A DNA stretch of 64,000 nt from an uncultured Christensenellaceae bacterium (GTDB lineage Bacteria; Bacillota; Clostridia; Christensenellales; UBA3700): assembly GCA_944383895.1 (NCBI GenBank), contig CALWRH010000002.1:183555-247554 (forward strand), in the 5' to 3' direction. The notes under the pieces were generated by a model. The model was not told where the DNA came from and did not search any database. It saw nothing but the letters and a program-made list of their open reading frames with translations. Shown here one piece after another: positions 1 through 64,000 of the stretch (position 1 is its first letter; the number at the start of each line of letters is the position of its first letter). The position numbers were made by a program, and so were the translations under genes.

Positions 1-603
1 TCCGGCGTGAGCGCGCTCGAACTTGCGGCACATTATGACGATATAGCGCAGATCGCGCTCGCCAAGATGCAGGGCGATTTCGGCAAGATGGGCATCGAGA
101 TAAAGGGTCTTTACATAGAGAACCTCTCGGTACCCGAAGAGGTTGAGAAGATGATAGACAAGCGCACGTCCGTAGGCGTTATGGGCGATGCCATGCAGGG
201 ATACGCACAGATGGAGAGCGTCGGGGCTATGCGCGACGCGGCGAGAAATCCCGGCATGAGCGGCGGCATGGCAAACGCGGGCATAGGACTCGGCGCGGGT
301 CTCGGCATAGGCAAGATGTTTGCCGAAGGCATGGCGGGAGCGGTGAACGCGGAGGCTAAGGTAGCTTGTCCTCATTGCGGCGCGACGGTAAAGAAAGGCG
401 CGAAATTCTGCCCCGAGTGCGGCAAGGAGATAAAGGCAGAAGAGAAGAAAGTCTGCCCCAAGTGTGGAGCGCAGGTCAAGAAGAGCGCGAAGTTCTGTCC
501 CGAGTGCGGAGAAAAGCTCGGCAGTAAGGTCTGTTCCGAGTGCGGATGCGAAGTGCCTGCGGGTACGAAGTTCTGCCCCGAGTGCGGCAAGAAGATAAAA
601 TAA
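1..603 (+). CDS. C-terminal part of SPFH-domain protein with three zinc ribbons (5' end outside window)
   Basis: The frame is open from base 1, so the gene begins before the window. The first ~65 residues look like the end of an SPFH (band 7) domain, followed by a Gly/Ala/Met-rich linker and three double-CxxC zinc ribbons (CPHCG/CPECG, CPKCG/CPECG, CSECG/CPECG). This is the architecture of YdjI-like 'virion core/SPFH zinc-ribbon' proteins of Firmicutes, which are thought to be membrane-microdomain proteins. The next gene, 16 bases on, is also a zinc-ribbon protein, as in ydjGHI-type clusters. Molecular role unknown. Confidence 0.75.
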   Translation, partial: SGVSALELAAHYDDIAQIALAKMQGDFGKMGIEIKGLYIENLSVPEEVEKMIDKRTSVGVMGDAMQGYAQMESVGAMRDAARNPGMSGGMANAGIGLGAGLGIGKMFAEGMAGAVNAEAKVACPHCGATVKKGAKFCPECGKEIKAEEKKVCPKCGAQVKKSAKFCPECGEKLGSKVCSECGCEVPAGTKFCPECGKKIK

Positions 604-619
604 AGCATAAAGAGGTTTT

Positions 620-1720
620 ATGGAGAAGGAAGAAGTCAAGGACGTGACCGAGGCGAAAGAGGTCGAAAGCGGTACTTTCAAGTGTCCCGGTTGCGGCAAC
701 TTTCTCAAATACGATCCCGGGTGCGGAAAGCTGAAGTGCGACTACTGCGGAGCGGAGAAAGACGTTCCCGTACCTACGCCGCCTATGGAGCTGTATTACA
801 CTTCGCTGTCGGAACAGGGTTTCAGCGGCTGGGGCGACGTAAAGTGCATACAGTGTCCCGTCTGCGGAGCAAAGACGATGCTCGAAAAATACCAGACCGT
901 TACGGTGTGCCCTTTCTGCGGCGCGCCCAACGTCGTCGAGAGCGACGATATCCCGGGACTCAAGCCCAACGCCGTGCTGCCGTTCAGGATCACGGAGCTT
1001 AAAGCGCACGAGAGTCTTAAAAAGTGGATGGGCAAGAAGTTTCTCGCTCCTACCAACCTGAAAAAGACGGCTAAGACGGACAAGATGAGAGGAGTCTATG
1101 TCCCGATATGGACGTTTGACTCAAACGTCAACGCGACTTACGAGGCAAGACTCGGCAAGACTTATACAGTGACCGTGGGCAGCGGAAAAAACAGACGTAC
1201 GGAAACGCGCGTGCGTTGGTATCACGTTTCGGGTTCGATATTCTCTTGCTTTGACGACATAGCGGTCGAGGCAAGCACGAAGATAACGCAAAAGGATCTG
1301 ACAAAGCTCGGAAGTTTCGATACGAAGAATTCTATAAATTTCGAGGACGAATATCTCTCGGGATATTCTGCCGAAAGATATTCGCAAGGACTCGACGACA
1401 GCTGGGGCGTGGCGAAAGATCTTATGCTCGACAACATAAGGTCGCAGATCAGGAACAGATATCCCGATGCGGACAGGGTGGATTATATAAACGTCAATCC
1501 AGTATTCAGCGAAACAAAATACAAATACGTTCTCGCACCGCTCTGGATGAGTTCGTACCGCTATAAGGGCAAAGATTACGGTTTTGTAGTCAACGGCAGA
1601 AACGGCAGGACGGTGGGCAAGGCTCCGCTGTCTCCGATAAAGACCTTCTTCTTCTCGCTGTTCTGCGCCGGGGTTGCGGCGGCGCTCATCTATATGATCT
1701 ATATGCTTTTCTTCTCCTGA
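620..1720 (+). CDS. zinc-ribbon protein with C-terminal membrane segment (YdjG-like)
   Basis: A 366-residue protein. An acidic N-terminus is followed by two rubredoxin/TFIIB-like zinc ribbons (CPGCG...CDYCG at about 22-47 and CPVCG...CPFCG at about 80-105), a soluble middle region of about 230 residues, and a single hydrophobic C-terminal segment (about 340-365) that should anchor it in the membrane. It sits 16 bases after the SPFH zinc-ribbon gene, so the two are probably co-transcribed and may act together at the membrane. The biochemical function is not known; the family call rests on architecture and context. Confidence 0.7.
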   Translation: MEKEEVKDVTEAKEVESGTFKCPGCGNFLKYDPGCGKLKCDYCGAEKDVPVPTPPMELYYTSLSEQGFSGWGDVKCIQCPVCGAKTMLEKYQTVTVCPFCGAPNVVESDDIPGLKPNAVLPFRITELKAHESLKKWMGKKFLAPTNLKKTAKTDKMRGVYVPIWTFDSNVNATYEARLGKTYTVTVGSGKNRRTETRVRWYHVSGSIFSCFDDIAVEASTKITQKDLTKLGSFDTKNSINFEDEYLSGYSAERYSQGLDDSWGVAKDLMLDNIRSQIRNRYPDADRVDYINVNPVFSETKYKYVLAPLWMSSYRYKGKDYGFVVNGRNGRTVGKAPLSPIKTFFFSLFCAGVAAALIYMIYMLFFS

Positions 1721-1767
1721 CGCAAAATCGCTTGCAATATCGGAAAAGATTATATAAAATATCAGTG

Positions 1768-1796
1768 TTAAGGCAGGACTGCGACGGATATATAAT
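1768..1796 (+). promoter_or_regulatory. possible promoter for the DUF1858 gene
   Basis: A perfect -10 hexamer TATAAT (1791-1796) lies 17 bases after a poor -35 (TTAAGG, 1768-1773). The surrounding intergenic sequence is AT-rich. The match is only partial, so this is tentative. Confidence 0.35.
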
Positions 1797-1850
1797 ATTG
1801 ATAAATAAATAATAATATATAAGGGCTTTGCCCTGACGGAGGTAAATACA

Positions 1851-2051
1851 ATGATAACAAAGGATATGCTTATAGCGGACGCTCTCAAGCAGGGCAACGT
1901 AGACGCGATAGCAAACGTACTTTTCAGCGTAGGCATGCATTGCCTGGGCTGTGCGCTCGCTCACAACGAAACGGTAGAGGATGCGGCAAATGCTCACGGC
2001 GTTGACGTAGACGAACTCGTAGAAAAACTCAACGAGGCGGCAAAGAGCTGA
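1851..2051 (+). CDS. DUF1858 / hybrid-cluster-protein-associated redox disulfide domain protein
   Basis: A 66-residue protein with a good ribosome-binding site (CGGAGG at 1839-1844). It matches the DUF1858 family: an N-terminal ITKDMLIADAL segment, then GMHCLGCALA, with two cysteines in a CxxC that can form a redox disulfide, then a helical VDELVEKLN end. In the family description the domain is linked to hybrid cluster (prismane) proteins, but no hcp gene is visible here. It is followed by its own terminator, so it is probably monocistronic. Confidence 0.8.
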   Translation: MITKDMLIADALKQGNVDAIANVLFSVGMHCLGCALAHNETVEDAANAHGVDVDELVEKLNEAAKS

Positions 2052-2071
2052 AGACAGCGGTAAAAGATACG

Positions 2072-2099
2072 ACGCGCTCCGCTTTGCGGGGCGCGTTTT
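2072..2099 (+). terminator. intrinsic terminator after DUF1858 gene
   Basis: An 11-bp stem (ACGCGCTCCGC with GCGGGGCGCGT, one T-G pair) closes a three-base loop and is followed by TTTTA. Confidence 0.7.
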
Positions 2100-2194
2100 A
2101 CAACTAATGATTGTGAAAACGAAGTAAAATGACAGAAATAATACGATTTTACATAAATTTTACATTTCTTTCAGAAGTTTTTTAATTCAAATAT

Positions 2195-2223
2195 TTGACT
2201 TAATATAAATAAGTTTATATAAT
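2195..2223 (+). promoter_or_regulatory. promoter of the S10 ribosomal operon
   Basis: TTGACT (2195-2200), a 17-base spacer and TATAAT (2218-2223) make a near-consensus SigA promoter. Transcription should start near 2230, about 175 bases before rpsJ. Confidence 0.85.
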
Positions 2224-2229
2224 CTCTTT

Positions 2230-2404
2230 TGCACCGCGAAAAACGGGATGAAACGGGAGGTTACTGCTGTAAAGCAGAGAATTTCCGTGGACAAGGGTCC
2301 GACAATCGGGCGACTAACGGGAGGCGAACTGCACGCCTTTTATAAATGTCGCGGTGTGAAACACACGGATGCGTGAATACAGTTAGGAAAGGAGAAACAA
2401 GAAA
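2230..2404 (+). promoter_or_regulatory. structured leader of the S10 operon
   Basis: This is the 5' untranslated region between the promoter and rpsJ. It holds several short hairpins: CTGC/GCAG at 2264-2277, AGGCG/CGCCT at 2322-2338 and GTGT/ACAC near 2354-2364. It also holds repeated ACGGGAGG-like strings (near 2253-2260 and 2317-2324) that are not followed by start codons. S10 operons are commonly controlled through their leader (L4 in E. coli); whether that applies here is inference. The true rpsJ site is AAAGGAG at about 2389-2395. Confidence 0.5.
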
Positions 2405-2713
2405 ATGGCAGGACAAATCATCAGAATAAGACTCAGAGCTTATGATCACAACCTCATCGACGAAGCTGCAAGCAAGATCGTCGACACGGTTACCAGATGC
2501 GGCGTAAAGGTCAGCGGACCTATCCCGCTCCCCACGGAGAAGGAAGTTGTTACCATCCTTCGCGCGGTACACAAGTATAAGGACAGTCGTGAGCAGTTCG
2601 AACTCAGAACTCACAAGAGACTCATCGACATCTACAATCCGTCCAACAAGGCTATGGAGTCTCTCATGAAACTCACATTGCCGGCAGGCGTAGATATCAA
2701 GATCAAACTCTGA
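2405..2713 (+). CDS. rpsJ: 30S ribosomal protein S10
   Basis: A 102-residue protein, the normal length for S10. The N-terminus ([17 protein letters not shown]) and the GPIPLPTEK segment are typical. It is the first gene of the superoperon. S10 binds the 3' domain of 16S rRNA in the 30S head and also takes part in NusB-dependent antitermination. Confidence 0.98.
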
Positions 2714-2799
2714 TATCAAATAAATAACACAGACAACAATACGGTTCCGCGTTTCCCCAAAAGGCGCGGACGAAATAAATACGGAGGTGAACTTTATCT

Positions 2800-3432
2800 A
2801 TGAATAAAGCAATCATTGGAAAGAAATTGGGTATGAGCCAGATCTTCACCGAGGACGGCACCGTAATACCGGTAACGGTAGTTGAGGCGGGTCCGTGCCC
2901 CGTAGTTCAGAAGAAGACTCAGGAAAAAGACGGTTACAGCGCAGTTCAGGTAGCGTTCGGCGAGATCAAGGCAAAGAACGTAACCAAGCCCGTCAAAGGA
3001 CACTTTGAAAAGGCAGGCGTTGCACCCAAGAGACATTTGAGAGAGCTCAGGCTCGACAACGCTGAAAGTCTCGAGGTCGGCAGCAACATCACCTGCGACG
3101 TGTTCGCGGCAGGAGACAAGGTCGACGTCGTCGGTATCTCCAAAGGTAAGGGATTTACCGGTGCGATCAAGAGATGGAATCAGCACTGCGGTCCTATGGC
3201 GCACGGTTCCGGTTACCACAGAGGCGTAGGTTCTCTGAGCGCTAACTCGACTCCTTCGAGAGTTTTCAAGAACAAGAAGATGTCCGGACATTGGGGTAAC
3301 GAAAAAGTTACCGTCCAGAATCTGACCGTAGTCAGAGTGGACAAAGAGCGCAACCTGCTGCTCATCAAGGGCGCGATCCCCGGCAATAAGGGCGGCATCG
3401 TTACCGTGAAGAACAGCTACAAGGCACAATAA
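2800..3432 (+). CDS. rplC: 50S ribosomal protein L3
   Basis: A 210-residue protein with the L3 signatures [11 protein letters not shown] at the start and [31 protein letters not shown] around 130-165; the latter is the loop near the peptidyl-transferase centre. An 86-base gap after rpsJ carries a small GC-rich hairpin (CCGCG/CGCGG, 2747-2769) that could limit read-through. The ribosome-binding site is GGAGGTG. Confidence 0.98.
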
Positions 3433-3443
3433 GGAGAAGCGAA

Positions 3444-4082
3444 ATGAAAGTAGACGTTTTTAATATAAGTGCGAAGAAAGTCGGCACGATGGACCTCTCC
3501 GACGCGGTGTTCGCTCAGGAATACAACGAGCCGCTCGTACATCAGGTCGTCGTAGCACAGATGGCAAATAAAAGACAGGGCAACAAGAGCACGCTTACCC
3601 GCAGCGAAGTTCGCGGAGGCGGCATCAAACCCTGGAGACAGAAAGGCACGGGTCGTGCAAGACAGGGCTCTATCCGTAGTCCTCAGTGGACCGGCGGCGG
3701 CGTAGTCTTCGCTCCCAAGCAGAGAGATTTCTCGCAGAAGATCAACAAGAAGATGAAGTTTGCGGCTACTGTCAGCGCACTCAGCGCAAAAGTTTCCGAC
3801 GGCGACTTTATCGTTCTCGACGAGCTCAAGCTCAAAGAGGCAAAGACAAAGTTGATGGCAACGATCCTCAAGAATTTCGGTATCGACACCAAGGTGCTTC
3901 TCGTTGTTTCCGAAAACGACGAAAACATTTTGAGAGCAAGCGCTAACATCGCAAACCTCACGGTCATCAACGCAGATCTCGTCAACGTATACGACCTGGC
4001 TGCAAACGCAAAGTGCATGGCTACCAAGGCTGCGGTCGAAAAGCTTGAAGAGGCTTACAATTGCGAGGAGGTAACCGAGTAA
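3444..4082 (+). CDS. rplD: 50S ribosomal protein L4
   Basis: A 212-residue L4/L1e family protein. The conserved exit-tunnel loop is visible (RSEVRGGGIKPWRQKGTGRARQGSIRSPQW, about 53-82). In enteric bacteria L4 is the autoregulator of the S10 operon. It sits 11 bases after rplC and overlaps the start of rplW by one base. Confidence 0.98.
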   Translation: MKVDVFNISAKKVGTMDLSDAVFAQEYNEPLVHQVVVAQMANKRQGNKSTLTRSEVRGGGIKPWRQKGTGRARQGSIRSPQWTGGGVVFAPKQRDFSQKINKKMKFAATVSALSAKVSDGDFIVLDELKLKEAKTKLMATILKNFGIDTKVLLVVSENDENILRASANIANLTVINADLVNVYDLAANAKCMATKAAVEKLEEAYNCEEVTE

Positions 4083-4372
4083 TGAACAAGTACGACATCA
4101 TCATCAGCCCGCTCATGAGTGAAAAGAGCTTCGACGGCATCCAGTCCAAGAAGTACACCTTCAAAGTTGACAAAAGGGCAACGAAAACACAGATAAAAGT
4201 AGCAATCGAGGATATCTTCGGCGTCAAGGTTGAAAAGGTAAACACCTCCAACTACGACGGCAAGACCAAGAGAATGGGCAGAAACGAAGGCAAGACCGCA
4301 GCTTTCAAGAAAGCGATCGTTCAGCTCAAGGCAGACAGCAAACCCATCGAGTTCTTCGAGAGTTTGACCTGA
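4082..4372 (+). CDS. rplW: 50S ribosomal protein L23
   Basis: A 96-residue L23 protein. I chose the ATG at 4082, which overlaps the rplD stop (TAATG) and is preceded by GAGGAGG, rather than the in-frame ATG at 4061 inside rplD. Family features are the YDIIISPLMSEKS start and the KYTFKVDKRATKTQIKVAIE segment. L23 sits at the tunnel exit and docks trigger factor and SRP. Confidence 0.97.
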   Translation: MNKYDIIISPLMSEKSFDGIQSKKYTFKVDKRATKTQIKVAIEDIFGVKVEKVNTSNYDGKTKRMGRNEGKTAAFKKAIVQLKADSKPIEFFESLT

Positions 4373-4387
4373 TAGGAGGATAAGGAT

Positions 4388-5209
4388 ATGATAAAGAGAT
4401 ACAAACCTACTTCTCCCGCACGTCGTTTTATGACGACCTCCGCTTTCAGCGAGATCACGACGACGAAACCCGAAAAGAGCTTGCTCGAGAGCAAGAACAA
4501 GACGGGCGGCAGAAATGCGACAGGCAGAATCACGGTAAGACATATCGGCGGCGGAAACCGCAACAAATACCGTATCATCGACTTCAAGCGCAATAAGGAC
4601 AACGTACCCGCAAAGGTAGCGTCCATCGAATACGATCCTAACCGCAGCGCAAACATCGCGCTCCTGCACTACGCAGACGGTGAGAAGAGATACATCCTCG
4701 CTCCCGTAGGTCTTAACAAGGGCGACGTAGTCGTAAGCGGCGAAGACGCGGACATCAAGACCGGCAACAGCTTGCCTCTCGAGAAGATCCCCGTAGGTAC
4801 GATGATCCACAACATCGAGATGCACCCCGGCAAGGGCGGTCAGATCGCGAGAGCGGCAGGCAATGCGGCTCAGCTTATGGCGAAGGAAGGCAAGTACGCT
4901 ATCCTCAGAATGCCCAGCGGCGAGATGAGATACATCCCCATCAAGTGCAAGGCTACGATCGGTCAGGTAGGCAATCTCGATCACGAGATCGTCAGCATCG
5001 GTAAAGCGGGACGCAAACGTCATATGGGCGTTAAGCCGACCGTAAGAGGTGTGGTAATGAACCCCTGCGACCACCCGCACGGCGGTGGTGAAGGCAAGTC
5101 GCCTATCGGTATGCCGAGTCCTGTTACCCCGTGGGGCGTTCCCACTCTCGGTTACAAGACCAGAAAGAAGAACAAGAGCAACAAGTTCATCATCAAGCGT
5201 ATCAACTAA
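4388..5209 (+). CDS. rplB: 50S ribosomal protein L2
   Basis: A 273-residue protein, standard for L2. [18 protein letters not shown] near the start and the C-terminal [21 protein letters not shown] with the conserved histidine are present. L2 is a primary 23S-binding protein needed for subunit joining and peptidyl transfer. Confidence 0.98.
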
Positions 5210-5223
5210 CGGAGGATTGAAAG

Positions 5224-5502
5224 ATGAGTAGATCGGTTAAGAAAGGACCTTTCGTAGAAGAAAGGCTTATCAAAAGAATCATTGCTATGAACGAGAAGAA
5301 CGAGAAGAAAGTCGTCAAGACCTGGTCGCGTTCCTCCACAATCTTCCCTGACATGGTTGGACATACGATTGCCGTCCACGACGGAAGAAAACACGTTCCC
5401 GTATACGTTACGGAAGACATGGTAGGCTGCAAGCTCGGCGAATTTGCTCCGACCCGCACGTTCAAGGGTCACGCCGGCGAGAAGACCACCGGAAAGAAGT
5501 AA
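5224..5502 (+). CDS. rpsS: 30S ribosomal protein S19
   Basis: A 92-residue S19 ([13 protein letters not shown] start, [20 protein letters not shown] middle). It forms part of the 30S head with S13. Spacing from rplB is 14 bases with GGAGG. Confidence 0.98.
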
Positions 5503-5518
5503 GAGGAGGCAGACAGAA

Positions 5519-5908
5519 ATGGCTAAAAGAATAAGAGAAAAAGCTGCTTTCCGTCAGGAAAACGCAGATAAGCGTCCGAGAGCGGTTGCGAAATACGTCA
5601 GAATCTCTCCCGATAAGGTCAGAATAGTTCTCGACATCATCCGCGGAGCTAAATATACGGACGCAGTCGCTATCCTCAAGAATACGCAGAAAGCTGCATG
5701 CGAGCCCCTTCTCAAGGTGCTCAACTCCGCAGCAGCGAACGCAGAGAACAACCTCAGCCTCAGCAAGAGCGACCTTTACGTCGCAGAGTGCTACGCAAAC
5801 GCGGGTCCGATACTCAAGAGAATCAGACCGAGAGCTAAGGGCAGCGCTGCAAGAATCAACAAACGCACCAGCCACATCACCGTCGTTCTCGACGTGAAGG
5901 CTGAGTAA
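5519..5908 (+). CDS. rplV: 50S ribosomal protein L22
   Basis: 129 residues when started at ATG 5519, which follows GAGGAGG; an upstream in-frame ATG at 5444 lies inside rpsS and has no ribosome-binding site. The L22 core ([22 protein letters not shown] and the [21 protein letters not shown] end) is intact, including the beta-hairpin that lines the exit tunnel. The N-terminus is slightly longer than in many L22 proteins. Confidence 0.96.
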
Positions 5909-5925
5909 GAAAGGAGGTCAACAAC

Positions 5926-6606
5926 ATGGGTCAGAAAGTCAGTCCCAACGGAATGAGAGTAGGCGTTATCAAAGAGTGGGAAGCTCAATGGTACGCAGAT
6001 AAGAAGAATTTTGCTGATTACCTTATCGAGGACAACAAGATAAGAAACTTCATCAAAAAGCAGTATTACACCTGTTCGATCTCCAAAGTTACGATTTCGA
6101 GAGTACGCTCTTCCAAGACGGAAATCATCACCGTCAACATCTATACCGGCAAGCCCGGCGTGCTCATCGGCAAGCAGGGTACGGGCGTAGAGCAGATCGT
6201 CAAAGAGCTCAACTCCGTCGTAAAAGGCAAGGAAATCAATGTAAACGTTTACGAGGTAAAGAGACCTGACACCGACGCACAGCTCGTTGCGGAAAGCATC
6301 GCGGCTCAGCTTGAAAAGCGTATGTCTTACAAGCGCGTCATGAAACAGGCTATCACCCGTGCGATCAAAGCGGGCGCTAAGGGTGTCAAGGCTATGGCAT
6401 CCGGCAGACTCGACGGCGTTGAAATCGCAAAGAGCGAGCAGTATCACGAGGGTTCTATTCCTCTTCAGACGCTCAGAGCTGATATCGATTACGGCTTTGC
6501 AGAAGCTCATACCACGTTCGGTATCATCGGTATCAAAGTATGGATTTACAAAGGCGAGGTCATCGGTAAGACCAACGCAAGTACAAGCGAAGGAGGTAAC
6601 GCGTAA
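5926..6606 (+). CDS. rpsC: 30S ribosomal protein S3
   Basis: A 226-residue S3. [19 protein letters not shown] starts the protein; the KH domain ([15 protein letters not shown]) lies at about 84-98 and the C-terminal S3 domain at about 115-205. It forms part of the mRNA entry site. The stop overlaps the rplP start. Confidence 0.98.
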
Positions 6607-7052
6607 TGTTAATGCCTAAAAGAGTAAAGAGACGTCGCGTACACCGCGGCAGACTCAGCGGTAAGGCAAACAAGGGCAACAAGATCGCTTACGGCGAATA
6701 CGGACTCGTAGCTCTTGAACCGAGCTGGATTACCTCCAATCAGATCGAGGCGGCTCGTATCGCTATGACGAGATACATCAAGAGAGGCGGTCAGGTGTGG
6801 ATAGACATATTCCCCCACAAGCCTGTAACCAAGAAGCCCGCCGAGACCAGAATGGGTAGCGGTAAAGGTAGCGTAGAATACTGGGTTGCAGTCGTCAAAC
6901 CGGGCAGAGTCATGTTCGAGATGGCAGGCGTAACCGAGGATATTGCGAGAGAGGCGCTCCGCCTTGCATCGCACAAACTTCCGATAAAGTGCAAATTCGT
7001 CAAGAAAGGCGAAGAAAGCGGAGAAGAGGTGAACGAAGATGAAAGCAAGTAA
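6606..7052 (+). CDS. rplP: 50S ribosomal protein L16
   Basis: A 148-residue L16. [15 protein letters not shown] is the usual start; [22 protein letters not shown] is the signature near residue 90. L16 sits by the A-site tRNA. The last residues are acidic ([13 protein letters not shown]), and the gene overlaps rpmC by 14 bases, so the two are translationally coupled. Confidence 0.97.
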
Positions 7053-7278
7053 TTTTATGGAAATGACAAACGAAGAGCTCCAGGTTAAGCTCGTCAGCCT
7101 CAAGCAGGATTTGCTCAACCTTCGTTTCAAGCACAAATCCGGCAACCTTGAGAACAACAGCCAGATCAGAACGTGCAGAAAGGATATAGCAAAGTGCATG
7201 ACGATCATCCGTCAGAGAGAACTCGGCATATCCGCTGAGCCTACCAAGGCAGGCAAGTCCAAGAAGGCTGCTAAGTGA
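7039..7278 (+). CDS. rpmC: 50S ribosomal protein L29
   Basis: A 79-residue L29 with the helical [25 protein letters not shown] core and a short lysine/alanine tail. It starts inside the end of rplP; its ribosome-binding site GAAGAGG lies in that gene. Confidence 0.96.
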
Positions 7279-7292
7279 GGAGGATAAACGAC

Positions 7293-7547
7293 ATGGAAAG
7301 AAATTTGAGAAAAAGCAGAGTCGGCATAGTAGTAAGCGACAAGATGGACAAGACGGTCGTCGTGGCTATCAGAGAGCGTGTTAAGCATCCTCTTTACGGC
7401 AAGATCGTAAACAGAACCAAGAAGCTCAAGGCGCATGACGAGGCTAACTCCTGCGGCATCGGCGATAAGGTTCTCGTTGTAGAGACCAGACCGCTCAGCA
7501 AAGATAAGTGCTGGAGAGTCGTCGAAATCATCGAAAAGGCGAAGTAA
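7293..7547 (+). CDS. rpsQ: 30S ribosomal protein S17
   Basis: 84 residues from the ATG at 7293, which follows GAGGAGG (7277-7283). The in-frame ATG at 7275 overlaps the rpmC stop and lies upstream of that site. The S17 OB fold signature ([20 protein letters not shown]) and the [14 protein letters not shown] end are present. Confidence 0.97.
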
Positions 7548-7561
7548 TAGGAGGCACCACA

Positions 7562-7930
7562 ATGATACAACCGGAAAGCAGATTAAACGTAGCGGACAAC
7601 TCCGGAGCTAAGGAAATAAAGTGCATCAGAGTACTCGGCGGATCTTTCCGCAGAAGCGGAAACATCGGCGACGTCATCGTCGCAGCGGTACAGAGCGCAA
7701 TTCCCGGAGGCACCGTCAAGAAGGGTGAAGTGGTAAAGGCGGTTATCGTCAGAACGAGCAAGGGCGTCAGAAGAAAGGACGGTTCTTACATCAGATTCGA
7801 CGACAACGCAGCAGTAATAATCGACAATCAGAAGCAACCCAGAGGTACGCGTATCTTCGGACCTATCGCGAGAGAACTTCGTGACAAGAACTATATGAAG
7901 ATCATCTCCCTCGCACCTGAGGTTATTTGA
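7562..7930 (+). CDS. rplN: 50S ribosomal protein L14
   Basis: A 122-residue L14, exactly the family length, starting at ATG 7562 after [25 protein letters not shown] and [20 protein letters not shown] are diagnostic. The upstream in-frame start at 7508 is inside rpsQ and is not used. Confidence 0.98.
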
Positions 7931-7943
7931 GGAGGACAGCGAA

Positions 7944-8381
7944 ATGAGTATGAACGTAAAGAAAGGCGACGCGGTAAAGATTATCGCGGGCTGTGATAAA
8001 GGCAAGACGGGTCAGATCGACAACGTCGACACCAAATCCGGCAGAGTAGTCGTCAAAGGCGACGGACTCAAGACCGAGAAACATTTCGTCAAACCGCGCA
8101 ACGCGCAGGAAAAGGGCGGTATCGTCGAGAGAGAAAGAGCTATCGACGCATCCAACGTCATGATCATCTGCCCTGTATGCGGCAAGACCACCAAGGTAGC
8201 TCACAAAGTCGAAAAGGACGCTGAAGGCAAAAACGTCAAAGAGCGTATTTGCAAAAAGTGCGGCGCAAGTCTCGACAACGTAAGCAAGACCAAGGCTAAA
8301 GCAACGGCTAAGAAAGGCGCTAAGACTGCAAAGAAAGCGACCAAGAAAGCCGACAAAGCGGCAGACGCCGAGAATAACTGA
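7944..8381 (+). CDS. rplX: 50S ribosomal protein L24 with Lys/Ala-rich C-terminal tail
   Basis: 145 residues against about 100-110 for typical L24. The KOW motif ([21 protein letters not shown]) is at 5-25. The second half carries CPVCG and CKKCG pairs, as in many bacterial L24 proteins. About 40 residues then follow, made almost only of Lys, Ala, Thr and Asp. The tail is low-complexity and basic and probably contacts rRNA at the surface or is disordered. It has good spacing (13 bases after rplN, GGAGG). Confidence 0.96.
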
Positions 8382-8395
8382 CGGAGGACAAGGCT

Positions 8396-8953
8396 GTGGC
8401 AGAAGAGAAAAGAGTTTACAGAATTGCGGAACTCTATAAGAACGAGGTAGTACCCGCGCTCGAAAAGAAATTCGCATACAAGAACATCAACGAAGTTCCT
8501 CGCCTCGACAAGATCGTCCTCAACATGGGACTCGGAGACGTAAAGGACAACAGCAAGAGCCTGCAGCTGGCAGTAGAAGAGCTCAAGGCTATCGCAGGTC
8601 AGGCACCCGTTCTGACCAAGGCGAAGAAGAGCGTTGCTAACTTCAAAGTCAGAGAAGGCATGGTTATCGGAGCCAAAGTTACTTTGAGAGGCGCAAAGAT
8701 GTATGACTTCATGGATAAGCTCATATCCGTCGCGCTCCCCAGAGTGAGAGACTTCAAGGGCGTTCCCGCAGATTCGTTCGACGGACGCGGCAACTACGCT
8801 ATGGGCGTTAAGGAACAGCTGATTTTCCCTGAAATTCAGTACGACAAGATCGAGAAGATCAGAGGATTCGACGTATGTTTCGTAACGACCGCAAAGACGG
8901 ACGCAGAGGCTAAAGAACTTCTTACGCTTCTCGGCGTACCCTTTGTAAAGTAA
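8396..8953 (+). CDS. rplE: 50S ribosomal protein L5
   Basis: A 185-residue L5, GTG start at 8396 preceded by CGGAGGA. The family segments [14 protein letters not shown] and [33 protein letters not shown] are clear. It binds 5S rRNA with L18. Confidence 0.97.
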
Positions 8954-8966
8954 GGAGGACACAATA

Positions 8967-9152
8967 ATGGCAAAGAAAGCTATGATAAACAAGCAGCAAA
9001 AGGCTCCCAAGTTCTCGACAAGAGCATACACGAGATGCAAGATCTGCGGCAGACCGCACGCAGTGTTGAGAAAGTACGGCATTTGCAGAATTTGCTTCAG
9101 AGAGCTCGCATACAAGGGCGAGATCCCCGGAGTCAAGAAATCCAGCTGGTAA
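8967..9152 (+). CDS. rpsN: 30S ribosomal protein S14, zinc-binding type
   Basis: 61 residues, the length of the short zinc-containing S14 type Z. CKIC and CRIC form the four-cysteine zinc site, and the protein ends in the usual PGVKKSSW. Confidence 0.98.
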
Positions 9153-9170
9153 TCGGAGGAAATACAGACT

Positions 9171-9569
9171 ATGATGATAACTGATCCTATCGCAGATATG
9201 CTCACCCGTATCCGCAACGGACTCGTTGCGAGACACGACAGCGTCGAAGTTCCCTATTCCAAGATCAAGAAGTCCATTGCGGACATCCTGGTAAAGGAAG
9301 GTTACATCGAGAGCGTTGAGCTTGTTGAAAGCGGTGTTCAAAGTGTTATGAAAGTAAATCTCAAATACGGCGCAAAGAAAGAGCGCGTAATCACCGGTAT
9401 AAAGAGAATATCCAAACCCGGTCTCCGCGTATATGCGTCTTCTGAAAAGCTCCCCAAAGTTCTGGGCGGCTTGGGTATAGCGATCGTTTCCACTTCCAAG
9501 GGCGTTATGACCGATAAGGAAGCGAGAGCTCAACACGTCGGCGGCGAAGTGCTGGCGTACGTCTGGTAA
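9171..9569 (+). CDS. rpsH: 30S ribosomal protein S8
   Basis: A 132-residue S8: [13 protein letters not shown] at the start and the C-terminal [22 protein letters not shown] (the expected form is STSKG-MTD, present here). Two ATG codons lie side by side at 9171 and 9174; either may be used. In E. coli S8 is the regulator of the spc operon. Confidence 0.97.
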
Positions 9570-9583
9570 GGAGGTATATAGGT

Positions 9584-10126
9584 ATGTCGAGAATAGGTAG
9601 ACTTCCCGTAGTTCTTCCGCAGGGCGTAGAGGTAACGGTTTCCCCCGAGAACCTCGTAACCGTAAAAGGACCCAAGGGTACGCTCCAGAGACAGATAGAC
9701 AAGGCTATCACCGTTAAAGTCGAGAACGGCCACGTCGTCTGCACCAGAGAGAGCGATGAAAAAGAAATCAAATCCAAGCACGGTCTTTACCGCAAGCTTA
9801 TCTTCAACATGGTAGAAGGCGTAACCAAAGGATTCCAGAAGGGTCTTGTGGTAAACGGCGTCGGTTACAGAGTTGTAAAGCAGGGTAACAAGGTCGTTCT
9901 GAGCATAGGATACTCTCACAATATCGAAGTTCCCGAGACTGACGGCATCACGCTCGAAGTTCCGTCCGAAAAAGATATTATCGTAAAGGGTATCGACAAC
10001 GAAAAGGTCGGACAGACAGCTGCCAACATCAGAGCTCTTCGCAAGCCCGATCCCTACCATGCGTACGGTATCCGTTACAGCGACGAAGTGATCGCACGCA
10101 AGGAAGGCAAGAAAGGCACGAAGTAA
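9584..10126 (+). CDS. rplF: 50S ribosomal protein L6
   Basis: A 180-residue L6 made of the usual two repeated domains. SRIGRLPVVLPQGVEV begins the protein and PDPYHAYGIRYSDEVIARKEGKKGTK is the classic L6 end. It lies near the sarcin-ricin loop and factor-binding site. Confidence 0.98.
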   Translation: MSRIGRLPVVLPQGVEVTVSPENLVTVKGPKGTLQRQIDKAITVKVENGHVVCTRESDEKEIKSKHGLYRKLIFNMVEGVTKGFQKGLVVNGVGYRVVKQGNKVVLSIGYSHNIEVPETDGITLEVPSEKDIIVKGIDNEKVGQTAANIRALRKPDPYHAYGIRYSDEVIARKEGKKGTK

Positions 10127-10139
10127 TAAGGAGTAGGAT

Positions 10140-10508
10140 ATGATTAAGAATATTGATAAAAACGCTATCAGACAAAAAAGACACAAGAGAATCCGCGCCA
10201 AGATCAGCGGCACGGCGGAAAGACCGCGTTTCAACGTGTACAGAAGCACGAACAATATTTCCGTACAGATTATCGACGACGTTAAGGGCAACACCCTCGT
10301 TTCCTGCTCCACTCTGGACAAGGACGTAGTCAAAGCAGTCGAAAAGCTCACCAAGTGCGAGGCGGCTAAGTACGTCGGCGGCAAGGTAGCTGAAAAGGCT
10401 CTCGCTGCAGGCATCACCGAAGTCGTATTCGACAGAGGCGGATACCTTTACACGGGACGCGTCAAGATGGTTGCGGACGGCGCAAGAGAAGCCGGTCTCA
10501 AATTCTAA
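10140..10508 (+). CDS. rplR: 50S ribosomal protein L18
   Basis: A 122-residue L18. [23 protein letters not shown] near residue 17 and the final [26 protein letters not shown] are typical. It binds 5S rRNA. Confidence 0.98.
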
Positions 10509-10522
10509 TCGGAGGAACGGAA

Positions 10523-11038
10523 ATGGCTAAGAAAGAAAACAAATTCCAGAATAGTGAAAGAGACGAAATGCTCAATAAGCTGATCGCGGTCAGACGCGTT
10601 ACCAAAGTCGTAAAAGGCGGCAGAACGATGAGACTCGCAGCGCTTATGGTAGTAGGCGACGGCAAGGGTATGCTCGGTATCGGCACCGGCAAGGCTGCTG
10701 AAATCCCCGAAGCGATCCGCAAGGCAACCGCTGACGCAAAACGCAACATGGTCCAGGTATCGCTCGTCGGCACCACGATCCCTCACGAGGCGATCGGTGA
10801 GTTCGGCAGCGCAAAGGTAGTGATCATGCCTGCAAGCGAAGGTACCGGTGTTATTGCGGGCGGTCCCGTCCGTGCGATCCTCGAAGTTTCGGGCATCAAA
10901 GACATCCGCACCAAATCTCTTGGCAGCAACAACCCCATCAACTGCGTAAAAGCTACGATGGATGCACTTATGAAACTCAAGACGGCTGAACAGGTTGCGG
11001 CACTCCGCGGCAAGACCGTTGAAGAAATAATAGGCTAA
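10523..11038 (+). CDS. rpsE: 30S ribosomal protein S5
   Basis: A 171-residue S5 with the N-terminal dsRBD-like domain ([35 protein letters not shown]) and the C-terminal domain ([30 protein letters not shown]). S5 influences decoding accuracy. Confidence 0.98.
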
Positions 11039-11051
11039 GGAGGGTAAAAAG

Positions 11052-11231
11052 ATGGCAAATATCAAAGTAACTCTCGTAAAGAGCACGATAAGCTGCACCG
11101 AAAAGCAAAAGGCAACCGTTGAGGCGCTCGGACTCAAGAAGATCGGCACCTCCAACGTACTTCCCGACAACGACTGCACGAAAGGCATGATCAAAGTGGT
11201 CAGCCACCTCGTAAAAGTCGAAGAGGCATAA
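11052..11231 (+). CDS. rpmD: 50S ribosomal protein L30
   Basis: A 59-residue protein that starts at ATG 11052 after AAGGAGG and ends at TAA 11229-11231. It begins [15 protein letters not shown] and contains the L30 pattern [16 protein letters not shown] with [10 protein letters not shown] at the end. It fills the expected slot between rpsE and rplO. Confidence 0.96.
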
Positions 11232-11242
11232 GGAGAGAGGCT

Positions 11243-11686
11243 ATGAAATTACATGACATGGCACCCGCACAGGGAGCAAAGAAAGAGTCCAGAAGACTTG
11301 GCAGAGGTATCGGTTCCGGTCTCGGAAAGACCTCCGGTAAAGGTCACAAAGGACAGTGGGCAAGAAGCGGCGGCGGCGTAAGACCCGGTTTCGAAGGCGG
11401 CCAGATGCCTCTTGTCAGAAGAATCCCCAAGAGAGGTTTCAACAACTACTTTAAGAAACAGTATTCCATCGTCAACGTCTGCGATCTCGAGAGATTCAAC
11501 GACGGCGACGTGGTAGACGCAGCGGTTTTGCTCGGCAACGGCGTTCTGAGCAAGGTCGAATCTTACGGCGTAAAGGTGCTCGGCAAGGGCGAACTTACCA
11601 AGAAGCTCACCGTCCGTGCAAACAAATTCACAAAGTCGGCTGCGGAGGCAATTGAAAAAGCAGGTGGCAAAGTAGAGGTGCTATAA
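11243..11686 (+). CDS. rplO: 50S ribosomal protein L15
   Basis: A 147-residue L15 with the glycine/arginine-rich extended N-terminus ([21 protein letters not shown]) and the C-terminal [22 protein letters not shown]. The last base of the stop overlaps the secY ATG. Confidence 0.98.
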
Positions 11687-12978
11687 TGTGGCAAACACTT
11701 GTAAACGCTTTCAAAGATAAAAGTTTAAGGATCAAGATATTCATTACACTCGGACTTCTCCTTGTGTACAGAATAGGCTGCTATATCCCCGTCCCCGGAC
11801 TCAATTTCGCATCGGTCCAGCAGGCGGTAACGGGTAACAACAATACATTGTTGCAGATCATGAACGTTGTATCGGGCGGTTCGCTCGGAAGCGGTACGCT
11901 GTTTGCACTAGGCATCTTGCCTTTTATCAACAGTTTCATTATTATGCAGCTGTTGACCCTGATAATTCCTCCCCTCGAGAGGATGAGTAAAGAGGGCGAC
12001 GAAGGTCGTGCGAAGATCACTCAGATCACCAGATACGTCGCAATCGCACTCGCAATCGTACAGGGTATAGGTATCGTGGTTACTTTCCACAACTCCGGAG
12101 CTATCGAGCCCACTTTCGGAAGCGAAGCAGTGAGCGGAGCGATCATCATATTGCTCCTTACCGCAGGTTCCACTTTCGTAATGTGGCTCAGCGAGAGAAT
12201 CACCGAATACGGTATCGGCAACGGTTCCTCGATGATAATCTTCATCGGTATCGTTTCCTCCTTCGCGACATCTCTCGTCAGTGCTTTCAGCACTCTCGGC
12301 GATCAGCCCGACAATATCTGGTATATCCTCGGATATCTGCTGCTCGTACTTGTTATGTTTTTGCTTATCGTCTTCATCGACGGCAGCGAACGCAGAATCA
12401 AAGTCAACTATGCAAAGCAGGTCAAGGGTAACAAGATGTACGGCGGTCAGTCCACCTATATCCCGATGAAAGTGAACGGAAGCGGCGTTATGCCTATCAT
12501 CTTCGCGTCGACGTTCCTGATGTTCCCGCAGATGATACTTTCGTTCTTCCCCGCAGATAACTCGATAGTTATTTTCTACACGAAGTATCTCGGAGCCGGA
12601 ACCGCAGTATACTATATATTCACGTTCCTGTTCATCATATTCTTCGCTTACTTCTACGCGCAGATCCAGTTCAACCCCGTTGACGTTGCGAGAAATCTCC
12701 AGCAGTACGGCGGTACGATCCAGGGCGTAAGACCGGGTAAGCCGACGAGCGAATACCTCGCCAAGATCAACAGCCGTATAACGTTGTTCGGCGCATTGTT
12801 CCTGGCTTTCATAGCGATAGTTCCTACGTTCGGTTTCAACGCGCTCGGCAATCCTATCGGCATGACCAATGCGTTCAGCGCGACAGGTATGCTGATCATC
12901 GTAAGCGTTGCGCTCGAACTTGAGAAACAGCTCGAATCGCAGATTATGATGAAACACTACAAAGGATTCCTGAAGTAA
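11686..12978 (+). CDS. secY: protein translocase subunit SecY
   Basis: A 430-residue, ten-helix membrane protein forming the Sec channel. The first transmembrane segment and plug region (LLLVYRIGCYIPVPGLN), GILPFINSFIIMQLLT and the cytosolic loop motif NPVDVARNLQQYGG...GVRPGKPT are recognisable. It is coupled to rplO by overlap and followed after one base by adk. Confidence 0.98.
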   Translation: MWQTLVNAFKDKSLRIKIFITLGLLLVYRIGCYIPVPGLNFASVQQAVTGNNNTLLQIMNVVSGGSLGSGTLFALGILPFINSFIIMQLLTLIIPPLERMSKEGDEGRAKITQITRYVAIALAIVQGIGIVVTFHNSGAIEPTFGSEAVSGAIIILLLTAGSTFVMWLSERITEYGIGNGSSMIIFIGIVSSFATSLVSAFSTLGDQPDNIWYILGYLLLVLVMFLLIVFIDGSERRIKVNYAKQVKGNKMYGGQSTYIPMKVNGSGVMPIIFASTFLMFPQMILSFFPADNSIVIFYTKYLGAGTAVYYIFTFLFIIFFAYFYAQIQFNPVDVARNLQQYGGTIQGVRPGKPTSEYLAKINSRITLFGALFLAFIAIVPTFGFNALGNPIGMTNAFSATGMLIIVSVALELEKQLESQIMMKHYKGFLK

Positions 12979-12979
12979 T

Positions 12980-13606
12980 ATGAAAAATCTCGTATTTCTG
13001 GGTGCGCCCGGCGCAGGCAAGGGCACACAGGCAAAGAGAATATCCGAAAAGTATGACATCCCGCACATTTCTACGGGCGACATACTGAGAGCTAACATCA
13101 AGGAGGGAACCGAGCTCGGCAAACTCGCAAAGAGTTATATCGACAAAGGCGCGCTCGTTCCCGACGAGGTGATCATAAAGGTCATGCAGGCAAGACTCGC
13201 CGAGGACGATTGCAAAAAAGGCTATCTCCTCGACGGCTTTCCGAGGACCATCGAGCAGGCTAAGGCGCTCGACAATATCACGACCGTTACGCTTGCCGTC
13301 AATATCGTAGTCGACGACGACGCAGTGGTAAGACGTATAGCAGGCAGACGCATGTGCGTATGCGGAGAAAGCTATCACATATCCACTCATCCTTCGGACG
13401 TTTGCGACAAATGCGGCGCAAAACTCTACCAGAGAGACGACGATAAAGAAGAAACCGTCAAATCCAGACTCGACGTTTATGCAAAGCAGACGGCACCGCT
13501 CATCGAGTATTATTCCGACAAAGGAGTGCTTGTTGACGTTGACGGTATGCAGGACGTCGCAGAAGTGACAAAAGAAATAATAAAGGTAATCGATGGTAAC
13601 TGTTAA
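12980..13606 (+). CDS. adk: adenylate kinase
   Basis: A 208-residue protein that interconverts ATP + AMP and 2 ADP. The P-loop GAPGAGKGT is at 7-15; the AMP-binding STGD, the DGFPRT motif (about 84-89) and the long-type LID with RRD-like QRDDDKEE are present. The LID is of the Gram-positive zinc kind, but the first cysteine pair is spaced C-x-C (CVCG) instead of C-x2-C; the second pair (CDKCG) is normal. The protein is a few residues shorter than the usual 214-217. Confidence 0.97.
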   Translation: MKNLVFLGAPGAGKGTQAKRISEKYDIPHISTGDILRANIKEGTELGKLAKSYIDKGALVPDEVIIKVMQARLAEDDCKKGYLLDGFPRTIEQAKALDNITTVTLAVNIVVDDDAVVRRIAGRRMCVCGESYHISTHPSDVCDKCGAKLYQRDDDKEETVKSRLDVYAKQTAPLIEYYSDKGVLVDVDGMQDVAEVTKEIIKVIDGNC

Positions 13607-14339
13607 GACCGCGCAGGAAATCGAGCTGATGCGCAAAGCAAATCTGATCGTCAGGGACACGCTGAATCTCCTGGAAGAGAAGATAAAGCCGGGCATGACG
13701 ACCAGGCAGCTTGACAAAATAGCGCACGATTACATCACAAAATGCAATGCCGTTCCGTCATTTCTCGGATACGAAGGCTATCCCGCGTCGATATGCGTTT
13801 CAATAGACGAAGAAGTCGTACACGGAATACCGTCTTCCGAAAGATATATCGAAGAGGGACAGATCGTCAGCGTAGATATAGGATCTATCTATAAAGGATA
13901 CAACGGCGACGCCGCGAGAACTTTTATGATAGGTAACGTATCTGAAGAAAAGAGAAGGCTTGTCGAAGTTACCAAACAGAGCTTTTTCGAGGGAGTCAAG
14001 ATACTCAAAGAAGGCGTCAGACTCGGAGACCTCGGACATGCGATACAGTCTTACGCGGAGAGCTACGGTTTTTCCGTTGTCAGAGCTCTCGTGGGACACG
14101 GTATCGGAACGGATATGCACGAAGACCCGGAGGTGCCCAATTACGGCAGACCGGGACACGGTCTCAGGCTCAAGGCGAATATGACTATCGCGGTAGAGCC
14201 GATGATCAACGCGGGGACGTTCGACGTCGTGATGTTAGACGACGGCTGGACGGTCGTGACCGCAGACGGAAAGCCGTCCGCGCATTACGAAAACACCATC
14301 GCGATAACCGAGGACGGAGTGGACATCCTGTCGCTGTGA
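13593..14339 (+). CDS. map: methionine aminopeptidase type I
   Basis: A 248-residue enzyme that removes N-terminal Met from nascent proteins. Metal ligands are visible in order: the two Asp of VSVDIGSIYKGYNGDAARTF, His in LVGHGIGTDMHEDP, Glu in IAVEPMI and Glu in HYENTIAI. It overlaps adk by 14 bases, so translation is probably coupled. Confidence 0.97.
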   Translation: MVTVKTAQEIELMRKANLIVRDTLNLLEEKIKPGMTTRQLDKIAHDYITKCNAVPSFLGYEGYPASICVSIDEEVVHGIPSSERYIEEGQIVSVDIGSIYKGYNGDAARTFMIGNVSEEKRRLVEVTKQSFFEGVKILKEGVRLGDLGHAIQSYAESYGFSVVRALVGHGIGTDMHEDPEVPNYGRPGHGLRLKANMTIAVEPMINAGTFDVVMLDDGWTVVTADGKPSAHYENTIAITEDGVDILSL

Positions 14340-14340
14340 T

Positions 14341-14616
14341 ATGAAAGACAAAAACTTATATGCGGGCGACGTCGCGGTATCTAAAGCAGGACACGACGCA
14401 AAAAGGATATATCTGGTGATCAAAGTGGTCGGCGAGGACTTCTGCCTCGTTTCCGACGGAAGACTGAGAAAGCTGGACAATCCCAAAGTAAAGCGTTTCA
14501 GACATCTTGAAAAGATAGACGTGCGCGACGATATGATAAAGTCGCTCGAAGAAGGCAAACTTACAGACAAAGCGGTAAACGCAGAGCTGAAAAAATATCA
14601 AAAACAGGAGAGGTAA
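14341..14616 (+). CDS. KOW-domain RNA-binding protein (L14e/L27e-like)
   Basis: A 91-residue protein one base after map. The start ([51 protein letters not shown]) matches the small KOW proteins that sit between map and infA in many Clostridia. Such proteins resemble archaeal ribosomal L14e and probably bind RNA or ribosomes; the precise function is not established. Confidence 0.85.
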
Positions 14617-14618
14617 CA

Positions 14619-14840
14619 ATGTCGAAGGAAGATTGCATCGAAGCCGAAGGCGTAGTAATAGAAGTACTGCCCAACACCAATTTCAAAGTCAGGTTGACGA
14701 ACAATCACGAGATTGTAGCGTACCTGTCGGGTAAGCTCAGAAAGAATTATATAAAGATTCTCGAAGGCGACACCGTGAAAGTCGAATTAAGTCCTTACGA
14801 TTTGACCAAAGGTCGTATCGTCTGGCGCAATAAGAATTAA
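14619..14840 (+). CDS. infA: translation initiation factor IF-1
   Basis: A 73-residue OB-fold protein. The signature [44 protein letters not shown] is present and the end [10 protein letters not shown] is typical. It binds the A site of the 30S subunit during initiation. Confidence 0.98.
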
Positions 14841-14859
14841 GAGATCGGAGGATAAAGAA

Positions 14860-14976
14860 ATGAAAGTCAGACCATCTGTTAAACCCATGTGCGACAAATG
14901 CAGAGTAATCAAGAGAGACGGCAAAGTCATGGTTATCTGCTCTAAATACAAGAAGCACAAGCAAAGACAGGGCTAA
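14860..14976 (+). CDS. rpmJ: 50S ribosomal protein L36
   Basis: A 38-residue protein starting at ATG 14860 after CGGAGGA and ending at TAA 14974-14976. It starts [14 protein letters not shown] and ends KHKQRQG, as L36 does. The zinc ligands are C-x2-C, C and H, but the last Cys-to-His spacing is five residues (CSKYKKH) rather than the common four, making it one residue longer than usual. Confidence 0.96.
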
Positions 14977-15217
14977 TAACTCTGAATAAAAGAGAAAACA
15001 GAGGCTGCGTGGAGAGAAAATTCTTTCTGCGCGCGTCTTTGTCTTAAAAAATAGTAAAATTTATTTGCTATTTTAATATTTGGTATGCTATAATACCATA
15101 GCAAAATTATGTGATTATTCGTGAGGGGAGCGGCTGGACAGGTTGCGTCACACTTACCAGAAAGACCTGTCTTCCTCAAATCGTCTAATATACAACAAAC
15201 ACTTTGGAGGTAGTTTA
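14977..15217 (+). promoter_or_regulatory. promoter and leader before rpsM
   Basis: This 241-base gap splits the superoperon. TTGCTA (15065-15070), 18 bases, and the extended TGC-TATAAT (-10 at 15089-15094) form a promoter, with a start near 15101. The leader contains a long-range stem: GGACAGGT near 15135-15142 pairs with ACCTGTC near 15165-15171. This suggests separate or autogenous control of the rpsM-rpsK-rpsD-rpoA-rplQ part. Upstream, an imperfect hairpin at about 15009-15044 lacks a clear T-run and is not called a terminator. Confidence 0.65.
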
Positions 15218-15589
15218 ATGGCTCGTATTGCCGGCGTGGACTTACCGCGCGAAAAAAGAGTGGAAATCGGTCTCACCTATATCTACGGTATAGGCAGAGT
15301 TACATCCAACCTGGTACTTCAAGCTACGGGTATCAATCCCGACACCAGAGTTAAGGATCTTACCGAAGATGAAGTTAGCAAAATTCGTGAATACATCGAC
15401 CACAATCTTACCGTTGAGGGCGAGTTGAAGCGTGAAGTTAAACTTAACATCAAAAGACTTACTGAAATCGGTTGCTACAGAGGTATCCGTCACCGCAAGG
15501 GTCTGCCCGTAAGAGGTCAGAATACCAAGCAGAACGCTCGTACCCGCAAAGGACCGAAGAAGACGGTCAGCCGCAGCAAGAAGAAGTAA
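15218..15589 (+). CDS. rpsM: 30S ribosomal protein S13
   Basis: 123 residues from ATG 15218, preceded by GGAGG. The start [26 protein letters not shown] and the C-terminal [21 protein letters not shown] are characteristic. It contacts the P-site tRNA and S19. The in-frame upstream start at 15143 lies in the leader and is rejected. Confidence 0.98.
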
Positions 15590-15603
15590 GGAGGTAAAGA
15601 AAA

Positions 15604-16002
15604 ATGGCAGTTGCTAAAAAGGCCGCTACTAAAAAGCGTGCCGTCAACAAGCGTCGTGTAGAAAAAGGCGCAGCGCATATTCATGCTTCCTTCAATAACA
15701 CGATCGTTACTATCACGGATCTTCAGGGAAACGCTATTTCCTGGTCCAGCAGTGGTAAACTCAATTTGAGAGGCTCCAAAAAGTCCACCGCTTTCGCAGC
15801 GCAGATGGTCAGCGAGGATGCCGCTAAAGTCGCTTACGAGAGCGGTCTCAGAAGCGTAGAAGTCTACGTCAAAGGTCCGGGTACGGGCAGAGAATCCGCT
15901 ATCAGAGCGCTCCAGGTCGCAGGTTTGGAAGTTACGATGATCAAAGACGTTTCTCCCATCCCGCACAACGGTTGCCGTCCGCCCAAGCGCAGAAGGCTGT
16001 AA
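15604..16002 (+). CDS. rpsK: 30S ribosomal protein S11
   Basis: A 132-residue S11. [25 protein letters not shown] and the [15 protein letters not shown] end are family hallmarks. It lies in the platform near the E site. Confidence 0.98.
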
Positions 16003-16019
16003 TCAGGAGGTAGAATAAC

Positions 16020-16643
16020 ATGGCTAAATATACAGGACCCGATTGTCGTCAGTGCAGACGCGAGGGTGTAAAGTTGTTCCTCAAAGGCGCTAAGTGCGTA
16101 TCTGAAAAGTGCCCGCTTGCTAAGCGTCCCACCGCTCCCGGTCAGCACGGCACCGCGAGAAAGAAGGCTTCCGGCTATTCCATACAGCTCAGAGAGAAGC
16201 AGAAGACCAAGAGAATTTACGGACTTTGCGAAAAGCAGTTCAAGGGATACTTCGACAAAGCTGAAAGAATGAGAGGTATCACCGGTGACAACATGCTCGT
16301 ACTTCTCGAGAGAAGACTTGACAACGTAGTATTCCGTCTCAGCCTCGCATCCAGCAGAGCTCAGGCTAGACAGATCGTAAACCACGGTCTTATCACCGTC
16401 AACGGCGAGTGCGTCAATATTCCTTCTTATCTTATCAAGAAAGGCGACGTTATCGCAGTAAAGGAAAACAAAAAGGACAAGAAGATTTTCGAAGAGCTCA
16501 AAGCGGCTAATTCGATCGGCCTTCCCAAGTGGCTCGAGTTCGACAACGCAACCCTTACCGGTAAAGTTGTAGAGCTGCCCGAAAGAAGCGATATTGAACA
16601 GAAAATCGAAGAGCATCTTATCGTCGAGTTGTATTCTAAATAA
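16020..16643 (+). CDS. rpsD: 30S ribosomal protein S4, zinc-type
   Basis: A 207-residue S4. The N-terminus has the C-x2-C...C-x5-C zinc form (CRQC...CVSEKC). The S4 RNA-binding domain ([32 protein letters not shown]) is at about 97-130. S4 starts 30S assembly and represses the alpha operon in several bacteria. Confidence 0.98.
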
Positions 16644-16669
16644 TCGACGGCGCATAGCAGGAGGTATAT

Positions 16670-17623
16670 ATGATAGAAATTCAGAAACCGAGAATCGAGT
16701 GTGTAGAGACAAACGAAGGCAGAGAAATGCAGTTTATCGTCGAGCCTCTCGAACGCGGATTCGGTACCACTCTCGGCAACTGCCTGAGAAGAATCCTTCT
16801 CAGCGCTCTTCCGGGTGCAGCTCCCGTCGGTATCAAGATCGAGGGCGTGAGACACGAATTCAGCTCTATTCCCGGAGTTAAAGAGGACGTCACCGAGATT
16901 ATCCTCAACATCAAGGGACTCGCTGTCAAGGCATATACCGAAGACAAGGATTTCAGACAGGTAGTTACCATTGAAAAGAACACCGCAGGCGTTGTTACCG
17001 CTGGCGATATACAGCACGGTTCCGAGATCGAAATTCTCAACCCCGACATGTATATCTGCTCGCTCGACGAAGGCGCTGTACTTAAAGTGGAGATCACGAT
17101 CGGCGTAGGCAGAGGTTACGTTTCCGCTAACGAGAACAAGGACGAAACCCAGCCCATCGGATATATTCCCGTCGACTCCATCTTCACCCCTGTGGAGAGC
17201 GCGAGCTACGCAGTCGAGAGCACCCGTCTTGGACAAAACATCAATTACGACAAGCTGACGATCAACGTTGCTACCAACGGCACGTTCTCTCCGAGAGAGG
17301 TTATCAGCCTTTCCGCAAAGATCATGGAAGATCACGTCAACTTGTTTGTAAACCTCGTCGATACGATGAAAGGAAGAGAGATCCTCATTTCTCAGGATGA
17401 CGAGAAAACTCATAAGAAACTTGAAACAAGCATCGAGGATTTGGACTTGTCCGTACGTTCCTACAATTGCTTGAAGAGAGCGGGCATACACACCGTTCAG
17501 GATCTTACCAAGAAGACCGAAGAGGAAATGCTCAAGGTCAGAAACCTCGGCAAGAAGTCGCTTGACGAAGTTATCAAGAAGATCAGAGAACTGGGCTTTG
17601 ACCTGCGCAGTAAGGACGAATAA
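16670..17623 (+). CDS. rpoA: RNA polymerase subunit alpha
   Basis: A 317-residue protein with the N-terminal assembly domain (EPLERGFGTTLGNCLRRILLSALPG) and the C-terminal DNA- and activator-binding domain (SVRSYNCLKRAGIHTVQDL and the helix-hairpin-helix GKKSLDEVIKKIRELG). The length is normal for Firmicutes. Confidence 0.98.
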   Translation: MIEIQKPRIECVETNEGREMQFIVEPLERGFGTTLGNCLRRILLSALPGAAPVGIKIEGVRHEFSSIPGVKEDVTEIILNIKGLAVKAYTEDKDFRQVVTIEKNTAGVVTAGDIQHGSEIEILNPDMYICSLDEGAVLKVEITIGVGRGYVSANENKDETQPIGYIPVDSIFTPVESASYAVESTRLGQNINYDKLTINVATNGTFSPREVISLSAKIMEDHVNLFVNLVDTMKGREILISQDDEKTHKKLETSIEDLDLSVRSYNCLKRAGIHTVQDLTKKTEEEMLKVRNLGKKSLDEVIKKIRELGFDLRSKDE

Positions 17624-17637
17624 GGAGATAAAGAGCA

Positions 17638-18177
17638 ATGAGAAAATTGGGAAGAACCAGCGAACAAAGGATGGCTATGATTCGCAGCCAGGCTTCTGAA
17701 TTGCTTTGGTACGGACGTCTCGAAACGACCGTCGGCAGAGCAAAAGAAGTTCAGAAATACGCTGAAAAAATGATCACCTTGGCTATCAACACCTACGAAG
17801 ACGTAGCGGTAGTCAAGAAAGATAAGGTAAACGCTAAAGGCGAGACCGTTGCAGTCGAGGAGACCGTTGACGGCGTAAGAAAGCTCGCTGCAAGACGCAC
17901 CATGATGGCTAAACTCAGAGAGATGAAACCGCTCAAAGAAGAGAAAGAGAGCAAAGGCGACTACAACAAGCGCCTCAGAAGCGTAAAGCATCCTCTCATA
18001 GAGAAACTCTTCAGAGAGTACGCTCCTTTCTATGCAAAGCGCGCTAACGATTGCGGACAGAAAGGCGGTTATACCAGAGTCATCAAACTCGGTCAGAGAC
18101 GCGGCGACGGCGCACAGGTTGCAGTAGTTGAACTCGTCAAAGAAACTCCCGCAAAGAAGAATTCCGATAAGAAGTAA
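17638..18177 (+). CDS. rplQ: 50S ribosomal protein L17 with a ~50-residue internal insertion
   Basis: 179 residues against about 113-130 for ordinary L17. The N-terminal part (RKLGRTSEQRMAMIRSQAS, ETTVGRAKEVQKYAEKMITLA) and the C-terminal part (LIEKLFREYAPFYAKR, GGYTRVIKLGQRRGDGAQVAVVELV) align well. Between them (about 48-118) is an inserted charged segment, and a short basic tail follows. It is the last gene of the superoperon, before two terminators. Confidence 0.97.
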   Translation: MRKLGRTSEQRMAMIRSQASELLWYGRLETTVGRAKEVQKYAEKMITLAINTYEDVAVVKKDKVNAKGETVAVEETVDGVRKLAARRTMMAKLREMKPLKEEKESKGDYNKRLRSVKHPLIEKLFREYAPFYAKRANDCGQKGGYTRVIKLGQRRGDGAQVAVVELVKETPAKKNSDKK

Positions 18178-18199
18178 TTTTTGAGGTAAAAGAATATTC

Positions 18200-18227
18200 G
18201 CCGCACGGTAACGTGCGGCGTTTTTTA
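18200..18227 (+). terminator. intrinsic terminator of the ribosomal superoperon
   Basis: The stem GCCGCACG/CGTGCGGC encloses a GTAA loop and is followed by GTTTTTT. Confidence 0.92.
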
Positions 18228-18245
18228 ATTTTATTTTGGCTTTAT

Positions 18246-18272
18246 AAGCCGCAAGCAATTGCGGCTTTTTTC
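18246..18272 (+). terminator. second tandem intrinsic terminator
   Basis: The stem AAGCCGCAA/TTGCGGCTT has a GCAA tetraloop and is followed by a T-run. It backs up the terminator 20 bases earlier. Confidence 0.88.
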
Positions 18273-18277
18273 GTTAA

Positions 18278-18515
18278 AACACGTCTGAAATATGCGATGT
18301 ATTCAGGAAATAAACAGAGCTGATCTGTAGGTATTTCAGGGATCAAACAGCGACAGATTTGATCGAGTCAAAATGGTTGTTTTGCTGATCTGCACGAAAG
18401 ATGAGGTTTGAGAAGTTCTATAAACTTCAAGAGGCTGCAATGCATACAATATCGTATGAAAGCACGGGTTTTATGCTTTAATGCATCCGTTTGACTGCCT
18501 TAATAACGGGATTGA
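18278..18515. other. intergenic stretch with no feature seen
   Basis: About 240 bases between the tandem terminators and the next promoter. I see no open frame with a ribosome-binding site, no repeat and no convincing structure. Confidence 0.5.
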
Positions 18516-18517
18516 TA

Positions 18518-18546
18518 TTGCAATAATGACACAAACGTGGTATAAT
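18518..18546 (+). promoter_or_regulatory. promoter of the alpha/beta hydrolase gene
   Basis: TTGCAA (18518-18523), a 17-base spacer and TATAAT (18541-18546) with an extended TGG before the -10. The start would be near 18553, just before the GCGGAGG ribosome-binding site. Confidence 0.8.
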
Positions 18547-18564
18547 TTATAGCGGAGGTGCAAA

Positions 18565-19674
18565 GTGGACGATAAAACTTTAGTAAAAAAGAAAAGGAAA
18601 AAGGGCATTGTCCCCATATTGATGAGGATAGGCTTTTTTACCGCTTTCGTTTTGCTCGGCTGGACCGTTATAATTCCTTATATAGCTGCGCGCGCGATAT
18701 ACGATTCAGTATTCGGCTCACGCGTTACGCCTATGTGCAATACGGTTACATACGACGACTATAAAGACGTCATGAACCGTCAGCGCATGGATTTTTATTC
18801 GGGCAAAAACAAGCTGGGCGCATATCTTTACACCGCTAAAGACGGCAAAAAAGGCAAAGCACTCGTGCTTGTCTGCCACGGCATAGGCTGCAATATGGAC
18901 GGATATCTCAACAGAACGCAGTATTTCGTCCGCAAGGGTTACGACGTGTTTACCTTCGATATGACGGGCACATGCACGAGCGAAGGTAAGAATATCTGCG
19001 GACTCAATCAGTCTAAAATCGATCTTCATAACGCGCTACTTTACATAGCCTCTCAATCCCGTTTCAAGGATATGCCAATACTTATATACGGGCACAGTTG
19101 GTCGGGTTATGCAAGCGCGAATGTGCTCAATTACGGACATGACGAACTCGCAGGGGTAGCAACGCTCAGCGGTTTCAACAATACCTGGGATACGATGTAT
19201 TTCCACGCTCAGAGATACGTCGGCAAACTCGCTATTCTCTATAAACCGTGGAATACGCTCGTAGAAAAAGTCAAATTCGGCAAATACGCGGGCGGAACGG
19301 GTGTATCCGGCATAAACAAATACAAAGGACCCGTGTTCGTATCTCACAGCAAGGACGATCCCACAGTGCCGTATTCGTGTTCTATAATAGCGCACAGAGA
19401 TGAGATAACCAATCCGAATACGGAATATCTGCTTTTCGAAGACAGAGGACACACAATGAGCCGTCCGAGAGAAGACGAAAAGAAGATAAGCGAAGATCTC
19501 AAAGGGAAGAAATCCAAGATCGTCAAAAACGCAAAATACAATACCTTCCAATACAATGTGGACATCAGATACGAGTACAGCGACAAGGCTACGGTATTTG
19601 CGATAGACGAGGAATTTATGGACGCGGTCAACGACTTCTTCGAAAGATGTATCGAAAAAAGAAAGAAAGCCTGA
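18565..19674 (+). CDS. membrane-anchored alpha/beta hydrolase
   Basis: 369 residues, GTG start after GCGGAGG. A basic N-terminus (KKKRKKG) is followed by one hydrophobic segment (about 17-45), so the enzyme is probably anchored in the membrane; the inside/outside orientation is not resolved. The alpha/beta hydrolase fold shows VCHGIG (oxyanion region, about 103-108), the nucleophile elbow GHSWSG (Ser about 178), an Asp in SHSKDDPTVP and a His in DRGHTMS. The fifth elbow residue is Ser rather than the usual Gly. The substrate is unknown; esterase or peptidase-like acyl hydrolase are both possible. Confidence 0.75.
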   Translation: MDDKTLVKKKRKKGIVPILMRIGFFTAFVLLGWTVIIPYIAARAIYDSVFGSRVTPMCNTVTYDDYKDVMNRQRMDFYSGKNKLGAYLYTAKDGKKGKALVLVCHGIGCNMDGYLNRTQYFVRKGYDVFTFDMTGTCTSEGKNICGLNQSKIDLHNALLYIASQSRFKDMPILIYGHSWSGYASANVLNYGHDELAGVATLSGFNNTWDTMYFHAQRYVGKLAILYKPWNTLVEKVKFGKYAGGTGVSGINKYKGPVFVSHSKDDPTVPYSCSIIAHRDEITNPNTEYLLFEDRGHTMSRPREDEKKISEDLKGKKSKIVKNAKYNTFQYNVDIRYEYSDKATVFAIDEEFMDAVNDFFERCIEKRKKA

Positions 19675-19692
19675 AAAAAGCATAGTTAAAGC

Positions 19693-19727
19693 ACCCCCTT
19701 ATTTGAATAAAATAAGGGGTATTTTTT
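19693..19727 (+). terminator. intrinsic terminator after the hydrolase
   Basis: CCCCTTATT pairs with AATAAGGGG around a short A/T loop and is followed by TATTTTTT. Confidence 0.85.
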
Positions 19728-19736
19728 AATTCGGTA

Positions 19737-19765
19737 TTGATAGAATAACGGGCTCGTGGTATAAT
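19737..19765 (+). promoter_or_regulatory. promoter of malQ
   Basis: TTGATA (19737-19742), 17 bases, TATAAT (19760-19765) with an extended TGG. The string CGTGGTATAAT is the same as in the hydrolase promoter. Confidence 0.82.
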
Positions 19766-19830
19766 TAAAACAGCGGTTAGTGGCGGATAAGCATATACTT
19801 GTCGCCAAATTTATAAAGGAAATTCAATTG

Positions 19831-21339
19831 ATGCTAAAAAGATCCAGCGGTATTTTACTCAACATATCCTCTTTGCCGTCTGCTTACGGAATAGGCGGTC
19901 TGGGCAGAGAGGTCGACGGCTTTTGCGATTTTTCGTTGTCGTGCGGTTTTCACTATTGGCAGATATTGCCCGTCACTACGATAGGGCTCGGCAATTCTCC
20001 TTATTCGGGAGTCAGCGCGTTTGCAGGCAACTTTCTCTATATAGATCCGACGACACTTGCGCAGCAAGGATATATTTCAGAAGAAGACAGACGTGCGTGT
20101 GAAGAGAGCAATCCTTACGCCGTAGACTACGGCAAGTGCATTGCGGCAAAGCAGGATATGCTCAGAAAGGCTTACGGTAACGCAAAAGACAGACTTTTCG
20201 GCAAACTCAAGGCGTTTGAAAAGAGCGCTTCCTGGGTGAGGGAATACGCACTGTTTATGGCACTTAAAAAGAGCTATGACGGCGCTCCATGGTGGAATTG
20301 GCAGGATTGCCATAAACGCATGGATGCAGGCGCGAAACGCGGCTATATCGCAGAAAACAGTGACGTATATTATTACTATGTTTTCGAGCAATATCTGTTC
20401 GACGAGCAGTGGAAAGGCGCTAAAAAGCGCGTAAATGCAAAAGGTATGAAGTTTATAGGCGATATGCCTATGTACGTCAGTATGGACAGCGCAGACGTAT
20501 GGGGAGAACCCGAGGCGTTCCTTCTCGACGAAAATCTCATGCCCAAGAAAGTAGCGGGAGTTCCGCCCGATTATTTCAGCGAAGAAGGGCAGCTCTGGGG
20601 CAATCCGCTGTATGATTACGACCATATGAGAAAGGACGGTTTTTCCTGGTGGATGAAACGCTTTGACCGTATGGCGGAGCTGTACGACGTGCTGAGGATA
20701 GACCATTTCAGAGCGTTTTCCGAATATTGGGCTGTGGATTACGGAGAAACCACTGCGAAGAACGGAGAGTGGTGCAAAGGCGTCGGAGAAGAACTGTTTG
20801 CCAAAGTATTCAAAAAGCACGACAAAGACGGTTTTATTGCAGAAGATCTCGGCATAATCGACGACAAAGTCAACGCGCTTCTCGCCAAACTCGGGCTGCC
20901 GTGCATGCGCGTGATGCAGTTCGGTTTCGAAGACGGCGACAGCATACATCTGCCGCACAATTTCAGCCGTAATTGCGTAGGCTATACCGCAACTCACGAC
21001 AACAACACAACTCTCGGCTGGATGTACGGGTTAAAAGAAAATATTCTCGATTATATGCTGAGATATATAGAGTGCGACCGCAAAGACTACGGCGGCGGAG
21101 GGTATGACTGCAAACCGACCAAAATATTTATAAGAAGGCTTATATCCAGCTGTTGCAGACTTGCCGTCGTTCCTTTCCAGGATCTGTGCGGTTACGGCGC
21201 AGACTGCCGCATGAATACACCGGGAGTAGCCGAAGGCAATTGGACTTTCAGAGCAACGCGCGATGCAATGAACTGCGTGGACAAAGGCTATTTTCATTAT
21301 ATAAATTGTCTGTACGGCAGAAATAACGAGTTATGCTGA
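19831..21339 (+). CDS. malQ: 4-alpha-glucanotransferase (GH77, amylomaltase)
   Basis: A 502-residue enzyme that transfers alpha-1,4-glucan segments in maltodextrin or glycogen metabolism. I start it at ATG 19831 (MLKRSSGILLNISSLPS) behind AAAGGA. A GTG at 19780 is only about 8 bases from the predicted transcript start, so it is unlikely. Catalytic residues are visible: Asp in RIDHFRAF (about 290), Glu in IAEDLG (about 337) and Asp in THDNNT (about 389). Its stop overlaps the next gene, which begins at 21333. Confidence 0.95.
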   Translation: MLKRSSGILLNISSLPSAYGIGGLGREVDGFCDFSLSCGFHYWQILPVTTIGLGNSPYSGVSAFAGNFLYIDPTTLAQQGYISEEDRRACEESNPYAVDYGKCIAAKQDMLRKAYGNAKDRLFGKLKAFEKSASWVREYALFMALKKSYDGAPWWNWQDCHKRMDAGAKRGYIAENSDVYYYYVFEQYLFDEQWKGAKKRVNAKGMKFIGDMPMYVSMDSADVWGEPEAFLLDENLMPKKVAGVPPDYFSEEGQLWGNPLYDYDHMRKDGFSWWMKRFDRMAELYDVLRIDHFRAFSEYWAVDYGETTAKNGEWCKGVGEELFAKVFKKHDKDGFIAEDLGIIDDKVNALLAKLGLPCMRVMQFGFEDGDSIHLPHNFSRNCVGYTATHDNNTTLGWMYGLKENILDYMLRYIECDRKDYGGGGYDCKPTKIFIRRLISSCCRLAVVPFQDLCGYGADCRMNTPGVAEGNWTFRATRDAMNCVDKGYFHYINCLYGRNNELC

Positions 21340-21761
21340 TATTCGTATCGGAGAGTTGCGTCGATAGTGCAGAACTTGCCTTGAAGGCGGACGCCGCGCT
21401 TAGTCTGATGGACAAACCGTTGATCGGTGAAATAAGAAAAACCGAGAAAGGAGCGCCTTATTGCAATAACTATAAAATATCTATAACGCACACGGACGGC
21501 AAAATTTTATTGGCAGTATCGTCTTTGCCCGTAGGTGTGGATATAGAAATAGAGGACAGAGAAGTGCCAAAGAGCATGCACGACGTTAAGAATTGGACTG
21601 CATACGAGGCGCTTTGCAAGATGAGCGGAGAAGGCATAAGACTCAGCGAAGTCAAAAGCGGAGCAGACCATACCAATGACGTAAGATTTCTGTATTTTCT
21701 CAAAGACCACGTTATTGCGCTTGCGGGAGAAGACGAAGACGTTTTCGTTATCTGTGTATAA
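21333..21761 (+). CDS. 4'-phosphopantetheinyl transferase-like protein
   Basis: A 142-residue protein overlapping the malQ end by seven bases. It has the order of motifs of Sfp/AcpS-type transferases: SITHTDGKILLAVSS, then GVDIEIEDR (the magnesium-binding GVD-E motif, about 67-75), then WTAYEALCKMSGEGI, which matches W-T-x-K-E-A-x-x-K. The first conserved Lys of that last motif is Tyr here. It is shorter than Sfp (about 220). An acyl carrier protein gene follows 240 bases later, a natural substrate. It could be active or partly degenerate. Confidence 0.65.
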   Translation: MLIFVSESCVDSAELALKADAALSLMDKPLIGEIRKTEKGAPYCNNYKISITHTDGKILLAVSSLPVGVDIEIEDREVPKSMHDVKNWTAYEALCKMSGEGIRLSEVKSGADHTNDVRFLYFLKDHVIALAGEDEDVFVICV

Positions 21762-21909
21762 AGTAATAGCGATCAGGGCTGCGGCGTCAGGAGTTATGTA
21801 AATTCAAGACGGCATACAGCCGTATACAACAGAAATAGCGTTCAGCTGCTCGCAATAAGACATTTTGAGGTCGTTTCGTCTTGTTACTGCTGCCCAAAGC
21901 GTAAAAGTG

Positions 21910-21938
21910 TTGCAAAACGCATAAAAAAGCGGTATACT
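21910..21938 (+). promoter_or_regulatory. promoter of acpP
   Basis: TTGCAA (21910-21915), a 17-base spacer and TATACT (21933-21938). The rest of the 240-base gap back to 21761 shows nothing else I can support. Confidence 0.75.
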
Positions 21939-22001
21939 ATAAAGTAACTAATGACAGAGTGCGCGAAATAAAGAGTTGCGCGATCAACGGAGGTAAAAAT
22001 C

Positions 22002-22232
22002 ATGGTACTCGAAAAGGTTAAAGAAATAATTGCCAATCAACTCGGAGTAGACGCAGGGGAAATAAATGCCGATACGAAGTTGCAGGAAGATCTGCACGCA
22101 GACTCCCTTGACACCGTTGAATTGGTAATGGCTGCAGAAGAAGAATTCGGCGTTGAAATAGAGGACGAAGTAGTACTCACTTTCAAGACCGTAGGCGACG
22201 TTGCGAAATACATCGAAGCAAATAAGAAATAA
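22002..22232 (+). CDS. acpP: acyl carrier protein
   Basis: A 76-residue acidic four-helix protein. The phosphopantetheine attachment Ser lies in HADSLDTVELVMAAEEEFG (DSL motif, about residue 36). It carries acyl chains in fatty acid synthesis; no other fab genes are next to it. The ribosome-binding site is CGGAGG and it has its own terminator. Confidence 0.96.
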   Translation: MVLEKVKEIIANQLGVDAGEINADTKLQEDLHADSLDTVELVMAAEEEFGVEIEDEVVLTFKTVGDVAKYIEANKK

Positions 22233-22244
22233 GTCATATAAAAG

Positions 22245-22266
22245 AGAGCCGCGAGGCTCTTTTTTT
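22245..22266 (+). terminator. intrinsic terminator of acpP
   Basis: AGAGCC/GGCTCT around GCGA, followed by a run of at least six T. Confidence 0.9.
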
Positions 22267-22295
22267 ATGCGCTGAAAAAATTCGATATTATCATG

Positions 22296-22327
22296 AAAAA
22301 GACAGACCGCACGGCCTGTCTTTTTTA
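22296..22327. terminator. bidirectional terminator between acpP and the flavoprotein gene
   Basis: GACAG-A-CCG/CGG-C-CTGTC with AAAAA before it and TTTTTT after it. It can end transcription in both directions and mainly serves the minus-strand flavoprotein gene. Confidence 0.8.
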
Positions 22328-22376
22328 GTTGTTTTGATTGTGTTATAAGCAAAAATTTACATGCCCGTGTCTGTTA

Positions 22377-24428
22377 TCACAGTTTCATAGCGACGTCCCA
22401 GGCGCGCCATATCACTGTCCTTAAGTTGCCTACGCCGTTTGCGTCGCCGACAACGGATATCCGCTTGCTCTTGGTCGCAACGGGTGCCGGAGTATAGCCT
22501 ACCGACACGATTACGCTGTCTGTCGGCACTGACGTCTTTTTGCCGTCTTTATCCATGACGGTTACGCTGCCGTCGGTTATCTCTGTCACTTTGCTCTCGA
22601 GATAGACGGGCACTTTTTTATAATTGAAGAAATCTCTGAGATAAGAGGAGTTGGCAAGGCATACTCCGCGTACCGCGATGAGGTCGTTCTTCATTTCTAC
22701 GATAACAGGTTTTTTGCCTTTCAGGAACAGATCGTAGGCTATTTCGCAACCCGTAAGTCCTCCGCCTATCACGGTTACTTTTTCTCCCGTTTTTGCGCCG
22801 CTCAAGTAGTCGACCGCCTCGATCGCCTTTTCAATGCCTTTGATATTCATCTTGCGCGCGACCGCGCCCGTTGCGACTACGATCTCGTCTTCTTTGAGAT
22901 CTTCCGGGTTTTTAATCTCGCAATTGAACTTAACGGGTATTTTCAGATCGTTGATCTGCTTGATATACCATTTTATCAGATCTTTGTCTTTTTCTTTGAA
23001 GTCGGGAGCCGCCGCCGCGATAAATACGCCGCCGAGACGGTCGGTCTTTTCGTATATCGTGACTTTATGCCCGCGCAGAGTAGCGATCCTCGCGGTTTCC
23101 ATGCCGCCGATGCCGCCGCCGATAACTGCAATCGTCTTTTGTTTTTTAGCGGGCTTTATGTCGTATTTGTGTCCTTGCATTGTCTGAGGATTGAGCGCGC
23201 ATCTCGCCATGTGCGCCGCGTCGTCGAAAGCTTCGTCGTTTGCAACGCCTTTGTAATGCGCCATCGCAAAGCAGGCATTGTGACAGCATATACACGGGCG
23301 TATGTCGTCGAGTCTGTCCTCTTTGAGCTTGGTTACCCACTCGCCGTCGGCAAGGAATTGTCTTGCTACGCCCATAGCGTCGATTTTGCCGTCCGCTATC
23401 GCCTTTGCTGCAACGTCAGGTTCCATCCTGCCTGCGCATACGACGGGTACGTCGACGAATTTTCTTATATGAGCTACGTCATCGAGGTTGCAGTTTTTTG
23501 GCATGTATGCGGGCGGGTGAGCCCAATACCATGCGTCGTAAGTGCCGTTGTCTGCATTGAGCATATCGTAGCCGGCGTCCTGAAGGTATTTTGCGGCGCG
23601 TTCGCTTTCCTGCATATCTCTGCCTATCTCGTCGTAGACTTCGCCGGGCATTGCGCCTACGCAGAAATCTTTCGTCTTGCTGAGAACGGAATACCTGAGG
23701 GATACGGGATAGTTTTCTCCGCATGCCTTTTTGATAGCGCGCACTACTTCAACGGGGAAACGGTAGCGGTTTTCGAAACTGCCGCCGTATTCGTCCGTAC
23801 GCTTATTGGTGTAGGGAAGAGTGAACTGATCGAGCAGATAGCCTTCATGGACGGCATGAACTTCTACGCCGTCTACGCCTGCCTCCTTGCAAAGGCGCGC
23901 GGTTTCTGCAAATGCATAGATCATATCCGCTATCTCTTTTTTGGTGAGAGCTCTGCATTTTACGTCTTCAGCCCAGCGGGAAGGGAGCTCGCTCGGAGAG
24001 GCGCATATATAACTTATGTCGACAAACGGTTTTGCCAGCGCGCCGAGCAGTTTGTTTTTAAGCATAGGGACGAGCATATCCGTTACTGCAAAAGATCTGC
24101 CGAAACCCGCGGTGAGCTGAATAAACATCTTTGCCCCCGTCTTATGGAATTCGGTCATATACTCCTTGAGCTCTCTGAACATCTTTTTGTTTTTATAAAG
24201 CCATCTTCCGCCCATGGTGTCCTTGAGAGGAGCGATGCCCGGGATTATCAGTCCTACGTCGTGTTTTGCTCTTTCCATAAAGAAGTCTGCGGCGACTTTG
24301 TCAAAATGGTTGGGCTCCATCCAGCCGAACAGAGAAGTGCCGCCCATAGGGCAGAGTACGATGCGGTTTTTTATCTCTACGTCGCGTATCTTCCACGGCG
24401 TAAACAATGCTTTGTATTGATCCTGCAT
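22377..24428 (-). CDS. old-yellow-enzyme family NADH:flavin oxidoreductase (FadH/BaiCD-like)
   Basis: 683 residues from the ATG at 24428, which follows GGAGG and lies just after a good promoter; longer in-frame starts to 24578 lie upstream of it. The N-terminal ~350 residues form the FMN-binding TIM barrel (LFTPWKIRDVEIKNRIVL; VDGVEVHAVHEGYLLDQF). Next comes the iron-sulfur cysteine cluster (CICCHNAC with a later Cys, about 376-405). Then follow two dinucleotide-binding folds (IAVIGGGIGGMETA and VTVIGGGLTGCEIA). This is the architecture of 2,4-dienoyl-CoA reductase, 2-enoate reductase and bile-acid BaiCD/BaiH enzymes. The substrate cannot be read from sequence; it is probably an anaerobic enoate or enone reductase. 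Confidence 0.9.
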   Translation of the reverse strand: MQDQYKALFTPWKIRDVEIKNRIVLCPMGGTSLFGWMEPNHFDKVAADFFMERAKHDVGLIIPGIAPLKDTMGGRWLYKNKKMFRELKEYMTEFHKTGAKMFIQLTAGFGRSFAVTDMLVPMLKNKLLGALAKPFVDISYICASPSELPSRWAEDVKCRALTKKEIADMIYAFAETARLCKEAGVDGVEVHAVHEGYLLDQFTLPYTNKRTDEYGGSFENRYRFPVEVVRAIKKACGENYPVSLRYSVLSKTKDFCVGAMPGEVYDEIGRDMQESERAAKYLQDAGYDMLNADNGTYDAWYWAHPPAYMPKNCNLDDVAHIRKFVDVPVVCAGRMEPDVAAKAIADGKIDAMGVARQFLADGEWVTKLKEDRLDDIRPCICCHNACFAMAHYKGVANDEAFDDAAHMARCALNPQTMQGHKYDIKPAKKQKTIAVIGGGIGGMETARIATLRGHKVTIYEKTDRLGGVFIAAAAPDFKEKDKDLIKWYIKQINDLKIPVKFNCEIKNPEDLKEDEIVVATGAVARKMNIKGIEKAIEAVDYLSGAKTGEKVTVIGGGLTGCEIAYDLFLKGKKPVIVEMKNDLIAVRGVCLANSSYLRDFFNYKKVPVYLESKVTEITDGSVTVMDKDGKKTSVPTDSVIVSVGYTPAPVATKSKRISVVGDANGVGNLRTVIWRAWDVAMKL

Positions 24429-24455
24429 AATTTCCCTCCGTAAGTTTCTGTATTT

Positions 24456-24484
24456 ATTATAGAATATAAACGGTATAAGGTCAA
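24456..24484 (-). promoter_or_regulatory. promoter of the flavoprotein gene
   Basis: On the minus strand, TTGACC (24484-24479), a 17-base spacer and TATAAT (24461-24456). The start lies near 24449, leaving a short leader before the GGAGG. Confidence 0.85.
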
Positions 24485-24620
24485 TACCGCATAAAAAAGC
24501 GTCGGGGTAAGCATAAGACAACTCAGACGTGAGAACAAAATGAGATTGGAAGGATAATATCCATATAAAATAAATCAATAATATATATTTGTCATCATTT
24601 TATACAAAAACATCATAAAC

Positions 24621-24653
24621 TATAATGTGAAAATGATGTTAGCAACGGCTAAC
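24621..24653. promoter_or_regulatory. palindrome 1 (GTTAGC-N4-GCTAAC) between divergent genes
   Basis: GTTAGC AACG GCTAAC at 24638-24653, extended one pair by flanking T/A. A TATAAT hexamer lies 12 bases before it (24621-24626), and an extended TGTGATAAT lies 25 bases after it (-10 at 24678-24683). The site could therefore repress a promoter on its left or activate one on its right; its centre is about 44 bases before that second start. Two more copies are at 24820 and 63940. Confidence 0.7.
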
Positions 24654-24819
24654 AATGTACATGTTAATTGCTATTGTGATAATATATTAGCGAAAGAAAG
24701 AAGACCTAAACTGAAAAATAGTCAGAGCAGAACAGCAGAATTAGTTGCGAAATGCAGTTTTGCGTAAGTTGATCGGCGAAAATAAGCCAAAGGCGATCGC
24801 CGTTATTTAATAAAGCGCG

Positions 24820-24835
24820 GTTAGCAGTTGCTAAC
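24820..24835. promoter_or_regulatory. palindrome 2, operator directly before ygbA
   Basis: GTTAGC AGTT GCTAAC, extended one pair by flanking G/C (24819-24836). It ends about 14 bases before the chosen ygbA start. The following CCATATGGAG resembles the CCATGTGACGGAG that follows the copy at 63940. The position close to the ribosome-binding site suggests repression. Confidence 0.75.
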
Positions 24836-24850
24836 CATATGGAGATATAT

Positions 24851-25216
24851 ATGCAGGACAACGATCTCAAAACGGTCAGATTCATGATAGAGCTCTATTG
24901 CAGAGGCAAGCACAAGACAAAGAGAGGCGAACTGTGCAACGAGTGTCGGGAGCTTTGGGAATACGTTCAGCTAAGACGCTCCAAATGTCCTTTCGGAGAT
25001 AACAAGCCTTTTTGCTCCAACTGCAAGATACATTGCTATAAATCCGAGATGAGAGAGAGGATAAAAGCCGTCATGAGATATTCGGGACCGCGCATGATGT
25101 TTTATAATCCAAAAATTGCGTGGGCTCACGTTTTTGAAACGATAAGGAGAAAAAGAGAAGAGAAGAAAATCAAGGCAAAAGAAAAACAAAACGGTGTAAA
25201 GGAGGAGCAAAAATGA
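24851..25216 (+). CDS. ygbA: YgbA family protein (nitrous-oxide-stimulated promoter family)
   Basis: 121 residues. I use ATG 24851 because GGAG (24841-24844) lies six bases before it; the in-frame ATG at 24839 overlaps that site and touches the palindrome. The family pattern is clear: TVRFMIELYCRGKH, then LCNECRELWEYVQLRRSKCPFG, then KPFCSNCKIHCYKSEMRERIKAVMRYSGPRM, with conserved Cys and His residues that may bind metal. In enterobacteria ygbA is induced by nitric oxide through NsrR. The stop overlaps the next start (ATGA). Confidence 0.88.
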   Translation: MQDNDLKTVRFMIELYCRGKHKTKRGELCNECRELWEYVQLRRSKCPFGDNKPFCSNCKIHCYKSEMRERIKAVMRYSGPRMMFYNPKIAWAHVFETIRRKREEKKIKAKEKQNGVKEEQK

Positions 25217-25713
25217 AGAAAACGTTTTTAACGCTTGTAATTATCGCTATGATCGCCGTCAGCGTTTTCGCGCTTGTATCCTGTAAAGAAGACGAAGAGG
25301 TCTTCGACGGCAAAGACGAATACGGCAGAAGTTTCGGCGAAATATACGATATAGATTCTGAAAGCACGGGGGTTTTCAGACTGCCGTATCAGATAGGCGA
25401 CACGTCGACTATGGGGCAAATGATGATAGAGCAGTATTGTGCCGATTATGTGGAGATAGAGAAGACGCAGAGCGGATACAAACTGACGTTTTACTGTGAC
25501 GACGGCATGCTTGACAACGTGTCGATGACTGTTGACGGCGCGGCGGTAAGCGGCACGCAAAAATCGACTGACGACTATCAGGGGTTTACTTTCGAGGTCG
25601 AAAAGCAGGATCTCGAAAGCAAGATAACGCTCAGCTGCGTCGTAAAACTTATGAACAGGACGGTGAGTTTTTCTGTCGCCGTCGATCTTACACAGGCAAA
25701 ACTGGTAGGCTGA
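25213..25713 (+). CDS. lipoprotein with NEAT/Shp-like haem-binding look
   Basis: 166 residues, coupled to ygbA by a four-base overlap and preceded by AAAGGAGG. A signal peptide runs to ALVSC (Cys 24 would be lipidated), so the protein sits on the outer face of the membrane. After an acidic linker, residues about 55-165 have the pattern of a small all-beta domain: STMGQMMIEQYCADYVEIEK, GYKLTF, VSMTVDG, GFTFEV, then LSCVVKLMNRTVSFSVAVDL. I read this as NEAT-like. The Tyr-x3-Tyr of ordinary NEAT domains is absent, but Met residues occur in the first loop and in the LMNRTVSF strand. The neighbouring transporter genes support a haem role; this is inference. Confidence 0.55.
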   Translation: MKKTFLTLVIIAMIAVSVFALVSCKEDEEVFDGKDEYGRSFGEIYDIDSESTGVFRLPYQIGDTSTMGQMMIEQYCADYVEIEKTQSGYKLTFYCDDGMLDNVSMTVDGAAVSGTQKSTDDYQGFTFEVEKQDLESKITLSCVVKLMNRTVSFSVAVDLTQAKLVG

Positions 25714-25734
25714 AAAGCTCAGAAGGAAGATTAT

Positions 25735-27471
25735 ATGTTGGACAAAGATTTATTCAGATTGGCGCGCGGTAGCGGAAAATACGTCGCGCTTGCAGTAGCG
25801 GTATCGGTTGTCGCTATGCTGCTCAACCTCGCCATAACGGCATGCATATGCGTGATAATAGCTTTGTCGGCAGAAGGAGCGCAGGCGGACGCATATCTTG
25901 CTCCTGCACTGCTTGCGGCGGCGGGCGTATTGCTCAGAGTTCCCGCAGGTATTGCAGTGAACAGAATCAAAGCGCGCCTCGGAGCAAAGGTTAAAAAAGA
26001 GCTCAGAGCAAAGACTTACGACAAAATACTTACGCTCGGAGTGCGCACCACAGAGGAAATGAGTATGGCGGGACTCACTCAGGTGAGCATGGAGGGTATA
26101 GAACAACTCGACTTATACTATTCAACATACCTGCCGCAGTTCTTTTTCTCGATGATAGCGCCTATAGTATTGTTTATCACATGCGTATTTATTGATTGGA
26201 GAACTGCGGTCGTACTTATCGCGTGCGTACCGCTTATTCCTGTATCCATAGTCGCAGTAAGTAAATACGCAAAGAGGATATTCGCGAAGTATTGGGGCAA
26301 GTACACCTCGATGGGCGACGGATTTCTCGACAGCGTACAGGGACTAAAGGAGCTCAAGATATTCAAGGCGGACGACAGGTATCACGAAAGGATGAACGAA
26401 AAGGCAGAAGAGTTCCGCAAAATAACTATGAAAGTACTCGTGATGCAGCTTGCGAGCACTACGATAATGGATCTCGTCGCGTTCGGAGGAGCGGGCGCGG
26501 GTATCGCGCTTGCGATCTCAGGCGTCGTAAACGGTTATCTCGATCCTTTCAAGGCGTTGTTTCTGATACTCGTTGCGGTAGAATTCTTTTTACCGCTGAG
26601 AGCTCTCGGCAGTGCGTTCCACGTCGCAATGAACGGCGCGAGCGCGGGCAAGAAGATAAAGGCATTGCTTGACGCCAAGCCGCCCGTATGGGGAAAAGGT
26701 GAAGTAAAACAAGGAGAAGTAAAGCTTGAAGACGTTACTTTCTCTTACGACGGAAAGCGCGACGTGCTTAAGAACGTCGATATGGTTTTCGGAAGAGGGA
26801 TTACGGCTATCGTTGGAGAGAGCGGCAGCGGAAAATCCACAATAGTAGGACTGATAACGGGCGCGTTAAGACCGCAGAAAGGCAGAGTGAGCGTCGCGGG
26901 ACAGAGTTTCGAAGACTTCGGCAGAGAGAGTTATTATTCGCATCTTTCGGTAGTCAGCTACAACACATACATTTTCAACGAGAGCGTGAGGGACAATTTC
27001 CGCTTGGCGAAAAAAGACGTGTCGGACGAGGCGATCTATGCCGCGCTCAAAAAGGTCAATCTCGACGTTTTCGTACGCGAAAGCGGCGGACTCGACAAGA
27101 TAATAACCGAAGACGCAGGCAATATTTCGGGAGGACAGAAACAGAGGCTTGCGCTTGCCGTAAATCTCGCGGCAGGCAAATACATATACGTCTTTGACGA
27201 GGCGACATCCAACATAGACATAGAAAGCGAGGCGATAATCATGGACAACATACGCGCGCTTTCCCAAAGCGCGACGGTCATCGTTATATCTCACAGACTC
27301 GAGAACGTGGTCAGGGCAGACAATATATATTATCTGAAAGACGGAGAGGTCAGAGAGCGCGGCACTCACGACGAGCTGTGTAAAGAGAAGGGCGAATACA
27401 GCGCGCTTTACAACACGCAGAAACAACTCGAACAAGGCTATATGCAGTATGCAAAAGGAGGCGCGCTATGA
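25735..27471 (+). CDS. ABC half-transporter (membrane + ATPase), SiaD/CydD-like
   Basis: A 578-residue fused permease-ATPase. The six-helix exporter-type domain occupies about 1-320 and the nucleotide-binding domain about 335-570. Walker A is GESGSGKST (about 361), the signature SGGQKQRL (about 463), and Walker B IYVFDEAT (about 486), with an H-loop His in ISHRLE. It overlaps the next, related half-transporter by four bases, so the two should form a heterodimer. Substrate unknown; CydDC-like exporters and the SiaDE pair beside streptococcal haem genes are the closest context matches. Confidence 0.85.
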   Translation: MLDKDLFRLARGSGKYVALAVAVSVVAMLLNLAITACICVIIALSAEGAQADAYLAPALLAAAGVLLRVPAGIAVNRIKARLGAKVKKELRAKTYDKILTLGVRTTEEMSMAGLTQVSMEGIEQLDLYYSTYLPQFFFSMIAPIVLFITCVFIDWRTAVVLIACVPLIPVSIVAVSKYAKRIFAKYWGKYTSMGDGFLDSVQGLKELKIFKADDRYHERMNEKAEEFRKITMKVLVMQLASTTIMDLVAFGGAGAGIALAISGVVNGYLDPFKALFLILVAVEFFLPLRALGSAFHVAMNGASAGKKIKALLDAKPPVWGKGEVKQGEVKLEDVTFSYDGKRDVLKNVDMVFGRGITAIVGESGSGKSTIVGLITGALRPQKGRVSVAGQSFEDFGRESYYSHLSVVSYNTYIFNESVRDNFRLAKKDVSDEAIYAALKKVNLDVFVRESGGLDKIITEDAGNISGGQKQRLALAVNLAAGKYIYVFDEATSNIDIESEAIIMDNIRALSQSATVIVISHRLENVVRADNIYYLKDGEVRERGTHDELCKEKGEYSALYNTQKQLEQGYMQYAKGGAL

Positions 27472-29156
27472 AAAAACAGACAAGCAGGATGAGCGGCGGC
27501 AGAATAATGGCGAGCCTTATAGTATTGCTCGGCTCGCTGGCGTACGTTATGGTGTTTGCAGTGATAAACGGAACACTCGGATTTCTTTGCTCGATGGGCG
27601 TCACCGTGTTCGGTGCAGTCGGTATTGCAAAGGCGCTCGGAGAGCAGATCGCGCTGTCATACGGCTGGATAATAGGTCTGACCGTCGGACTCGGAGTTAT
27701 GAGAGGCGCGCTCAGGTTTGTAGAGCAGTATTGCAACCACTACATAGCTTTCAGATTGCTCGCAGTGCTCAGAGATAAGATATTCACTGCGCTCAGAAGA
27801 CTTTGCCCGGCAAAGCTCGAGAGCAAGCAGAAAGGCAGCATAATATCCATGTTGACATCGGATATCGAAACGCTCGAAGTGTTTTACGCGCATACGGTTT
27901 CGCCGATATGTATTGCGATAACGGTGTCGACTGCGGTATTTTTGTTTGTCGGATTCGTATCGAGCTGGTATCTTTCGCTCGTCGCGCTTGCAGGTTTTAT
28001 TGCGGTAGGAATAATCGCTCCGCTCGTTTCTTCGTCGCTTATGAGAGATGCGGGCGTTAAGTACCGCGCGCGCTTTTCGGCGTTCAACGCATATTTTCTC
28101 GACAGCATAAAGGGTATAAAAGACATAGTGCTCAACAATGCGGGAGATATAAGGAAAAACGAAGTGGACGAGAGGTCAGAAGAGCTTCTTAAACACACAC
28201 ACGAGCTCAAGTACAAGATAGCGAACGCGACTGCGTTTACTGAATTCACGGTATCTTTCATGACTCTCGTCGCGACTGCGGTTGCCGTTGCTTTAGTGTT
28301 GGCGGGCAAGATATCCGTCGGCAAGGCGATAATCGGCGTGGTCGCCATCTTCGGCAGCTTCGGACCCGTTATCGCGATATCGGCTCTGCCGGGAAACCTT
28401 ACTCAGACCTTTGCGAGCGGGGACAGAGTATTGAAACTTTTAGGCGAAAAGCCCGTAGTCGAAAGAATAGAGAACGGCATAAAATTCGATTTTGACGATC
28501 TCGAAGTAAAAGACCTGTATTTCGGATACGAAAAAGACAATGCCGTGCTCGAAGACATCTGCATGAACGCAAAGCGCGGAGAGATCGTAGGCATTGTCGG
28601 AGAAAGCGGATGCGGAAAGTCAACTCTTCTCAAACTGCTTATGAGGTTCTGGAGTAAAGACGGAGGAGAGATACTCTATAACGGCAACGAGATAGAAACG
28701 ATAAACTCCGACAACCTGCTCGACAACGTTACTATGGTAAGTCAGAGCACATACCTTTTTGACGAAACGATAGCGGACAATCTGAGGATAGCTAAAGAAG
28801 ACGCTACGGACGAAGAGCTGGAAAACGCATGCAGGCAGGCGTCCATACACGAGTTTATATGTCAGATGGCAGGCGGCTACGACACGAAGGCGGGAGCTCT
28901 CGGCGATAATCTGAGCGCGGGCGAAAAGCAGAGGATAGGTCTTGCGAGAGCGTTCCTGCGCGGCAGCGGGCTCATACTTCTCGACGAGCCGACGAGCAAC
29001 GTCGACAGCATAAACGAGGGTATAATCCTAAGATCGCTTGCAGAGCAGAAGAAAGACAAAGCGATAATACTTGTATCGCACAGAGAGTCTACGATGGCGA
29101 TAGCGGACAGAGTTTACAGGATAGATAAAGGCAGAATATCGGAGGTCGCAAGATGA
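27468..29156 (+). CDS. ABC half-transporter, partner subunit (SiaE/CydC-like)
   Basis: 562 residues with membrane domain about 1-330 and ATPase about 345-560. Walker A is GESGCGKST (about 379), the signature LSAGEKQRI (about 481; a variant of LSGGQ), Walker B LILLDEPT (about 503) and H-loop VSHRES. The variant signature in one half and a canonical one in the other suggest unequal ATP sites, as in many heterodimeric exporters. It overlaps both neighbours by four bases. Confidence 0.85.
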   Translation: MKKQTSRMSGGRIMASLIVLLGSLAYVMVFAVINGTLGFLCSMGVTVFGAVGIAKALGEQIALSYGWIIGLTVGLGVMRGALRFVEQYCNHYIAFRLLAVLRDKIFTALRRLCPAKLESKQKGSIISMLTSDIETLEVFYAHTVSPICIAITVSTAVFLFVGFVSSWYLSLVALAGFIAVGIIAPLVSSSLMRDAGVKYRARFSAFNAYFLDSIKGIKDIVLNNAGDIRKNEVDERSEELLKHTHELKYKIANATAFTEFTVSFMTLVATAVAVALVLAGKISVGKAIIGVVAIFGSFGPVIAISALPGNLTQTFASGDRVLKLLGEKPVVERIENGIKFDFDDLEVKDLYFGYEKDNAVLEDICMNAKRGEIVGIVGESGCGKSTLLKLLMRFWSKDGGEILYNGNEIETINSDNLLDNVTMVSQSTYLFDETIADNLRIAKEDATDEELENACRQASIHEFICQMAGGYDTKAGALGDNLSAGEKQRIGLARAFLRGSGLILLDEPTSNVDSINEGIILRSLAEQKKDKAIILVSHRESTMAIADRVYRIDKGRISEVAR

Positions 29157-29902
29157 GCGAAAAAGACAAGACAACCATGATAGGAAAAGAAGAAAACAAG
29201 CATTTAATCAACACGGGCAACGAAAATGTGTCAGACGATACGTCATATGTCGCAGAGCCGTGCGATACAAAAGAGAGAGCATGTGCAGAAGAGGAAGAAT
29301 CCTTCGTGCCCGAGAGCAAAAAGAAAAAGCACGTCTGTGACGGACAAAAGATCTTTGAAAGATACAAGATAAAGGACATAGTTTTTCTTGCGGTCATGGC
29401 GGCGATTACGCTGCTCACGAGTGCGGTCATGATGCTTGTCGTGCCGCTTTTGACGACGGTTTTCGGCATAGCGCAGCTCGTTACGGGGTTGCAGCTCTCG
29501 GTATTTCCCGCGATAGCCTTGTCAAAGGTCAGAAAAGTCGGATCGATGTTCCTTATGGCATTGTTTACAGGCGTTATACAGCTTTTCATGTCGCCTGCGA
29601 TGTTTATCAATAACCTTATCGTCGGACTTATTCTCGAACTGCTCGTGATAGCGATATTCAGAGGATACAAGTCTGACAAGGCGGTATTTTTTGCCGTTGC
29701 GCTTTACAATCCGCTTTCTCTGCCTTTCAACTATATTTACAATAAGATAATAAATGAAACGGCGATGACTGCGGTGGCGGAAAAAGCTCCTTGGTCTGCG
29801 GTAGGCATAACGGTCGCCGTATGCGCGATAGCTGTTGTCGGCACGCTTATCGGTATCAAGATAGCGAAAGAACTCAAGAGAGCGGGGGTATTGAAAAAAT
29901 AA
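29153..29902 (+). CDS. ECF transporter S component, MptD/Trep_Strep family (SiaF-like)
   Basis: 249 residues. A charged, probably cytosolic N-terminus of about 70 residues is followed by five to six hydrophobic segments; the conserved patch DIVFLAVMAAITLLTS and the asparagine/proline-rich LYNPLSLPFNYIYNK are typical of MptD-like substrate-binding subunits. It would bind the ligand and dock on the EcfT encoded next. The order here (ABC pair, S, T, double ATPase) matches streptococcal siaDEFGH, where FGH is described as a haem importer. Substrate by context: haem or a related tetrapyrrole. Confidence 0.8.
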   Translation: MSEKDKTTMIGKEENKHLINTGNENVSDDTSYVAEPCDTKERACAEEEESFVPESKKKKHVCDGQKIFERYKIKDIVFLAVMAAITLLTSAVMMLVVPLLTTVFGIAQLVTGLQLSVFPAIALSKVRKVGSMFLMALFTGVIQLFMSPAMFINNLIVGLILELLVIAIFRGYKSDKAVFFAVALYNPLSLPFNYIYNKIINETAMTAVAEKAPWSAVGITVAVCAIAVVGTLIGIKIAKELKRAGVLKK

Positions 29903-30576
29903 TGGGAAGTCTAAAAGTAAAAAATCCCGTATATCCCGTTATGAGTATACTTTCTGCGGGCGTGATACTTGTTTTCGGGCTCGTCAGCGCAAAGACCGTG
30001 GCTGCGTCGTATTATCTTGCGGGAGTATGGCTGTTGTTCCTTGTTTTCGGATATTGGAAGAGCTGTCTTGCAATAGTGCCGTTCGCGATCGTGATGAGCG
30101 CGATATTCTGCGGAATAACGTACGCGCTTTCCAAAGACGCGGTGACTACTTACGCTGCTGCCAACAGGATACTCGCCGTATGCGTTGCGGTGATACCGGG
30201 CATTGCGCTCGAGCCGATACTCGTAGTGAGAAATCTTTCTCAGCTGAAAACTCCGCGCATGATAACGCTCGGTATGATGATAGCATTGAGCTTTTTTCCT
30301 CTCTTGCGCAAGGAAACACAGAGGATAAGAGAGGCAATGAAAACACGCGGGGCGGGCAACGCGCTCAACCCCAAGATCTTTCACAGGGCGTTTTTAGTGC
30401 CGCTTGTCGTTAGATTGGTCAATATCGCAGACACTCTCGCACTCAGCGTGGAAACGAGAGGGTTCAATGCGCAAGATAAAAATTATACCGTTTATAAAGA
30501 AGTAAAATTCGGACTCAGAGATCTGGCGTTTGCCGCCATACTCGTTGCGGGGTCCGTGCTGGCGGTGGTATTATGA
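29902..30576 (+). CDS. ECF transporter T component (EcfT, SiaG-like)
   Basis: 224 residues from ATG 29902, which overlaps the previous stop by one base. It has several membrane segments and the coupling-helix motif region (REAMKTRGAG about 148-157; ALSVETRGFNA about 193-203), the two Arg-Gly motifs by which EcfT subunits touch the ATPases. An upstream in-frame start at 29791 lies inside the S-component gene and is rejected. Confidence 0.85.
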   Translation: MGSLKVKNPVYPVMSILSAGVILVFGLVSAKTVAASYYLAGVWLLFLVFGYWKSCLAIVPFAIVMSAIFCGITYALSKDAVTTYAAANRILAVCVAVIPGIALEPILVVRNLSQLKTPRMITLGMMIALSFFPLLRKETQRIREAMKTRGAGNALNPKIFHRAFLVPLVVRLVNIADTLALSVETRGFNAQDKNYTVYKEVKFGLRDLAFAAILVAGSVLAVVL

Positions 30577-31991
30577 AAGCTGTTTTGATGAAAAGAATAA
30601 GTTTCCGCTACGAAGGGCAGCAGGAGCGCACGCTAGACGCGGTCGATTTTGAGCTCAATTACGGAGAGATAGCGCTGCTTTCGGGATGTTCCGGTTCCGG
30701 AAAAAGCACGCTTATGTCGATAATCTGCGGCATAATACCGCATATCACGACGGGAGAGATATATGGCAAGGCTTATCTCGACGGAGAAGACATAGGCGGC
30801 ATGAGTATGGCTCAGATATGCAGAAAGGCTGGCGTCGTGCTGCAGAACGCAGACGCGCAGATAATACAGAATACCGTAGAGGACGAGATAGCTTTCGGTT
30901 GCGAAAATCTCGGTATGGACAGAAACAAAACGCAGTCTAACATTTCTAAGGCTTGCGAAAAGATGAGTCTGATGCCGTGGTGGAATACCCGCACTTTGTC
31001 GGGCGGACAAAAGCAAAGACTGATAACCGCATGCACGCTCGCAATGGACCCGAAGATAATTATTCTCGACGAGCCGCTTGCAAACTTGGACGGAGAAGGC
31101 GCGGCGTTGCTGCTCAAGGCACTCAGAAAGCTTGCAGACAACGGTTATGCCGTACTGATCATAGAGCACAGAGTAGACAAGGTCGTCCCGTATGCAGACG
31201 TCGTATGGCATATAGAAAAAGGAAAGGTTTCGAAAGCGGAAGACAAGGCGGCTTATATGGCGAGCCGAGCGGAAAAAATAGAAGACGTCTGCGATCTGAT
31301 GCCGACAAAAGACGTGATAATGAGAGTCAAAGACGTCGATTTCGTCGCGGGAGGCAGAACCATACTTTCAGGAGTCAACCTTGACGTTTATAAGGGAGAA
31401 AGACTCCTTGTGCTCGGAGAGAACGGTTGCGGCAAGACGACGCTGACAAGACTTCTCGCAAGGTTGTACAGGCCTTCTTCGGGCTTAATAGAACAGTTTA
31501 TAGATCCGAAACTCGGCAAAAAGCATGCGGGAAAGAAGTGGTTCGAAAAGGTGGGCGTAGTTTATCAGAACCCTAATTATCAGCTCTTCATGCCTACGGT
31601 AGAGAAGGAAATACTGTTCGGAGCGAAAGACAAAGAATTCGCAAAGAAGACTATGAGGCTTTTCGGATTGCAGGAACTCGCGCAAAGGCATCCCCAATCG
31701 CTTTCGGAGGGGCAGAAAAGACTCGTGTCGGTAGCCGCGGTGTGCGCGTCAGCTCCCGAAGTGCTTATACTCGACGAACCCACGGTAGGACAGGATTACG
31801 ATAACCTCAAGAAATTGACGGGGCTGATAGACGACCTGCATAAACTTACGGGAAACACCGTGATCACCGTGACTCATGACGTCAGATGCGCAGACGCGCT
31901 CTGTGACAGAGCGGTCGTAGTGGACGGCGGAAGAATAGCTAAAGAGGGCGGCAAAGAGGTTGCAGCGGAGTTTTTTGCGAAATTTTCGTAA
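30573..31991 (+). CDS. ECF transporter double ATPase (fused EcfA, SiaH-like)
   Basis: 472 residues with two full ABC domains in one chain. Domain 1: SGCSGSGKST (about 37), LSGGQKQRL (about 141), IIILDEPLANLD. Domain 2: GENGCGKTT (about 283), LSEGQKRLVS (about 376), VLILDEPTVGQD. The fusion replaces the two separate EcfA proteins of other systems. It is the last gene of the ygbA operon and overlaps ecfT by four bases. Confidence 0.9.
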   Translation: MKAVLMKRISFRYEGQQERTLDAVDFELNYGEIALLSGCSGSGKSTLMSIICGIIPHITTGEIYGKAYLDGEDIGGMSMAQICRKAGVVLQNADAQIIQNTVEDEIAFGCENLGMDRNKTQSNISKACEKMSLMPWWNTRTLSGGQKQRLITACTLAMDPKIIILDEPLANLDGEGAALLLKALRKLADNGYAVLIIEHRVDKVVPYADVVWHIEKGKVSKAEDKAAYMASRAEKIEDVCDLMPTKDVIMRVKDVDFVAGGRTILSGVNLDVYKGERLLVLGENGCGKTTLTRLLARLYRPSSGLIEQFIDPKLGKKHAGKKWFEKVGVVYQNPNYQLFMPTVEKEILFGAKDKEFAKKTMRLFGLQELAQRHPQSLSEGQKRLVSVAAVCASAPEVLILDEPTVGQDYDNLKKLTGLIDDLHKLTGNTVITVTHDVRCADALCDRAVVVDGGRIAKEGGKEVAAEFFAKFS

Positions 31992-32020
31992 AACTCAGCG
32001 TATACTTACGATTTGTTTCA

Positions 32021-32053
32021 AAGCGCGGAATATGTGTTATCCACGCTTTTTAT
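32021..32053 (+). terminator. terminator of the ygbA-ECF operon
   Basis: AAAGCG-C-GG pairs with CC-A-CGCTTT (one mismatch) around a 12-base loop and is followed by TTTAT. Of moderate strength. Confidence 0.6.
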
Positions 32054-32151
32054 ATGATAATTTATACGCATTTTGTTATATAGTCTATGGCGTTTTCGCG
32101 CGCTTAGTATTAAACTATACTAAAGGACGGATTTTAGCGGAGATAAGCATC

Positions 32152-34014
32152 ATGCAAACGGCGGTTTTTTCAACTGAATTTATAAAAAAAGAAATAACTA
32201 TACAAAACGGGAGCTTCATACGCTCGCGTTATGTCAATCTGCGCACGGGCGAAACGGTCAACGTCTTACGCGAGTTTGTTATCGTTTACAGAGAAAACGG
32301 CAAGAGGATAAAACGCAGACTGACGTCAAAAGATTGCAGGGTTTCGGTAGAAGACGAAAAAATAGTGTTTAAGGCGAGAGGGTTTTTTATAGAAGAAAAG
32401 CACGAGGCAAGAGATTGCGGTGTGCTTGAAAAAAGGCTGAGCGTTAAAGCTCCGCAAGGTACTTTTATCGAAAAGATCGTGCAGGAAGAGATAAGGACGG
32501 ATAAAAAGAAATTCTGTTGGTCGGCTCCGCTTGCGGGCAGAACGTTCGTATCGGCCAAGGTCGCTCGGCTCGGACAGCCCGTTTACGTCAACGATATGTT
32601 TTTCGGGCAGGAAAGCCCCGTCGGCGACAATTTTATAAAATCAGGCAAGGCAGAGTTCGTATATCATACGGGCAGGACTTTCGAAGAGGTGGAGAAAGAC
32701 GGCGGTTACAGTCTTCCGCCTTTTATTGCGGGAGCGGGCATAAAAGCGGATATGAACGCGCTTAAACAAGATTTTTTCGACTATCTCTATACGGTGATAC
32801 GCAGACCGAGATTCAGAGTTCAGTTCAACAGCTGGTATGACAACAAACTCAACATATCTTCTGATAAGATAGAAAAATCTTTTACCGCGATAGCAGAAGG
32901 CTTTGCGAAGGCAGGATTCGGTTCTTTGGATTGCTATGTCGTTGACGACGGCTGGACAGAATATACAAAACCGCTCTTCTGGGAGTTCAACGACAAATTC
33001 AAAGGCGGATTCGCAAAAGAGGCGGAACTTACGAGAAAGCTCGACAGCAAATTCGGAGTATGGTTCGGACCGAGGGGAGGGTATACTTCGCAGACTTACA
33101 AATATGCAAAATTACTCAAAACGATAGGTTATCACGTCAACAAAATGTCACGGGATATATGTACCGCCGACGAGCGTTACGTTGACGCGCTCTGCTCGAA
33201 GATGGCGGACTTCTGCAGACTTTACAATACCGATTATTTCAAGATAGACGGCTTTGCATATGCGCCTTGCAGACAAAAAGGACACAATCATCCCGCGGCG
33301 AAAGGGGACAGTCTTGCGTTTTATACGTTCTTGTGGGAAAAATGGATGAAGGGGTTCGAAAAGGTGAGAGAGGCAAATCCCGACGTCTGTCTAAACGTTA
33401 CTTCATATGCGCATTGTTCCCCTTGGTTTCTTACTGAGGCGGATTATATATGGATGAACAACGCGTCCGATATGGGTTTTGTCAGCAAGGGCAGCGACAT
33501 GCAGCAGTGTCTGAATTACCGCGACGGCAGATACCGCGATCTGTTCATAAAAAGACAATATCAGTTTCCCGCGGCATATCTTTACAATCACGAACCGACG
33601 TATGCCTTCGGTAATTGCAAATACGTTTCGGGAGTTCCGACAAATAAGCCTGTTATCTACACGGACGAGGAATTTTCTCTTTATTTGAAGTGCTGTTTCA
33701 TGAGGGGCAGCGGTTTGGCTGAACTGTATTTTTCACCCGGCATGATGTCGGAAGAAAAGTGGAAGTCCGCGGCGAAAGAGATAGATTATGCGAGAAAGCA
33801 CTTTGACTTGCTCGGCAGGTCTGAGTTTTTCGGAGGCAGACCCGAGAGAGGAGAGGTTTACGGATATATCGCGCACAAAGACGGCAAATATATCCTTATG
33901 ATAAGAAACTCGGGAAATAAGACCAGGGGATATTCTTTCGATCTTCCTGTAGCGGGGCACATGGAGGGAGTTCTCGGACCGCAGCAGATTAGGTTTGAAA
34001 GCAATTCTGACTGA
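32152..34014 (+). CDS. GH36-like glycoside hydrolase (clan GH-D)
   Basis: 620 residues from ATG 32152 (MQTAVFSTEF), preceded by GCGGAGA; the frame is open further upstream but lacks a ribosome-binding site there. A beta-rich N-terminal region (1-210) is followed by a TIM barrel: FNSWYDNKLN and VVDDGWTEY (about 223-265), FGVWFGPRGG (about 300), TDYFKIDGFAYAP, whose Asp (about 364) aligns with the GH36 nucleophile, and YIWMNNASDMGF with the likely acid/base Asp (about 437). There is no signal peptide, so it is intracellular. It resembles alpha-galactosidase relatives; the exact sugar is uncertain. Confidence 0.75.
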   Translation: MQTAVFSTEFIKKEITIQNGSFIRSRYVNLRTGETVNVLREFVIVYRENGKRIKRRLTSKDCRVSVEDEKIVFKARGFFIEEKHEARDCGVLEKRLSVKAPQGTFIEKIVQEEIRTDKKKFCWSAPLAGRTFVSAKVARLGQPVYVNDMFFGQESPVGDNFIKSGKAEFVYHTGRTFEEVEKDGGYSLPPFIAGAGIKADMNALKQDFFDYLYTVIRRPRFRVQFNSWYDNKLNISSDKIEKSFTAIAEGFAKAGFGSLDCYVVDDGWTEYTKPLFWEFNDKFKGGFAKEAELTRKLDSKFGVWFGPRGGYTSQTYKYAKLLKTIGYHVNKMSRDICTADERYVDALCSKMADFCRLYNTDYFKIDGFAYAPCRQKGHNHPAAKGDSLAFYTFLWEKWMKGFEKVREANPDVCLNVTSYAHCSPWFLTEADYIWMNNASDMGFVSKGSDMQQCLNYRDGRYRDLFIKRQYQFPAAYLYNHEPTYAFGNCKYVSGVPTNKPVIYTDEEFSLYLKCCFMRGSGLAELYFSPGMMSEEKWKSAAKEIDYARKHFDLLGRSEFFGGRPERGEVYGYIAHKDGKYILMIRNSGNKTRGYSFDLPVAGHMEGVLGPQQIRFESNSD

Positions 34015-34216
34015 CTCGATCTGATAACGAAAGCGGATTACGCAGGGAGATGTCTTTTATCTGTTTGGAAGGATTTATAAATAAAGTAAATCTGACATAA
34101 TAAAGAGCGATGAGAAGCTTTGTGAAAAAGGGGTATGCTAATATTTGCAGGTATAGCGGATATTGTAAAATTTACGCAAATTCCGTTTTTCGTTTTGTAT
34201 GTTTGCTCGGTCGGGG
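34015..34216. other. intergenic stretch before the DUF1508 promoter
   Basis: About 200 AT-rich bases after the glycosidase gene. I see no gene, terminator or repeat in it. Confidence 0.5.
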
Positions 34217-34246
34217 TTGACATGTCGTCTTTTTGTGGGGTATAAT
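34217..34246 (+). promoter_or_regulatory. strong promoter of the DUF1508 gene
   Basis: TTGACA (34217-34222), an 18-base spacer and TATAAT (34241-34246): both hexamers are perfect. A leader of about 85 bases follows, with a GGCT/AGCC mini-hairpin near 34279-34289 and AAAGGAG before the gene. Confidence 0.88.
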
Positions 34247-34339
34247 ATTCTCAGTTGTGAGGGTATGGTGAAAAGAAGGCTGTAAGCCGAAATACGACAT
34301 CGATGCGGCGATCCCGTACAGATAAAGGAGAAGAATTTT

Positions 34340-34747
34340 ATGGCATACGAACTCAAAGGTACTTTCGTCTTTTATAAGACTGCAAAAGGCAACTTCAATT
34401 TCAGACTCAAAGCTCCCAACAAAGAAACGATAGCGGTTTGCGAAGGCGCGTATACGGATCTCAAGAGTTGCAAACTCGGTATAGATTCAGTACGCAAATT
34501 CTGCACGATCGACAAGATAGAAGATCAGACGCTTGCCCGCGGATACGAAACGCTGACAAATCCCAAATACGAGATATATCTCGACAAACAGGGCAAATTC
34601 CGTTACCGCCTTAAGGCAAACAACGGCAATCTGCTGTGCATTTCCGAAGAAGGATATGCAAGCAAGGCAAGCTGCAAGGCAGGAATCGCGAGCGTTGCGA
34701 AGTGGGCGCCCGGCGCAGATATGGTATCTGAAGAAGATTACAAATAA
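34340..34747 (+). CDS. DUF1508 (YegP-like) tandem-domain protein
   Basis: 135 residues made of two similar repeats of about 60. Each has a Y-x-K-G-x-F-x-F-R-L-K-A start (FVFYKTAKGNFNFRLKAPN; YEIYLDKQGKFRYRLKANN) and an EGY...K..CK.GI.SV end. This is the DUF1508 repeat of YegP. Function unknown; some relatives respond to stress. The strong promoter and terminator suggest an abundant single-gene transcript. Confidence 0.85.
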   Translation: MAYELKGTFVFYKTAKGNFNFRLKAPNKETIAVCEGAYTDLKSCKLGIDSVRKFCTIDKIEDQTLARGYETLTNPKYEIYLDKQGKFRYRLKANNGNLLCISEEGYASKASCKAGIASVAKWAPGADMVSEEDYK

Positions 34748-34768
34748 TAAACGCAAGCAAAAAAAACG

Positions 34769-34795
34769 CGGACGGCTCAGCCGTCCGTTTTTTTT
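34769..34795. terminator. bidirectional terminator between DUF1508 gene and azlD
   Basis: CGGACGGCT/AGCCGTCCG, a perfect nine-pair palindrome, with AAAAAA on its left and eight T on its right, so it can end both convergent transcripts. Confidence 0.92.
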
Positions 34796-34832
34796 ATTAA
34801 GAAATTTTATTATTATTAATTTTTTATCTCTG

Positions 34833-35150
34833 TCAGACGAAAGTCATAATGAGTTCTGTAACGAAAACAGCCGCGGTTGCGGACAGGGCTACGGTAAGCA
34901 GTCCGCGCCTGAAGAAAGAGAGCACGACTGCAACGACCGTGCCTACTACGGCGGATATTACGCTTGCCGACGAATAAAACACTGCGGGAAACACCATCGC
35001 GCTGAGTACGCCGTAGGGCAGATATTCGAAAAAGGACAGAACGCGCACGTTTGTTATCTTCTTGCGGACAAGCACGAGCGTTACCGCTCTGCAAGCATAA
35101 GTTATCGCCGCCATCAGCGCGATTTTCCAGACTACTTCAAAGACGTTCAC
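34833..35150 (-). CDS. azlD: branched-chain amino acid transport protein AzlD
   Basis: 105 residues with four hydrophobic segments; CRAVTLVLVRKKITNVRVLSFFEYLPYGVLSAMVFP is the AzlD pattern. It is the small partner of AzlC in an exporter for branched-chain amino acids (and analogues such as azaleucine). Its start overlaps the azlC end by four bases. Confidence 0.88.
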   Translation of the reverse strand: MNVFEVVWKIALMAAITYACRAVTLVLVRKKITNVRVLSFFEYLPYGVLSAMVFPAVFYSSASVISAVVGTVVAVVLSFFRRGLLTVALSATAAVFVTELIMTFV

Positions 35151-36016
35151 GATATGTCGCCTCCTTTGTCGTCAGAAGATACGGCATTTTGTCCGCTGTC
35201 TACGTTTTTTTGACATGTATCGTGTTTTTCAGGTATTTCGGTCGTGTGCGCAGAAGGCTGAGGATCTTGAGAAACAGCGCCGAATATTACGCCGTCCGAC
35301 AGTTTCTGCTTTTCCGATTTTTCTGAGTTTTCGGGTTTTATAGGAAAGAATACGGCTCCTATTAAAGAAGACGCGATGCCGCAGATAATTATCGACCAGC
35401 CCGAAGACAGGCTGTTAAGAACGGGTACGTAATAGAATATACAGCTCATGGCGATCGCTGTAAGTACGACCGTCGCTACCGCCTTTGAAGTGCGGCAAGG
35501 CGGTATAACTATTGCTATAAACATGCCGTACAAAGCTATGCCGAACGCGCTGAGAAGACTTTGAGGAAGTATGTGCCCCGCAAGCGCGCCGAGCAGAGTG
35601 CCGAGTACCCAACCGCTGAAAGATACCGTGGAAACTCCCATGAAGTATTCAAAGGTTACGTCGCGGGGTTTTCTCATTGCGACCGCATAGTTTTCGTCGG
35701 TGAGTCCGAAAGCTATCAGAAGTCTTTGCCATATAGTCGTCTTGCCGTCGAGTTTCTGAGCAAGAGAAATGCCCATAAGCGCGTAGCGCGCGTTTATAAC
35801 GAGCATGGTTGCGATAAGCTCGATCACGCTGCCTGCGGAGGCGATCAGATCCATGCCCGCGAATTGCCCCGTGCCCGTAAAGTTGGTAAGAGAGCATAAG
35901 AGAGGCATCCACCAGGCGAAGCCTTTTGCCACACAGCTTACGCCGAAGGTGAACGATACCGTGATATATCCGAGCATTATCGGGAATCCGTCCCTGCATC
36001 CGTACTTAAAGTGCAT
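35147..36016 (-). CDS. azlC: branched-chain amino acid exporter subunit AzlC
   Basis: 289 residues. The membrane part (about 1-225) carries AzlC motifs (GFPIMLGYITVSFTFGV; NARYALMGISLA; GLTDENYAV). A hydrophilic tail of about 60 residues rich in Ser, Glu and Lys follows; this is longer than in most AzlC proteins and may be cytosolic. The ribosome-binding site is GGAGAG. Confidence 0.9.
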   Translation of the reverse strand: MHFKYGCRDGFPIMLGYITVSFTFGVSCVAKGFAWWMPLLCSLTNFTGTGQFAGMDLIASAGSVIELIATMLVINARYALMGISLAQKLDGKTTIWQRLLIAFGLTDENYAVAMRKPRDVTFEYFMGVSTVSFSGWVLGTLLGALAGHILPQSLLSAFGIALYGMFIAIVIPPCRTSKAVATVVLTAIAMSCIFYYVPVLNSLSSGWSIIICGIASSLIGAVFFPIKPENSEKSEKQKLSDGVIFGAVSQDPQPSAHTTEIPEKHDTCQKNVDSGQNAVSSDDKGGDIS

Positions 36017-36047
36017 TTTTCTCTCCGCCGTCTTTCAGGCAAACAAT

Positions 36048-36076
36048 ATAATATCACTATAAAGCGCGATGCGCAA
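36048..36076 (-). promoter_or_regulatory. promoter of azlCD
   Basis: On the minus strand, TTGCGC (36076-36071), 17 bases, TATTAT (36053-36048) with an extended TGA. Confidence 0.65.
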
Positions 36077-36130
36077 ACGAAAGAGAGCTTTTATGCAAAA
36101 GAGATTGATAAATATGATGCCGCAAAAGTT

Positions 36131-36160
36131 AAAATAAAAGCCCGCAAAGGACTTGCGGGG
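36131..36160 (-). terminator. terminator of the GOGAT-glnA-ANTAR operon
   Basis: Read on the minus strand, CCCGCAA/TTGCGGG with a short loop is followed by CTTTTATTTT. It lies 40 bases after the ANTAR gene. Confidence 0.82.
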
Positions 36161-36200
36161 ATAAGTCGGGAAGGCTTGCCGTTTCGTGAAACGCTTGGCG

Positions 36201-36785
36201 TTATTTATATGTGTTTATAATGCCTTTTGCGACTTCGAGCTTAGAAACGCATCTGTCCATCGCCTGTTTTTCTATGTATCTGTGAGCGTCCGATTCTGTC
36301 ATCTTGAGCACGTCTATGAGCAGCCATTTAGCGCGGTTTACGGCTCTTATCTCCTCCATTTTCTGTTGTACGGTATAGGCGGTCTTTTCGTATTTTCTCA
36401 TACGCTCTCTCGTTGCGCGTACCCAATCGAGAGCTTGCGTCACCATTTGCGGAGAAGAAGGTAGCGGCAGCGTGAGTACGCCGAAGTCGGTTACCTTTGC
36501 GTAGATCTCGGCATACAGCTCTCTGCGGACGAATAACAGCGCTACTGAATTTCTTTCCGAGCAAACGTCTATCGCAAGTTTTGCCGCGCGGTCGTCGGCG
36601 CGTGTGCCGTTTATCAGCACTACGTCGAATTCGCGCTCCAGCATAGCGCGTTTCGCCATCGCCGCGTCGCTGACTCTGACTACGGGGTCGAACGTGTTTT
36701 CGGGGAGCAAAGAGGACAGAGAAGAGGTGAACTTCTCCGTATCGGATACTATAAGTACGCTGTAAACACGTTCCTTAAAATCCAT
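36201..36785 (-). CDS. ANTAR-domain response regulator beside glnA
   Basis: 194 residues. The first ~120 resemble a receiver domain (VLIVSDTEKF; VVLINGTRADD). The usual phospho-acceptor position reads as Asn-Gly (LINGT) rather than Asp, so it may be a pseudo-receiver. A coiled region (RKYEKTAYTVQQKMEEIRAVNRAK) leads into the C-terminal ANTAR domain (AKWLLIDVLKMTESDAHRYIEKQAMDRCVSKLEVAKGII), which binds paired RNA hairpins and prevents termination. It is 23 bases after glnA in the same operon. Likely targets are the two leader hairpins at 41447 and 41658; this is inference. Confidence 0.88.
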   Translation of the reverse strand: MDFKERVYSVLIVSDTEKFTSSLSSLLPENTFDPVVRVSDAAMAKRAMLEREFDVVLINGTRADDRAAKLAIDVCSERNSVALLFVRRELYAEIYAKVTDFGVLTLPLPSSPQMVTQALDWVRATRERMRKYEKTAYTVQQKMEEIRAVNRAKWLLIDVLKMTESDAHRYIEKQAMDRCVSKLEVAKGIINTYK

Positions 36786-36808
36786 TTGCTCCTCCGATTC
36801 CGTTTAAG

Positions 36809-38038
36809 TTAAAGAGGCAGAACGTCGGCGCGGTTGCAGTACGCGTCGATCACTTCGCGGGGCAGACAAGCCGTATTGAAGGCACTGTCCTTTGCCGTTT
36901 TTATCGCGTCCTGCAGGCTTGAAGGCAGAGATGCGAATTTTGACAAAGTCGCTTTGTCGGCTGCATAAAGGTTGATGTTTGCAGGTTCGGGCAGCGGCAG
37001 CTTGTTTTCAAGACCGTGCAAACCTGCGTATATCAGAAGCGCAAACGCGAGATAAGGGTTTGCCGCAGCGTCGGGCGAGCGCAGTTCCGCACGTCTGAAT
37101 TCGCCCACAGCCGCAGGTATTCTTATGAGCTGAGAGCGGTTTTCTCCCGACCACGAGATGTAGCGAGGCGCTTTGTTGTTGCCGAGTCTTGCATAAGACT
37201 GCGCTGTGGGGTTGAGGAAAAGCGTTATGTCGCGTATCTTGTCGAGAATACCCGCAATGACGTAGGGGATGACCTGACCGTGCTTGCCGTCGCCGACAGA
37301 AATGTTTATATGAAGACCGTTACCCGGTGCGTTTTCGAGAGGTTTTGCAGAAAAATCCGCCCAAAGTCCGTTGCGTGCCGCGATAGTTTGTACTACGGAG
37401 CGGAAAGTCACCGCATTGTCCGCCGCAGTAAGCGCGTCGGAATAGCGGAAGTCTATTTCGTTCTGCCCGGGTCCTTCTTCGTGGTGAGAGCCTTCGGGCA
37501 GAATGCCCATTTCTTCGAGTGTAAGGCATATCTCGCGCCTGACGTTTTCGCCTCTGTCGAAAGGTGCGACGTCCATATATCCCGCCTTGTCGTAAGGGAT
37601 ATTAGTAGGATCGCCGTGCTCGTCCAGCCTGAACAGATAAAATTCCATCTCCGCGCCGAAGTTGAATGAATATCCTTTGGATCTTGCCGTTTCGATCGCC
37701 TTGATAAGAATACCTCTCGTGTCGCTCACGAAAGGCGAACCGTCGGGATAGGATACAGAGCAGAACATCCTGACGACTCTGCCGTGTTCCGGTCTCCAGG
37801 GCAATACGGTAAGAGTGGACGGATCGGGATGGAGAAAAAGATCGCTGTGCGCGACGTCGCCGAAACCTGCGATCGCGGACGCGTCTATCGCAATGCCGTA
37901 TCTGAAAACTCTTTCGAGTTCCGAAGGCATTACCGAGATGTTTTTCTGATTGCCGAATACGTCGCAAAACGCAAGACGTATGAATTTTACGTCTTCTTCT
38001 CTGACGTATTGAAGGACTTCGTTTGCAGTGTATTTCAT
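36809..38038 (-). CDS. glnA: type I glutamine synthetase, shortened C-terminus
   Basis: 409 residues from ATG 38038 (MKYTANEVLQYV), against about 440-445 for GSI-alpha. Active-site motifs are in place: GAEMEFYLF, GPGQNEIDF, NGLHINIS, NNKAPRYISWSGENRSQLIRIP and RRAELRSPDAAANPYLAFA. The adenylylation NLYDLP motif is not seen, as expected of the alpha type. The end stops soon after LPREVIDAYCNRADVLPL, without the usual EW..Y...V..WE tail that Firmicutes GS uses for feedback and GlnR contacts. It makes glutamine from glutamate and ammonia and sits 14 bases after the GXGXG gene. Confidence 0.93.
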   Translation of the reverse strand: MKYTANEVLQYVREEDVKFIRLAFCDVFGNQKNISVMPSELERVFRYGIAIDASAIAGFGDVAHSDLFLHPDPSTLTVLPWRPEHGRVVRMFCSVSYPDGSPFVSDTRGILIKAIETARSKGYSFNFGAEMEFYLFRLDEHGDPTNIPYDKAGYMDVAPFDRGENVRREICLTLEEMGILPEGSHHEEGPGQNEIDFRYSDALTAADNAVTFRSVVQTIAARNGLWADFSAKPLENAPGNGLHINISVGDGKHGQVIPYVIAGILDKIRDITLFLNPTAQSYARLGNNKAPRYISWSGENRSQLIRIPAAVGEFRRAELRSPDAAANPYLAFALLIYAGLHGLENKLPLPEPANINLYAADKATLSKFASLPSSLQDAIKTAKDSAFNTACLPREVIDAYCNRADVLPL

Positions 38039-38052
38039 AAAATCACCTTTTA

Positions 38053-38775
38053 TTAGTTTTCTACATACATGCGCTTGTAGGGGTTCGCGCTGTCGGGAGT
38101 TACGACCGTGAACGGAGAAGAGAGCACCTCGTCCGCGTTTATCCCGAATACCGAGCAAAACTCTTTTATATAGCTTTCGACAGACATCATGTCTTCGTTT
38201 GTCGCGGTTCTCGCGCTGACCTTGTCTGGGAAGATCACGCCGTCGGTTCTGCCTCTTAAAAAGACTTTTCCGCCGTGCATGCCCGCAAAAGGGAAGTTGC
38301 CCACTATGCGTTTGCCGTCATTGTTCAGACCGAGCACTACGATGAGTCCTCCTGCCTGGTATTCTCCGAGAAAGCTGCCGCATCTGCCGCCGATTATTAT
38401 CACGGGCAATTTGCCGAGGTACTCCTTCATATGGATACCTGCGCGGTAACCTGCATTGCCTTTTATATATATTTTTCCGCCGCGCATCGCGTAGCCGGGT
38501 GCGTCGCCCGCATTGCCGTGCACGATTATTTCGCCCGCGTTCATAGTGTCGCCTACGGCGTCCTGCGCGTTTCCGTGTACTATTATTTTTGCGCCGTTCA
38601 GGTACGCCCCGAGCGCGTTTCCCGGGGTACCGCTGATGTCTATCGTCTTATCCGACAGCCCTGCGCCTATAAATCTTTCTCCCACGCAGCCGATTATACT
38701 GCAACTTCCGCTTAAGGCGCGGAGGCTTTCGTTGAGAGATGCGTTGTCTGTCGTGCGCGCGTCTAATATATTCAT
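38053..38775 (-). CDS. glutamate synthase GXGXG-domain subunit (archaeal-type GltB3)
   Basis: 240 residues, matching the C-terminal beta-helix domain of large GltB. Repeated G-x-x-G motifs are clear (GTPGNALGAYLNGAKIIVHGNAQDAVG, GNAGDAPGYAMRGGKIYIKGNAGYRAG). In this split form the domain is a separate gene. It has no catalytic role and holds the enzyme together. It starts after AGGAGG. Confidence 0.92.
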   Translation of the reverse strand: MNILDARTTDNASLNESLRALSGSCSIIGCVGERFIGAGLSDKTIDISGTPGNALGAYLNGAKIIVHGNAQDAVGDTMNAGEIIVHGNAGDAPGYAMRGGKIYIKGNAGYRAGIHMKEYLGKLPVIIIGGRCGSFLGEYQAGGLIVVLGLNNDGKRIVGNFPFAGMHGGKVFLRGRTDGVIFPDKVSARTATNEDMMSVESYIKEFCSVFGINADEVLSSPFTVVTPDSANPYKRMYVEN

Positions 38776-38820
38776 TATATCATACCTCCTGTGATTTGAC
38801 TACGGGATCAGAGCTTTGCA

Positions 38821-40329
38821 TCAGAATTCTCCCGCATGCGCTACGCCGAGTATGGACAGCTCTTTTTCGTTGAGTCCTATACCGCGCAGCATAAGTCGGT
38901 TGCCTATCAGTGCCTCGATAGAATTGATTCCCATACCGCCCATTATCTCCATTATCTCGTGTTTCCACGCGGTAAGCAGGTTCACAAGACGGCGGCAGCC
39001 TTCTTCGGGATCAAGACGTTTTACGAGCTCGGGTCTTTGAGTAGCGATGCCCCAATTGCATTTACCGCTCTGGCAGTTGCGGCACATATGGCACCCCATT
39101 GCGATAAGCGCGGCGGTAGCTATATAGCATGCGTCCGCGCCGAGCGCGACTGCTTTTACTACGTCCGTAGAATTTCTTATGCTGCCGCCCACGACGAGAG
39201 AAACGTCGTTTCTGATGCCTTCGTCTCGAAGACGTCTGTCGACTGCTGCGAGCGCGAGCTCTACGGGTATGCCCACGTTGTCCCTTATACGGGTCGGAGC
39301 CGCTCCCGTGCCGCCCCTGAAACCGTCGATGGCAATTATGTCTGCGCCGCTTCGCGCGATACCGCTTGCTATTGCCGCGATGTTATGGACTGCGGCTATT
39401 TTTACGATAACGGGCTTTTTGTATTCCGTCGCCTCTTTGAGCGAGAAAACGAGCTGACGCAGATCTTCAATGGAATAGATGTCGTGATGAGGAGCGGGGG
39501 AGATCGCGTCCGAGCCTTCGGGTATCATCCTCGTGCGGGAAACGTCGCCGACGATCTTAGAGCCGGGCAGATGTCCGCCTATGCCCGGTTTCGCGCCCTG
39601 ACCCATCTTTATTTCGATAGCTGCGCCTGCCTCGAGATAATCTTTGTGCACGCCGAATCTTCCCGACGCGACCTGCACTATCGTATTTGCCCCGTAGCCG
39701 TAAAAGTTTTCGTGCAGACCGCCTTCGCCCGTATTGTAACAAGTGCCGAGCTGAGTCGCCGCGGCGGCGAGCGCGGCGTGAGCATTGTAGCTGATAGAGC
39801 CGTAACTCATTGCCGAAAACATTATCGGCAGTTCGAGAGTGAGCCTCGGGGGAAGATCGCAAATCAGGCGCCCGTGTTGATTCCGCTTGATTTCAGACGG
39901 CTTTTTGCCGAGGAATATGCGCGTTTCCATAGGCTCTCTCAAGGGGTCTATCGGAGGATTGGTTACCTGTGACGCGTTGATGAGAAGTTTGTCCCAATAT
40001 ACGGGATAGGGCTGAGGATTGCCCATAGAGGAGAGAAGTACGCCTCCGCTCCCTGCCTGTTTCATTATTTCCTTTATAGAATCGCCGCTCCAATTCGCGT
40101 TTTCTCTGAAGTCGCAATTGCTTTTGACTATTTTCAGCGCGTGAGTCGGACACGTTGCGACGCAACGCTGACAGTTTACGCATTTAGAGTCGTCAGACAA
40201 GACGTATCTGCCGTCTTTAGAGCGGTAGTGCACGCTGTACGAGCACTCATTGACGCAAAGACCGCAGTTCGTGCAGCGGCTCTCTCTTCTTTCCACTTCG
40301 TAACTCGGATATATATAATCTGCCTGCAT
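38821..40329 (-). CDS. glutamate synthase FMN/ferredoxin subunit (archaeal-type GltB2)
   Basis: 502 residues. An N-terminal bacterial-type ferredoxin domain with two 4Fe-4S motifs (CTNCGLCVNEC at about 20-30, CVNCQRCVATCP at about 51-62) is fused to the FMN-binding synthase barrel. Barrel features include PIMFSAMSYGSIS, GEGG, QGAKPGIGGHLPG and the 3Fe-4S cysteines CHMCRNCQSGKC (about 435-446). It converts 2-oxoglutarate plus ammonia (channelled from the amidotransferase) to glutamate, with electrons probably from ferredoxin. It overlaps the next upstream gene by three bases. Confidence 0.94.
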   Translation of the reverse strand: MQADYIYPSYEVERRESRCTNCGLCVNECSYSVHYRSKDGRYVLSDDSKCVNCQRCVATCPTHALKIVKSNCDFRENANWSGDSIKEIMKQAGSGGVLLSSMGNPQPYPVYWDKLLINASQVTNPPIDPLREPMETRIFLGKKPSEIKRNQHGRLICDLPPRLTLELPIMFSAMSYGSISYNAHAALAAAATQLGTCYNTGEGGLHENFYGYGANTIVQVASGRFGVHKDYLEAGAAIEIKMGQGAKPGIGGHLPGSKIVGDVSRTRMIPEGSDAISPAPHHDIYSIEDLRQLVFSLKEATEYKKPVIVKIAAVHNIAAIASGIARSGADIIAIDGFRGGTGAAPTRIRDNVGIPVELALAAVDRRLRDEGIRNDVSLVVGGSIRNSTDVVKAVALGADACYIATAALIAMGCHMCRNCQSGKCNWGIATQRPELVKRLDPEEGCRRLVNLLTAWKHEIMEIMGGMGINSIEALIGNRLMLRGIGLNEKELSILGVAHAGEF

Positions 40330-41423
40330 CAGTATTTGCCCTCCTGTACTCTGACTATTACGGGTTCTCCGCCTTCGGGAGCGCGGACGTTGACTGCGTC
40401 CGGTTCCAGCACCCTTATCGCCGCCTCTTCGCTTGCAATGAATACGCGGTCGTCTTTTTCCGCAACCACCATGGAGCGCAGTTTGAGTCTGTCGTTGAGA
40501 GCCATAAGTCCGCCCTCGAAACCGAGTATTATCGAGAAAGGACCTGTTACGAGCAGTCCCGAAAATACGTTTCTGAGGTAGGTCAGCCTCTCTCGTTCTT
40601 CAGGGGATTTACGTTCTATCGTCGACCAGAACGGCGCGGCGATGACGTTTGCCGTTTCCTCGAGAGTAAGCTTTTTGCGGCGGAGCAGATAGTCGGCTAT
40701 ATATGTGAATACTTCCGTGTCGGTCTGCAGAGTGCATTTGTATCCGTATGCCTCTATAAATCGGCGGTTTGCGTCGTAAGAGGAGATCTCGCCGTTGTGT
40801 ACGACTGTGAAGTCGAGAAGTCCGAAAGGATGCGCGCCGCCCCACCAGCCCGGCGTATTGGTCGGGTATCTGCCGTGTGCCGTCCAGCTGTAAGCGGAGT
40901 ATTCGTCAAGGCGGTAAAACTCGCCGACGTCCTCGGGGTAACCTACTGCTTTGAAAACGCCCATGTTTTTGCCGCCCGAAACGACGTAAGCGCCGTCTAT
41001 TTTTACGTTGATATGGATTATCGCGCGTGCCACGAATTCGCGTTCGTCTACCTGTGCGTCGGCTATGCGGGAGCGCAGAGGGGAAAGAAAATATCTGAAA
41101 ATAATAGGCTCGTCCGTGATCGCTGGGATCTTGCGTACGGGGATAGGTTCTGCTTTTACTATTTCGAATCCCTCTTTGAGATAGGTTTCGCACTCTTTTT
41201 TGCTTTCTTTGTCGTCAAAGAAAAGATGAAAGGCATAAAACTCAGCCATTTCCGGGTAAATACCGTAACCTGCGAATCCGCCGCCGAGACCGTTCGAGCG
41301 CTCGTGCATAGGAGCCATGCTTGCGACGATCTTCTCGCCGCTCATAAGATTTCCCTCTCTGGATATGACTGCGGAAACCGCGCAGCCCGAGGGTATTCTT
41401 ATCTGCCCTTCTTTTAGTAACAT
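40329..41423 (-). CDS. glutamate synthase amidotransferase subunit (archaeal-type GltB1, class II)
   Basis: 364 residues of the class II glutamine amidotransferase (Ntn hydrolase) fold: GLGGGFAGYGIYPE, RYPTNTPGWWGGAHPF, VVHNGEISSYDANRRF. The expected N-terminal catalytic Cys is at residue 14 (IPSGCAVSAV), so a 13-residue propeptide must be removed, or a different start used; no ATG lies at the Cys. It is the first gene of the operon, 24 bases after its leader terminator. Confidence 0.9.
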   Translation of the reverse strand: MLLKEGQIRIPSGCAVSAVISREGNLMSGEKIVASMAPMHERSNGLGGGFAGYGIYPEMAEFYAFHLFFDDKESKKECETYLKEGFEIVKAEPIPVRKIPAITDEPIIFRYFLSPLRSRIADAQVDEREFVARAIIHINVKIDGAYVVSGGKNMGVFKAVGYPEDVGEFYRLDEYSAYSWTAHGRYPTNTPGWWGGAHPFGLLDFTVVHNGEISSYDANRRFIEAYGYKCTLQTDTEVFTYIADYLLRRKKLTLEETANVIAAPFWSTIERKSPEERERLTYLRNVFSGLLVTGPFSIILGFEGGLMALNDRLKLRSMVVAEKDDRVFIASEEAAIRVLEPDAVNVRAPEGGEPVIVRVQEGKY

Positions 41424-41446
41424 AACTTTTTCCTCTCTGAAAAGTA

Positions 41447-41510
41447 TAAAAAAAAGACAAAGGCGCGTTTTTAAGGACAGTTATCCTCAAAAACGAACGC
41501 CTTTGCCCGT
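41447..41510 (-). promoter_or_regulatory. leader attenuator of the GOGAT-glnA operon
   Basis: Read on the minus strand, the transcript begins with AAACGGGCAAAGGCG, pairs with CGCCTTTGTC, and runs into eight T (41455-41448). The inner part is a second stem with a hexanucleotide loop (TAACTG) and a two-base bulge. This is a complete intrinsic terminator between promoter and first gene, so expression needs read-through. The lower stem is the same as in the leader of the divergent GSIII gene. Confidence 0.8.
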
Positions 41511-41517
41511 TTGACAG

Positions 41518-41547
41518 ATTATAGCACGGGCGTAATGCGGCAGTCAA
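41518..41547 (-). promoter_or_regulatory. promoter of the GOGAT-glnA operon
   Basis: On the minus strand, TTGACT (41547-41542), 18 bases, TATAAT (41523-41518) with an extended TGC. The start is near 41511, at the very foot of the attenuator hairpin. Confidence 0.85.
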
Positions 41548-41614
41548 CCGTAAACGCGAAAAAATCGCATTGAAATTTGAGTTAAAAAAATTTCAGCGAA
41601 GTTGTAAAAATCCG

Positions 41615-41643
41615 TTGACAAACAGAATAAGGTTTTGTATAAT
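41615..41643 (+). promoter_or_regulatory. consensus promoter of the GSIII-led operon
   Basis: TTGACA (41615-41620), exactly 17 bases, TATAAT (41638-41643): a perfect SigA promoter. Confidence 0.93.
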
Positions 41644-41657
41644 CCAAAACATAAATC

Positions 41658-41709
41658 AAACGGGCAATGGCGTCTATGGTAAAACATAGGCGCCATTGCC
41701 CGTTTTTAT
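41658..41709 (+). promoter_or_regulatory. leader attenuator of the GSIII gene
   Basis: A 20-pair stem (41659-41678 with 41685-41704, one T-G pair) closes a GTAAAA loop and runs into TTTTT. It begins CAAACGGGCAATGGCGTC. Being a full terminator about ten bases after the transcript start, it should block the operon unless antitermination occurs. Compared with the minus-strand leader, an A-T pair in the lower stem is flipped (AAGGCG/CGCCTT against ATGGCG/CGCCAT), so pairing is kept. Confidence 0.85.
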
Positions 41710-41729
41710 AGTAAAAAGGAGATATAATT

Positions 41730-43823
41730 ATGCAAACGGTATCGGATTATTTCGGCAGTATGGTCTTTGACGACAGGGTAATGAGAGCGACGTTGTCTGC
41801 GGACGTATACAGATCTCTCAAAAAGACGATCGACAGGGGTGCGCAACTCGACATCTCGGTCGCCAATGCCGTTGCCAACGCGATGAAAGATTGGGCGGTC
41901 GCTCACGGCGCGACACACTATACGCACTGGTTTCAGCCTCTTACGGGCATAACCGCAGAAAAGCACGACAGCTTTATAACTCCCGCTCCCAACGGCAGCG
42001 TCATCATGGAGTTTTCGGGCAAGGAGCTTATCAAAGGCGAACCCGACGCGTCGAGTTTTCCTTCGGGCGGCTTGCGCGCGACTTTCGAGGCGAGAGGTTA
42101 CACCGCATGGGATCCGACGTCGTATGCGTTCATCAAGGGCAAGACTCTTTGCATACCCACTGCGTTCTGTTCGTACGGCGGTGAGGCTCTTGATAAAAAG
42201 ACTCCTCTGCTGCGTTCTATGGAGGCACTCAACAGACAGGCTATGAGGATATTGAAACTTTTCGGCAACACTGGCGTAAAGTGCGTGCGTACGTCTGTGG
42301 GACCCGAGCAGGAATACTTCCTTATAGATAAAGAGATGTACGACAAACGTAAGGATCTGATATATACGGGACGCACGTTGTTCGGCGCGAAACCTCCCAA
42401 GGGACAGGAACTCGACGACCACTACTTCGGCGTTATCAAACCGAGGGTAGAGGAATATATGGCGGATCTCAACGAAGAGCTGTGGAAACTCGGCGTGCTT
42501 GCCAAGACGGAGCACAACGAGGTCGCACCCGCACAGCACGAGCTTGCGCCGATATATTCGACGACCAATATCGCGACCGATCACAACCAGCTCACAATGG
42601 AGATAATGCAGAAAGTCGCGTCAAGACACGGGCTCGTATGTCTTTTGCACGAAAAACCTTTTGCGGGCGTTAACGGCAGCGGCAAGCACAACAACTGGTC
42701 CATGGCTACAGACAAGGGAGTAAACCTTTTGACGCCCGGAGAAACTCCGCATGAAAACGCACAGTTTCTGTTGTTTCTCTGTGCGGTGCTCAAAGCGGTG
42801 GACGATTACCAGGACCTTCTGAGAATTGCAGTCGCCACGGCAGGCAACGATCACAGACTCGGCGCAAACGAAGCTCCTCCCGCAGTACTTTCGGTATTCC
42901 TGGGCGACGAACTTACGGCAGTGCTCGAGGCAATAGAGAACGATAAGCCTTATTTCGGTAAAAAGAAAACGCAGCTCAAACTCGGCGTAGACGTGCTGCC
43001 TTTGTTCCAGAAAGACACTACCGATCGCAACCGCACGTCGCCGTTCGCGTTTACGGGCAACAAGTTCGAATTCAGGATGCTCGGATCTTCCAACAGCATA
43101 GCGTGCGCGAACATCATGCTCAATGCCGCCGTAGCGGAATCTCTGAAGCAGTATGCGGACAGACTCGAGGGCGTAGAAGATTTCAACACCGCGCTTCATC
43201 TCATGATAAAGAAGACGATCAAGGATCATAAACGCATAATCTTCAACGGCAACGGTTACGACGAGGCATGGATAAAAGAGGCGGAAAGACGCGGACTTTC
43301 AAACTACCGTACGACACCAGACTGCATGCCGCACCTTCTCGACAAGAAGAACGTGGATATGCTTACTTCGCAGGGTGTCTATTCGGAAACCGAGCTGAAA
43401 TCGAGATGCGACATAATGCTCGACAACTACTGCAAGGCGGTATTGATCGAGGCTGAAACCATGGTCGATATGGCGGAGAAACAGATAGTTTCCGCGGTAG
43501 AAAAATACGTTTCTAAAATTTGTGAAACGGCAATTACGAAGAAAAATTTTGCGGCTGATATTAGTTGCGATTATGAACACGGGCTCGTAAAAAAGCTTTC
43601 TGTTCTGATAGACAGGGCAGCCTCTTGTACGGGGGATCTGAAAGAAGCCGTCGTTCACGTCAGGGATTTTTGTGATATAATATCCGAGGCAAATTATATA
43701 AGGGACGAGATCCTGCCCAAGATGGGCGCGCTGCGCGCGGTCGTCGACGAGGCAGAAACCATGACTGCGGCTGAATATTGGCCTGTTCCGACTTACGGCG
43801 AACTGCTGTTCGGCGTCAGATAA
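41730..43823 (+). CDS. glnN: type III glutamine synthetase
   Basis: 697 residues, the normal length for GSIII. Typical segments: [15 protein letters not shown] at the start, [69 protein letters not shown] and [13 protein letters not shown]. It makes glutamine and is a second, unrelated-type synthetase beside glnA. It follows AAAAAGGAG and leads the rightward operon. Confidence 0.96.
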
Positions 43824-43838
43824 AAGGGGGACAAGACA

Positions 43839-45416
43839 ATGTGTTCGATAATGGCGTACTGTCGCGAGGACGCGCCGAGGGAAAAGTTTGAACAAGGCTT
43901 TTCCCGCACGGTTTCGAGAGGACCCGACGACAGCAGGATAATCGATACGGGCGCGGGGCTCATGGGTTTTCACAGGCTCGCGATAATGGGACTTACGCCC
44001 GACGGCATGCAGCCGTTTTCGCTCGGAAGCGATTATATAATCTGCAACGGCGAAATATACGGTTTTGAGAAGTTCAGAAAAGCGCTCGAGGGCAAATACG
44101 CGTTCAGGAGCGATTCGGACTGCGAGGTACTCCTGCCTCTCTATAAGGAGTACGGAACGGATATGTTCGCTATGCTGGACGCGGAGTTTGCCTGCGTTAT
44201 ATACGACGGAGAAAAAGGCAAATTCGTCGCTGCCCGCGATCCGATAGGCATAAGACCGCTGTTTTACGGCTATGACGAAACGGGTGCGATGATCTTTGCG
44301 AGCGAGGCGATAAACCTCGTCGGACTTACCGACAAGATCATGCCGTTTCCTCCCGGGTGTTATTTCGACGGCGGAAAGTTCGTCAGATACAGCGACGTCA
44401 CCGACGTAAAAGAGGTCAGCAAAGACGGAGTGGACGAGGCTTGCCGCAACATACGCGAAAAACTCGTCAGGGGCATAGAAAAAAGGCTTGTCGCGGACGC
44501 AAAGGTCGGATTTCTGCTCAGCGGAGGACTCGATTCTTCTCTCGTATGCGCGGTAGCTGCAAAAGAGAGCAAAGCTCCGATAAAGACATTTTCGATAGGC
44601 ATGAGCGGCGACGCGATAGATCTCAGATACGCACGCGAAGTCGCGGACTATATCGGCAGCGATCATACCGAAGTCATAATCACCAAAGACGACGTTATTT
44701 CTTCGCTCGAAACCGTGATCAGGACGCTCGGAACGTATGATATAACCACGGTAAGAGCAAGCATAGGCATGTACCTCGTCTGCAAGGCGATACACGAAAG
44801 CACGGATATAAGAGTTCTGCTTACGGGAGAGATTTCTGACGAGCTTTTCGGCTATAAGTATACCGATTTCGCACCGAGCGCGGAGGAGTTCCAGAAAGAG
44901 GCGCAGAAGCGCGTCAGAGAGCTGTATATGTACGACGTGCTGAGAGCCGACAGGTGCATATCCGTCAATTCGCTCGAGGCGAGGGTGCCTTTCGGAGATC
45001 TCGATTTTGTGAAATACGTCATGAGCCTCGATCCGAAGATAAAAATGAACGTATACGGCAAGGGCAAGTATCTTCTGAGAAAGGCGTTCGAGGGCGACTG
45101 GTTGCCGTACCCGATACTGATGAGAGAAAAGGCGGCGTTTTCCGACGCGGTAGGGCACTCGATGGTGGACCACCTCAAGGAATACGCAAACGGATATTAT
45201 ACGGATAAAGAATATGGAGAAAGACGCGCGCGGTATGCGCACGCGCGCCCGTTCACTAAAGAATCGCTGTTATACAGAGAGATATTCGAAAAATACTATC
45301 CGGGGCAGGCGGAAATGATAAAGGATTTCTGGATGCCCAACAAGAGCTGGAAAGGCTGCGACGTGGACGACCCGTCCGCGAGAGTGCTTTCCAACTACGG
45401 CGACAGCGGCAAATAA
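43839..45416 (+). CDS. asnB: asparagine synthase (glutamine-hydrolysing)
   Basis: 525 residues. The N-terminal glutaminase starts MCSIMAYC with catalytic Cys 2 and contains SRGPDDSR, GFHRLAIMGL and ICNGEIYGF. The C-terminal synthetase has the PP-loop LLSGGLDSSLVC (about 226-237) and RVPFGDLDFVKY. It makes asparagine from aspartate, glutamine and ATP. It starts 15 bases after GSIII. Confidence 0.95.
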   Translation: MCSIMAYCREDAPREKFEQGFSRTVSRGPDDSRIIDTGAGLMGFHRLAIMGLTPDGMQPFSLGSDYIICNGEIYGFEKFRKALEGKYAFRSDSDCEVLLPLYKEYGTDMFAMLDAEFACVIYDGEKGKFVAARDPIGIRPLFYGYDETGAMIFASEAINLVGLTDKIMPFPPGCYFDGGKFVRYSDVTDVKEVSKDGVDEACRNIREKLVRGIEKRLVADAKVGFLLSGGLDSSLVCAVAAKESKAPIKTFSIGMSGDAIDLRYAREVADYIGSDHTEVIITKDDVISSLETVIRTLGTYDITTVRASIGMYLVCKAIHESTDIRVLLTGEISDELFGYKYTDFAPSAEEFQKEAQKRVRELYMYDVLRADRCISVNSLEARVPFGDLDFVKYVMSLDPKIKMNVYGKGKYLLRKAFEGDWLPYPILMREKAAFSDAVGHSMVDHLKEYANGYYTDKEYGERRARYAHARPFTKESLLYREIFEKYYPGQAEMIKDFWMPNKSWKGCDVDDPSARVLSNYGDSGK

Positions 45417-45449
45417 ATCGAAAAAAATATATTTTGAGAGGCAATATAT

Positions 45450-46979
45450 ATGGAAAAAATTCTGGTACTCGATTTTGGTGGTCAGTACAATCAGCTCATA
45501 GCACGCAGAGTGCGCGAGCAGAACGTCTATGCCGAGATCAAGCCGTACAACAAGATCACGGCAGCCGAAATAGCTAAAGCGGGCTATAAAGGCATCATCT
45601 TCACGGGCGGACCCAACAGCGTTTACGAAGAGAGTTCTCCTCACTGCGACGCAGAAGTACTGAAGCTCGGCATCCCCGTACTCGGCATATGCTACGGCGC
45701 GCAGCTTACCGCATGGCTTTGCGGCGGCAGGATATGCAACGCGGGCTCTAAAGGAGAATACGGCAAGATCGAGCTTACCGTAAAAGACGACGTCCTTTTC
45801 GACGGCGTACCCGAAAAGAGCGTATGCTGGATGAGCCATACCGACTATATCGAAGAAGTTCCCGAAGGATTTACGGTAACCGCGACGACAGAGCATTGCC
45901 CCTGTGCGGCGATGACGGACGGCAAGAGCGTTTATGCGGTACAGTTCCACCCCGAGGTAACGCATACCGTATACGGCAAACGCATGCTGCACAACTTCCT
46001 TTATGCGATATGCGGCTGCGCGGGAGATTGGAAGATGTCGGATTTTGCAAAGGAATCCGTAGAAAAATACAGAAAACAGCTTGCAGGCAAAAAGGTACTG
46101 TGCGCGCTGAGCGGCGGTGTGGATTCGTCGGTCGCGGCAGTACTCCTGCACAAGGCGATAGGCTCTGATCTGACGTGCGTTTTCGTCGATCACGGTCTTT
46201 TGAGAAAGGACGAAGGCGACATGGTCGAGCGTACTTTCAAAAAGCGTTTCGACATGAACATAATCCGCGTCAACGCAGAGGAGCTGTTCCTCGAAAAGCT
46301 CAAAGGCGTAACAGAGCCCGAGAAAAAGCGCAAGATAATCGGAGAAGAATTTATCCGCGTATTCGAGCGCGAGGCGAAGAAGATAGGCAAAGTCAACTAT
46401 CTCGTACAGGGCACGATATATCCCGACGTCATAGAGAGCGGCGCGGGCGACGCGTCTACGATAAAGAGCCATCACAACGTAGGCGGACTGCCCAGCGTAA
46501 TAGACTTTGACGAAATAATAGAACCGCTCCGCGAACTGTTCAAGGACGAAGTGCGCGCCGTGGGTACAGAACTCGGCATCCCCGCCGACCTCGTATGGCG
46601 TCAGCCTTTCCCGGGTCCGGGACTCGCTATAAGAGTTATAGGGGAGATAACCAAAGAAAAGCTGGATACGCTGAGAGAGGCGGACGCGATCTTCAGAGAA
46701 GAGGTCGTAAACGCAGGTCTCGAGCGTACTACCAATCAGTATTTTGCAGTGCTTACCGATACGAGAAGCGTAGGAGTAATGGGCGACGCGAGAACTTACG
46801 GATACACGGTCGCGCTGAGAGCCGTCACGACAGACGACTTCATGACGGCGGACTGGACGCGCCTTCCTTACGATGTGCTTGAAAAGGCAAGCAGCAGAAT
46901 TACAAACGAGGTGAGGACGATAGGCAGAGTCGTCTACGACATCACCTCCAAGCCGCCCGCGACGGTGGAGTGGGAATAA
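45450..46979 (+). CDS. guaA: GMP synthase (glutamine-hydrolysing)
   Basis: 509 residues. Class I amidotransferase domain: [23 protein letters not shown] (nucleophile Cys) and [13 protein letters not shown]-PPase domain: [20 protein letters not shown] (about 215-234) and the dimerisation end [15 protein letters not shown] [12 protein letters not shown] and [10 protein letters not shown]. It converts XMP to GMP. Confidence 0.97.
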
Positions 46980-49700
<2,721 letters not shown>

Positions 49701-49708
<8 letters not shown>

Positions 49709-52700
49709 ACGTACAGATATAAAGAAAATACTCGTGATAGGCTCAGGTCCTATCGTTATAGGTCAGGCGGCTGAATTCGACTATGCGGGCACGCAGGCTT
49801 GTCTTGCGCTTAAAGAAGAAGGCTACGAGGTAGTGCTTTGCAACTCCAACCCCGCGACGATAATGACGGATACGTCCATAGCGGACAAGGTATATATGGA
49901 GCCGCTTACCCTTGAATATATCGCCAAGATAATACGCTACGAGCGTCCCGACGCGATAATCCCCGGCATAGGCGGACAGACGGGACTCAACCTTGCGATG
50001 CAGCTCGAGAAGAAAGGCATTTTGAGAGAGTGCCGCGTTGAACTTCTCGGCACCAACAGCAAGAGCATTGAAAGAGCCGAGGACAGAGAACTGTTCAAAG
50101 AACTCTGTCAGTCGCTCGGAGAGCCCGTACTTCCTTCAGAGATAGCAAATTCTGTAGAAGAAGGACTCAAAGCAGTTGCGGATATCGGTTATCCCGTAGT
50201 GCTCAGACCCGCATTTACGCTGGGCGGCACGGGCGGCGGTTTCGCGGACAACGAAGAGGAGTTCCTCGAGATAATCAAAAACGCGCTTGCGCTTTCGCCC
50301 GTACATCAGGTCCTCGTTGAAAAGAGCATAAAGGGATACAAAGAGATAGAGTACGAAGTCATGCGCGACGCCAACGATACCGCGATAACCATCTGTAACA
50401 TGGAAAACCTCGACCCCGTCGGCATACACACGGGCGACTCCATAGTTGTATGCCCGTCGCAGACGCTGACAAACAGAGAGTATCACATGCTGAGGGACAG
50501 CGCGCTCAAAATAATAAGAGCGCTTGAGATAAAGGGCGGTTGCAACGTGCAGTTCGCGCTCGATCCCAAGTCTTTCCAATATTATCTGATAGAAGTAAAT
50601 CCGCGTGTTTCGCGTTCTTCCGCGCTCGCGTCCAAGGCAAGCGGCTATCCGATAGCGCGCGTTTCGGCAAAGATAGGCGTCGGCATGAACCTCGACGAGA
50701 TAATGCTCGCAAATACCCCCGCGTCTTTCGAGCCTTCGCTCGACTATGTCGTTACCAAGATGCCGCGTTTCCCGTTCGATAAATTCGCGGACGCCAACAA
50801 CAGGCTCGGCACGCAGATGAAAGCTACGGGCGAAGTCATGAGCGTAGGCAGGACCTTCGAAGAGAGTCTTCTCAAGGCAGTACGTTCTCTCGAAACGGGC
50901 GTAAACCACGTCTATATGGCAAAATTCGACGATATGGACAAGGCTGCGCTAATGGATTATATAAAGATAGGCACAGACGACAGAATATACGCGATAGCGC
51001 AGCTCTTCCGCCTCGGTGCGACAGAAGAGGAGATCAACGCGGCTACCGCGATAGACGATTTCTTCCTGCACAAGATAAAGCATATCGTAGAGATCGAGAG
51101 ATCTCTCGCTAAGACGGGCGCGACCGCTGAGGCAGTGCTCGAGGCAAAGCGTTTCGGTTTCTCCGACAAGACGATAGCGAAGTATTGCAAAATAAGCGAA
51201 TCAGACGTCAGAGCGGTGCGTGAAAAGAACGGCATAAAACCCGTCTACAAGATGATAGACAGCTGCGCGTCCGAGTTCGAGAGCTATATACCTTATTTCT
51301 ATTCGACTTACGAGCAGGAAAACGAATCCGTAGTATCCGACAAGAAAAAAGTCGTCGTGCTCGGCAGCGGACCTATCCGTATAGGTCAGGGTGTAGAATT
51401 CGACTATTCTACCGTGCATGCCGTAAAGACGATTAAAAAAGCGGGATTTGAGGCAATAATAATAAACAATAACCCCGAGACGGTTTCTACCGACTACACG
51501 ACTTCGGACAAACTTTACTTCGAGCCGCTTTGCGTAGAAGACGTAATGAACGTCATTGACATGGAGCAGCCTATCGGAGTCATCGCCTCTCTCGGCGGTC
51601 AGACAGCGATAAACCTTGCAGAGCCGCTCAGTCAGCGCGGAGTCAAGATAATCGGCACAGACCGCGACGCGATAGAAAAGGCAGAAAACCGTGACGCGTT
51701 CGAAAAACTGCTTTCAGAACTCAAAATACCTCAGCCTAAAGGCAGAGCGGTCACGAAGATAGAAGACGGCATCGCCGCGGCAAAAGAGATAGGCTATCCC
51801 GTGCTCGTGCGCCCGAGTTTCGTGCTCGGCGGCAGAGCAATGAGAATTGTTGCGAACGAAGAACAGCTGCGCCACTATCTCAAGACGGCAGTCGAGATAG
51901 ACGAGGACAAACCCGTGCTCGTAGATAAGTACATTAAGGGTAAAGAAGTCGAAGTCGACGCCGTATGCGACGGCAAAGACGTGTTCGTCCCCGGCATAAT
52001 GGAGCTCGTAGAACGCACGGGCGTGCACTCTGGCGACTCGATAAGCGTCTATCCGTCTTTCTCTATATCGCAGAAAGTCAAGGACGTTATCCTCGATTAT
52101 ACGCAGAAACTCGGCAAAGGCATCGGAATCGTAGGCCTATACAATATACAGTTCATAGTCGACAAAGAAGACAACGTGTTTATCATTGAGGTCAACCCGC
52201 GTTCTTCGCGTACCGTACCCTTCCTTTCAAAAGCTACGGGCTACGATCTCGCGGACATAGCTACGCTCGTCATACTCGGCAAGAGTCTGAAAGAGCAGGG
52301 CATAACTTGCGTGTATCCCGAAGAAAAGAAACGTTGCTACGCAAAGGCTCCGGCGTTCTCGTTCTCCAAACTGCGCGGCATGGATTCATACCTCTCCCCC
52401 GAGATGAAGTCGACGGGCGAGGCGATAGGATACGACAAGAGCCTTACGAGAGCACTCTATAAAGCGTTGCAGGCGTCGGGCGTAAAGGTGCAGAATTACG
52501 GCACCGTGCTCGCCACGATCGCGGACGACGACAAAGAAGAGGCACTGCCACTCATCCGCAGGTTCTACAATCTCGGTTTCAATATCGAGGCGACCGAAGG
52601 TACGGCAAAATTCCTCAAGAATCACGGCATAAAGACTCGCATAAGAAAGAAGATAAGCGACGGTTCGACGGATATTCTCGATTCAATACGTCAGGGGTAT

Positions 52701-52883
52701 GTCACCTACGTCATCAACACGAGGGACGTAAGGAGCGAGAACAGGATATCGGACGGCTCGGCTATAAGACAATGCGCGATCGAGAACAACGTGACCGTGC
52801 TGACAGCGCTCGATACGGTCAGAGCTCTCCTCGACGTTCTCGAAGAGATAACGTTAAGCGTTTCCACGATAGACGCTCAATAA
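49701..52883 (+). CDS. carB: carbamoyl-phosphate synthase large subunit
   Basis: 1060 residues in two homologous halves. Each starts with an ATP-grasp unit preceded by a [19 protein letters not shown] motif ([41 protein letters not shown] at about 550), and the C-terminal MGS-like allosteric domain follows (about 930-1060). It makes carbamoyl phosphate for pyrimidines and arginine. Confidence 0.98.
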
Positions 52884-52893
52884 GGAAAGATAT

Positions 52894-53676
52894 ATGAAAT
52901 TCACAAAAATGGAAGGACTCGGCAACGACTACGTTTATGTATACGGCGCGCCGAAGGATCCCGAACAGCTCAGTATAAGATTGTCGGACAGACATTTCGG
53001 CATAGGCGGAGACGGCCTCGTGCTGATAAGTCTTTCCGACGTTGCGGATTTCAAAATGCGCATATTCAACGCGGACGGCAGCGAAGCGAAGATGTGCGGC
53101 AACGGCATACGCTGCGTAGGCAAATACGTCTACGACAAGGGATATACCAAAAAGACCGAGCTTGCGGTAGAAACGCTTTCGGGCATAAAGTACCTCACGC
53201 TTTTCCTGAAAGACGGTAAAGTCGACAAGGTGTCCGTAGATATGGGCAACGTTACGGTAGGAGAAGAAGAAACGCTTGACGTTGCAGGCGGCATAACCTT
53301 TATCCCCGTAGACGTCGGCAATCCCCATGCAGTCATTTTTGTGGACGACGCAGACAAAGCTCCCGTCGATACCGTCGGTCCGCTTGTGGAGAAGAATCCC
53401 CGTTTCCCCGGCGGCGTCAACGTTGAATTCGTAAGCGTTACGGGCAGGAACAAACTGCGCATGCGCGTATGGGAGAGAGGCAGCGGCATAACCATGGCTT
53501 GCGGAACGGGAACATGCGCAAGCGTTGCGGCAGCGGTAAAAAAAGGTTACTGCGACGGCGGAGTGAACGTAGACGTTACTCTTGACGGCGGCGTGCTCGG
53601 GATAAAAGACGACGACGGCAGAGTTACCATGACGGGACCCGCAACGACAGTTTTTGAAGGAGAAATTCAATGTTAA
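52894..53676 (+). CDS. dapF: diaminopimelate epimerase
   Basis: 260 residues, slightly short for DapF. The two catalytic cysteines lie in GNGIRCVGKY (about 69-78) and ACGTGTCAS (about 204-212). It converts LL- to meso-diaminopimelate for lysine and peptidoglycan. It overlaps dapL by seven bases, and the pair makes a complete branch. Confidence 0.95.
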   Translation: MKFTKMEGLGNDYVYVYGAPKDPEQLSIRLSDRHFGIGGDGLVLISLSDVADFKMRIFNADGSEAKMCGNGIRCVGKYVYDKGYTKKTELAVETLSGIKYLTLFLKDGKVDKVSVDMGNVTVGEEETLDVAGGITFIPVDVGNPHAVIFVDDADKAPVDTVGPLVEKNPRFPGGVNVEFVSVTGRNKLRMRVWERGSGITMACGTGTCASVAAAVKKGYCDGGVNVDVTLDGGVLGIKDDDGRVTMTGPATTVFEGEIQC

Positions 53677-54857
53677 AACCCAATCACAATTATTCTGATC
53701 TCAAAGATTCTTATCTTTTTTACAGGATAGCGCAGAAAACGAGAGCATACGTTGAAAAACACGAAGGCGCATATCTGTATCGCCTCGGTATCGGCGACGT
53801 ATCTCTTCCTCTTTGCGACGAAGTCATAAAGGCATTGCACGAGGCGGTTGACGATCAGGCCAAGAAAGAAACCTTCCACGGATATATGCCCGAGTGCGGA
53901 GCGCACTTTTTCAAATCTGCGGTAGCCGGTTATTATCAACACAGGGGCGTAAAAATCGACGTTGACGAAGTGTTTGTTTCAAGCGGCGCGAGCGACGAGC
54001 TGGGCGACATACTCGACCTCTTCGACAAGTCTGACGACGCGCTCGTTATAGAGCCTGCGTATCCCGCATACGTCGACGCCAACGTCATGGCAGGCAGGAA
54101 GATAGTGCACCTTGCGTCTGGCAAAGACGACGGATTTACGCCTCTTCCCGACAAGAACATAAAGGCGCAGCTTATATATATCTGTTCTCCCAACAATCCT
54201 ACGGGCGCGGTATTCACCAAAGACAAGCTCAAGAAGTGGGTTGATTTTGCCAACGAGAGCGGAGCGGTCATACTTTTCGATGCGGCATACGAAGCGTTTA
54301 TCGAAGACGAAGATCTGCCGCACAGCATATTCGAGATAGAGGGCGCGAGGACCTGCGCGATAGAGATATGCTCGCTGTCCAAGACGGCAGGATTTACGGG
54401 TACGCGTTGCGGCTATACCGTAATACCCAAAGAGCTTGAAAGAGAGGGTATGAATCTCAACGCTATGTGGGTCAGGAACCGTACCACCAAGACAAACGGC
54501 GTATCTTATATTCTGCAAAAAGGCGCGGCGGCAGTATTTACCGACGAAGGTCAGAAACAGATAAAAGCAAATATCGCCGTATATAAACGCAACGCAAAAC
54601 TGCTTACCGACGCGCTCGACAAGCTCGGCATCTGGTACTGCGGCGGCAAAAACGCGCCTTACGTCTGGATGAAATGTCCCAAGGGCATGAGCAGCTGGGA
54701 GTTTTTCGATTTACTGCTCGAAAAGGCTCAGATAGTCGGCACTCCCGGCGAAGGTTTCGGTTCTTGCGGAGAGGGCTATTTCAGATTTTCTACTTTCGGC
54801 AGCCCCGAAGATACCGCGATAGCCGCGGAAAAGCTTATAGAACTGCTTTCGGAATAA
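53670..54857 (+). CDS. dapL: LL-diaminopimelate aminotransferase
   Basis: 395 residues, fold type I PLP enzyme. The PLP lysine is in CSLSKTAGFTGTRCGY (about 234-249); YICSPNNPTGAVF is the substrate/PLP loop. It makes LL-diaminopimelate from tetrahydrodipicolinate in one step, avoiding the succinylase or acetylase routes. Being next to dapF, it fits the DapL pathway known from Clostridia, chlamydiae and plants. Confidence 0.94.
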   Translation: MLKPNHNYSDLKDSYLFYRIAQKTRAYVEKHEGAYLYRLGIGDVSLPLCDEVIKALHEAVDDQAKKETFHGYMPECGAHFFKSAVAGYYQHRGVKIDVDEVFVSSGASDELGDILDLFDKSDDALVIEPAYPAYVDANVMAGRKIVHLASGKDDGFTPLPDKNIKAQLIYICSPNNPTGAVFTKDKLKKWVDFANESGAVILFDAAYEAFIEDEDLPHSIFEIEGARTCAIEICSLSKTAGFTGTRCGYTVIPKELEREGMNLNAMWVRNRTTKTNGVSYILQKGAAAVFTDEGQKQIKANIAVYKRNAKLLTDALDKLGIWYCGGKNAPYVWMKCPKGMSSWEFFDLLLEKAQIVGTPGEGFGSCGEGYFRFSTFGSPEDTAIAAEKLIELLSE

Positions 54858-54899
54858 ACGAGAGAATAAAGAAATTAGTTTTATAATACAAAAAAGCAG

Positions 54900-54929
54900 A
54901 ACAGGCGCGGACACGCGCCTGTTTTATTT
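54900..54929 (+). terminator. terminator of the glnN-dapL operon
   Basis: AACAGGCGCG/CGCGCCTGTT around GACA, followed by TTATTTG. Confidence 0.85.
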
Positions 54930-55034
54930 GTTTAGCTGTTTATTAGGTTTTACGGTCAGCCGTAACCGCTTTGAGTGTAAAATAAACATGAAGATAAAAG
55001 TTTGGAGCAAGGCATTTATGCGTAGATAAATTAA

Positions 55035-55065
55035 GAAAAAGACCTTCTCCCGAAAGAAAAAGTCT
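55035..55065 (-). terminator. terminator of pcrA
   Basis: Read on the minus strand, AGACTTTTTC pairs with GAGAAGGTCT (several G-T pairs) and is followed by TTTTTC. It lies 32 bases after the stop. Confidence 0.65.
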
Positions 55066-55096
55066 GTAAAAATTTCCTGCCCGTGTAGATATTTCG

Positions 55097-57271
55097 TTAA
55101 ATAGGTTTAAGCACTCCGGAATCGCACGATATCGTGCGCACGTTGCCGTTGTCGAATTTCACGACATAGCAGCCGTTGTTTTTGCCCGTTACCGTGCCGT
55201 CGCCGAATACCGCGTGACGCACTCTTTCTCCGCCGAGATAGGCGCGGAAGTCGGGCACTGCGGGGTGGCTCAACGCATACTCGCTTGCGCGGATATATTC
55301 TTTCGCCATTTCGATATAGTCGTCGTTTATGACTCCGCTTTTTTCTATCAGAGATTCGTCTACGTTGAATATAAAGCGCGAGGGCATTAACCGTCCTCGG
55401 GTCTGCAGGTCAAAGCCGTCGGAGTCTGTCAGATACAGTCTGTCTTTTGCTCTCGTAAAAGCGACGTATGCGACGCGGCGTTCTTCTTCCATCTGCTGTT
55501 TGTTTTCTATTTTCTGAGAAGGGAACAACCCTTCGTTCATTGAGCAGACGAATACGCACGGAAATTCGAGCCCCTTAGCCGTATGCACCGTCATCAGTTT
55601 TACGTTCTGTTCCTTGTCGGATTTGTCTATATTGGATATCAGCGCGACTGCGCCGAGATAGTCGGACAGCGTGACGTGTTCTCCCGCATCGTCGACAAAG
55701 TCTTTTATCGCCGCTTTGAGTTCGTTTACGTTGTCGAGTTTGTTCTGATCTCCGCACAGCATAAGGTATTCTTCGTAGCCGCTATTTTTGAGCGCGAAAT
55801 CGAGCAGATCGGATATGTCGACGTTCGGATCCTGCGCGCGTATTCTGCCTTCTTCTATCGTTTCTGTCAGTTTTGCCGCGCCTGTATTAGCAAACAGAGC
55901 GGACCCCGACAATTTTTTCAGAGCCTCGTAAAGCGTCAGGTTTTCGTTTTGCGCAAGCGCATATATGGCCGCCATGCGCTTTTTGCCGATACCTCTTGCG
56001 GGGACGTTGACTATGCGTTCGAAAGACAGGTCGTCCGAGAATTCGAACATCCTCAGGTACGCGACGGAGTCTTTTATCTCTTTGCGCTGATAAAACTCTA
56101 CGCCGCTGTATATAGTGTAGGGGATCCCGTATTTCAGGAAGGCGTCTTCTACGGGGCGCGACATATAATTGCTTCTGTAAAGCACGGCGATATCGCTGAG
56201 AGGCAAGCCCTCTTCGTGCAGTTTCTGGATTTCGCCCGCGATGAATTCACACTCTTCCTGACGCGTGCGGCCATGGAAGTAACGTGCTTTTACGCCGCTT
56301 TTTCTGACTGCGACGAGGTCTTTTTTTATCCTCTGCGTATTATGGCTGATAAGTGAGTTTCCGACGTTGAGAATTTCGGGCGTCGAGCGGTAATTCTTGC
56401 CGAGTACGACAGTTTTCACTCCCGAGAAAGCTGTGTCGAAGTCGAGGAAAAGTTTGATGTCCGCGCCTCTCCAGGTATATATCGTCTGATCGGGATCGCC
56501 GACTACGAACAGGTTTTTATTGATAAGAGAGAGTATCTCGACGAGGGTGTACTCGGGCTTTGAAACGTCCTGAAATTCGTCCACCTGTATGTATTCGAAC
56601 TGTCTTTGCCATTTTTCTCTCGCATCGTCGAAAGTGTAGAATATGTTCAGTACGAAAAATACGAGATCGTCAAAGTCGAGGAAATAGTTTTTGCGTTGAA
56701 GTTCGAGATATTTTTTCGTGATAAAATCAAACGTGCCTTTTTCGTCCGCGCGAGATAACCCCGGCGCGACGGTCTTTCCTTCGGGATCGCTGAAGTAGGG
56801 CACATAGTCGTGTTTTGCCTTGTATACTCCGATAGCGTCCAGGCAGCTCTTGTAGGTGTGATCCTTGAGAGTGAGTCCGTTTTCTTCGTAGATCTTTTTG
56901 AGCAGAGATTTCTGATCGTCTTCGTCCATGATCATGAAGTTGGACGGATAGTGCAGACGGTAGATTTCATCTTTGAGTATCTTGTTGCAGGCGCCGTGAA
57001 ACGTGAGTATCCAGCCGCCATCCTCGTCTGGCATATATCGCTGGACGCGTTTTTTCATTTCCTTGGCGGCTTTGTTGGTAAAAGTAACAGAGAGTATGCG
57101 CGACGGAGCTACGCCGAGCACTTTTGAAATATAGACGTAGCGAGTAGTCAGGACTCTGGTCTTGCCGCTTCCTGCGCCCGCGACGACGCGGACGTAGCCC
57201 TCGGTCGTTTCGACCGCGCGTTTCTGTTCTTCGTTGAGATTGTTAAAAATCGTCTCAGTTACGTCCTGCAT
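55097..57271 (-). CDS. pcrA: ATP-dependent DNA helicase PcrA/UvrD
   Basis: 724 residues, the usual length for PcrA. SF1 motifs in order: AGAGSGKTRVLTTRYVY (about 31-47), FTNKAAKEMKKRV, DEFQDVSKPEY, GDPDQTIYTWRGAD, LGKNYRST, VKLMTVHTAKGLEFPCVFV and RRVAYVAFTRAKDRLYL. The C-terminal RNA-polymerase-binding region (RVRHAVFGDGTV) is present. It unwinds 3'-5' in repair and clears RNA polymerase. Confidence 0.96.
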   Translation of the reverse strand: MQDVTETIFNNLNEEQKRAVETTEGYVRVVAGAGSGKTRVLTTRYVYISKVLGVAPSRILSVTFTNKAAKEMKKRVQRYMPDEDGGWILTFHGACNKILKDEIYRLHYPSNFMIMDEDDQKSLLKKIYEENGLTLKDHTYKSCLDAIGVYKAKHDYVPYFSDPEGKTVAPGLSRADEKGTFDFITKKYLELQRKNYFLDFDDLVFFVLNIFYTFDDAREKWQRQFEYIQVDEFQDVSKPEYTLVEILSLINKNLFVVGDPDQTIYTWRGADIKLFLDFDTAFSGVKTVVLGKNYRSTPEILNVGNSLISHNTQRIKKDLVAVRKSGVKARYFHGRTRQEECEFIAGEIQKLHEEGLPLSDIAVLYRSNYMSRPVEDAFLKYGIPYTIYSGVEFYQRKEIKDSVAYLRMFEFSDDLSFERIVNVPARGIGKKRMAAIYALAQNENLTLYEALKKLSGSALFANTGAAKLTETIEEGRIRAQDPNVDISDLLDFALKNSGYEEYLMLCGDQNKLDNVNELKAAIKDFVDDAGEHVTLSDYLGAVALISNIDKSDKEQNVKLMTVHTAKGLEFPCVFVCSMNEGLFPSQKIENKQQMEEERRVAYVAFTRAKDRLYLTDSDGFDLQTRGRLMPSRFIFNVDESLIEKSGVINDDYIEMAKEYIRASEYALSHPAVPDFRAYLGGERVRHAVFGDGTVTGKNNGCYVVKFDNGNVRTISCDSGVLKPI

Positions 57272-57295
57272 TTTCGTCCTCTCGCTTTATCTAAA

Positions 57296-57324
57296 ATTAT
57301 ATCATCGGGGGAGTCAAAACGCAA
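57296..57324 (-). promoter_or_regulatory. promoter of pcrA
   Basis: On the minus strand, TTGCGT (57324-57319), 17 bases, TATAAT (57301-57296). A GAGAGG ribosome-binding site follows. Confidence 0.7.
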
Positions 57325-57365
57325 GGGAGCAAAGGCGAACATAACGTAATATATCGCGATTATAA

Positions 57366-57400
57366 AATCATAACCACCAGCCGTGATGGTGGTTATGATT
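57366..57400 (-). repeat. 35-bp hairpin repeat, left copy
   Basis: Fourteen-pair perfect stem (57366-57379 with 57387-57400) carrying ATAACCACCA/TGGTGGTTAT, loop of seven. Its reverse complement matches the copy at 61279-61313 at 34 of 35 positions, so the two are inverted. It lies between the divergent pcrA and GH31 promoters. Confidence 0.88.
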
Positions 57401-57490
57401 ATTATGACAGTAAAAAACGATATAAGTAAAAACGTTTGTAGCGATAAGAAATTTAATTGTGTATATTTCAAACCGATTTTTGTAAACGTA

Positions 57491-57519
57491 TTGATTCGGA
57501 GCGTTTATAAATGTATATT
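57491..57519 (+). promoter_or_regulatory. promoter of the GH31 gene
   Basis: TTGATT (57491-57496), 17 bases, TATATT (57514-57519). The start would be near 57526, with a short leader to GAGGGG. Confidence 0.65.
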
Positions 57520-57560
57520 AAAAATGATAACATATGCGTTTTACGCTATCGAGGGGAAAT

Positions 57561-59906
57561 ATGAAAAGATTTATTGTAAAAACCGCTTCTAAAACAGACG
57601 AGTCGTGTGTCATAAAAAGAGACGGGTTCAGGGTCAGCGTTCTTACTCCGGGACTTATAAGGATAGAAAAAGGCGCGTTTTGCGACGAGGCTACGCAGTG
57701 CGTGTGGTGCCGTGATTTCGAGAGGCCGTCTTTTAACGTTTCCGAAAACGACGCTGAATTGGTCATCCGTACTACGGACGCGGACTTTTATATAAACAAG
57801 ATACGGAAAGCCGTCGTAAAAGTCGTGCTCAAGGACGGCAGAATCGTCCGCAATTTCTCAAAAGGAGTTTTGCCCGGTACGCGCAGGACTCTTGACATGA
57901 CGGACGGCAAAGTCAGGCTCGGCAAGAGCGTCGTATCCAAAAACGGAGTTGCCGTCCTGGACGATTCGCGTTCTCTCATGCTCAAAGACGATAAGATACT
58001 GCAAAGAGAAAAATGCAGCGATAAATACGTCTTCGCTTACGGCAACGCGTATCGGGACGCAATACGCGCGCTTTACGCTTTGACGGGCTTTACGCCGCTC
58101 CTTCCCAAATTCGCTTTGGGCAATTGGTGGAGCAGGTATAAGGCCTATACTCAAAAAGAATACACAGATCTGATGCAGACGTTCATAGACAGACAAATAC
58201 CCGTTACCGTTGCCACGATAGATATGGATTGGCATTGGGTGGACGTCGTCAGGCGTTTCGGCAAAGACGCGCTCGCAAAGCCGACCGCCAATATGATAGA
58301 CCGCGTCGTTTACGCGTCAATGCCGGGCTGGACGGGTTACAGCTGGAACACGGAGCTTTTTCCCGATTACAGAGAGCTGCTCGGTTTTCTGAACAAAAAC
58401 GGTTTCAAGGTAACGCTCAATCTGCATCCCGCCCAGGGCGTGAGATATTACGAGGATATGTACGGCGAAGTCTGCAAAATATGCGGTGTAGATCCCGCTT
58501 CGCATGCTCCCGTATGTTTTTCGCTAGCGGACGAGAATTATCTTAGAGCGTATTTCGACGTTCTGCACAGACCGTATCAGCGCGAAGGGGTGCGTTTCTG
58601 GTGGATAGATTGGCAGCAGGGCAAGCACAGCGACGTAAAGGGGCTCGATCCGCTTTGGGCACTCAACCATTATCATACTCTCGATATGAGGGACGAGGGC
58701 AAAAGACCTCTGATACTTTCGAGATACGCAGGCATAGGCAGCCACAGATATCCGATAGGTTTCAGCGGCGACAGCGCGATGACATGGAAAACGCTGGATT
58801 TTCAGCCTTATATGACGAGCTCGGCGACAAACGTCGGATATTCGTGGTGGAGTCACGATATAGGCGGACATCACATGGGGTATAAGGATGACGAGTTATA
58901 CCTGAGATGGTTGCAATACGGAGTATTCAGCCCGATAAACAGGCTGCACTCGACGAGCAACGAGTTCATGGGCAAAGAGCCCTGGAAGACGAAGAAAGAA
59001 GTAGAAAAGTCTGCTACGGACTATCTGAGATTAAGACACAGGCTTATCCCCTATCTGTATTCGATAAATTATCTGACGCATACGCAAGGTATCGCATTGT
59101 GCGAGCCGATGTACTATTCGTACGACAAAAAACAGGCTTATGCGACAAAAAATCAATACAGTTTCGGCACTCAGCTCGTAGTTGCGCCGATAACGCAAAA
59201 GACGGATCCGCATACAAACCTTGCAAGCACGAAACTCTGGGTCCCCGAGGGAGAAAGATACACCGACATATTTACGGGCAGGATATACGGAGAGGGAGAA
59301 TACGAGGTCTACCGCGACCTCGAAGATTTTCCCGTATTCGCAAAAAAGGGCAGCATAATACCGCTGTATAAAGACGCGTTCGACAACGAGACAGGTATGG
59401 ATAAGGCGCTCGAGGTGCTCGTTTATTCCGGGGACGGAGAGTTCGCGATCTATGACGACGACGGCGATACCCTCGATTACGAAAAAGGCAGGTTTGTCAT
59501 GACGAAAATAATAGTCAGACAAAACGGCGATACTCTTACGCTTTCGCTCTCGTCGGAAGGAGATAAAGATATGGCGGCGGCAGGCAGAAATATAACCATG
59601 GTATTCAAGGACGTCGTCAAGGCAGACATATCGACGAACGCCGAGGGAGCGGAAATAAAAGAAAATACCGTTACGTTGTTCTACGACGGGAAGGACGTGA
59701 CCGTGAGTGCTAAAAATTGCGTCTTTACAGAAAATCCGCCGTTCAGAGATGCGCTCATAGATCTCGTTTCTAAATTCCAGGGCAACAATATGAAAAAGGC
59801 GGCGACGTTCGGCAGATTTCTGAAGGACAAAGACGCGTCGATGTTGTTTATCCGCCGCTGTTTCGCGGGACCGATAAAAGAACTCAAAGATATCTGCAAA
59901 AAATAA
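57561..59906 (+). CDS. GH31 family alpha-glucosidase/alpha-xylosidase-type hydrolase
   Basis: 781 residues from ATG 57561 behind GAGGGG; the ATG at 57534 has no such site. The barrel motif WWIDWQQG holds the GH31 nucleophile Asp (about 350) and GFSGDSAMTW the acid/base Asp (about 404). RYAGIGSHRYPIGFSGD and WWSHDIGGH are typical. There is no signal peptide, so it is cytosolic. An unusual C-terminal stretch of about 70 residues (after FTENPPFRDAL) is predicted helical and not part of the standard fold. It probably trims short alpha-glucosides. Confidence 0.9.
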   Translation: MKRFIVKTASKTDESCVIKRDGFRVSVLTPGLIRIEKGAFCDEATQCVWCRDFERPSFNVSENDAELVIRTTDADFYINKIRKAVVKVVLKDGRIVRNFSKGVLPGTRRTLDMTDGKVRLGKSVVSKNGVAVLDDSRSLMLKDDKILQREKCSDKYVFAYGNAYRDAIRALYALTGFTPLLPKFALGNWWSRYKAYTQKEYTDLMQTFIDRQIPVTVATIDMDWHWVDVVRRFGKDALAKPTANMIDRVVYASMPGWTGYSWNTELFPDYRELLGFLNKNGFKVTLNLHPAQGVRYYEDMYGEVCKICGVDPASHAPVCFSLADENYLRAYFDVLHRPYQREGVRFWWIDWQQGKHSDVKGLDPLWALNHYHTLDMRDEGKRPLILSRYAGIGSHRYPIGFSGDSAMTWKTLDFQPYMTSSATNVGYSWWSHDIGGHHMGYKDDELYLRWLQYGVFSPINRLHSTSNEFMGKEPWKTKKEVEKSATDYLRLRHRLIPYLYSINYLTHTQGIALCEPMYYSYDKKQAYATKNQYSFGTQLVVAPITQKTDPHTNLASTKLWVPEGERYTDIFTGRIYGEGEYEVYRDLEDFPVFAKKGSIIPLYKDAFDNETGMDKALEVLVYSGDGEFAIYDDDGDTLDYEKGRFVMTKIIVRQNGDTLTLSLSSEGDKDMAAAGRNITMVFKDVVKADISTNAEGAEIKENTVTLFYDGKDVTVSAKNCVFTENPPFRDALIDLVSKFQGNNMKKAATFGRFLKDKDASMLFIRRCFAGPIKELKDICKK

Positions 59907-59924
59907 TTTTCAAAGAGGACAACA

Positions 59925-60476
59925 ATGACCGAAAAAGAAAAATCGCATGCAGAAATGCTGTATCAGCCAGGTGACGAAGAGCTTGTCGCAGACAGGGCGG
60001 AAACCGTCAGAAAACTTTACGAATACAATCGTATACATCCTCTCGACAAAGAGGCGAGAGATAAGGCTATCAGAAAAATCCTCGGCAAAGCGGGCAAAAA
60101 CTGCGTCGTGGAGCAACCTCTTTTCTGCACATACGGATACAACACGATCGTGGGTGACAATTTCTTTCTCAACGTAAACTGCAAGCTTATGGACAGCGGA
60201 AAGATCACTATCGGCAACAACGTGTTTATCGCTCCCGACGTGCGGATAATTACAGAAGAGCACTCCTTTGACGTAAAAGAGCGCGCGGAGGGCCTGGAAT
60301 ATACTCATCCCGTCACGATAGGGGACAACGTATGGATATGCACCGCCGCAACCGTGCTGCCAGGCGTAAATATAGGCGAAGGCAGTATCATAGGCGCGGG
60401 CAGCGTGGTTACAAAAGACGTTCCGCCGAGGTGTCTTGCCGCAGGCAATCCGTGCAGGGTGATCAGGCGACTCTGA
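59925..60476 (+). CDS. maltose/galactoside O-acetyltransferase family protein
   Basis: 183 residues, 18 bases after the GH31 gene. An N-terminal Mac domain (TEKEKSHAEMLYQPGDEEL) is followed by left-handed beta-helix hexapeptide repeats (TIVGDNFFLNVNCKLMDSGKITIGNNVFIAPDVRI; VWICTAATVLPGVNIGEGSIIGAGSVVTKDVP). The catalytic His is in TEEHSFD. It uses acetyl-CoA to acetylate sugars such as maltose, which fits its GH31 neighbour. Confidence 0.92.
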   Translation: MTEKEKSHAEMLYQPGDEELVADRAETVRKLYEYNRIHPLDKEARDKAIRKILGKAGKNCVVEQPLFCTYGYNTIVGDNFFLNVNCKLMDSGKITIGNNVFIAPDVRIITEEHSFDVKERAEGLEYTHPVTIGDNVWICTAATVLPGVNIGEGSIIGAGSVVTKDVPPRCLAAGNPCRVIRRL

Positions 60477-60802
60477 GAGCTGTCGAGAATTCGGCTGACA
60501 CGACGATTCTGCGCGTGGTTTTTATGCAGGGCGGACATTTTTCGATCTCGTCGCATAATATTATTGCAAGCGTTGCTCGCTGTATACGCAAAAGTCGGTA
60601 TTGACACCGCATGGCTTAAAAGTTACAATAGTATCAGACATAAAGCGTAATTGTTTTTGGGAGGAAGAGCGGTTTGTCGCGACTTAGCGATATACAATTC
60701 GATTTGCGTAAATGTATATAGACGCTGGAGACCGCGATTTTACTTAGGGCAAACTACGGAAGTTATGTCAATACACTAATATTATAGCAAGGAGGAGGCT
60801 TT
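60477..60802 (+). promoter_or_regulatory. long intergenic region with promoter (60601-60629) and 166-base leader
   Basis: TTGACA (60601-60606), 17 bases, TACAAT (60624-60629) is a good promoter. The leader to the next gene is about 166 bases. It contains a GGGAGGAAG string at 60659-60667 followed by a TTG-initiated frame of 15 codons, and GCGGT/ACCGC that could pair over about 60 bases. The 124 bases before the promoter show nothing. No terminator was seen after the acetyltransferase gene. Confidence 0.6.
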
Positions 60803-61207
60803 ATGAAAGAAGGTTGGTCAATAAGATGGAAAGCTTTGTTGATATGGCTGTGCGGTTATCTCAACATAGTCGCTTTTATCATTGCAGGCGGTTACGCGAT
60901 AGTCAAATCTAAAAACGAGGAGCTCAAAAAGACTACCAAACAAGCGTTTATAGTTACGCTTATATTTACGCTGATTTCAATGTTTTTCACTGTTTACAGC
61001 GGTTTCGGAGGTCTGTCAGGCGATTTTTACTCTTCGGGATCATATACCGCATACGGAGTATTGCTACTGATCACCAACATCGCAAAGATCATAGTCTTTG
61101 TGGTCTGCGGAGCGATCGCGTTCTTCAAAGGCAGCAGAAGTATGGAAGAGGCTGAAACAGAGAATAAAGAAGAACAAAAATCCGAAGACGGAGATCTGAA
61201 GATCTGA
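60803..61207 (+). CDS. small membrane protein of unknown function
   Basis: 134 residues with three hydrophobic segments (about 10-33, 47-67 and 84-108) and an acidic, Glu/Lys-rich C-terminal tail. A strong AAGGAGGAGG site precedes the ATG. I do not recognise a family; the layout somewhat resembles small DUF4870-like proteins, but this is weak. Confidence 0.6.
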   Translation: MKEGWSIRWKALLIWLCGYLNIVAFIIAGGYAIVKSKNEELKKTTKQAFIVTLIFTLISMFFTVYSGFGGLSGDFYSSGSYTAYGVLLLITNIAKIIVFVVCGAIAFFKGSRSMEEAETENKEEQKSEDGDLKI

Positions 61208-61278
61208 TACGATAAATTTCGGGTATCGGATAAAGCCGAAAAGCGCAAGTTTTATTGCTTAGACGAGTTTAATATAAA
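61208..61278. other. short gap before the right hairpin copy
   Basis: No gene or clear terminator seen; a weak CGATA/TATCG pairing lies near 61210-61230. Confidence 0.4.
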
Positions 61279-61313
61279 AATCATAACCACCAGCACGGCT
61301 GGTGGTTATGATT
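61279..61313 (+). repeat. 35-bp hairpin repeat, right copy
   Basis: Sixteen-pair perfect stem (61279-61294 with 61298-61313), loop ACG. It is the inverted partner of the copy at 57366-57400 and lies between the convergent ends of the small membrane protein gene and the GH18 gene. Confidence 0.88.
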
Positions 61314-61488
61314 GTCTTCAGTTTGATAAACAGCTCGATCGTTTCCTGTTGCAGACAGATCTGCATTTAATTTAAGCTGCCTAAGATAAATTGTGCCTGC
61401 CAACAGCCCCTTAGAGTTTTGTTGAATATTGCAGAGTATACGCAAAATGCAACGGTGAGCGTTGCATTTTGCGAGTTGTCTTATTTTG
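61314..61488. repeat. gap with a 14-bp palindrome
   Basis: CGCAAAATGCAACG (61441-61454) pairs perfectly with 61460-61473 around GTGAG. No T-run follows in either direction, so it is not a classical terminator, although it sits where the GH18 transcript should end. The rest of the gap has no supported gene. Confidence 0.6.
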
Positions 61489-62877
61489 TCAGGATCTCGA
61501 TTGGATAGCTTTGGATATCTGTACCGTAAGGGACAGTTCGGGATCGAAACTGTCTGTGCCGAAATGCCACAGCATAACGCCGCCTGCACCGATGTCTATG
61601 GCATAACAAGTTTTGTCATAAACGATCTGTCTGCCGTTGTAATAGTTGGAGAGTGCAGGATGTTTTACGCCGTCGAGATCGGTATATTCCTGTACAAAAG
61701 TGTTTTCAAACGGAGAGAGTTTGTCTGCTACGTCACCGTAGTTTCCCCAGAAACTGTCGCCGTTGGTCGGACGTGAATAATAAGGAATGCCCAAACGCAC
61801 TTTTTCAAGCGGTACGCCTTTATCCTCGAACTTCTTGAGTATAGAATAACAGGAGCTGTAGAAAGTCGAGTGATTGCCGTTGTCGTCAAACATATCGTAA
61901 GCCATTATCTCTATTCTGTCGATACACTCGATATCTTTTTTAGAAAGATTGAAAGGACCTATATTCCAATCCGAAAGAGCAGCGTTGAGTTGTTTACCTT
62001 TAGGCAAACTGCTTTTGAGATCTTTAAGGAAATCAGCGTAAATATCGAAATCTTTGATCGATCTGGGATACTCATAGTCAAACGCGATACCGTCCAGACC
62101 GCAGTCGTTTACCAACGCAACGATATTGTTGATCAGTTTTTCGCTGTTTTTATCCATCGCGCTCGAATATCTGTCTTCAACCGCCAGACCGTCGTTGAAA
62201 TCTTTATTGCCGAGAACGGTTGCAGTGATTATTGCAGAAGGATTGACCTCTTTCAATCTCTTTACTGCCATTTTGATAGCGTCCTTTCCTCCGACCGTCT
62301 GACCGTTTATTGTAAAATCGGTAAAACGCAGATTGCCGTCTTTATCCAGGTATATCGCACTGAAAAGGTTGAAGTCGGTAACGTATTTTGCTATGTTGGC
62401 TTGTTCCTCGGTAAGCATTGCGGCGGTGTCGGTCATTATATAAGACATTACCTCGAAATCGCTGTTGGTATCCTTTACATAATAAGCTTCGAGAGCATCG
62501 AGCGTCCAATCTTTTCTGCAGTCCTGCACCTCGATTCTCACCTTGCGTGCCGTAACGGGGGCAAAAGAGCAGTAGCGGTATTTTTCTATAAAATCGTTTC
62601 CGTAGAACGGCTCGCTTTCATTGTCTGCATAAATTCTGAAAGAAGTGATATTGCTGTTTTTTTCCTTAAGGACGAGAGTATTGAAAGTGACTTCTTTTCC
62701 GAAATCGAAAACAACGCTGTCCCCCTTTCCGCCGCTCTCATTATTGAAACTTCCATCCTCAGCCAGATTTTCGAATTTATCGGTAATCGAACGCGGTGTT
62801 TTGGCTTTGCAAGCAGCAAAAACAAACACTGATGCAAGAATTATAAAAACTACTACAAGTGCTGCAACCTTTATCAT
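61489..62877 (-). CDS. lipoprotein with discoidin-like domain and GH18 catalytic domain
   Basis: 462 residues from ATG 62877 (MIKVAALVVV), after AAGGAAAAG. A signal peptide ends at FVFAAC, so Cys 23 is probably lipidated. Residues about 25-150 resemble an F5/8 type C (discoidin) carbohydrate-binding fold (VVFDFGKEVTFNTLVLKE, RKVRIEVQDC). The rest is a GH18 barrel; LDGIAFDYEYP carries the D-x-x-x-D-x-E catalytic motif (about 260-270) and MAYDMFDD the following strand. It likely acts outside the cell on beta-1,4-GlcNAc polymers such as chitin or peptidoglycan. Confidence 0.88.
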   Translation of the reverse strand: MIKVAALVVVFIILASVFVFAACKAKTPRSITDKFENLAEDGSFNNESGGKGDSVVFDFGKEVTFNTLVLKEKNSNITSFRIYADNESEPFYGNDFIEKYRYCSFAPVTARKVRIEVQDCRKDWTLDALEAYYVKDTNSDFEVMSYIMTDTAAMLTEEQANIAKYVTDFNLFSAIYLDKDGNLRFTDFTINGQTVGGKDAIKMAVKRLKEVNPSAIITATVLGNKDFNDGLAVEDRYSSAMDKNSEKLINNIVALVNDCGLDGIAFDYEYPRSIKDFDIYADFLKDLKSSLPKGKQLNAALSDWNIGPFNLSKKDIECIDRIEIMAYDMFDDNGNHSTFYSSCYSILKKFEDKGVPLEKVRLGIPYYSRPTNGDSFWGNYGDVADKLSPFENTFVQEYTDLDGVKHPALSNYYNGRQIVYDKTCYAIDIGAGGVMLWHFGTDSFDPELSLTVQISKAIQSRS

Positions 62878-63323
62878 ATCTTTTCCTTTCCTTATAAATT
62901 TTATATTATATATAAATAAACGCGCCACAACTGTCGGTGCGTTTATTATGCATTTCTGAACAATGAAGTTTTAGGTCGATAATGTGCGATATTTCACGCT
63001 AATCTATAAAATTATATCATAAACGGTAAAAATATTCAATATTAAAAGCGGATGCATTGTGATAAAATTCTCCAAGTATTTTTCAGCGCTGTATAGCGGT
63101 TGTGTCTAACGGGGAGAAAAATCTCTTGCGCATTTTTTACCTGGGTTCGATTAAGACAGGTGACTAAGATCCATTATAAACTAATAATAAAATTCTTATC
63201 GTATAAACGTTGAAAGAAAGATATCATGTAAGGAGTGCAATGCACGACAAAAATAGCGAGGAAACGAGCGTCCGTATTTCGGTGTCACGATTTCAAAGAT
63301 ATAGCAAAGCGAAGGCAAAAAAG
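62878..63323. other. intergenic region between GH18 gene and tRNA-Ser
   Basis: About 450 AT-rich bases. On the minus strand close to the GH18 gene there is a TATAAT-like tract (62895-62915) and a weak AAACGC/GCGTTT pairing (62919-62946), possibly its promoter region. The remainder holds no gene I can support. Confidence 0.4.
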
Positions 63324-63362
63324 AATAAAAAAACGAGCGACAGTCAAGTCGCTCATTTTTTA
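63324..63362. terminator. terminator of tRNA-Ser (bidirectional)
   Basis: GAGCGAC/GTCGCTC around AGTCAA, with a run of A on the left and T on the right. On the minus strand it lies just after the tRNA. Confidence 0.88.
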
Positions 63363-63384
63363 TGCAAAACGCCGAGCTTTGCGA

Positions 63385-63475
63385 TGGCGGAGAAAGAGGG
63401 ATTTGAACCCTCGCTACGGTATCCCGTACTACTCCCTTAGCAGGGGAGCCCCTTCGACCTCTTGGGTATTTCTCC
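63385..63475 (-). tRNA. tRNA-Ser(GCT)
   Basis: Read on the minus strand: acceptor GGAGAAA/TTTCTCC with discriminator G and encoded CCA (63387-63385); anticodon loop CTGCTAA giving anticodon GCT (reads AGC/AGT); a long variable arm (TACGGGATACCGTA), as in serine tRNAs; and the T loop GGTTCAAATCC. Total 91 bases with CCA. Confidence 0.96.
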
Positions 63476-63512
63476 ATCGGTCGAAGCTCCGTATGCGTTT
63501 ATTGCAACGATA

Positions 63513-63541
63513 ATATTATCATAAACTTTCGGCATTGTCAA
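63513..63541 (-). promoter_or_regulatory. promoter of tRNA-Ser
   Basis: On the minus strand, TTGACA (63541-63536), 17 bases, TAATAT (63518-63513) with an extended TGA. The start is about 30 bases before the tRNA. Confidence 0.82.
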
Positions 63542-63720
63542 AGCTTTTGAGTAAATTTGTAGCGTCTTGAGGACGCAAATGCGGATAAAAAGTGCAATCA
63601 AGGAAAACAACCGTCAAGATTGAATAAGGTGTGTTGCAGTATTCACGTTTTTTCAGGAAATCGTCATACTTATGTGTCGTCGTCTAATGGACGACCAAGG
63701 AGATCAATAGGGACGGAATT
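63542..63720. other. gap before the short ORF
   Basis: Contains small hairpins GCGTC/GACGC (about 63563-63577) and GTCGTC/GACGAC (63677-63693), then AAGGAG (63697-63702). No gene seen. Confidence 0.4.
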
Positions 63721-63867
63721 ATGGAAAATCAGACATGCCCCACCGTGGGGTATCAGGCGGCAAGCATATGCGTGCCGGTAACCGTTACGCCTTATGCAAA
63801 CGCAGGAGCGTATTTATACAAAATCGAATACAAGTTTTCAAAGGTCAGTAAATATTGGTTTGAATAA
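63721..63867 (+). pseudogene. 48-codon remnant of a clostridial CPTVGYQ...CVPVTVTP family protein
   Basis: An open frame of 48 codons whose start (ENQTCPTVGYQAASICVPVTVTPYANAGA) is the N-terminal motif of a family of Cys-rich clostridial proteins that, from memory, normally continue with several Cys motifs and end in a VPVEFGA-like tail. Here the frame leaves the family after about residue 30 and stops at 63867, and no later Cys segments are seen. It is probably truncated, though it may be a genuine small protein. The ribosome-binding site is distant (AAGGAG 19 bases upstream, with GGGACGG nearer). Confidence 0.45.
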
Positions 63868-63931
63868 TGCTAATATTGTAAATTGTTAGTTTTGGCTTAT
63901 TCATGGCAAAAACATATTAAATGACATATCA

Positions 63932-63955
63932 TATAATTAGTTAGCAATTGCTAAC
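63932..63955 (+). promoter_or_regulatory. -10 element and palindrome 3 before the last gene
   Basis: TATAAT (63932-63937) is followed at once by GTTAGC AATT GCTAAC (63940-63955), so the predicted transcript start near 63944 lies inside the palindrome. A clear -35 is not visible. A protein bound here would block transcription. Confidence 0.7.
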
Positions 63956-63976
63956 CATGTGACGGAGGAAGTATTT

Positions 63977-64000
63977 ATGAAGGATTTCGAAAAACTTTCG
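63977..64000 (+). CDS. first eight codons of a gene cut by the window end
   Basis: ATG 63977 follows GGAGGAAG; the visible peptide is MKDFEKLS. With the palindrome directly before it this could be the regulator that binds that palindrome (for example a Crp/Fnr-family protein, whose N-termini often look like this), but eight residues do not identify it. Confidence 0.5.

Follow-up and report, generated by a model that had tools for sequence, protein, structure and literature searches.

Background: ANTAR targets with two hexaloops

The RNA targets of ANTAR antiterminator proteins carry a six-base loop with A at position 1 and G at position 4 (A1/G4), closed by a C:G pair (PMC3369931, PMC7496416; here and below, citations refer to the portions of these papers that were accessible). 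As described there, the targets are dual, with two such hairpins termed P1 and P2 (PMC3369931, PMC8164766). Mutation of P1 or alteration of the linker in EutV leaders causes antitermination to be lost or reduced (PMC3369931, PMC8934654), and both EutV and NasR require P1 for full binding or antitermination (PMC3369931, PMC7496416). With respect to binding, NasR recognizes a single hairpin weakly, at about 12 uM (PMC7496416); for EutV, binding to an isolated P1 or P2 hairpin is about as strong as to the dual RNA (PMC8934654). In the revised definition of Walshe et al. (2022; PMC8934654), one hexaloop is the smallest motif that is bound, while two remain necessary to prevent termination. They suggested that lone hexaloops might occur in settings free of the time limit that a moving polymerase imposes, and called for work on the extent of their importance. 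AmiR of Pseudomonas aeruginosa has been called a pseudo-receiver ANTAR protein (PMC3369936).

The two leaders presented here resemble the eut, nasF and amiE targets (of EutV, NasR and AmiR) in their A1/G4 hexaloop, C:G closure and short stem, in the overlap of the loop and 3' stem with an intrinsic terminator, in the nitrogen genes that follow and in the presence of an ANTAR gene in the genome. The difference is that the eut, nasF and amiE targets consist of P1 and P2 joined by a short linker, both being needed for full function, whereas here one hexaloop lies at the predicted 5' end or close to it. Target genes and logic are the same as in the ANTAR-linked glutamate/glutamine synthase leaders of Firmicutes in the accessible account of Ramesh et al. 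(2012; PMC3369931); their model requires two hairpins, however, and places one-hexaloop leaders outside its definition. The same holds for the published covariance searches, since these, as far as the accessible portions describe them, demand two hairpins (PMC3369931, PMC8164766). A literature search, mostly without subscription papers, returned nothing on ANTAR leaders with a single hexaloop or on control of glnN by ANTAR proteins. Judged from the sequence, both leaders are very probably transcription attenuators that have one hexaloop and are controlled by ANTAR.

Divergent nitrogen operons

The leaders were found in a 64,000-nucleotide stretch of DNA from an uncultured member of the Clostridia, referred to in its entirety as the window, where the promoters of two nitrogen operons stand back to back. 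On the forward strand, the first gene behind the leader is glnN, encoding glutamine synthetase type III (GSIII; 41730..43823; GSIII_N, E 4.8e-81), followed by genes for an asparagine synthase (43839-45416; Pfam Asn_synthase) and a GMP synthase (45450-46979; Pfam GMP_synt_C), with more genes in the same direction beyond. From 41730 to 52883, a single leader is followed by a same-direction run of glutamine-linked genes, namely glnN, asparagine synthase, guaA and then pyrG-, carA- and carB-like ORFs, the last three named by eye. On the reverse strand, the GOGAT glutamine amidotransferase subunit (40329..41423; PF00310) comes first, followed by the GOGAT synthase-domain subunit with 4Fe-4S domains (38821..40329; PF01645, E 9.9e-140), the GOGAT GXGXG-domain subunit (38053..38775; PF01493) and glnA, encoding glutamine synthetase type I (GSI; 36809..38158; Pfam Gln-synt_C and Gln-synt_N), which likely has a later start codon than listed. 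The last gene of this operon (36201..36785) encodes a pseudo-receiver-ANTAR protein of 194 amino acids (PF03861, E 2.8e-14), the candidate regulator. Pfam supplied the identities of GSIII, the three split GOGAT subunits, GSI and the ANTAR protein. Among named records, the closest is a metagenome assembly of Christensenellaceae, whose GSIII is 94% identical.

Promoters and terminators of the two leaders

An initial annotation of this DNA had proposed that each operon starts with a consensus promoter followed directly by a terminator hairpin, and this description holds. The glnN-operon promoter, TTGACA-17-TATAAT (41615..41643, forward strand), matches the sigma-70 consensus at 12 of 12 bases and is kept in relatives. 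The promoter of the GOGAT-glnA-ANTAR operon, TTGACT-18-TATAAT (41547-41518, reverse strand), matches at 11 of 12; its -35 box TTGACT lies at 41542..41547 (read 41547-41542) and its -10 box TATAAT at 41518..41523, with a spacer of 18 nt. In both leaders, a hairpin and T-run follow the promoter within 5-18 nt. The intrinsic terminator of the glnN leader (41659..41707, forward strand; stem 41659-41704, T-run 41703-41707) has a folding energy of -39.5 kcal/mol (z -10.1) and is both conserved and covarying among relatives, while that of the GOGAT leader (41447..41508, reverse strand; stem about 41508-41455, T-run 41454-41447) has one of -32.9 kcal/mol (z -7.3). For each, 0 of 200 shuffles folded as well.

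In the 1.85 Mb home genome, a search pattern running from the foot shared by the two hairpins to the terminator hit both leaders and one other site, as did a pattern combining the -10 box with the foot. Inspection of other genomic foot sites, covering both exact matches and three of the 20 with one mismatch, revealed none that was leader-like; one of them (L007) has a small hairpin but is without a T-run. Within the window, Rfam at gathering scores found one tRNA and no other family. The GlnR/TnrA box has the form TGTNA-N7-TNACA. Although the terminators are inverted repeats, as would suit a DNA operator, no box of this type was found near the leaders, its sole exact match in the window being at 9874, and the element does not recur across the home genome as a dispersed repeat would. 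A DNA operator or dispersed repeat instead of an RNA element is accordingly the most improbable of the alternatives, with next to no weight given to it.

The hexaloop and the alternative fold

The common foot, GGGC[AAWGGC]GYY, is a C:G-closed hexaloop (in brackets) with A1 and G4 present in both leaders. In the glnN leader, the antiterminator hairpin GGGC[AAUGGC]GUCU spans 41662..41675 on the forward strand, with the hexaloop at 41666-41671, A1 at 41666 and G4 at 41669; it is homologous to a covarying hairpin in relatives. In the GOGAT leader, the antiterminator hairpin AAACGGGC[AAAGGC]GUUCGUUU spans 41491..41512 on the reverse strand, with 8 bp and the hexaloop at 41504-41499. This second hairpin begins 5 nt past the -10 box, which locates it at about the predicted transcript start, and shows no differences among the eight genus genomes of that type, own included. 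The closing C:G pair together with A1/G4 corresponds to the rule obtained for NasR by SELEX (PMC7496416).

These features revise the initial annotation, which had stated that neither loop fits A1/G4 and that a variant rule may apply. The loops AAUGGC (forward) and AAAGGC (reverse), each flanked by pairing stems, obey the known rule; they were missed because the hexaloop was sought at the terminator tip although it is located in the foot, and the free tips of the two hairpins are the terminator apices. The true departure from the described targets is that there is one hexaloop only. The annotation had also described a common foot, its complement and a compensatory A-T flip between the hairpins. 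The foot and the flip, which falls on hexaloop position 3, stand, but the full complement is confined to the forward leader: in the reverse leader's terminator, CAAAC is unpaired and GGGC is partly paired, via G-U.

Being part of the 5' arm in both terminators, the hexaloop is paired in the terminator fold and is a loop in the alternative antiterminator fold. When growing 5' fragments were folded from the assumed start, the hexaloop hairpin was the earliest structure to appear, by nt 22 (reverse) and nt 26 (forward), and by the same computation gave way to the terminator at about nt 50-54 and nt 42-46, respectively. As a counterpoint, the antiterminator of the forward leader is weak, with 4 bp including two G-U pairs and an energy of -1.7 kcal/mol.

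Covariation of both folds in relatives

GSIII and GOGAT amidotransferase genes were sought in 59 genomes from genus to order, and 107 upstream regions from 52 genomes were read (71 GSIII, 36 GOGAT; the GSIII fragment G044:C32 was left out). The initial annotation would have been refuted by relatives that keep the genes without the hairpin; 62 leaders, 33 before glnN and 29 before GOGAT, were found in 35 of the 52 genomes (own included), 51 by scan and 11 by looser criteria. With near-duplicates and awkward ends omitted, the hexaloop-hairpin alignment comprises 47 of the 62 and the terminator alignment 38. In the antiterminator stem, 82.6% of cells are paired versus 64.8% in shuffled alignments, with a covariation score of 0.618 versus 0.280 and at most 0.220 for slid versions; both-sided changes occur in four of six pairs (with stems such as UAGC/GCUA, CAGC/GCUG, CAAC/GUUG, GAAC/GUUC, AGGC/GUCU), and the closing C:G pair is present in 47 of 47. 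In the terminator, 95.2% of cells are paired versus 83.5% shuffled, the score is 0.458 versus 0.219 and both-sided changes occur in five of 11 pairs. Since these mutually exclusive helices each covary, both look to be under selection.

Statistics from the training leaders are inflated, as their selection required A1/G4, A2 and a minimum of 3-4 bp in the stem; for this reason, a terminator-only model and a loop-agnostic scan were also employed. The covariance model encodes the terminator pairs alone but still favours A1, A2 and G4. Among 396 genomes of the order, it matched in 87 genomes from 49 of 142 genera. The home genome was missed at E 0.01, meaning that the model undercounts; a home-genome match at C2:29803 (E 0.096) is without G4 and was discarded. 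In unseen genomes, outside the model, there were 73 matches in 56 genomes (63 distinct), with 79.9% of antiterminator cells paired versus a shuffled mean of 64.5% and maximum of 70.1%. Twelve of these were removed by eye, ten because the following gene appeared unrelated or could not be assigned a name and two as antisense-strand readings. The 61 retained (51 distinct) are 84.0% paired versus 66.2% shuffled (maximum 71.9%) and at most 53.6% when slid. Stems of at least 4 bp occur in 59 of the 61, and A1 and G4, letters that the model favours, in all.

The loop-agnostic scan considered only the flanking stem letters at 76 named glnN loci. It returned 103 six-nt loops versus 0-1 for each of seven other lengths, and 90 of the 103 have A1 and G4; position 3 is A in 41, T in 23, G in 21 and C in 18. 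The 13 other loops comprise seven that resemble the terminator 3' arm, two G1 variants, three ambiguous cases and one (L289) that overlaps the stem of the same locus's own A1/G4 hairpin. At L288 and L290, the hexaloop has G at position 1 with G4 kept, and the terminator 3' arm of L290 has the matching C (by eye). A scan for promoter plus hexaloop found the leader at 55 of the 76 named loci and failed at 21, and a scan for hexaloop plus terminator failed at 13.

One hexaloop instead of two

Of the 187 leaders collected (183 distinct, with four duplicates), 182 (178 distinct) have a recognisable promoter, and 11-12 of 12 promoter bases are matched in 156 of 186 leaders compared with 0 of 186 shuffles. 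Were the leaders of the usual two-hexaloop ANTAR kind, with P1 hidden because, for instance, transcription starts farther upstream, they would conform to the dual targets of the accessible literature (PMC3369931, PMC8164766) and to two-hexaloop relatives that exist before glnN and amt in the phylum. In the 182 promoter-bearing leaders, however, A1 lies just 9-34 nt (median 15) past the -10 box. With the start placed 6 nt or more past the -10 box and promoters sought within 45 nt upstream of the hexaloop, 13 of the 182 have room for a minimal P1. Scanning these 182 promoter-proximal leaders revealed no genuine P1, the sole P1-like call (L218) being that leader's true hexaloop. Nor was a P1 found in the 60 nt upstream of nine further attenuators chosen by eye from the 76 named glnN loci, which stand at a greater distance from a promoter and would have space for one, several of them behind gdhA-like genes (by eye); since the chance rate of a P1 in such 60-nt stretches is 10.5%, this result denotes absence and not depletion. 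A hidden P1 is, on this evidence, unlikely. Among the nine, a promoter lies about 48 nt upstream of L267, and L259, L270 and L292 are preceded by another element of this or a similar kind.

Two-hexaloop leaders seen in the phylum are L299, with gtgaaac[AAAGGC]gtttcac before glnN, L310, with ggtgc[AGTGCT]gcacc before amt, and perhaps L304. As the P2 loop of L299 and L310 is the same as that of the one-hexaloop class, the latter is best seen as a variant of the family. With no P1 found, the leaders are filed as a one-hexaloop variant that is predicted to work like the dual-hexaloop family.

Elements also occur in tandem, with two, and once three, in series at 25 of the 76 named loci, 55-138 nt apart and once 172, in a scan that missed some elements (L229 and L288, by eye). 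Serial hexaloop-terminator cassettes precede glnN at L018 and L020 (close relatives), L223, L237, L243, L256, L271 and others. Upstream of glnN at L220, L229, L232, L235 and L255 are hexaloop attenuators without a nearby promoter; since they sit behind the C-terminus of a glutamate dehydrogenase-like ORF (by eye), they are apparently intra-operon. In the glnA-like leaders L309, L314, L321 and L323, an aRgggc[AAGGRT]gtcctt hairpin is located about 36 nt before a second hairpin, making them a long-linker dual or tandem form.

Co-occurrence with ANTAR genes

The ANTAR protein encoded 4.7 kb away had been put forward in the initial annotation as the one RNA-binding antiterminator of both leaders. 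This candidacy is strengthened: its gene is the sole ANTAR match in the home genome (94% complete), and ANTAR genes co-occur with the leaders. Across the 396 genomes of the order, an ANTAR gene is found in 81 of 87 genomes with a leader match versus 89 of 309 without (odds ratio 33; P 8e-29, nominal given that the genomes are related), and across 398 genomes of the phylum in 41 of 42 versus 161 of 356. As a counterpoint, 89 of the 170 ANTAR-bearing genomes of the order are without a model match. In ANTAR-less relatives, the leader is on 0 of 11 GSIII genes read, only four of which belong to the leader-bearing subfamily. In ANTAR-bearing relatives, it is on 31 of 45 GSIII genes of that subfamily (56% identity or more) and was not found at the other 14, several being second copies. 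Among GSIII paralogues of 53% identity or less, 0 of 22 read have the element. One of the 22 is a second GSIII of the home genome itself (L103; G000:C3:44209-44869), 52% identical and without a leader.

G+C-rich hairpins can stabilise RNA. The leaders could in principle be fixed terminators or 5' stabilisers without ANTAR regulation, given strong hairpins with U-tracts right behind the promoter. Such elements would not account for a second, mutually exclusive fold that covaries, for A1 and G4 being mostly kept while the paired position 3 varies freely, for the strong ANTAR co-occurrence or for the 22 element-free paralogues, and we hold this explanation to be very unlikely.

The candidate regulator protein

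A model of the 194-residue ANTAR protein (mean pLDDT 88.8) resembles RNA-bound EutV (6ww6_B, TM 0.76), AmiR and Rv1626. Among 31 aligned proteins, the RNA-contact positions are occupied by Lys149 in 31, Glu160 in 31 and Met172 in 30, while the Tyr164 position is His in 28 and Tyr in three; other EutV contact residues are partly changed (by eye). The roles of these residues come from the accessible account of EutV (PMC8934654), and the residue mapping, with a two-residue numbering offset, is our own.

At the phospho-Asp position of EutV, the window protein has Asn59; the 31 aligned proteins have Asn in 30 cases and His in one, and a comparison set of 27 other ANTAR proteins, the readable ones among 30 retrieved, has Asp in 20 and Glu in seven. 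With the receiver lacking the EutV-type phospho-acceptor Asp, the signal probably reaches the ANTAR protein by contact with a protein or ligand, as in AmiR, and not from a kinase. The likeness to AmiR extends to the presence of a pseudo-receiver, coiled coil and ANTAR domain and to His at the EutV Tyr164 position. The difference is that AmiR is held by the amide sensor AmiC, whereas here the gene just upstream encodes a glutamine synthetase. The combination of a pseudo-receiver and a neighbouring glnA suggests that sensing occurs by contact, with glutamine synthetase as a possible partner. NitR of solvent-producing Clostridium (Stutz et al. 2007) reportedly also combines an ANTAR gene adjoining glnA with nitrogen leaders.

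Proposed mechanism

The layout, the covariation of both folds, the lack of P1 in the scanned regions, the ANTAR co-occurrence and the nitrogen regulon together point to an attenuator with three parts: a promoter, a single hairpin with an A1/G4 hexaloop that lies at the predicted 5' end or close to it, and a terminator with the hexaloop in its 5' arm. As the polymerase leaves the promoter, the GC[AAWGGC]GY hairpin would, by computed folding, form first. Once the 3' arm is transcribed, the far stabler terminator would displace the hairpin and end transcription after about 54-67 nt. In response to nitrogen state, the ANTAR protein would bind the hexaloop and block the terminator, allowing the polymerase to enter both operons. 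Because the ANTAR gene is at the end of one controlled operon, the circuit would be self-reinforcing.

Such an attenuator conflicts with the two-hexaloop model unless one of three circumstances applies: this ANTAR family has good affinity for one hexaloop, a hexaloop at the 5' end leaves the protein enough time, or one dimer is shared by two RNAs. The existence of solitary leaders speaks against the last. Its specific form, in which one ANTAR dimer uses the two divergent hexaloops together, in trans, as its P1 and P2, draws on the many genomes with divergent glnN and GOGAT leaders and on the suggestion by Walshe et al. of contact with two nascent RNAs (PMC8934654, accessible portion). It is nonetheless quite improbable: the glnN leader of one genome (G020) is on a different contig from its GOGAT leader, that of another (G024) lies about 370 kb from it, and asnA, carA and pyrG leaders are partnerless in the stretch read (G027, G019).

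For the one-hexaloop attenuator, we lean somewhat towards a broader reading in which a single hexaloop suffices when it is the polymerase's first structure. The promoter-hexaloop-terminator cassette, often two in series, would then be the standard switch for nitrogen genes across a wide range of Clostridia, run by a pseudo-receiver ANTAR family that may read the adjoining glutamine synthetase, and the two-hexaloop rule would be one solution instead of a definition. The many conserved one-hexaloop attenuators here sit under exactly the time limit raised by Walshe et al., and such short natural leaders make the sufficiency of one hexaloop testable. The proposal bears on how many uncultured and cultured Clostridia may set ammonia assimilation and glutamine use.

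Predicted regulon and distribution

The leader search in related genomes that the initial annotation had recommended gave matches before glnN, glnA, GOGAT, asnA, carA, pyrG, guaA and amt. The genes next after matches include GSIII, GOGAT (split and full-length), glnA, asnA, pyrG, carA, guaA, purB, amt and P-II; for names beyond the blastp references, at least one example per kind was checked and the rest were assigned by eye. The predicted targets are thus mostly enzymes of ammonia assimilation and enzymes that use glutamine. The 61 retained unseen matches precede GSIII in 31 cases, GOGAT amidotransferase in 13, full-length gltB-like genes in two, and glnA, asnA, guaA, carA, pyrG and purB in one each; in the remaining nine, the ORF that follows is truncated or unnamed, and several of these nine have a divergent partner next to them.

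In five genomes, a leader lies directly behind the ANTAR gene and before pyrG (one pyrG checked, four by eye). These extra one-hexaloop leaders are L204, L205, L207, L208 and L209, the checked pyrG being that of L204. At L169 and L180 (genomes G175 and G102), CAAC[AAWGGC]GUUG with a terminator but without a clear promoter precedes an oppB-like permease gene, possibly as a further target or by chance. Among cultured species, the leader was found by scan in Merdimmobilis hominis, Mediterraneibacter agrestimuris and Neglectibacter timonensis, and with a weaker promoter in Massiliimalia timonensis. In Anaerotignum lactatifermentans, GGGC[AAAGGC]GTCT was recognized by eye, below the promoter cut-off of the scan.
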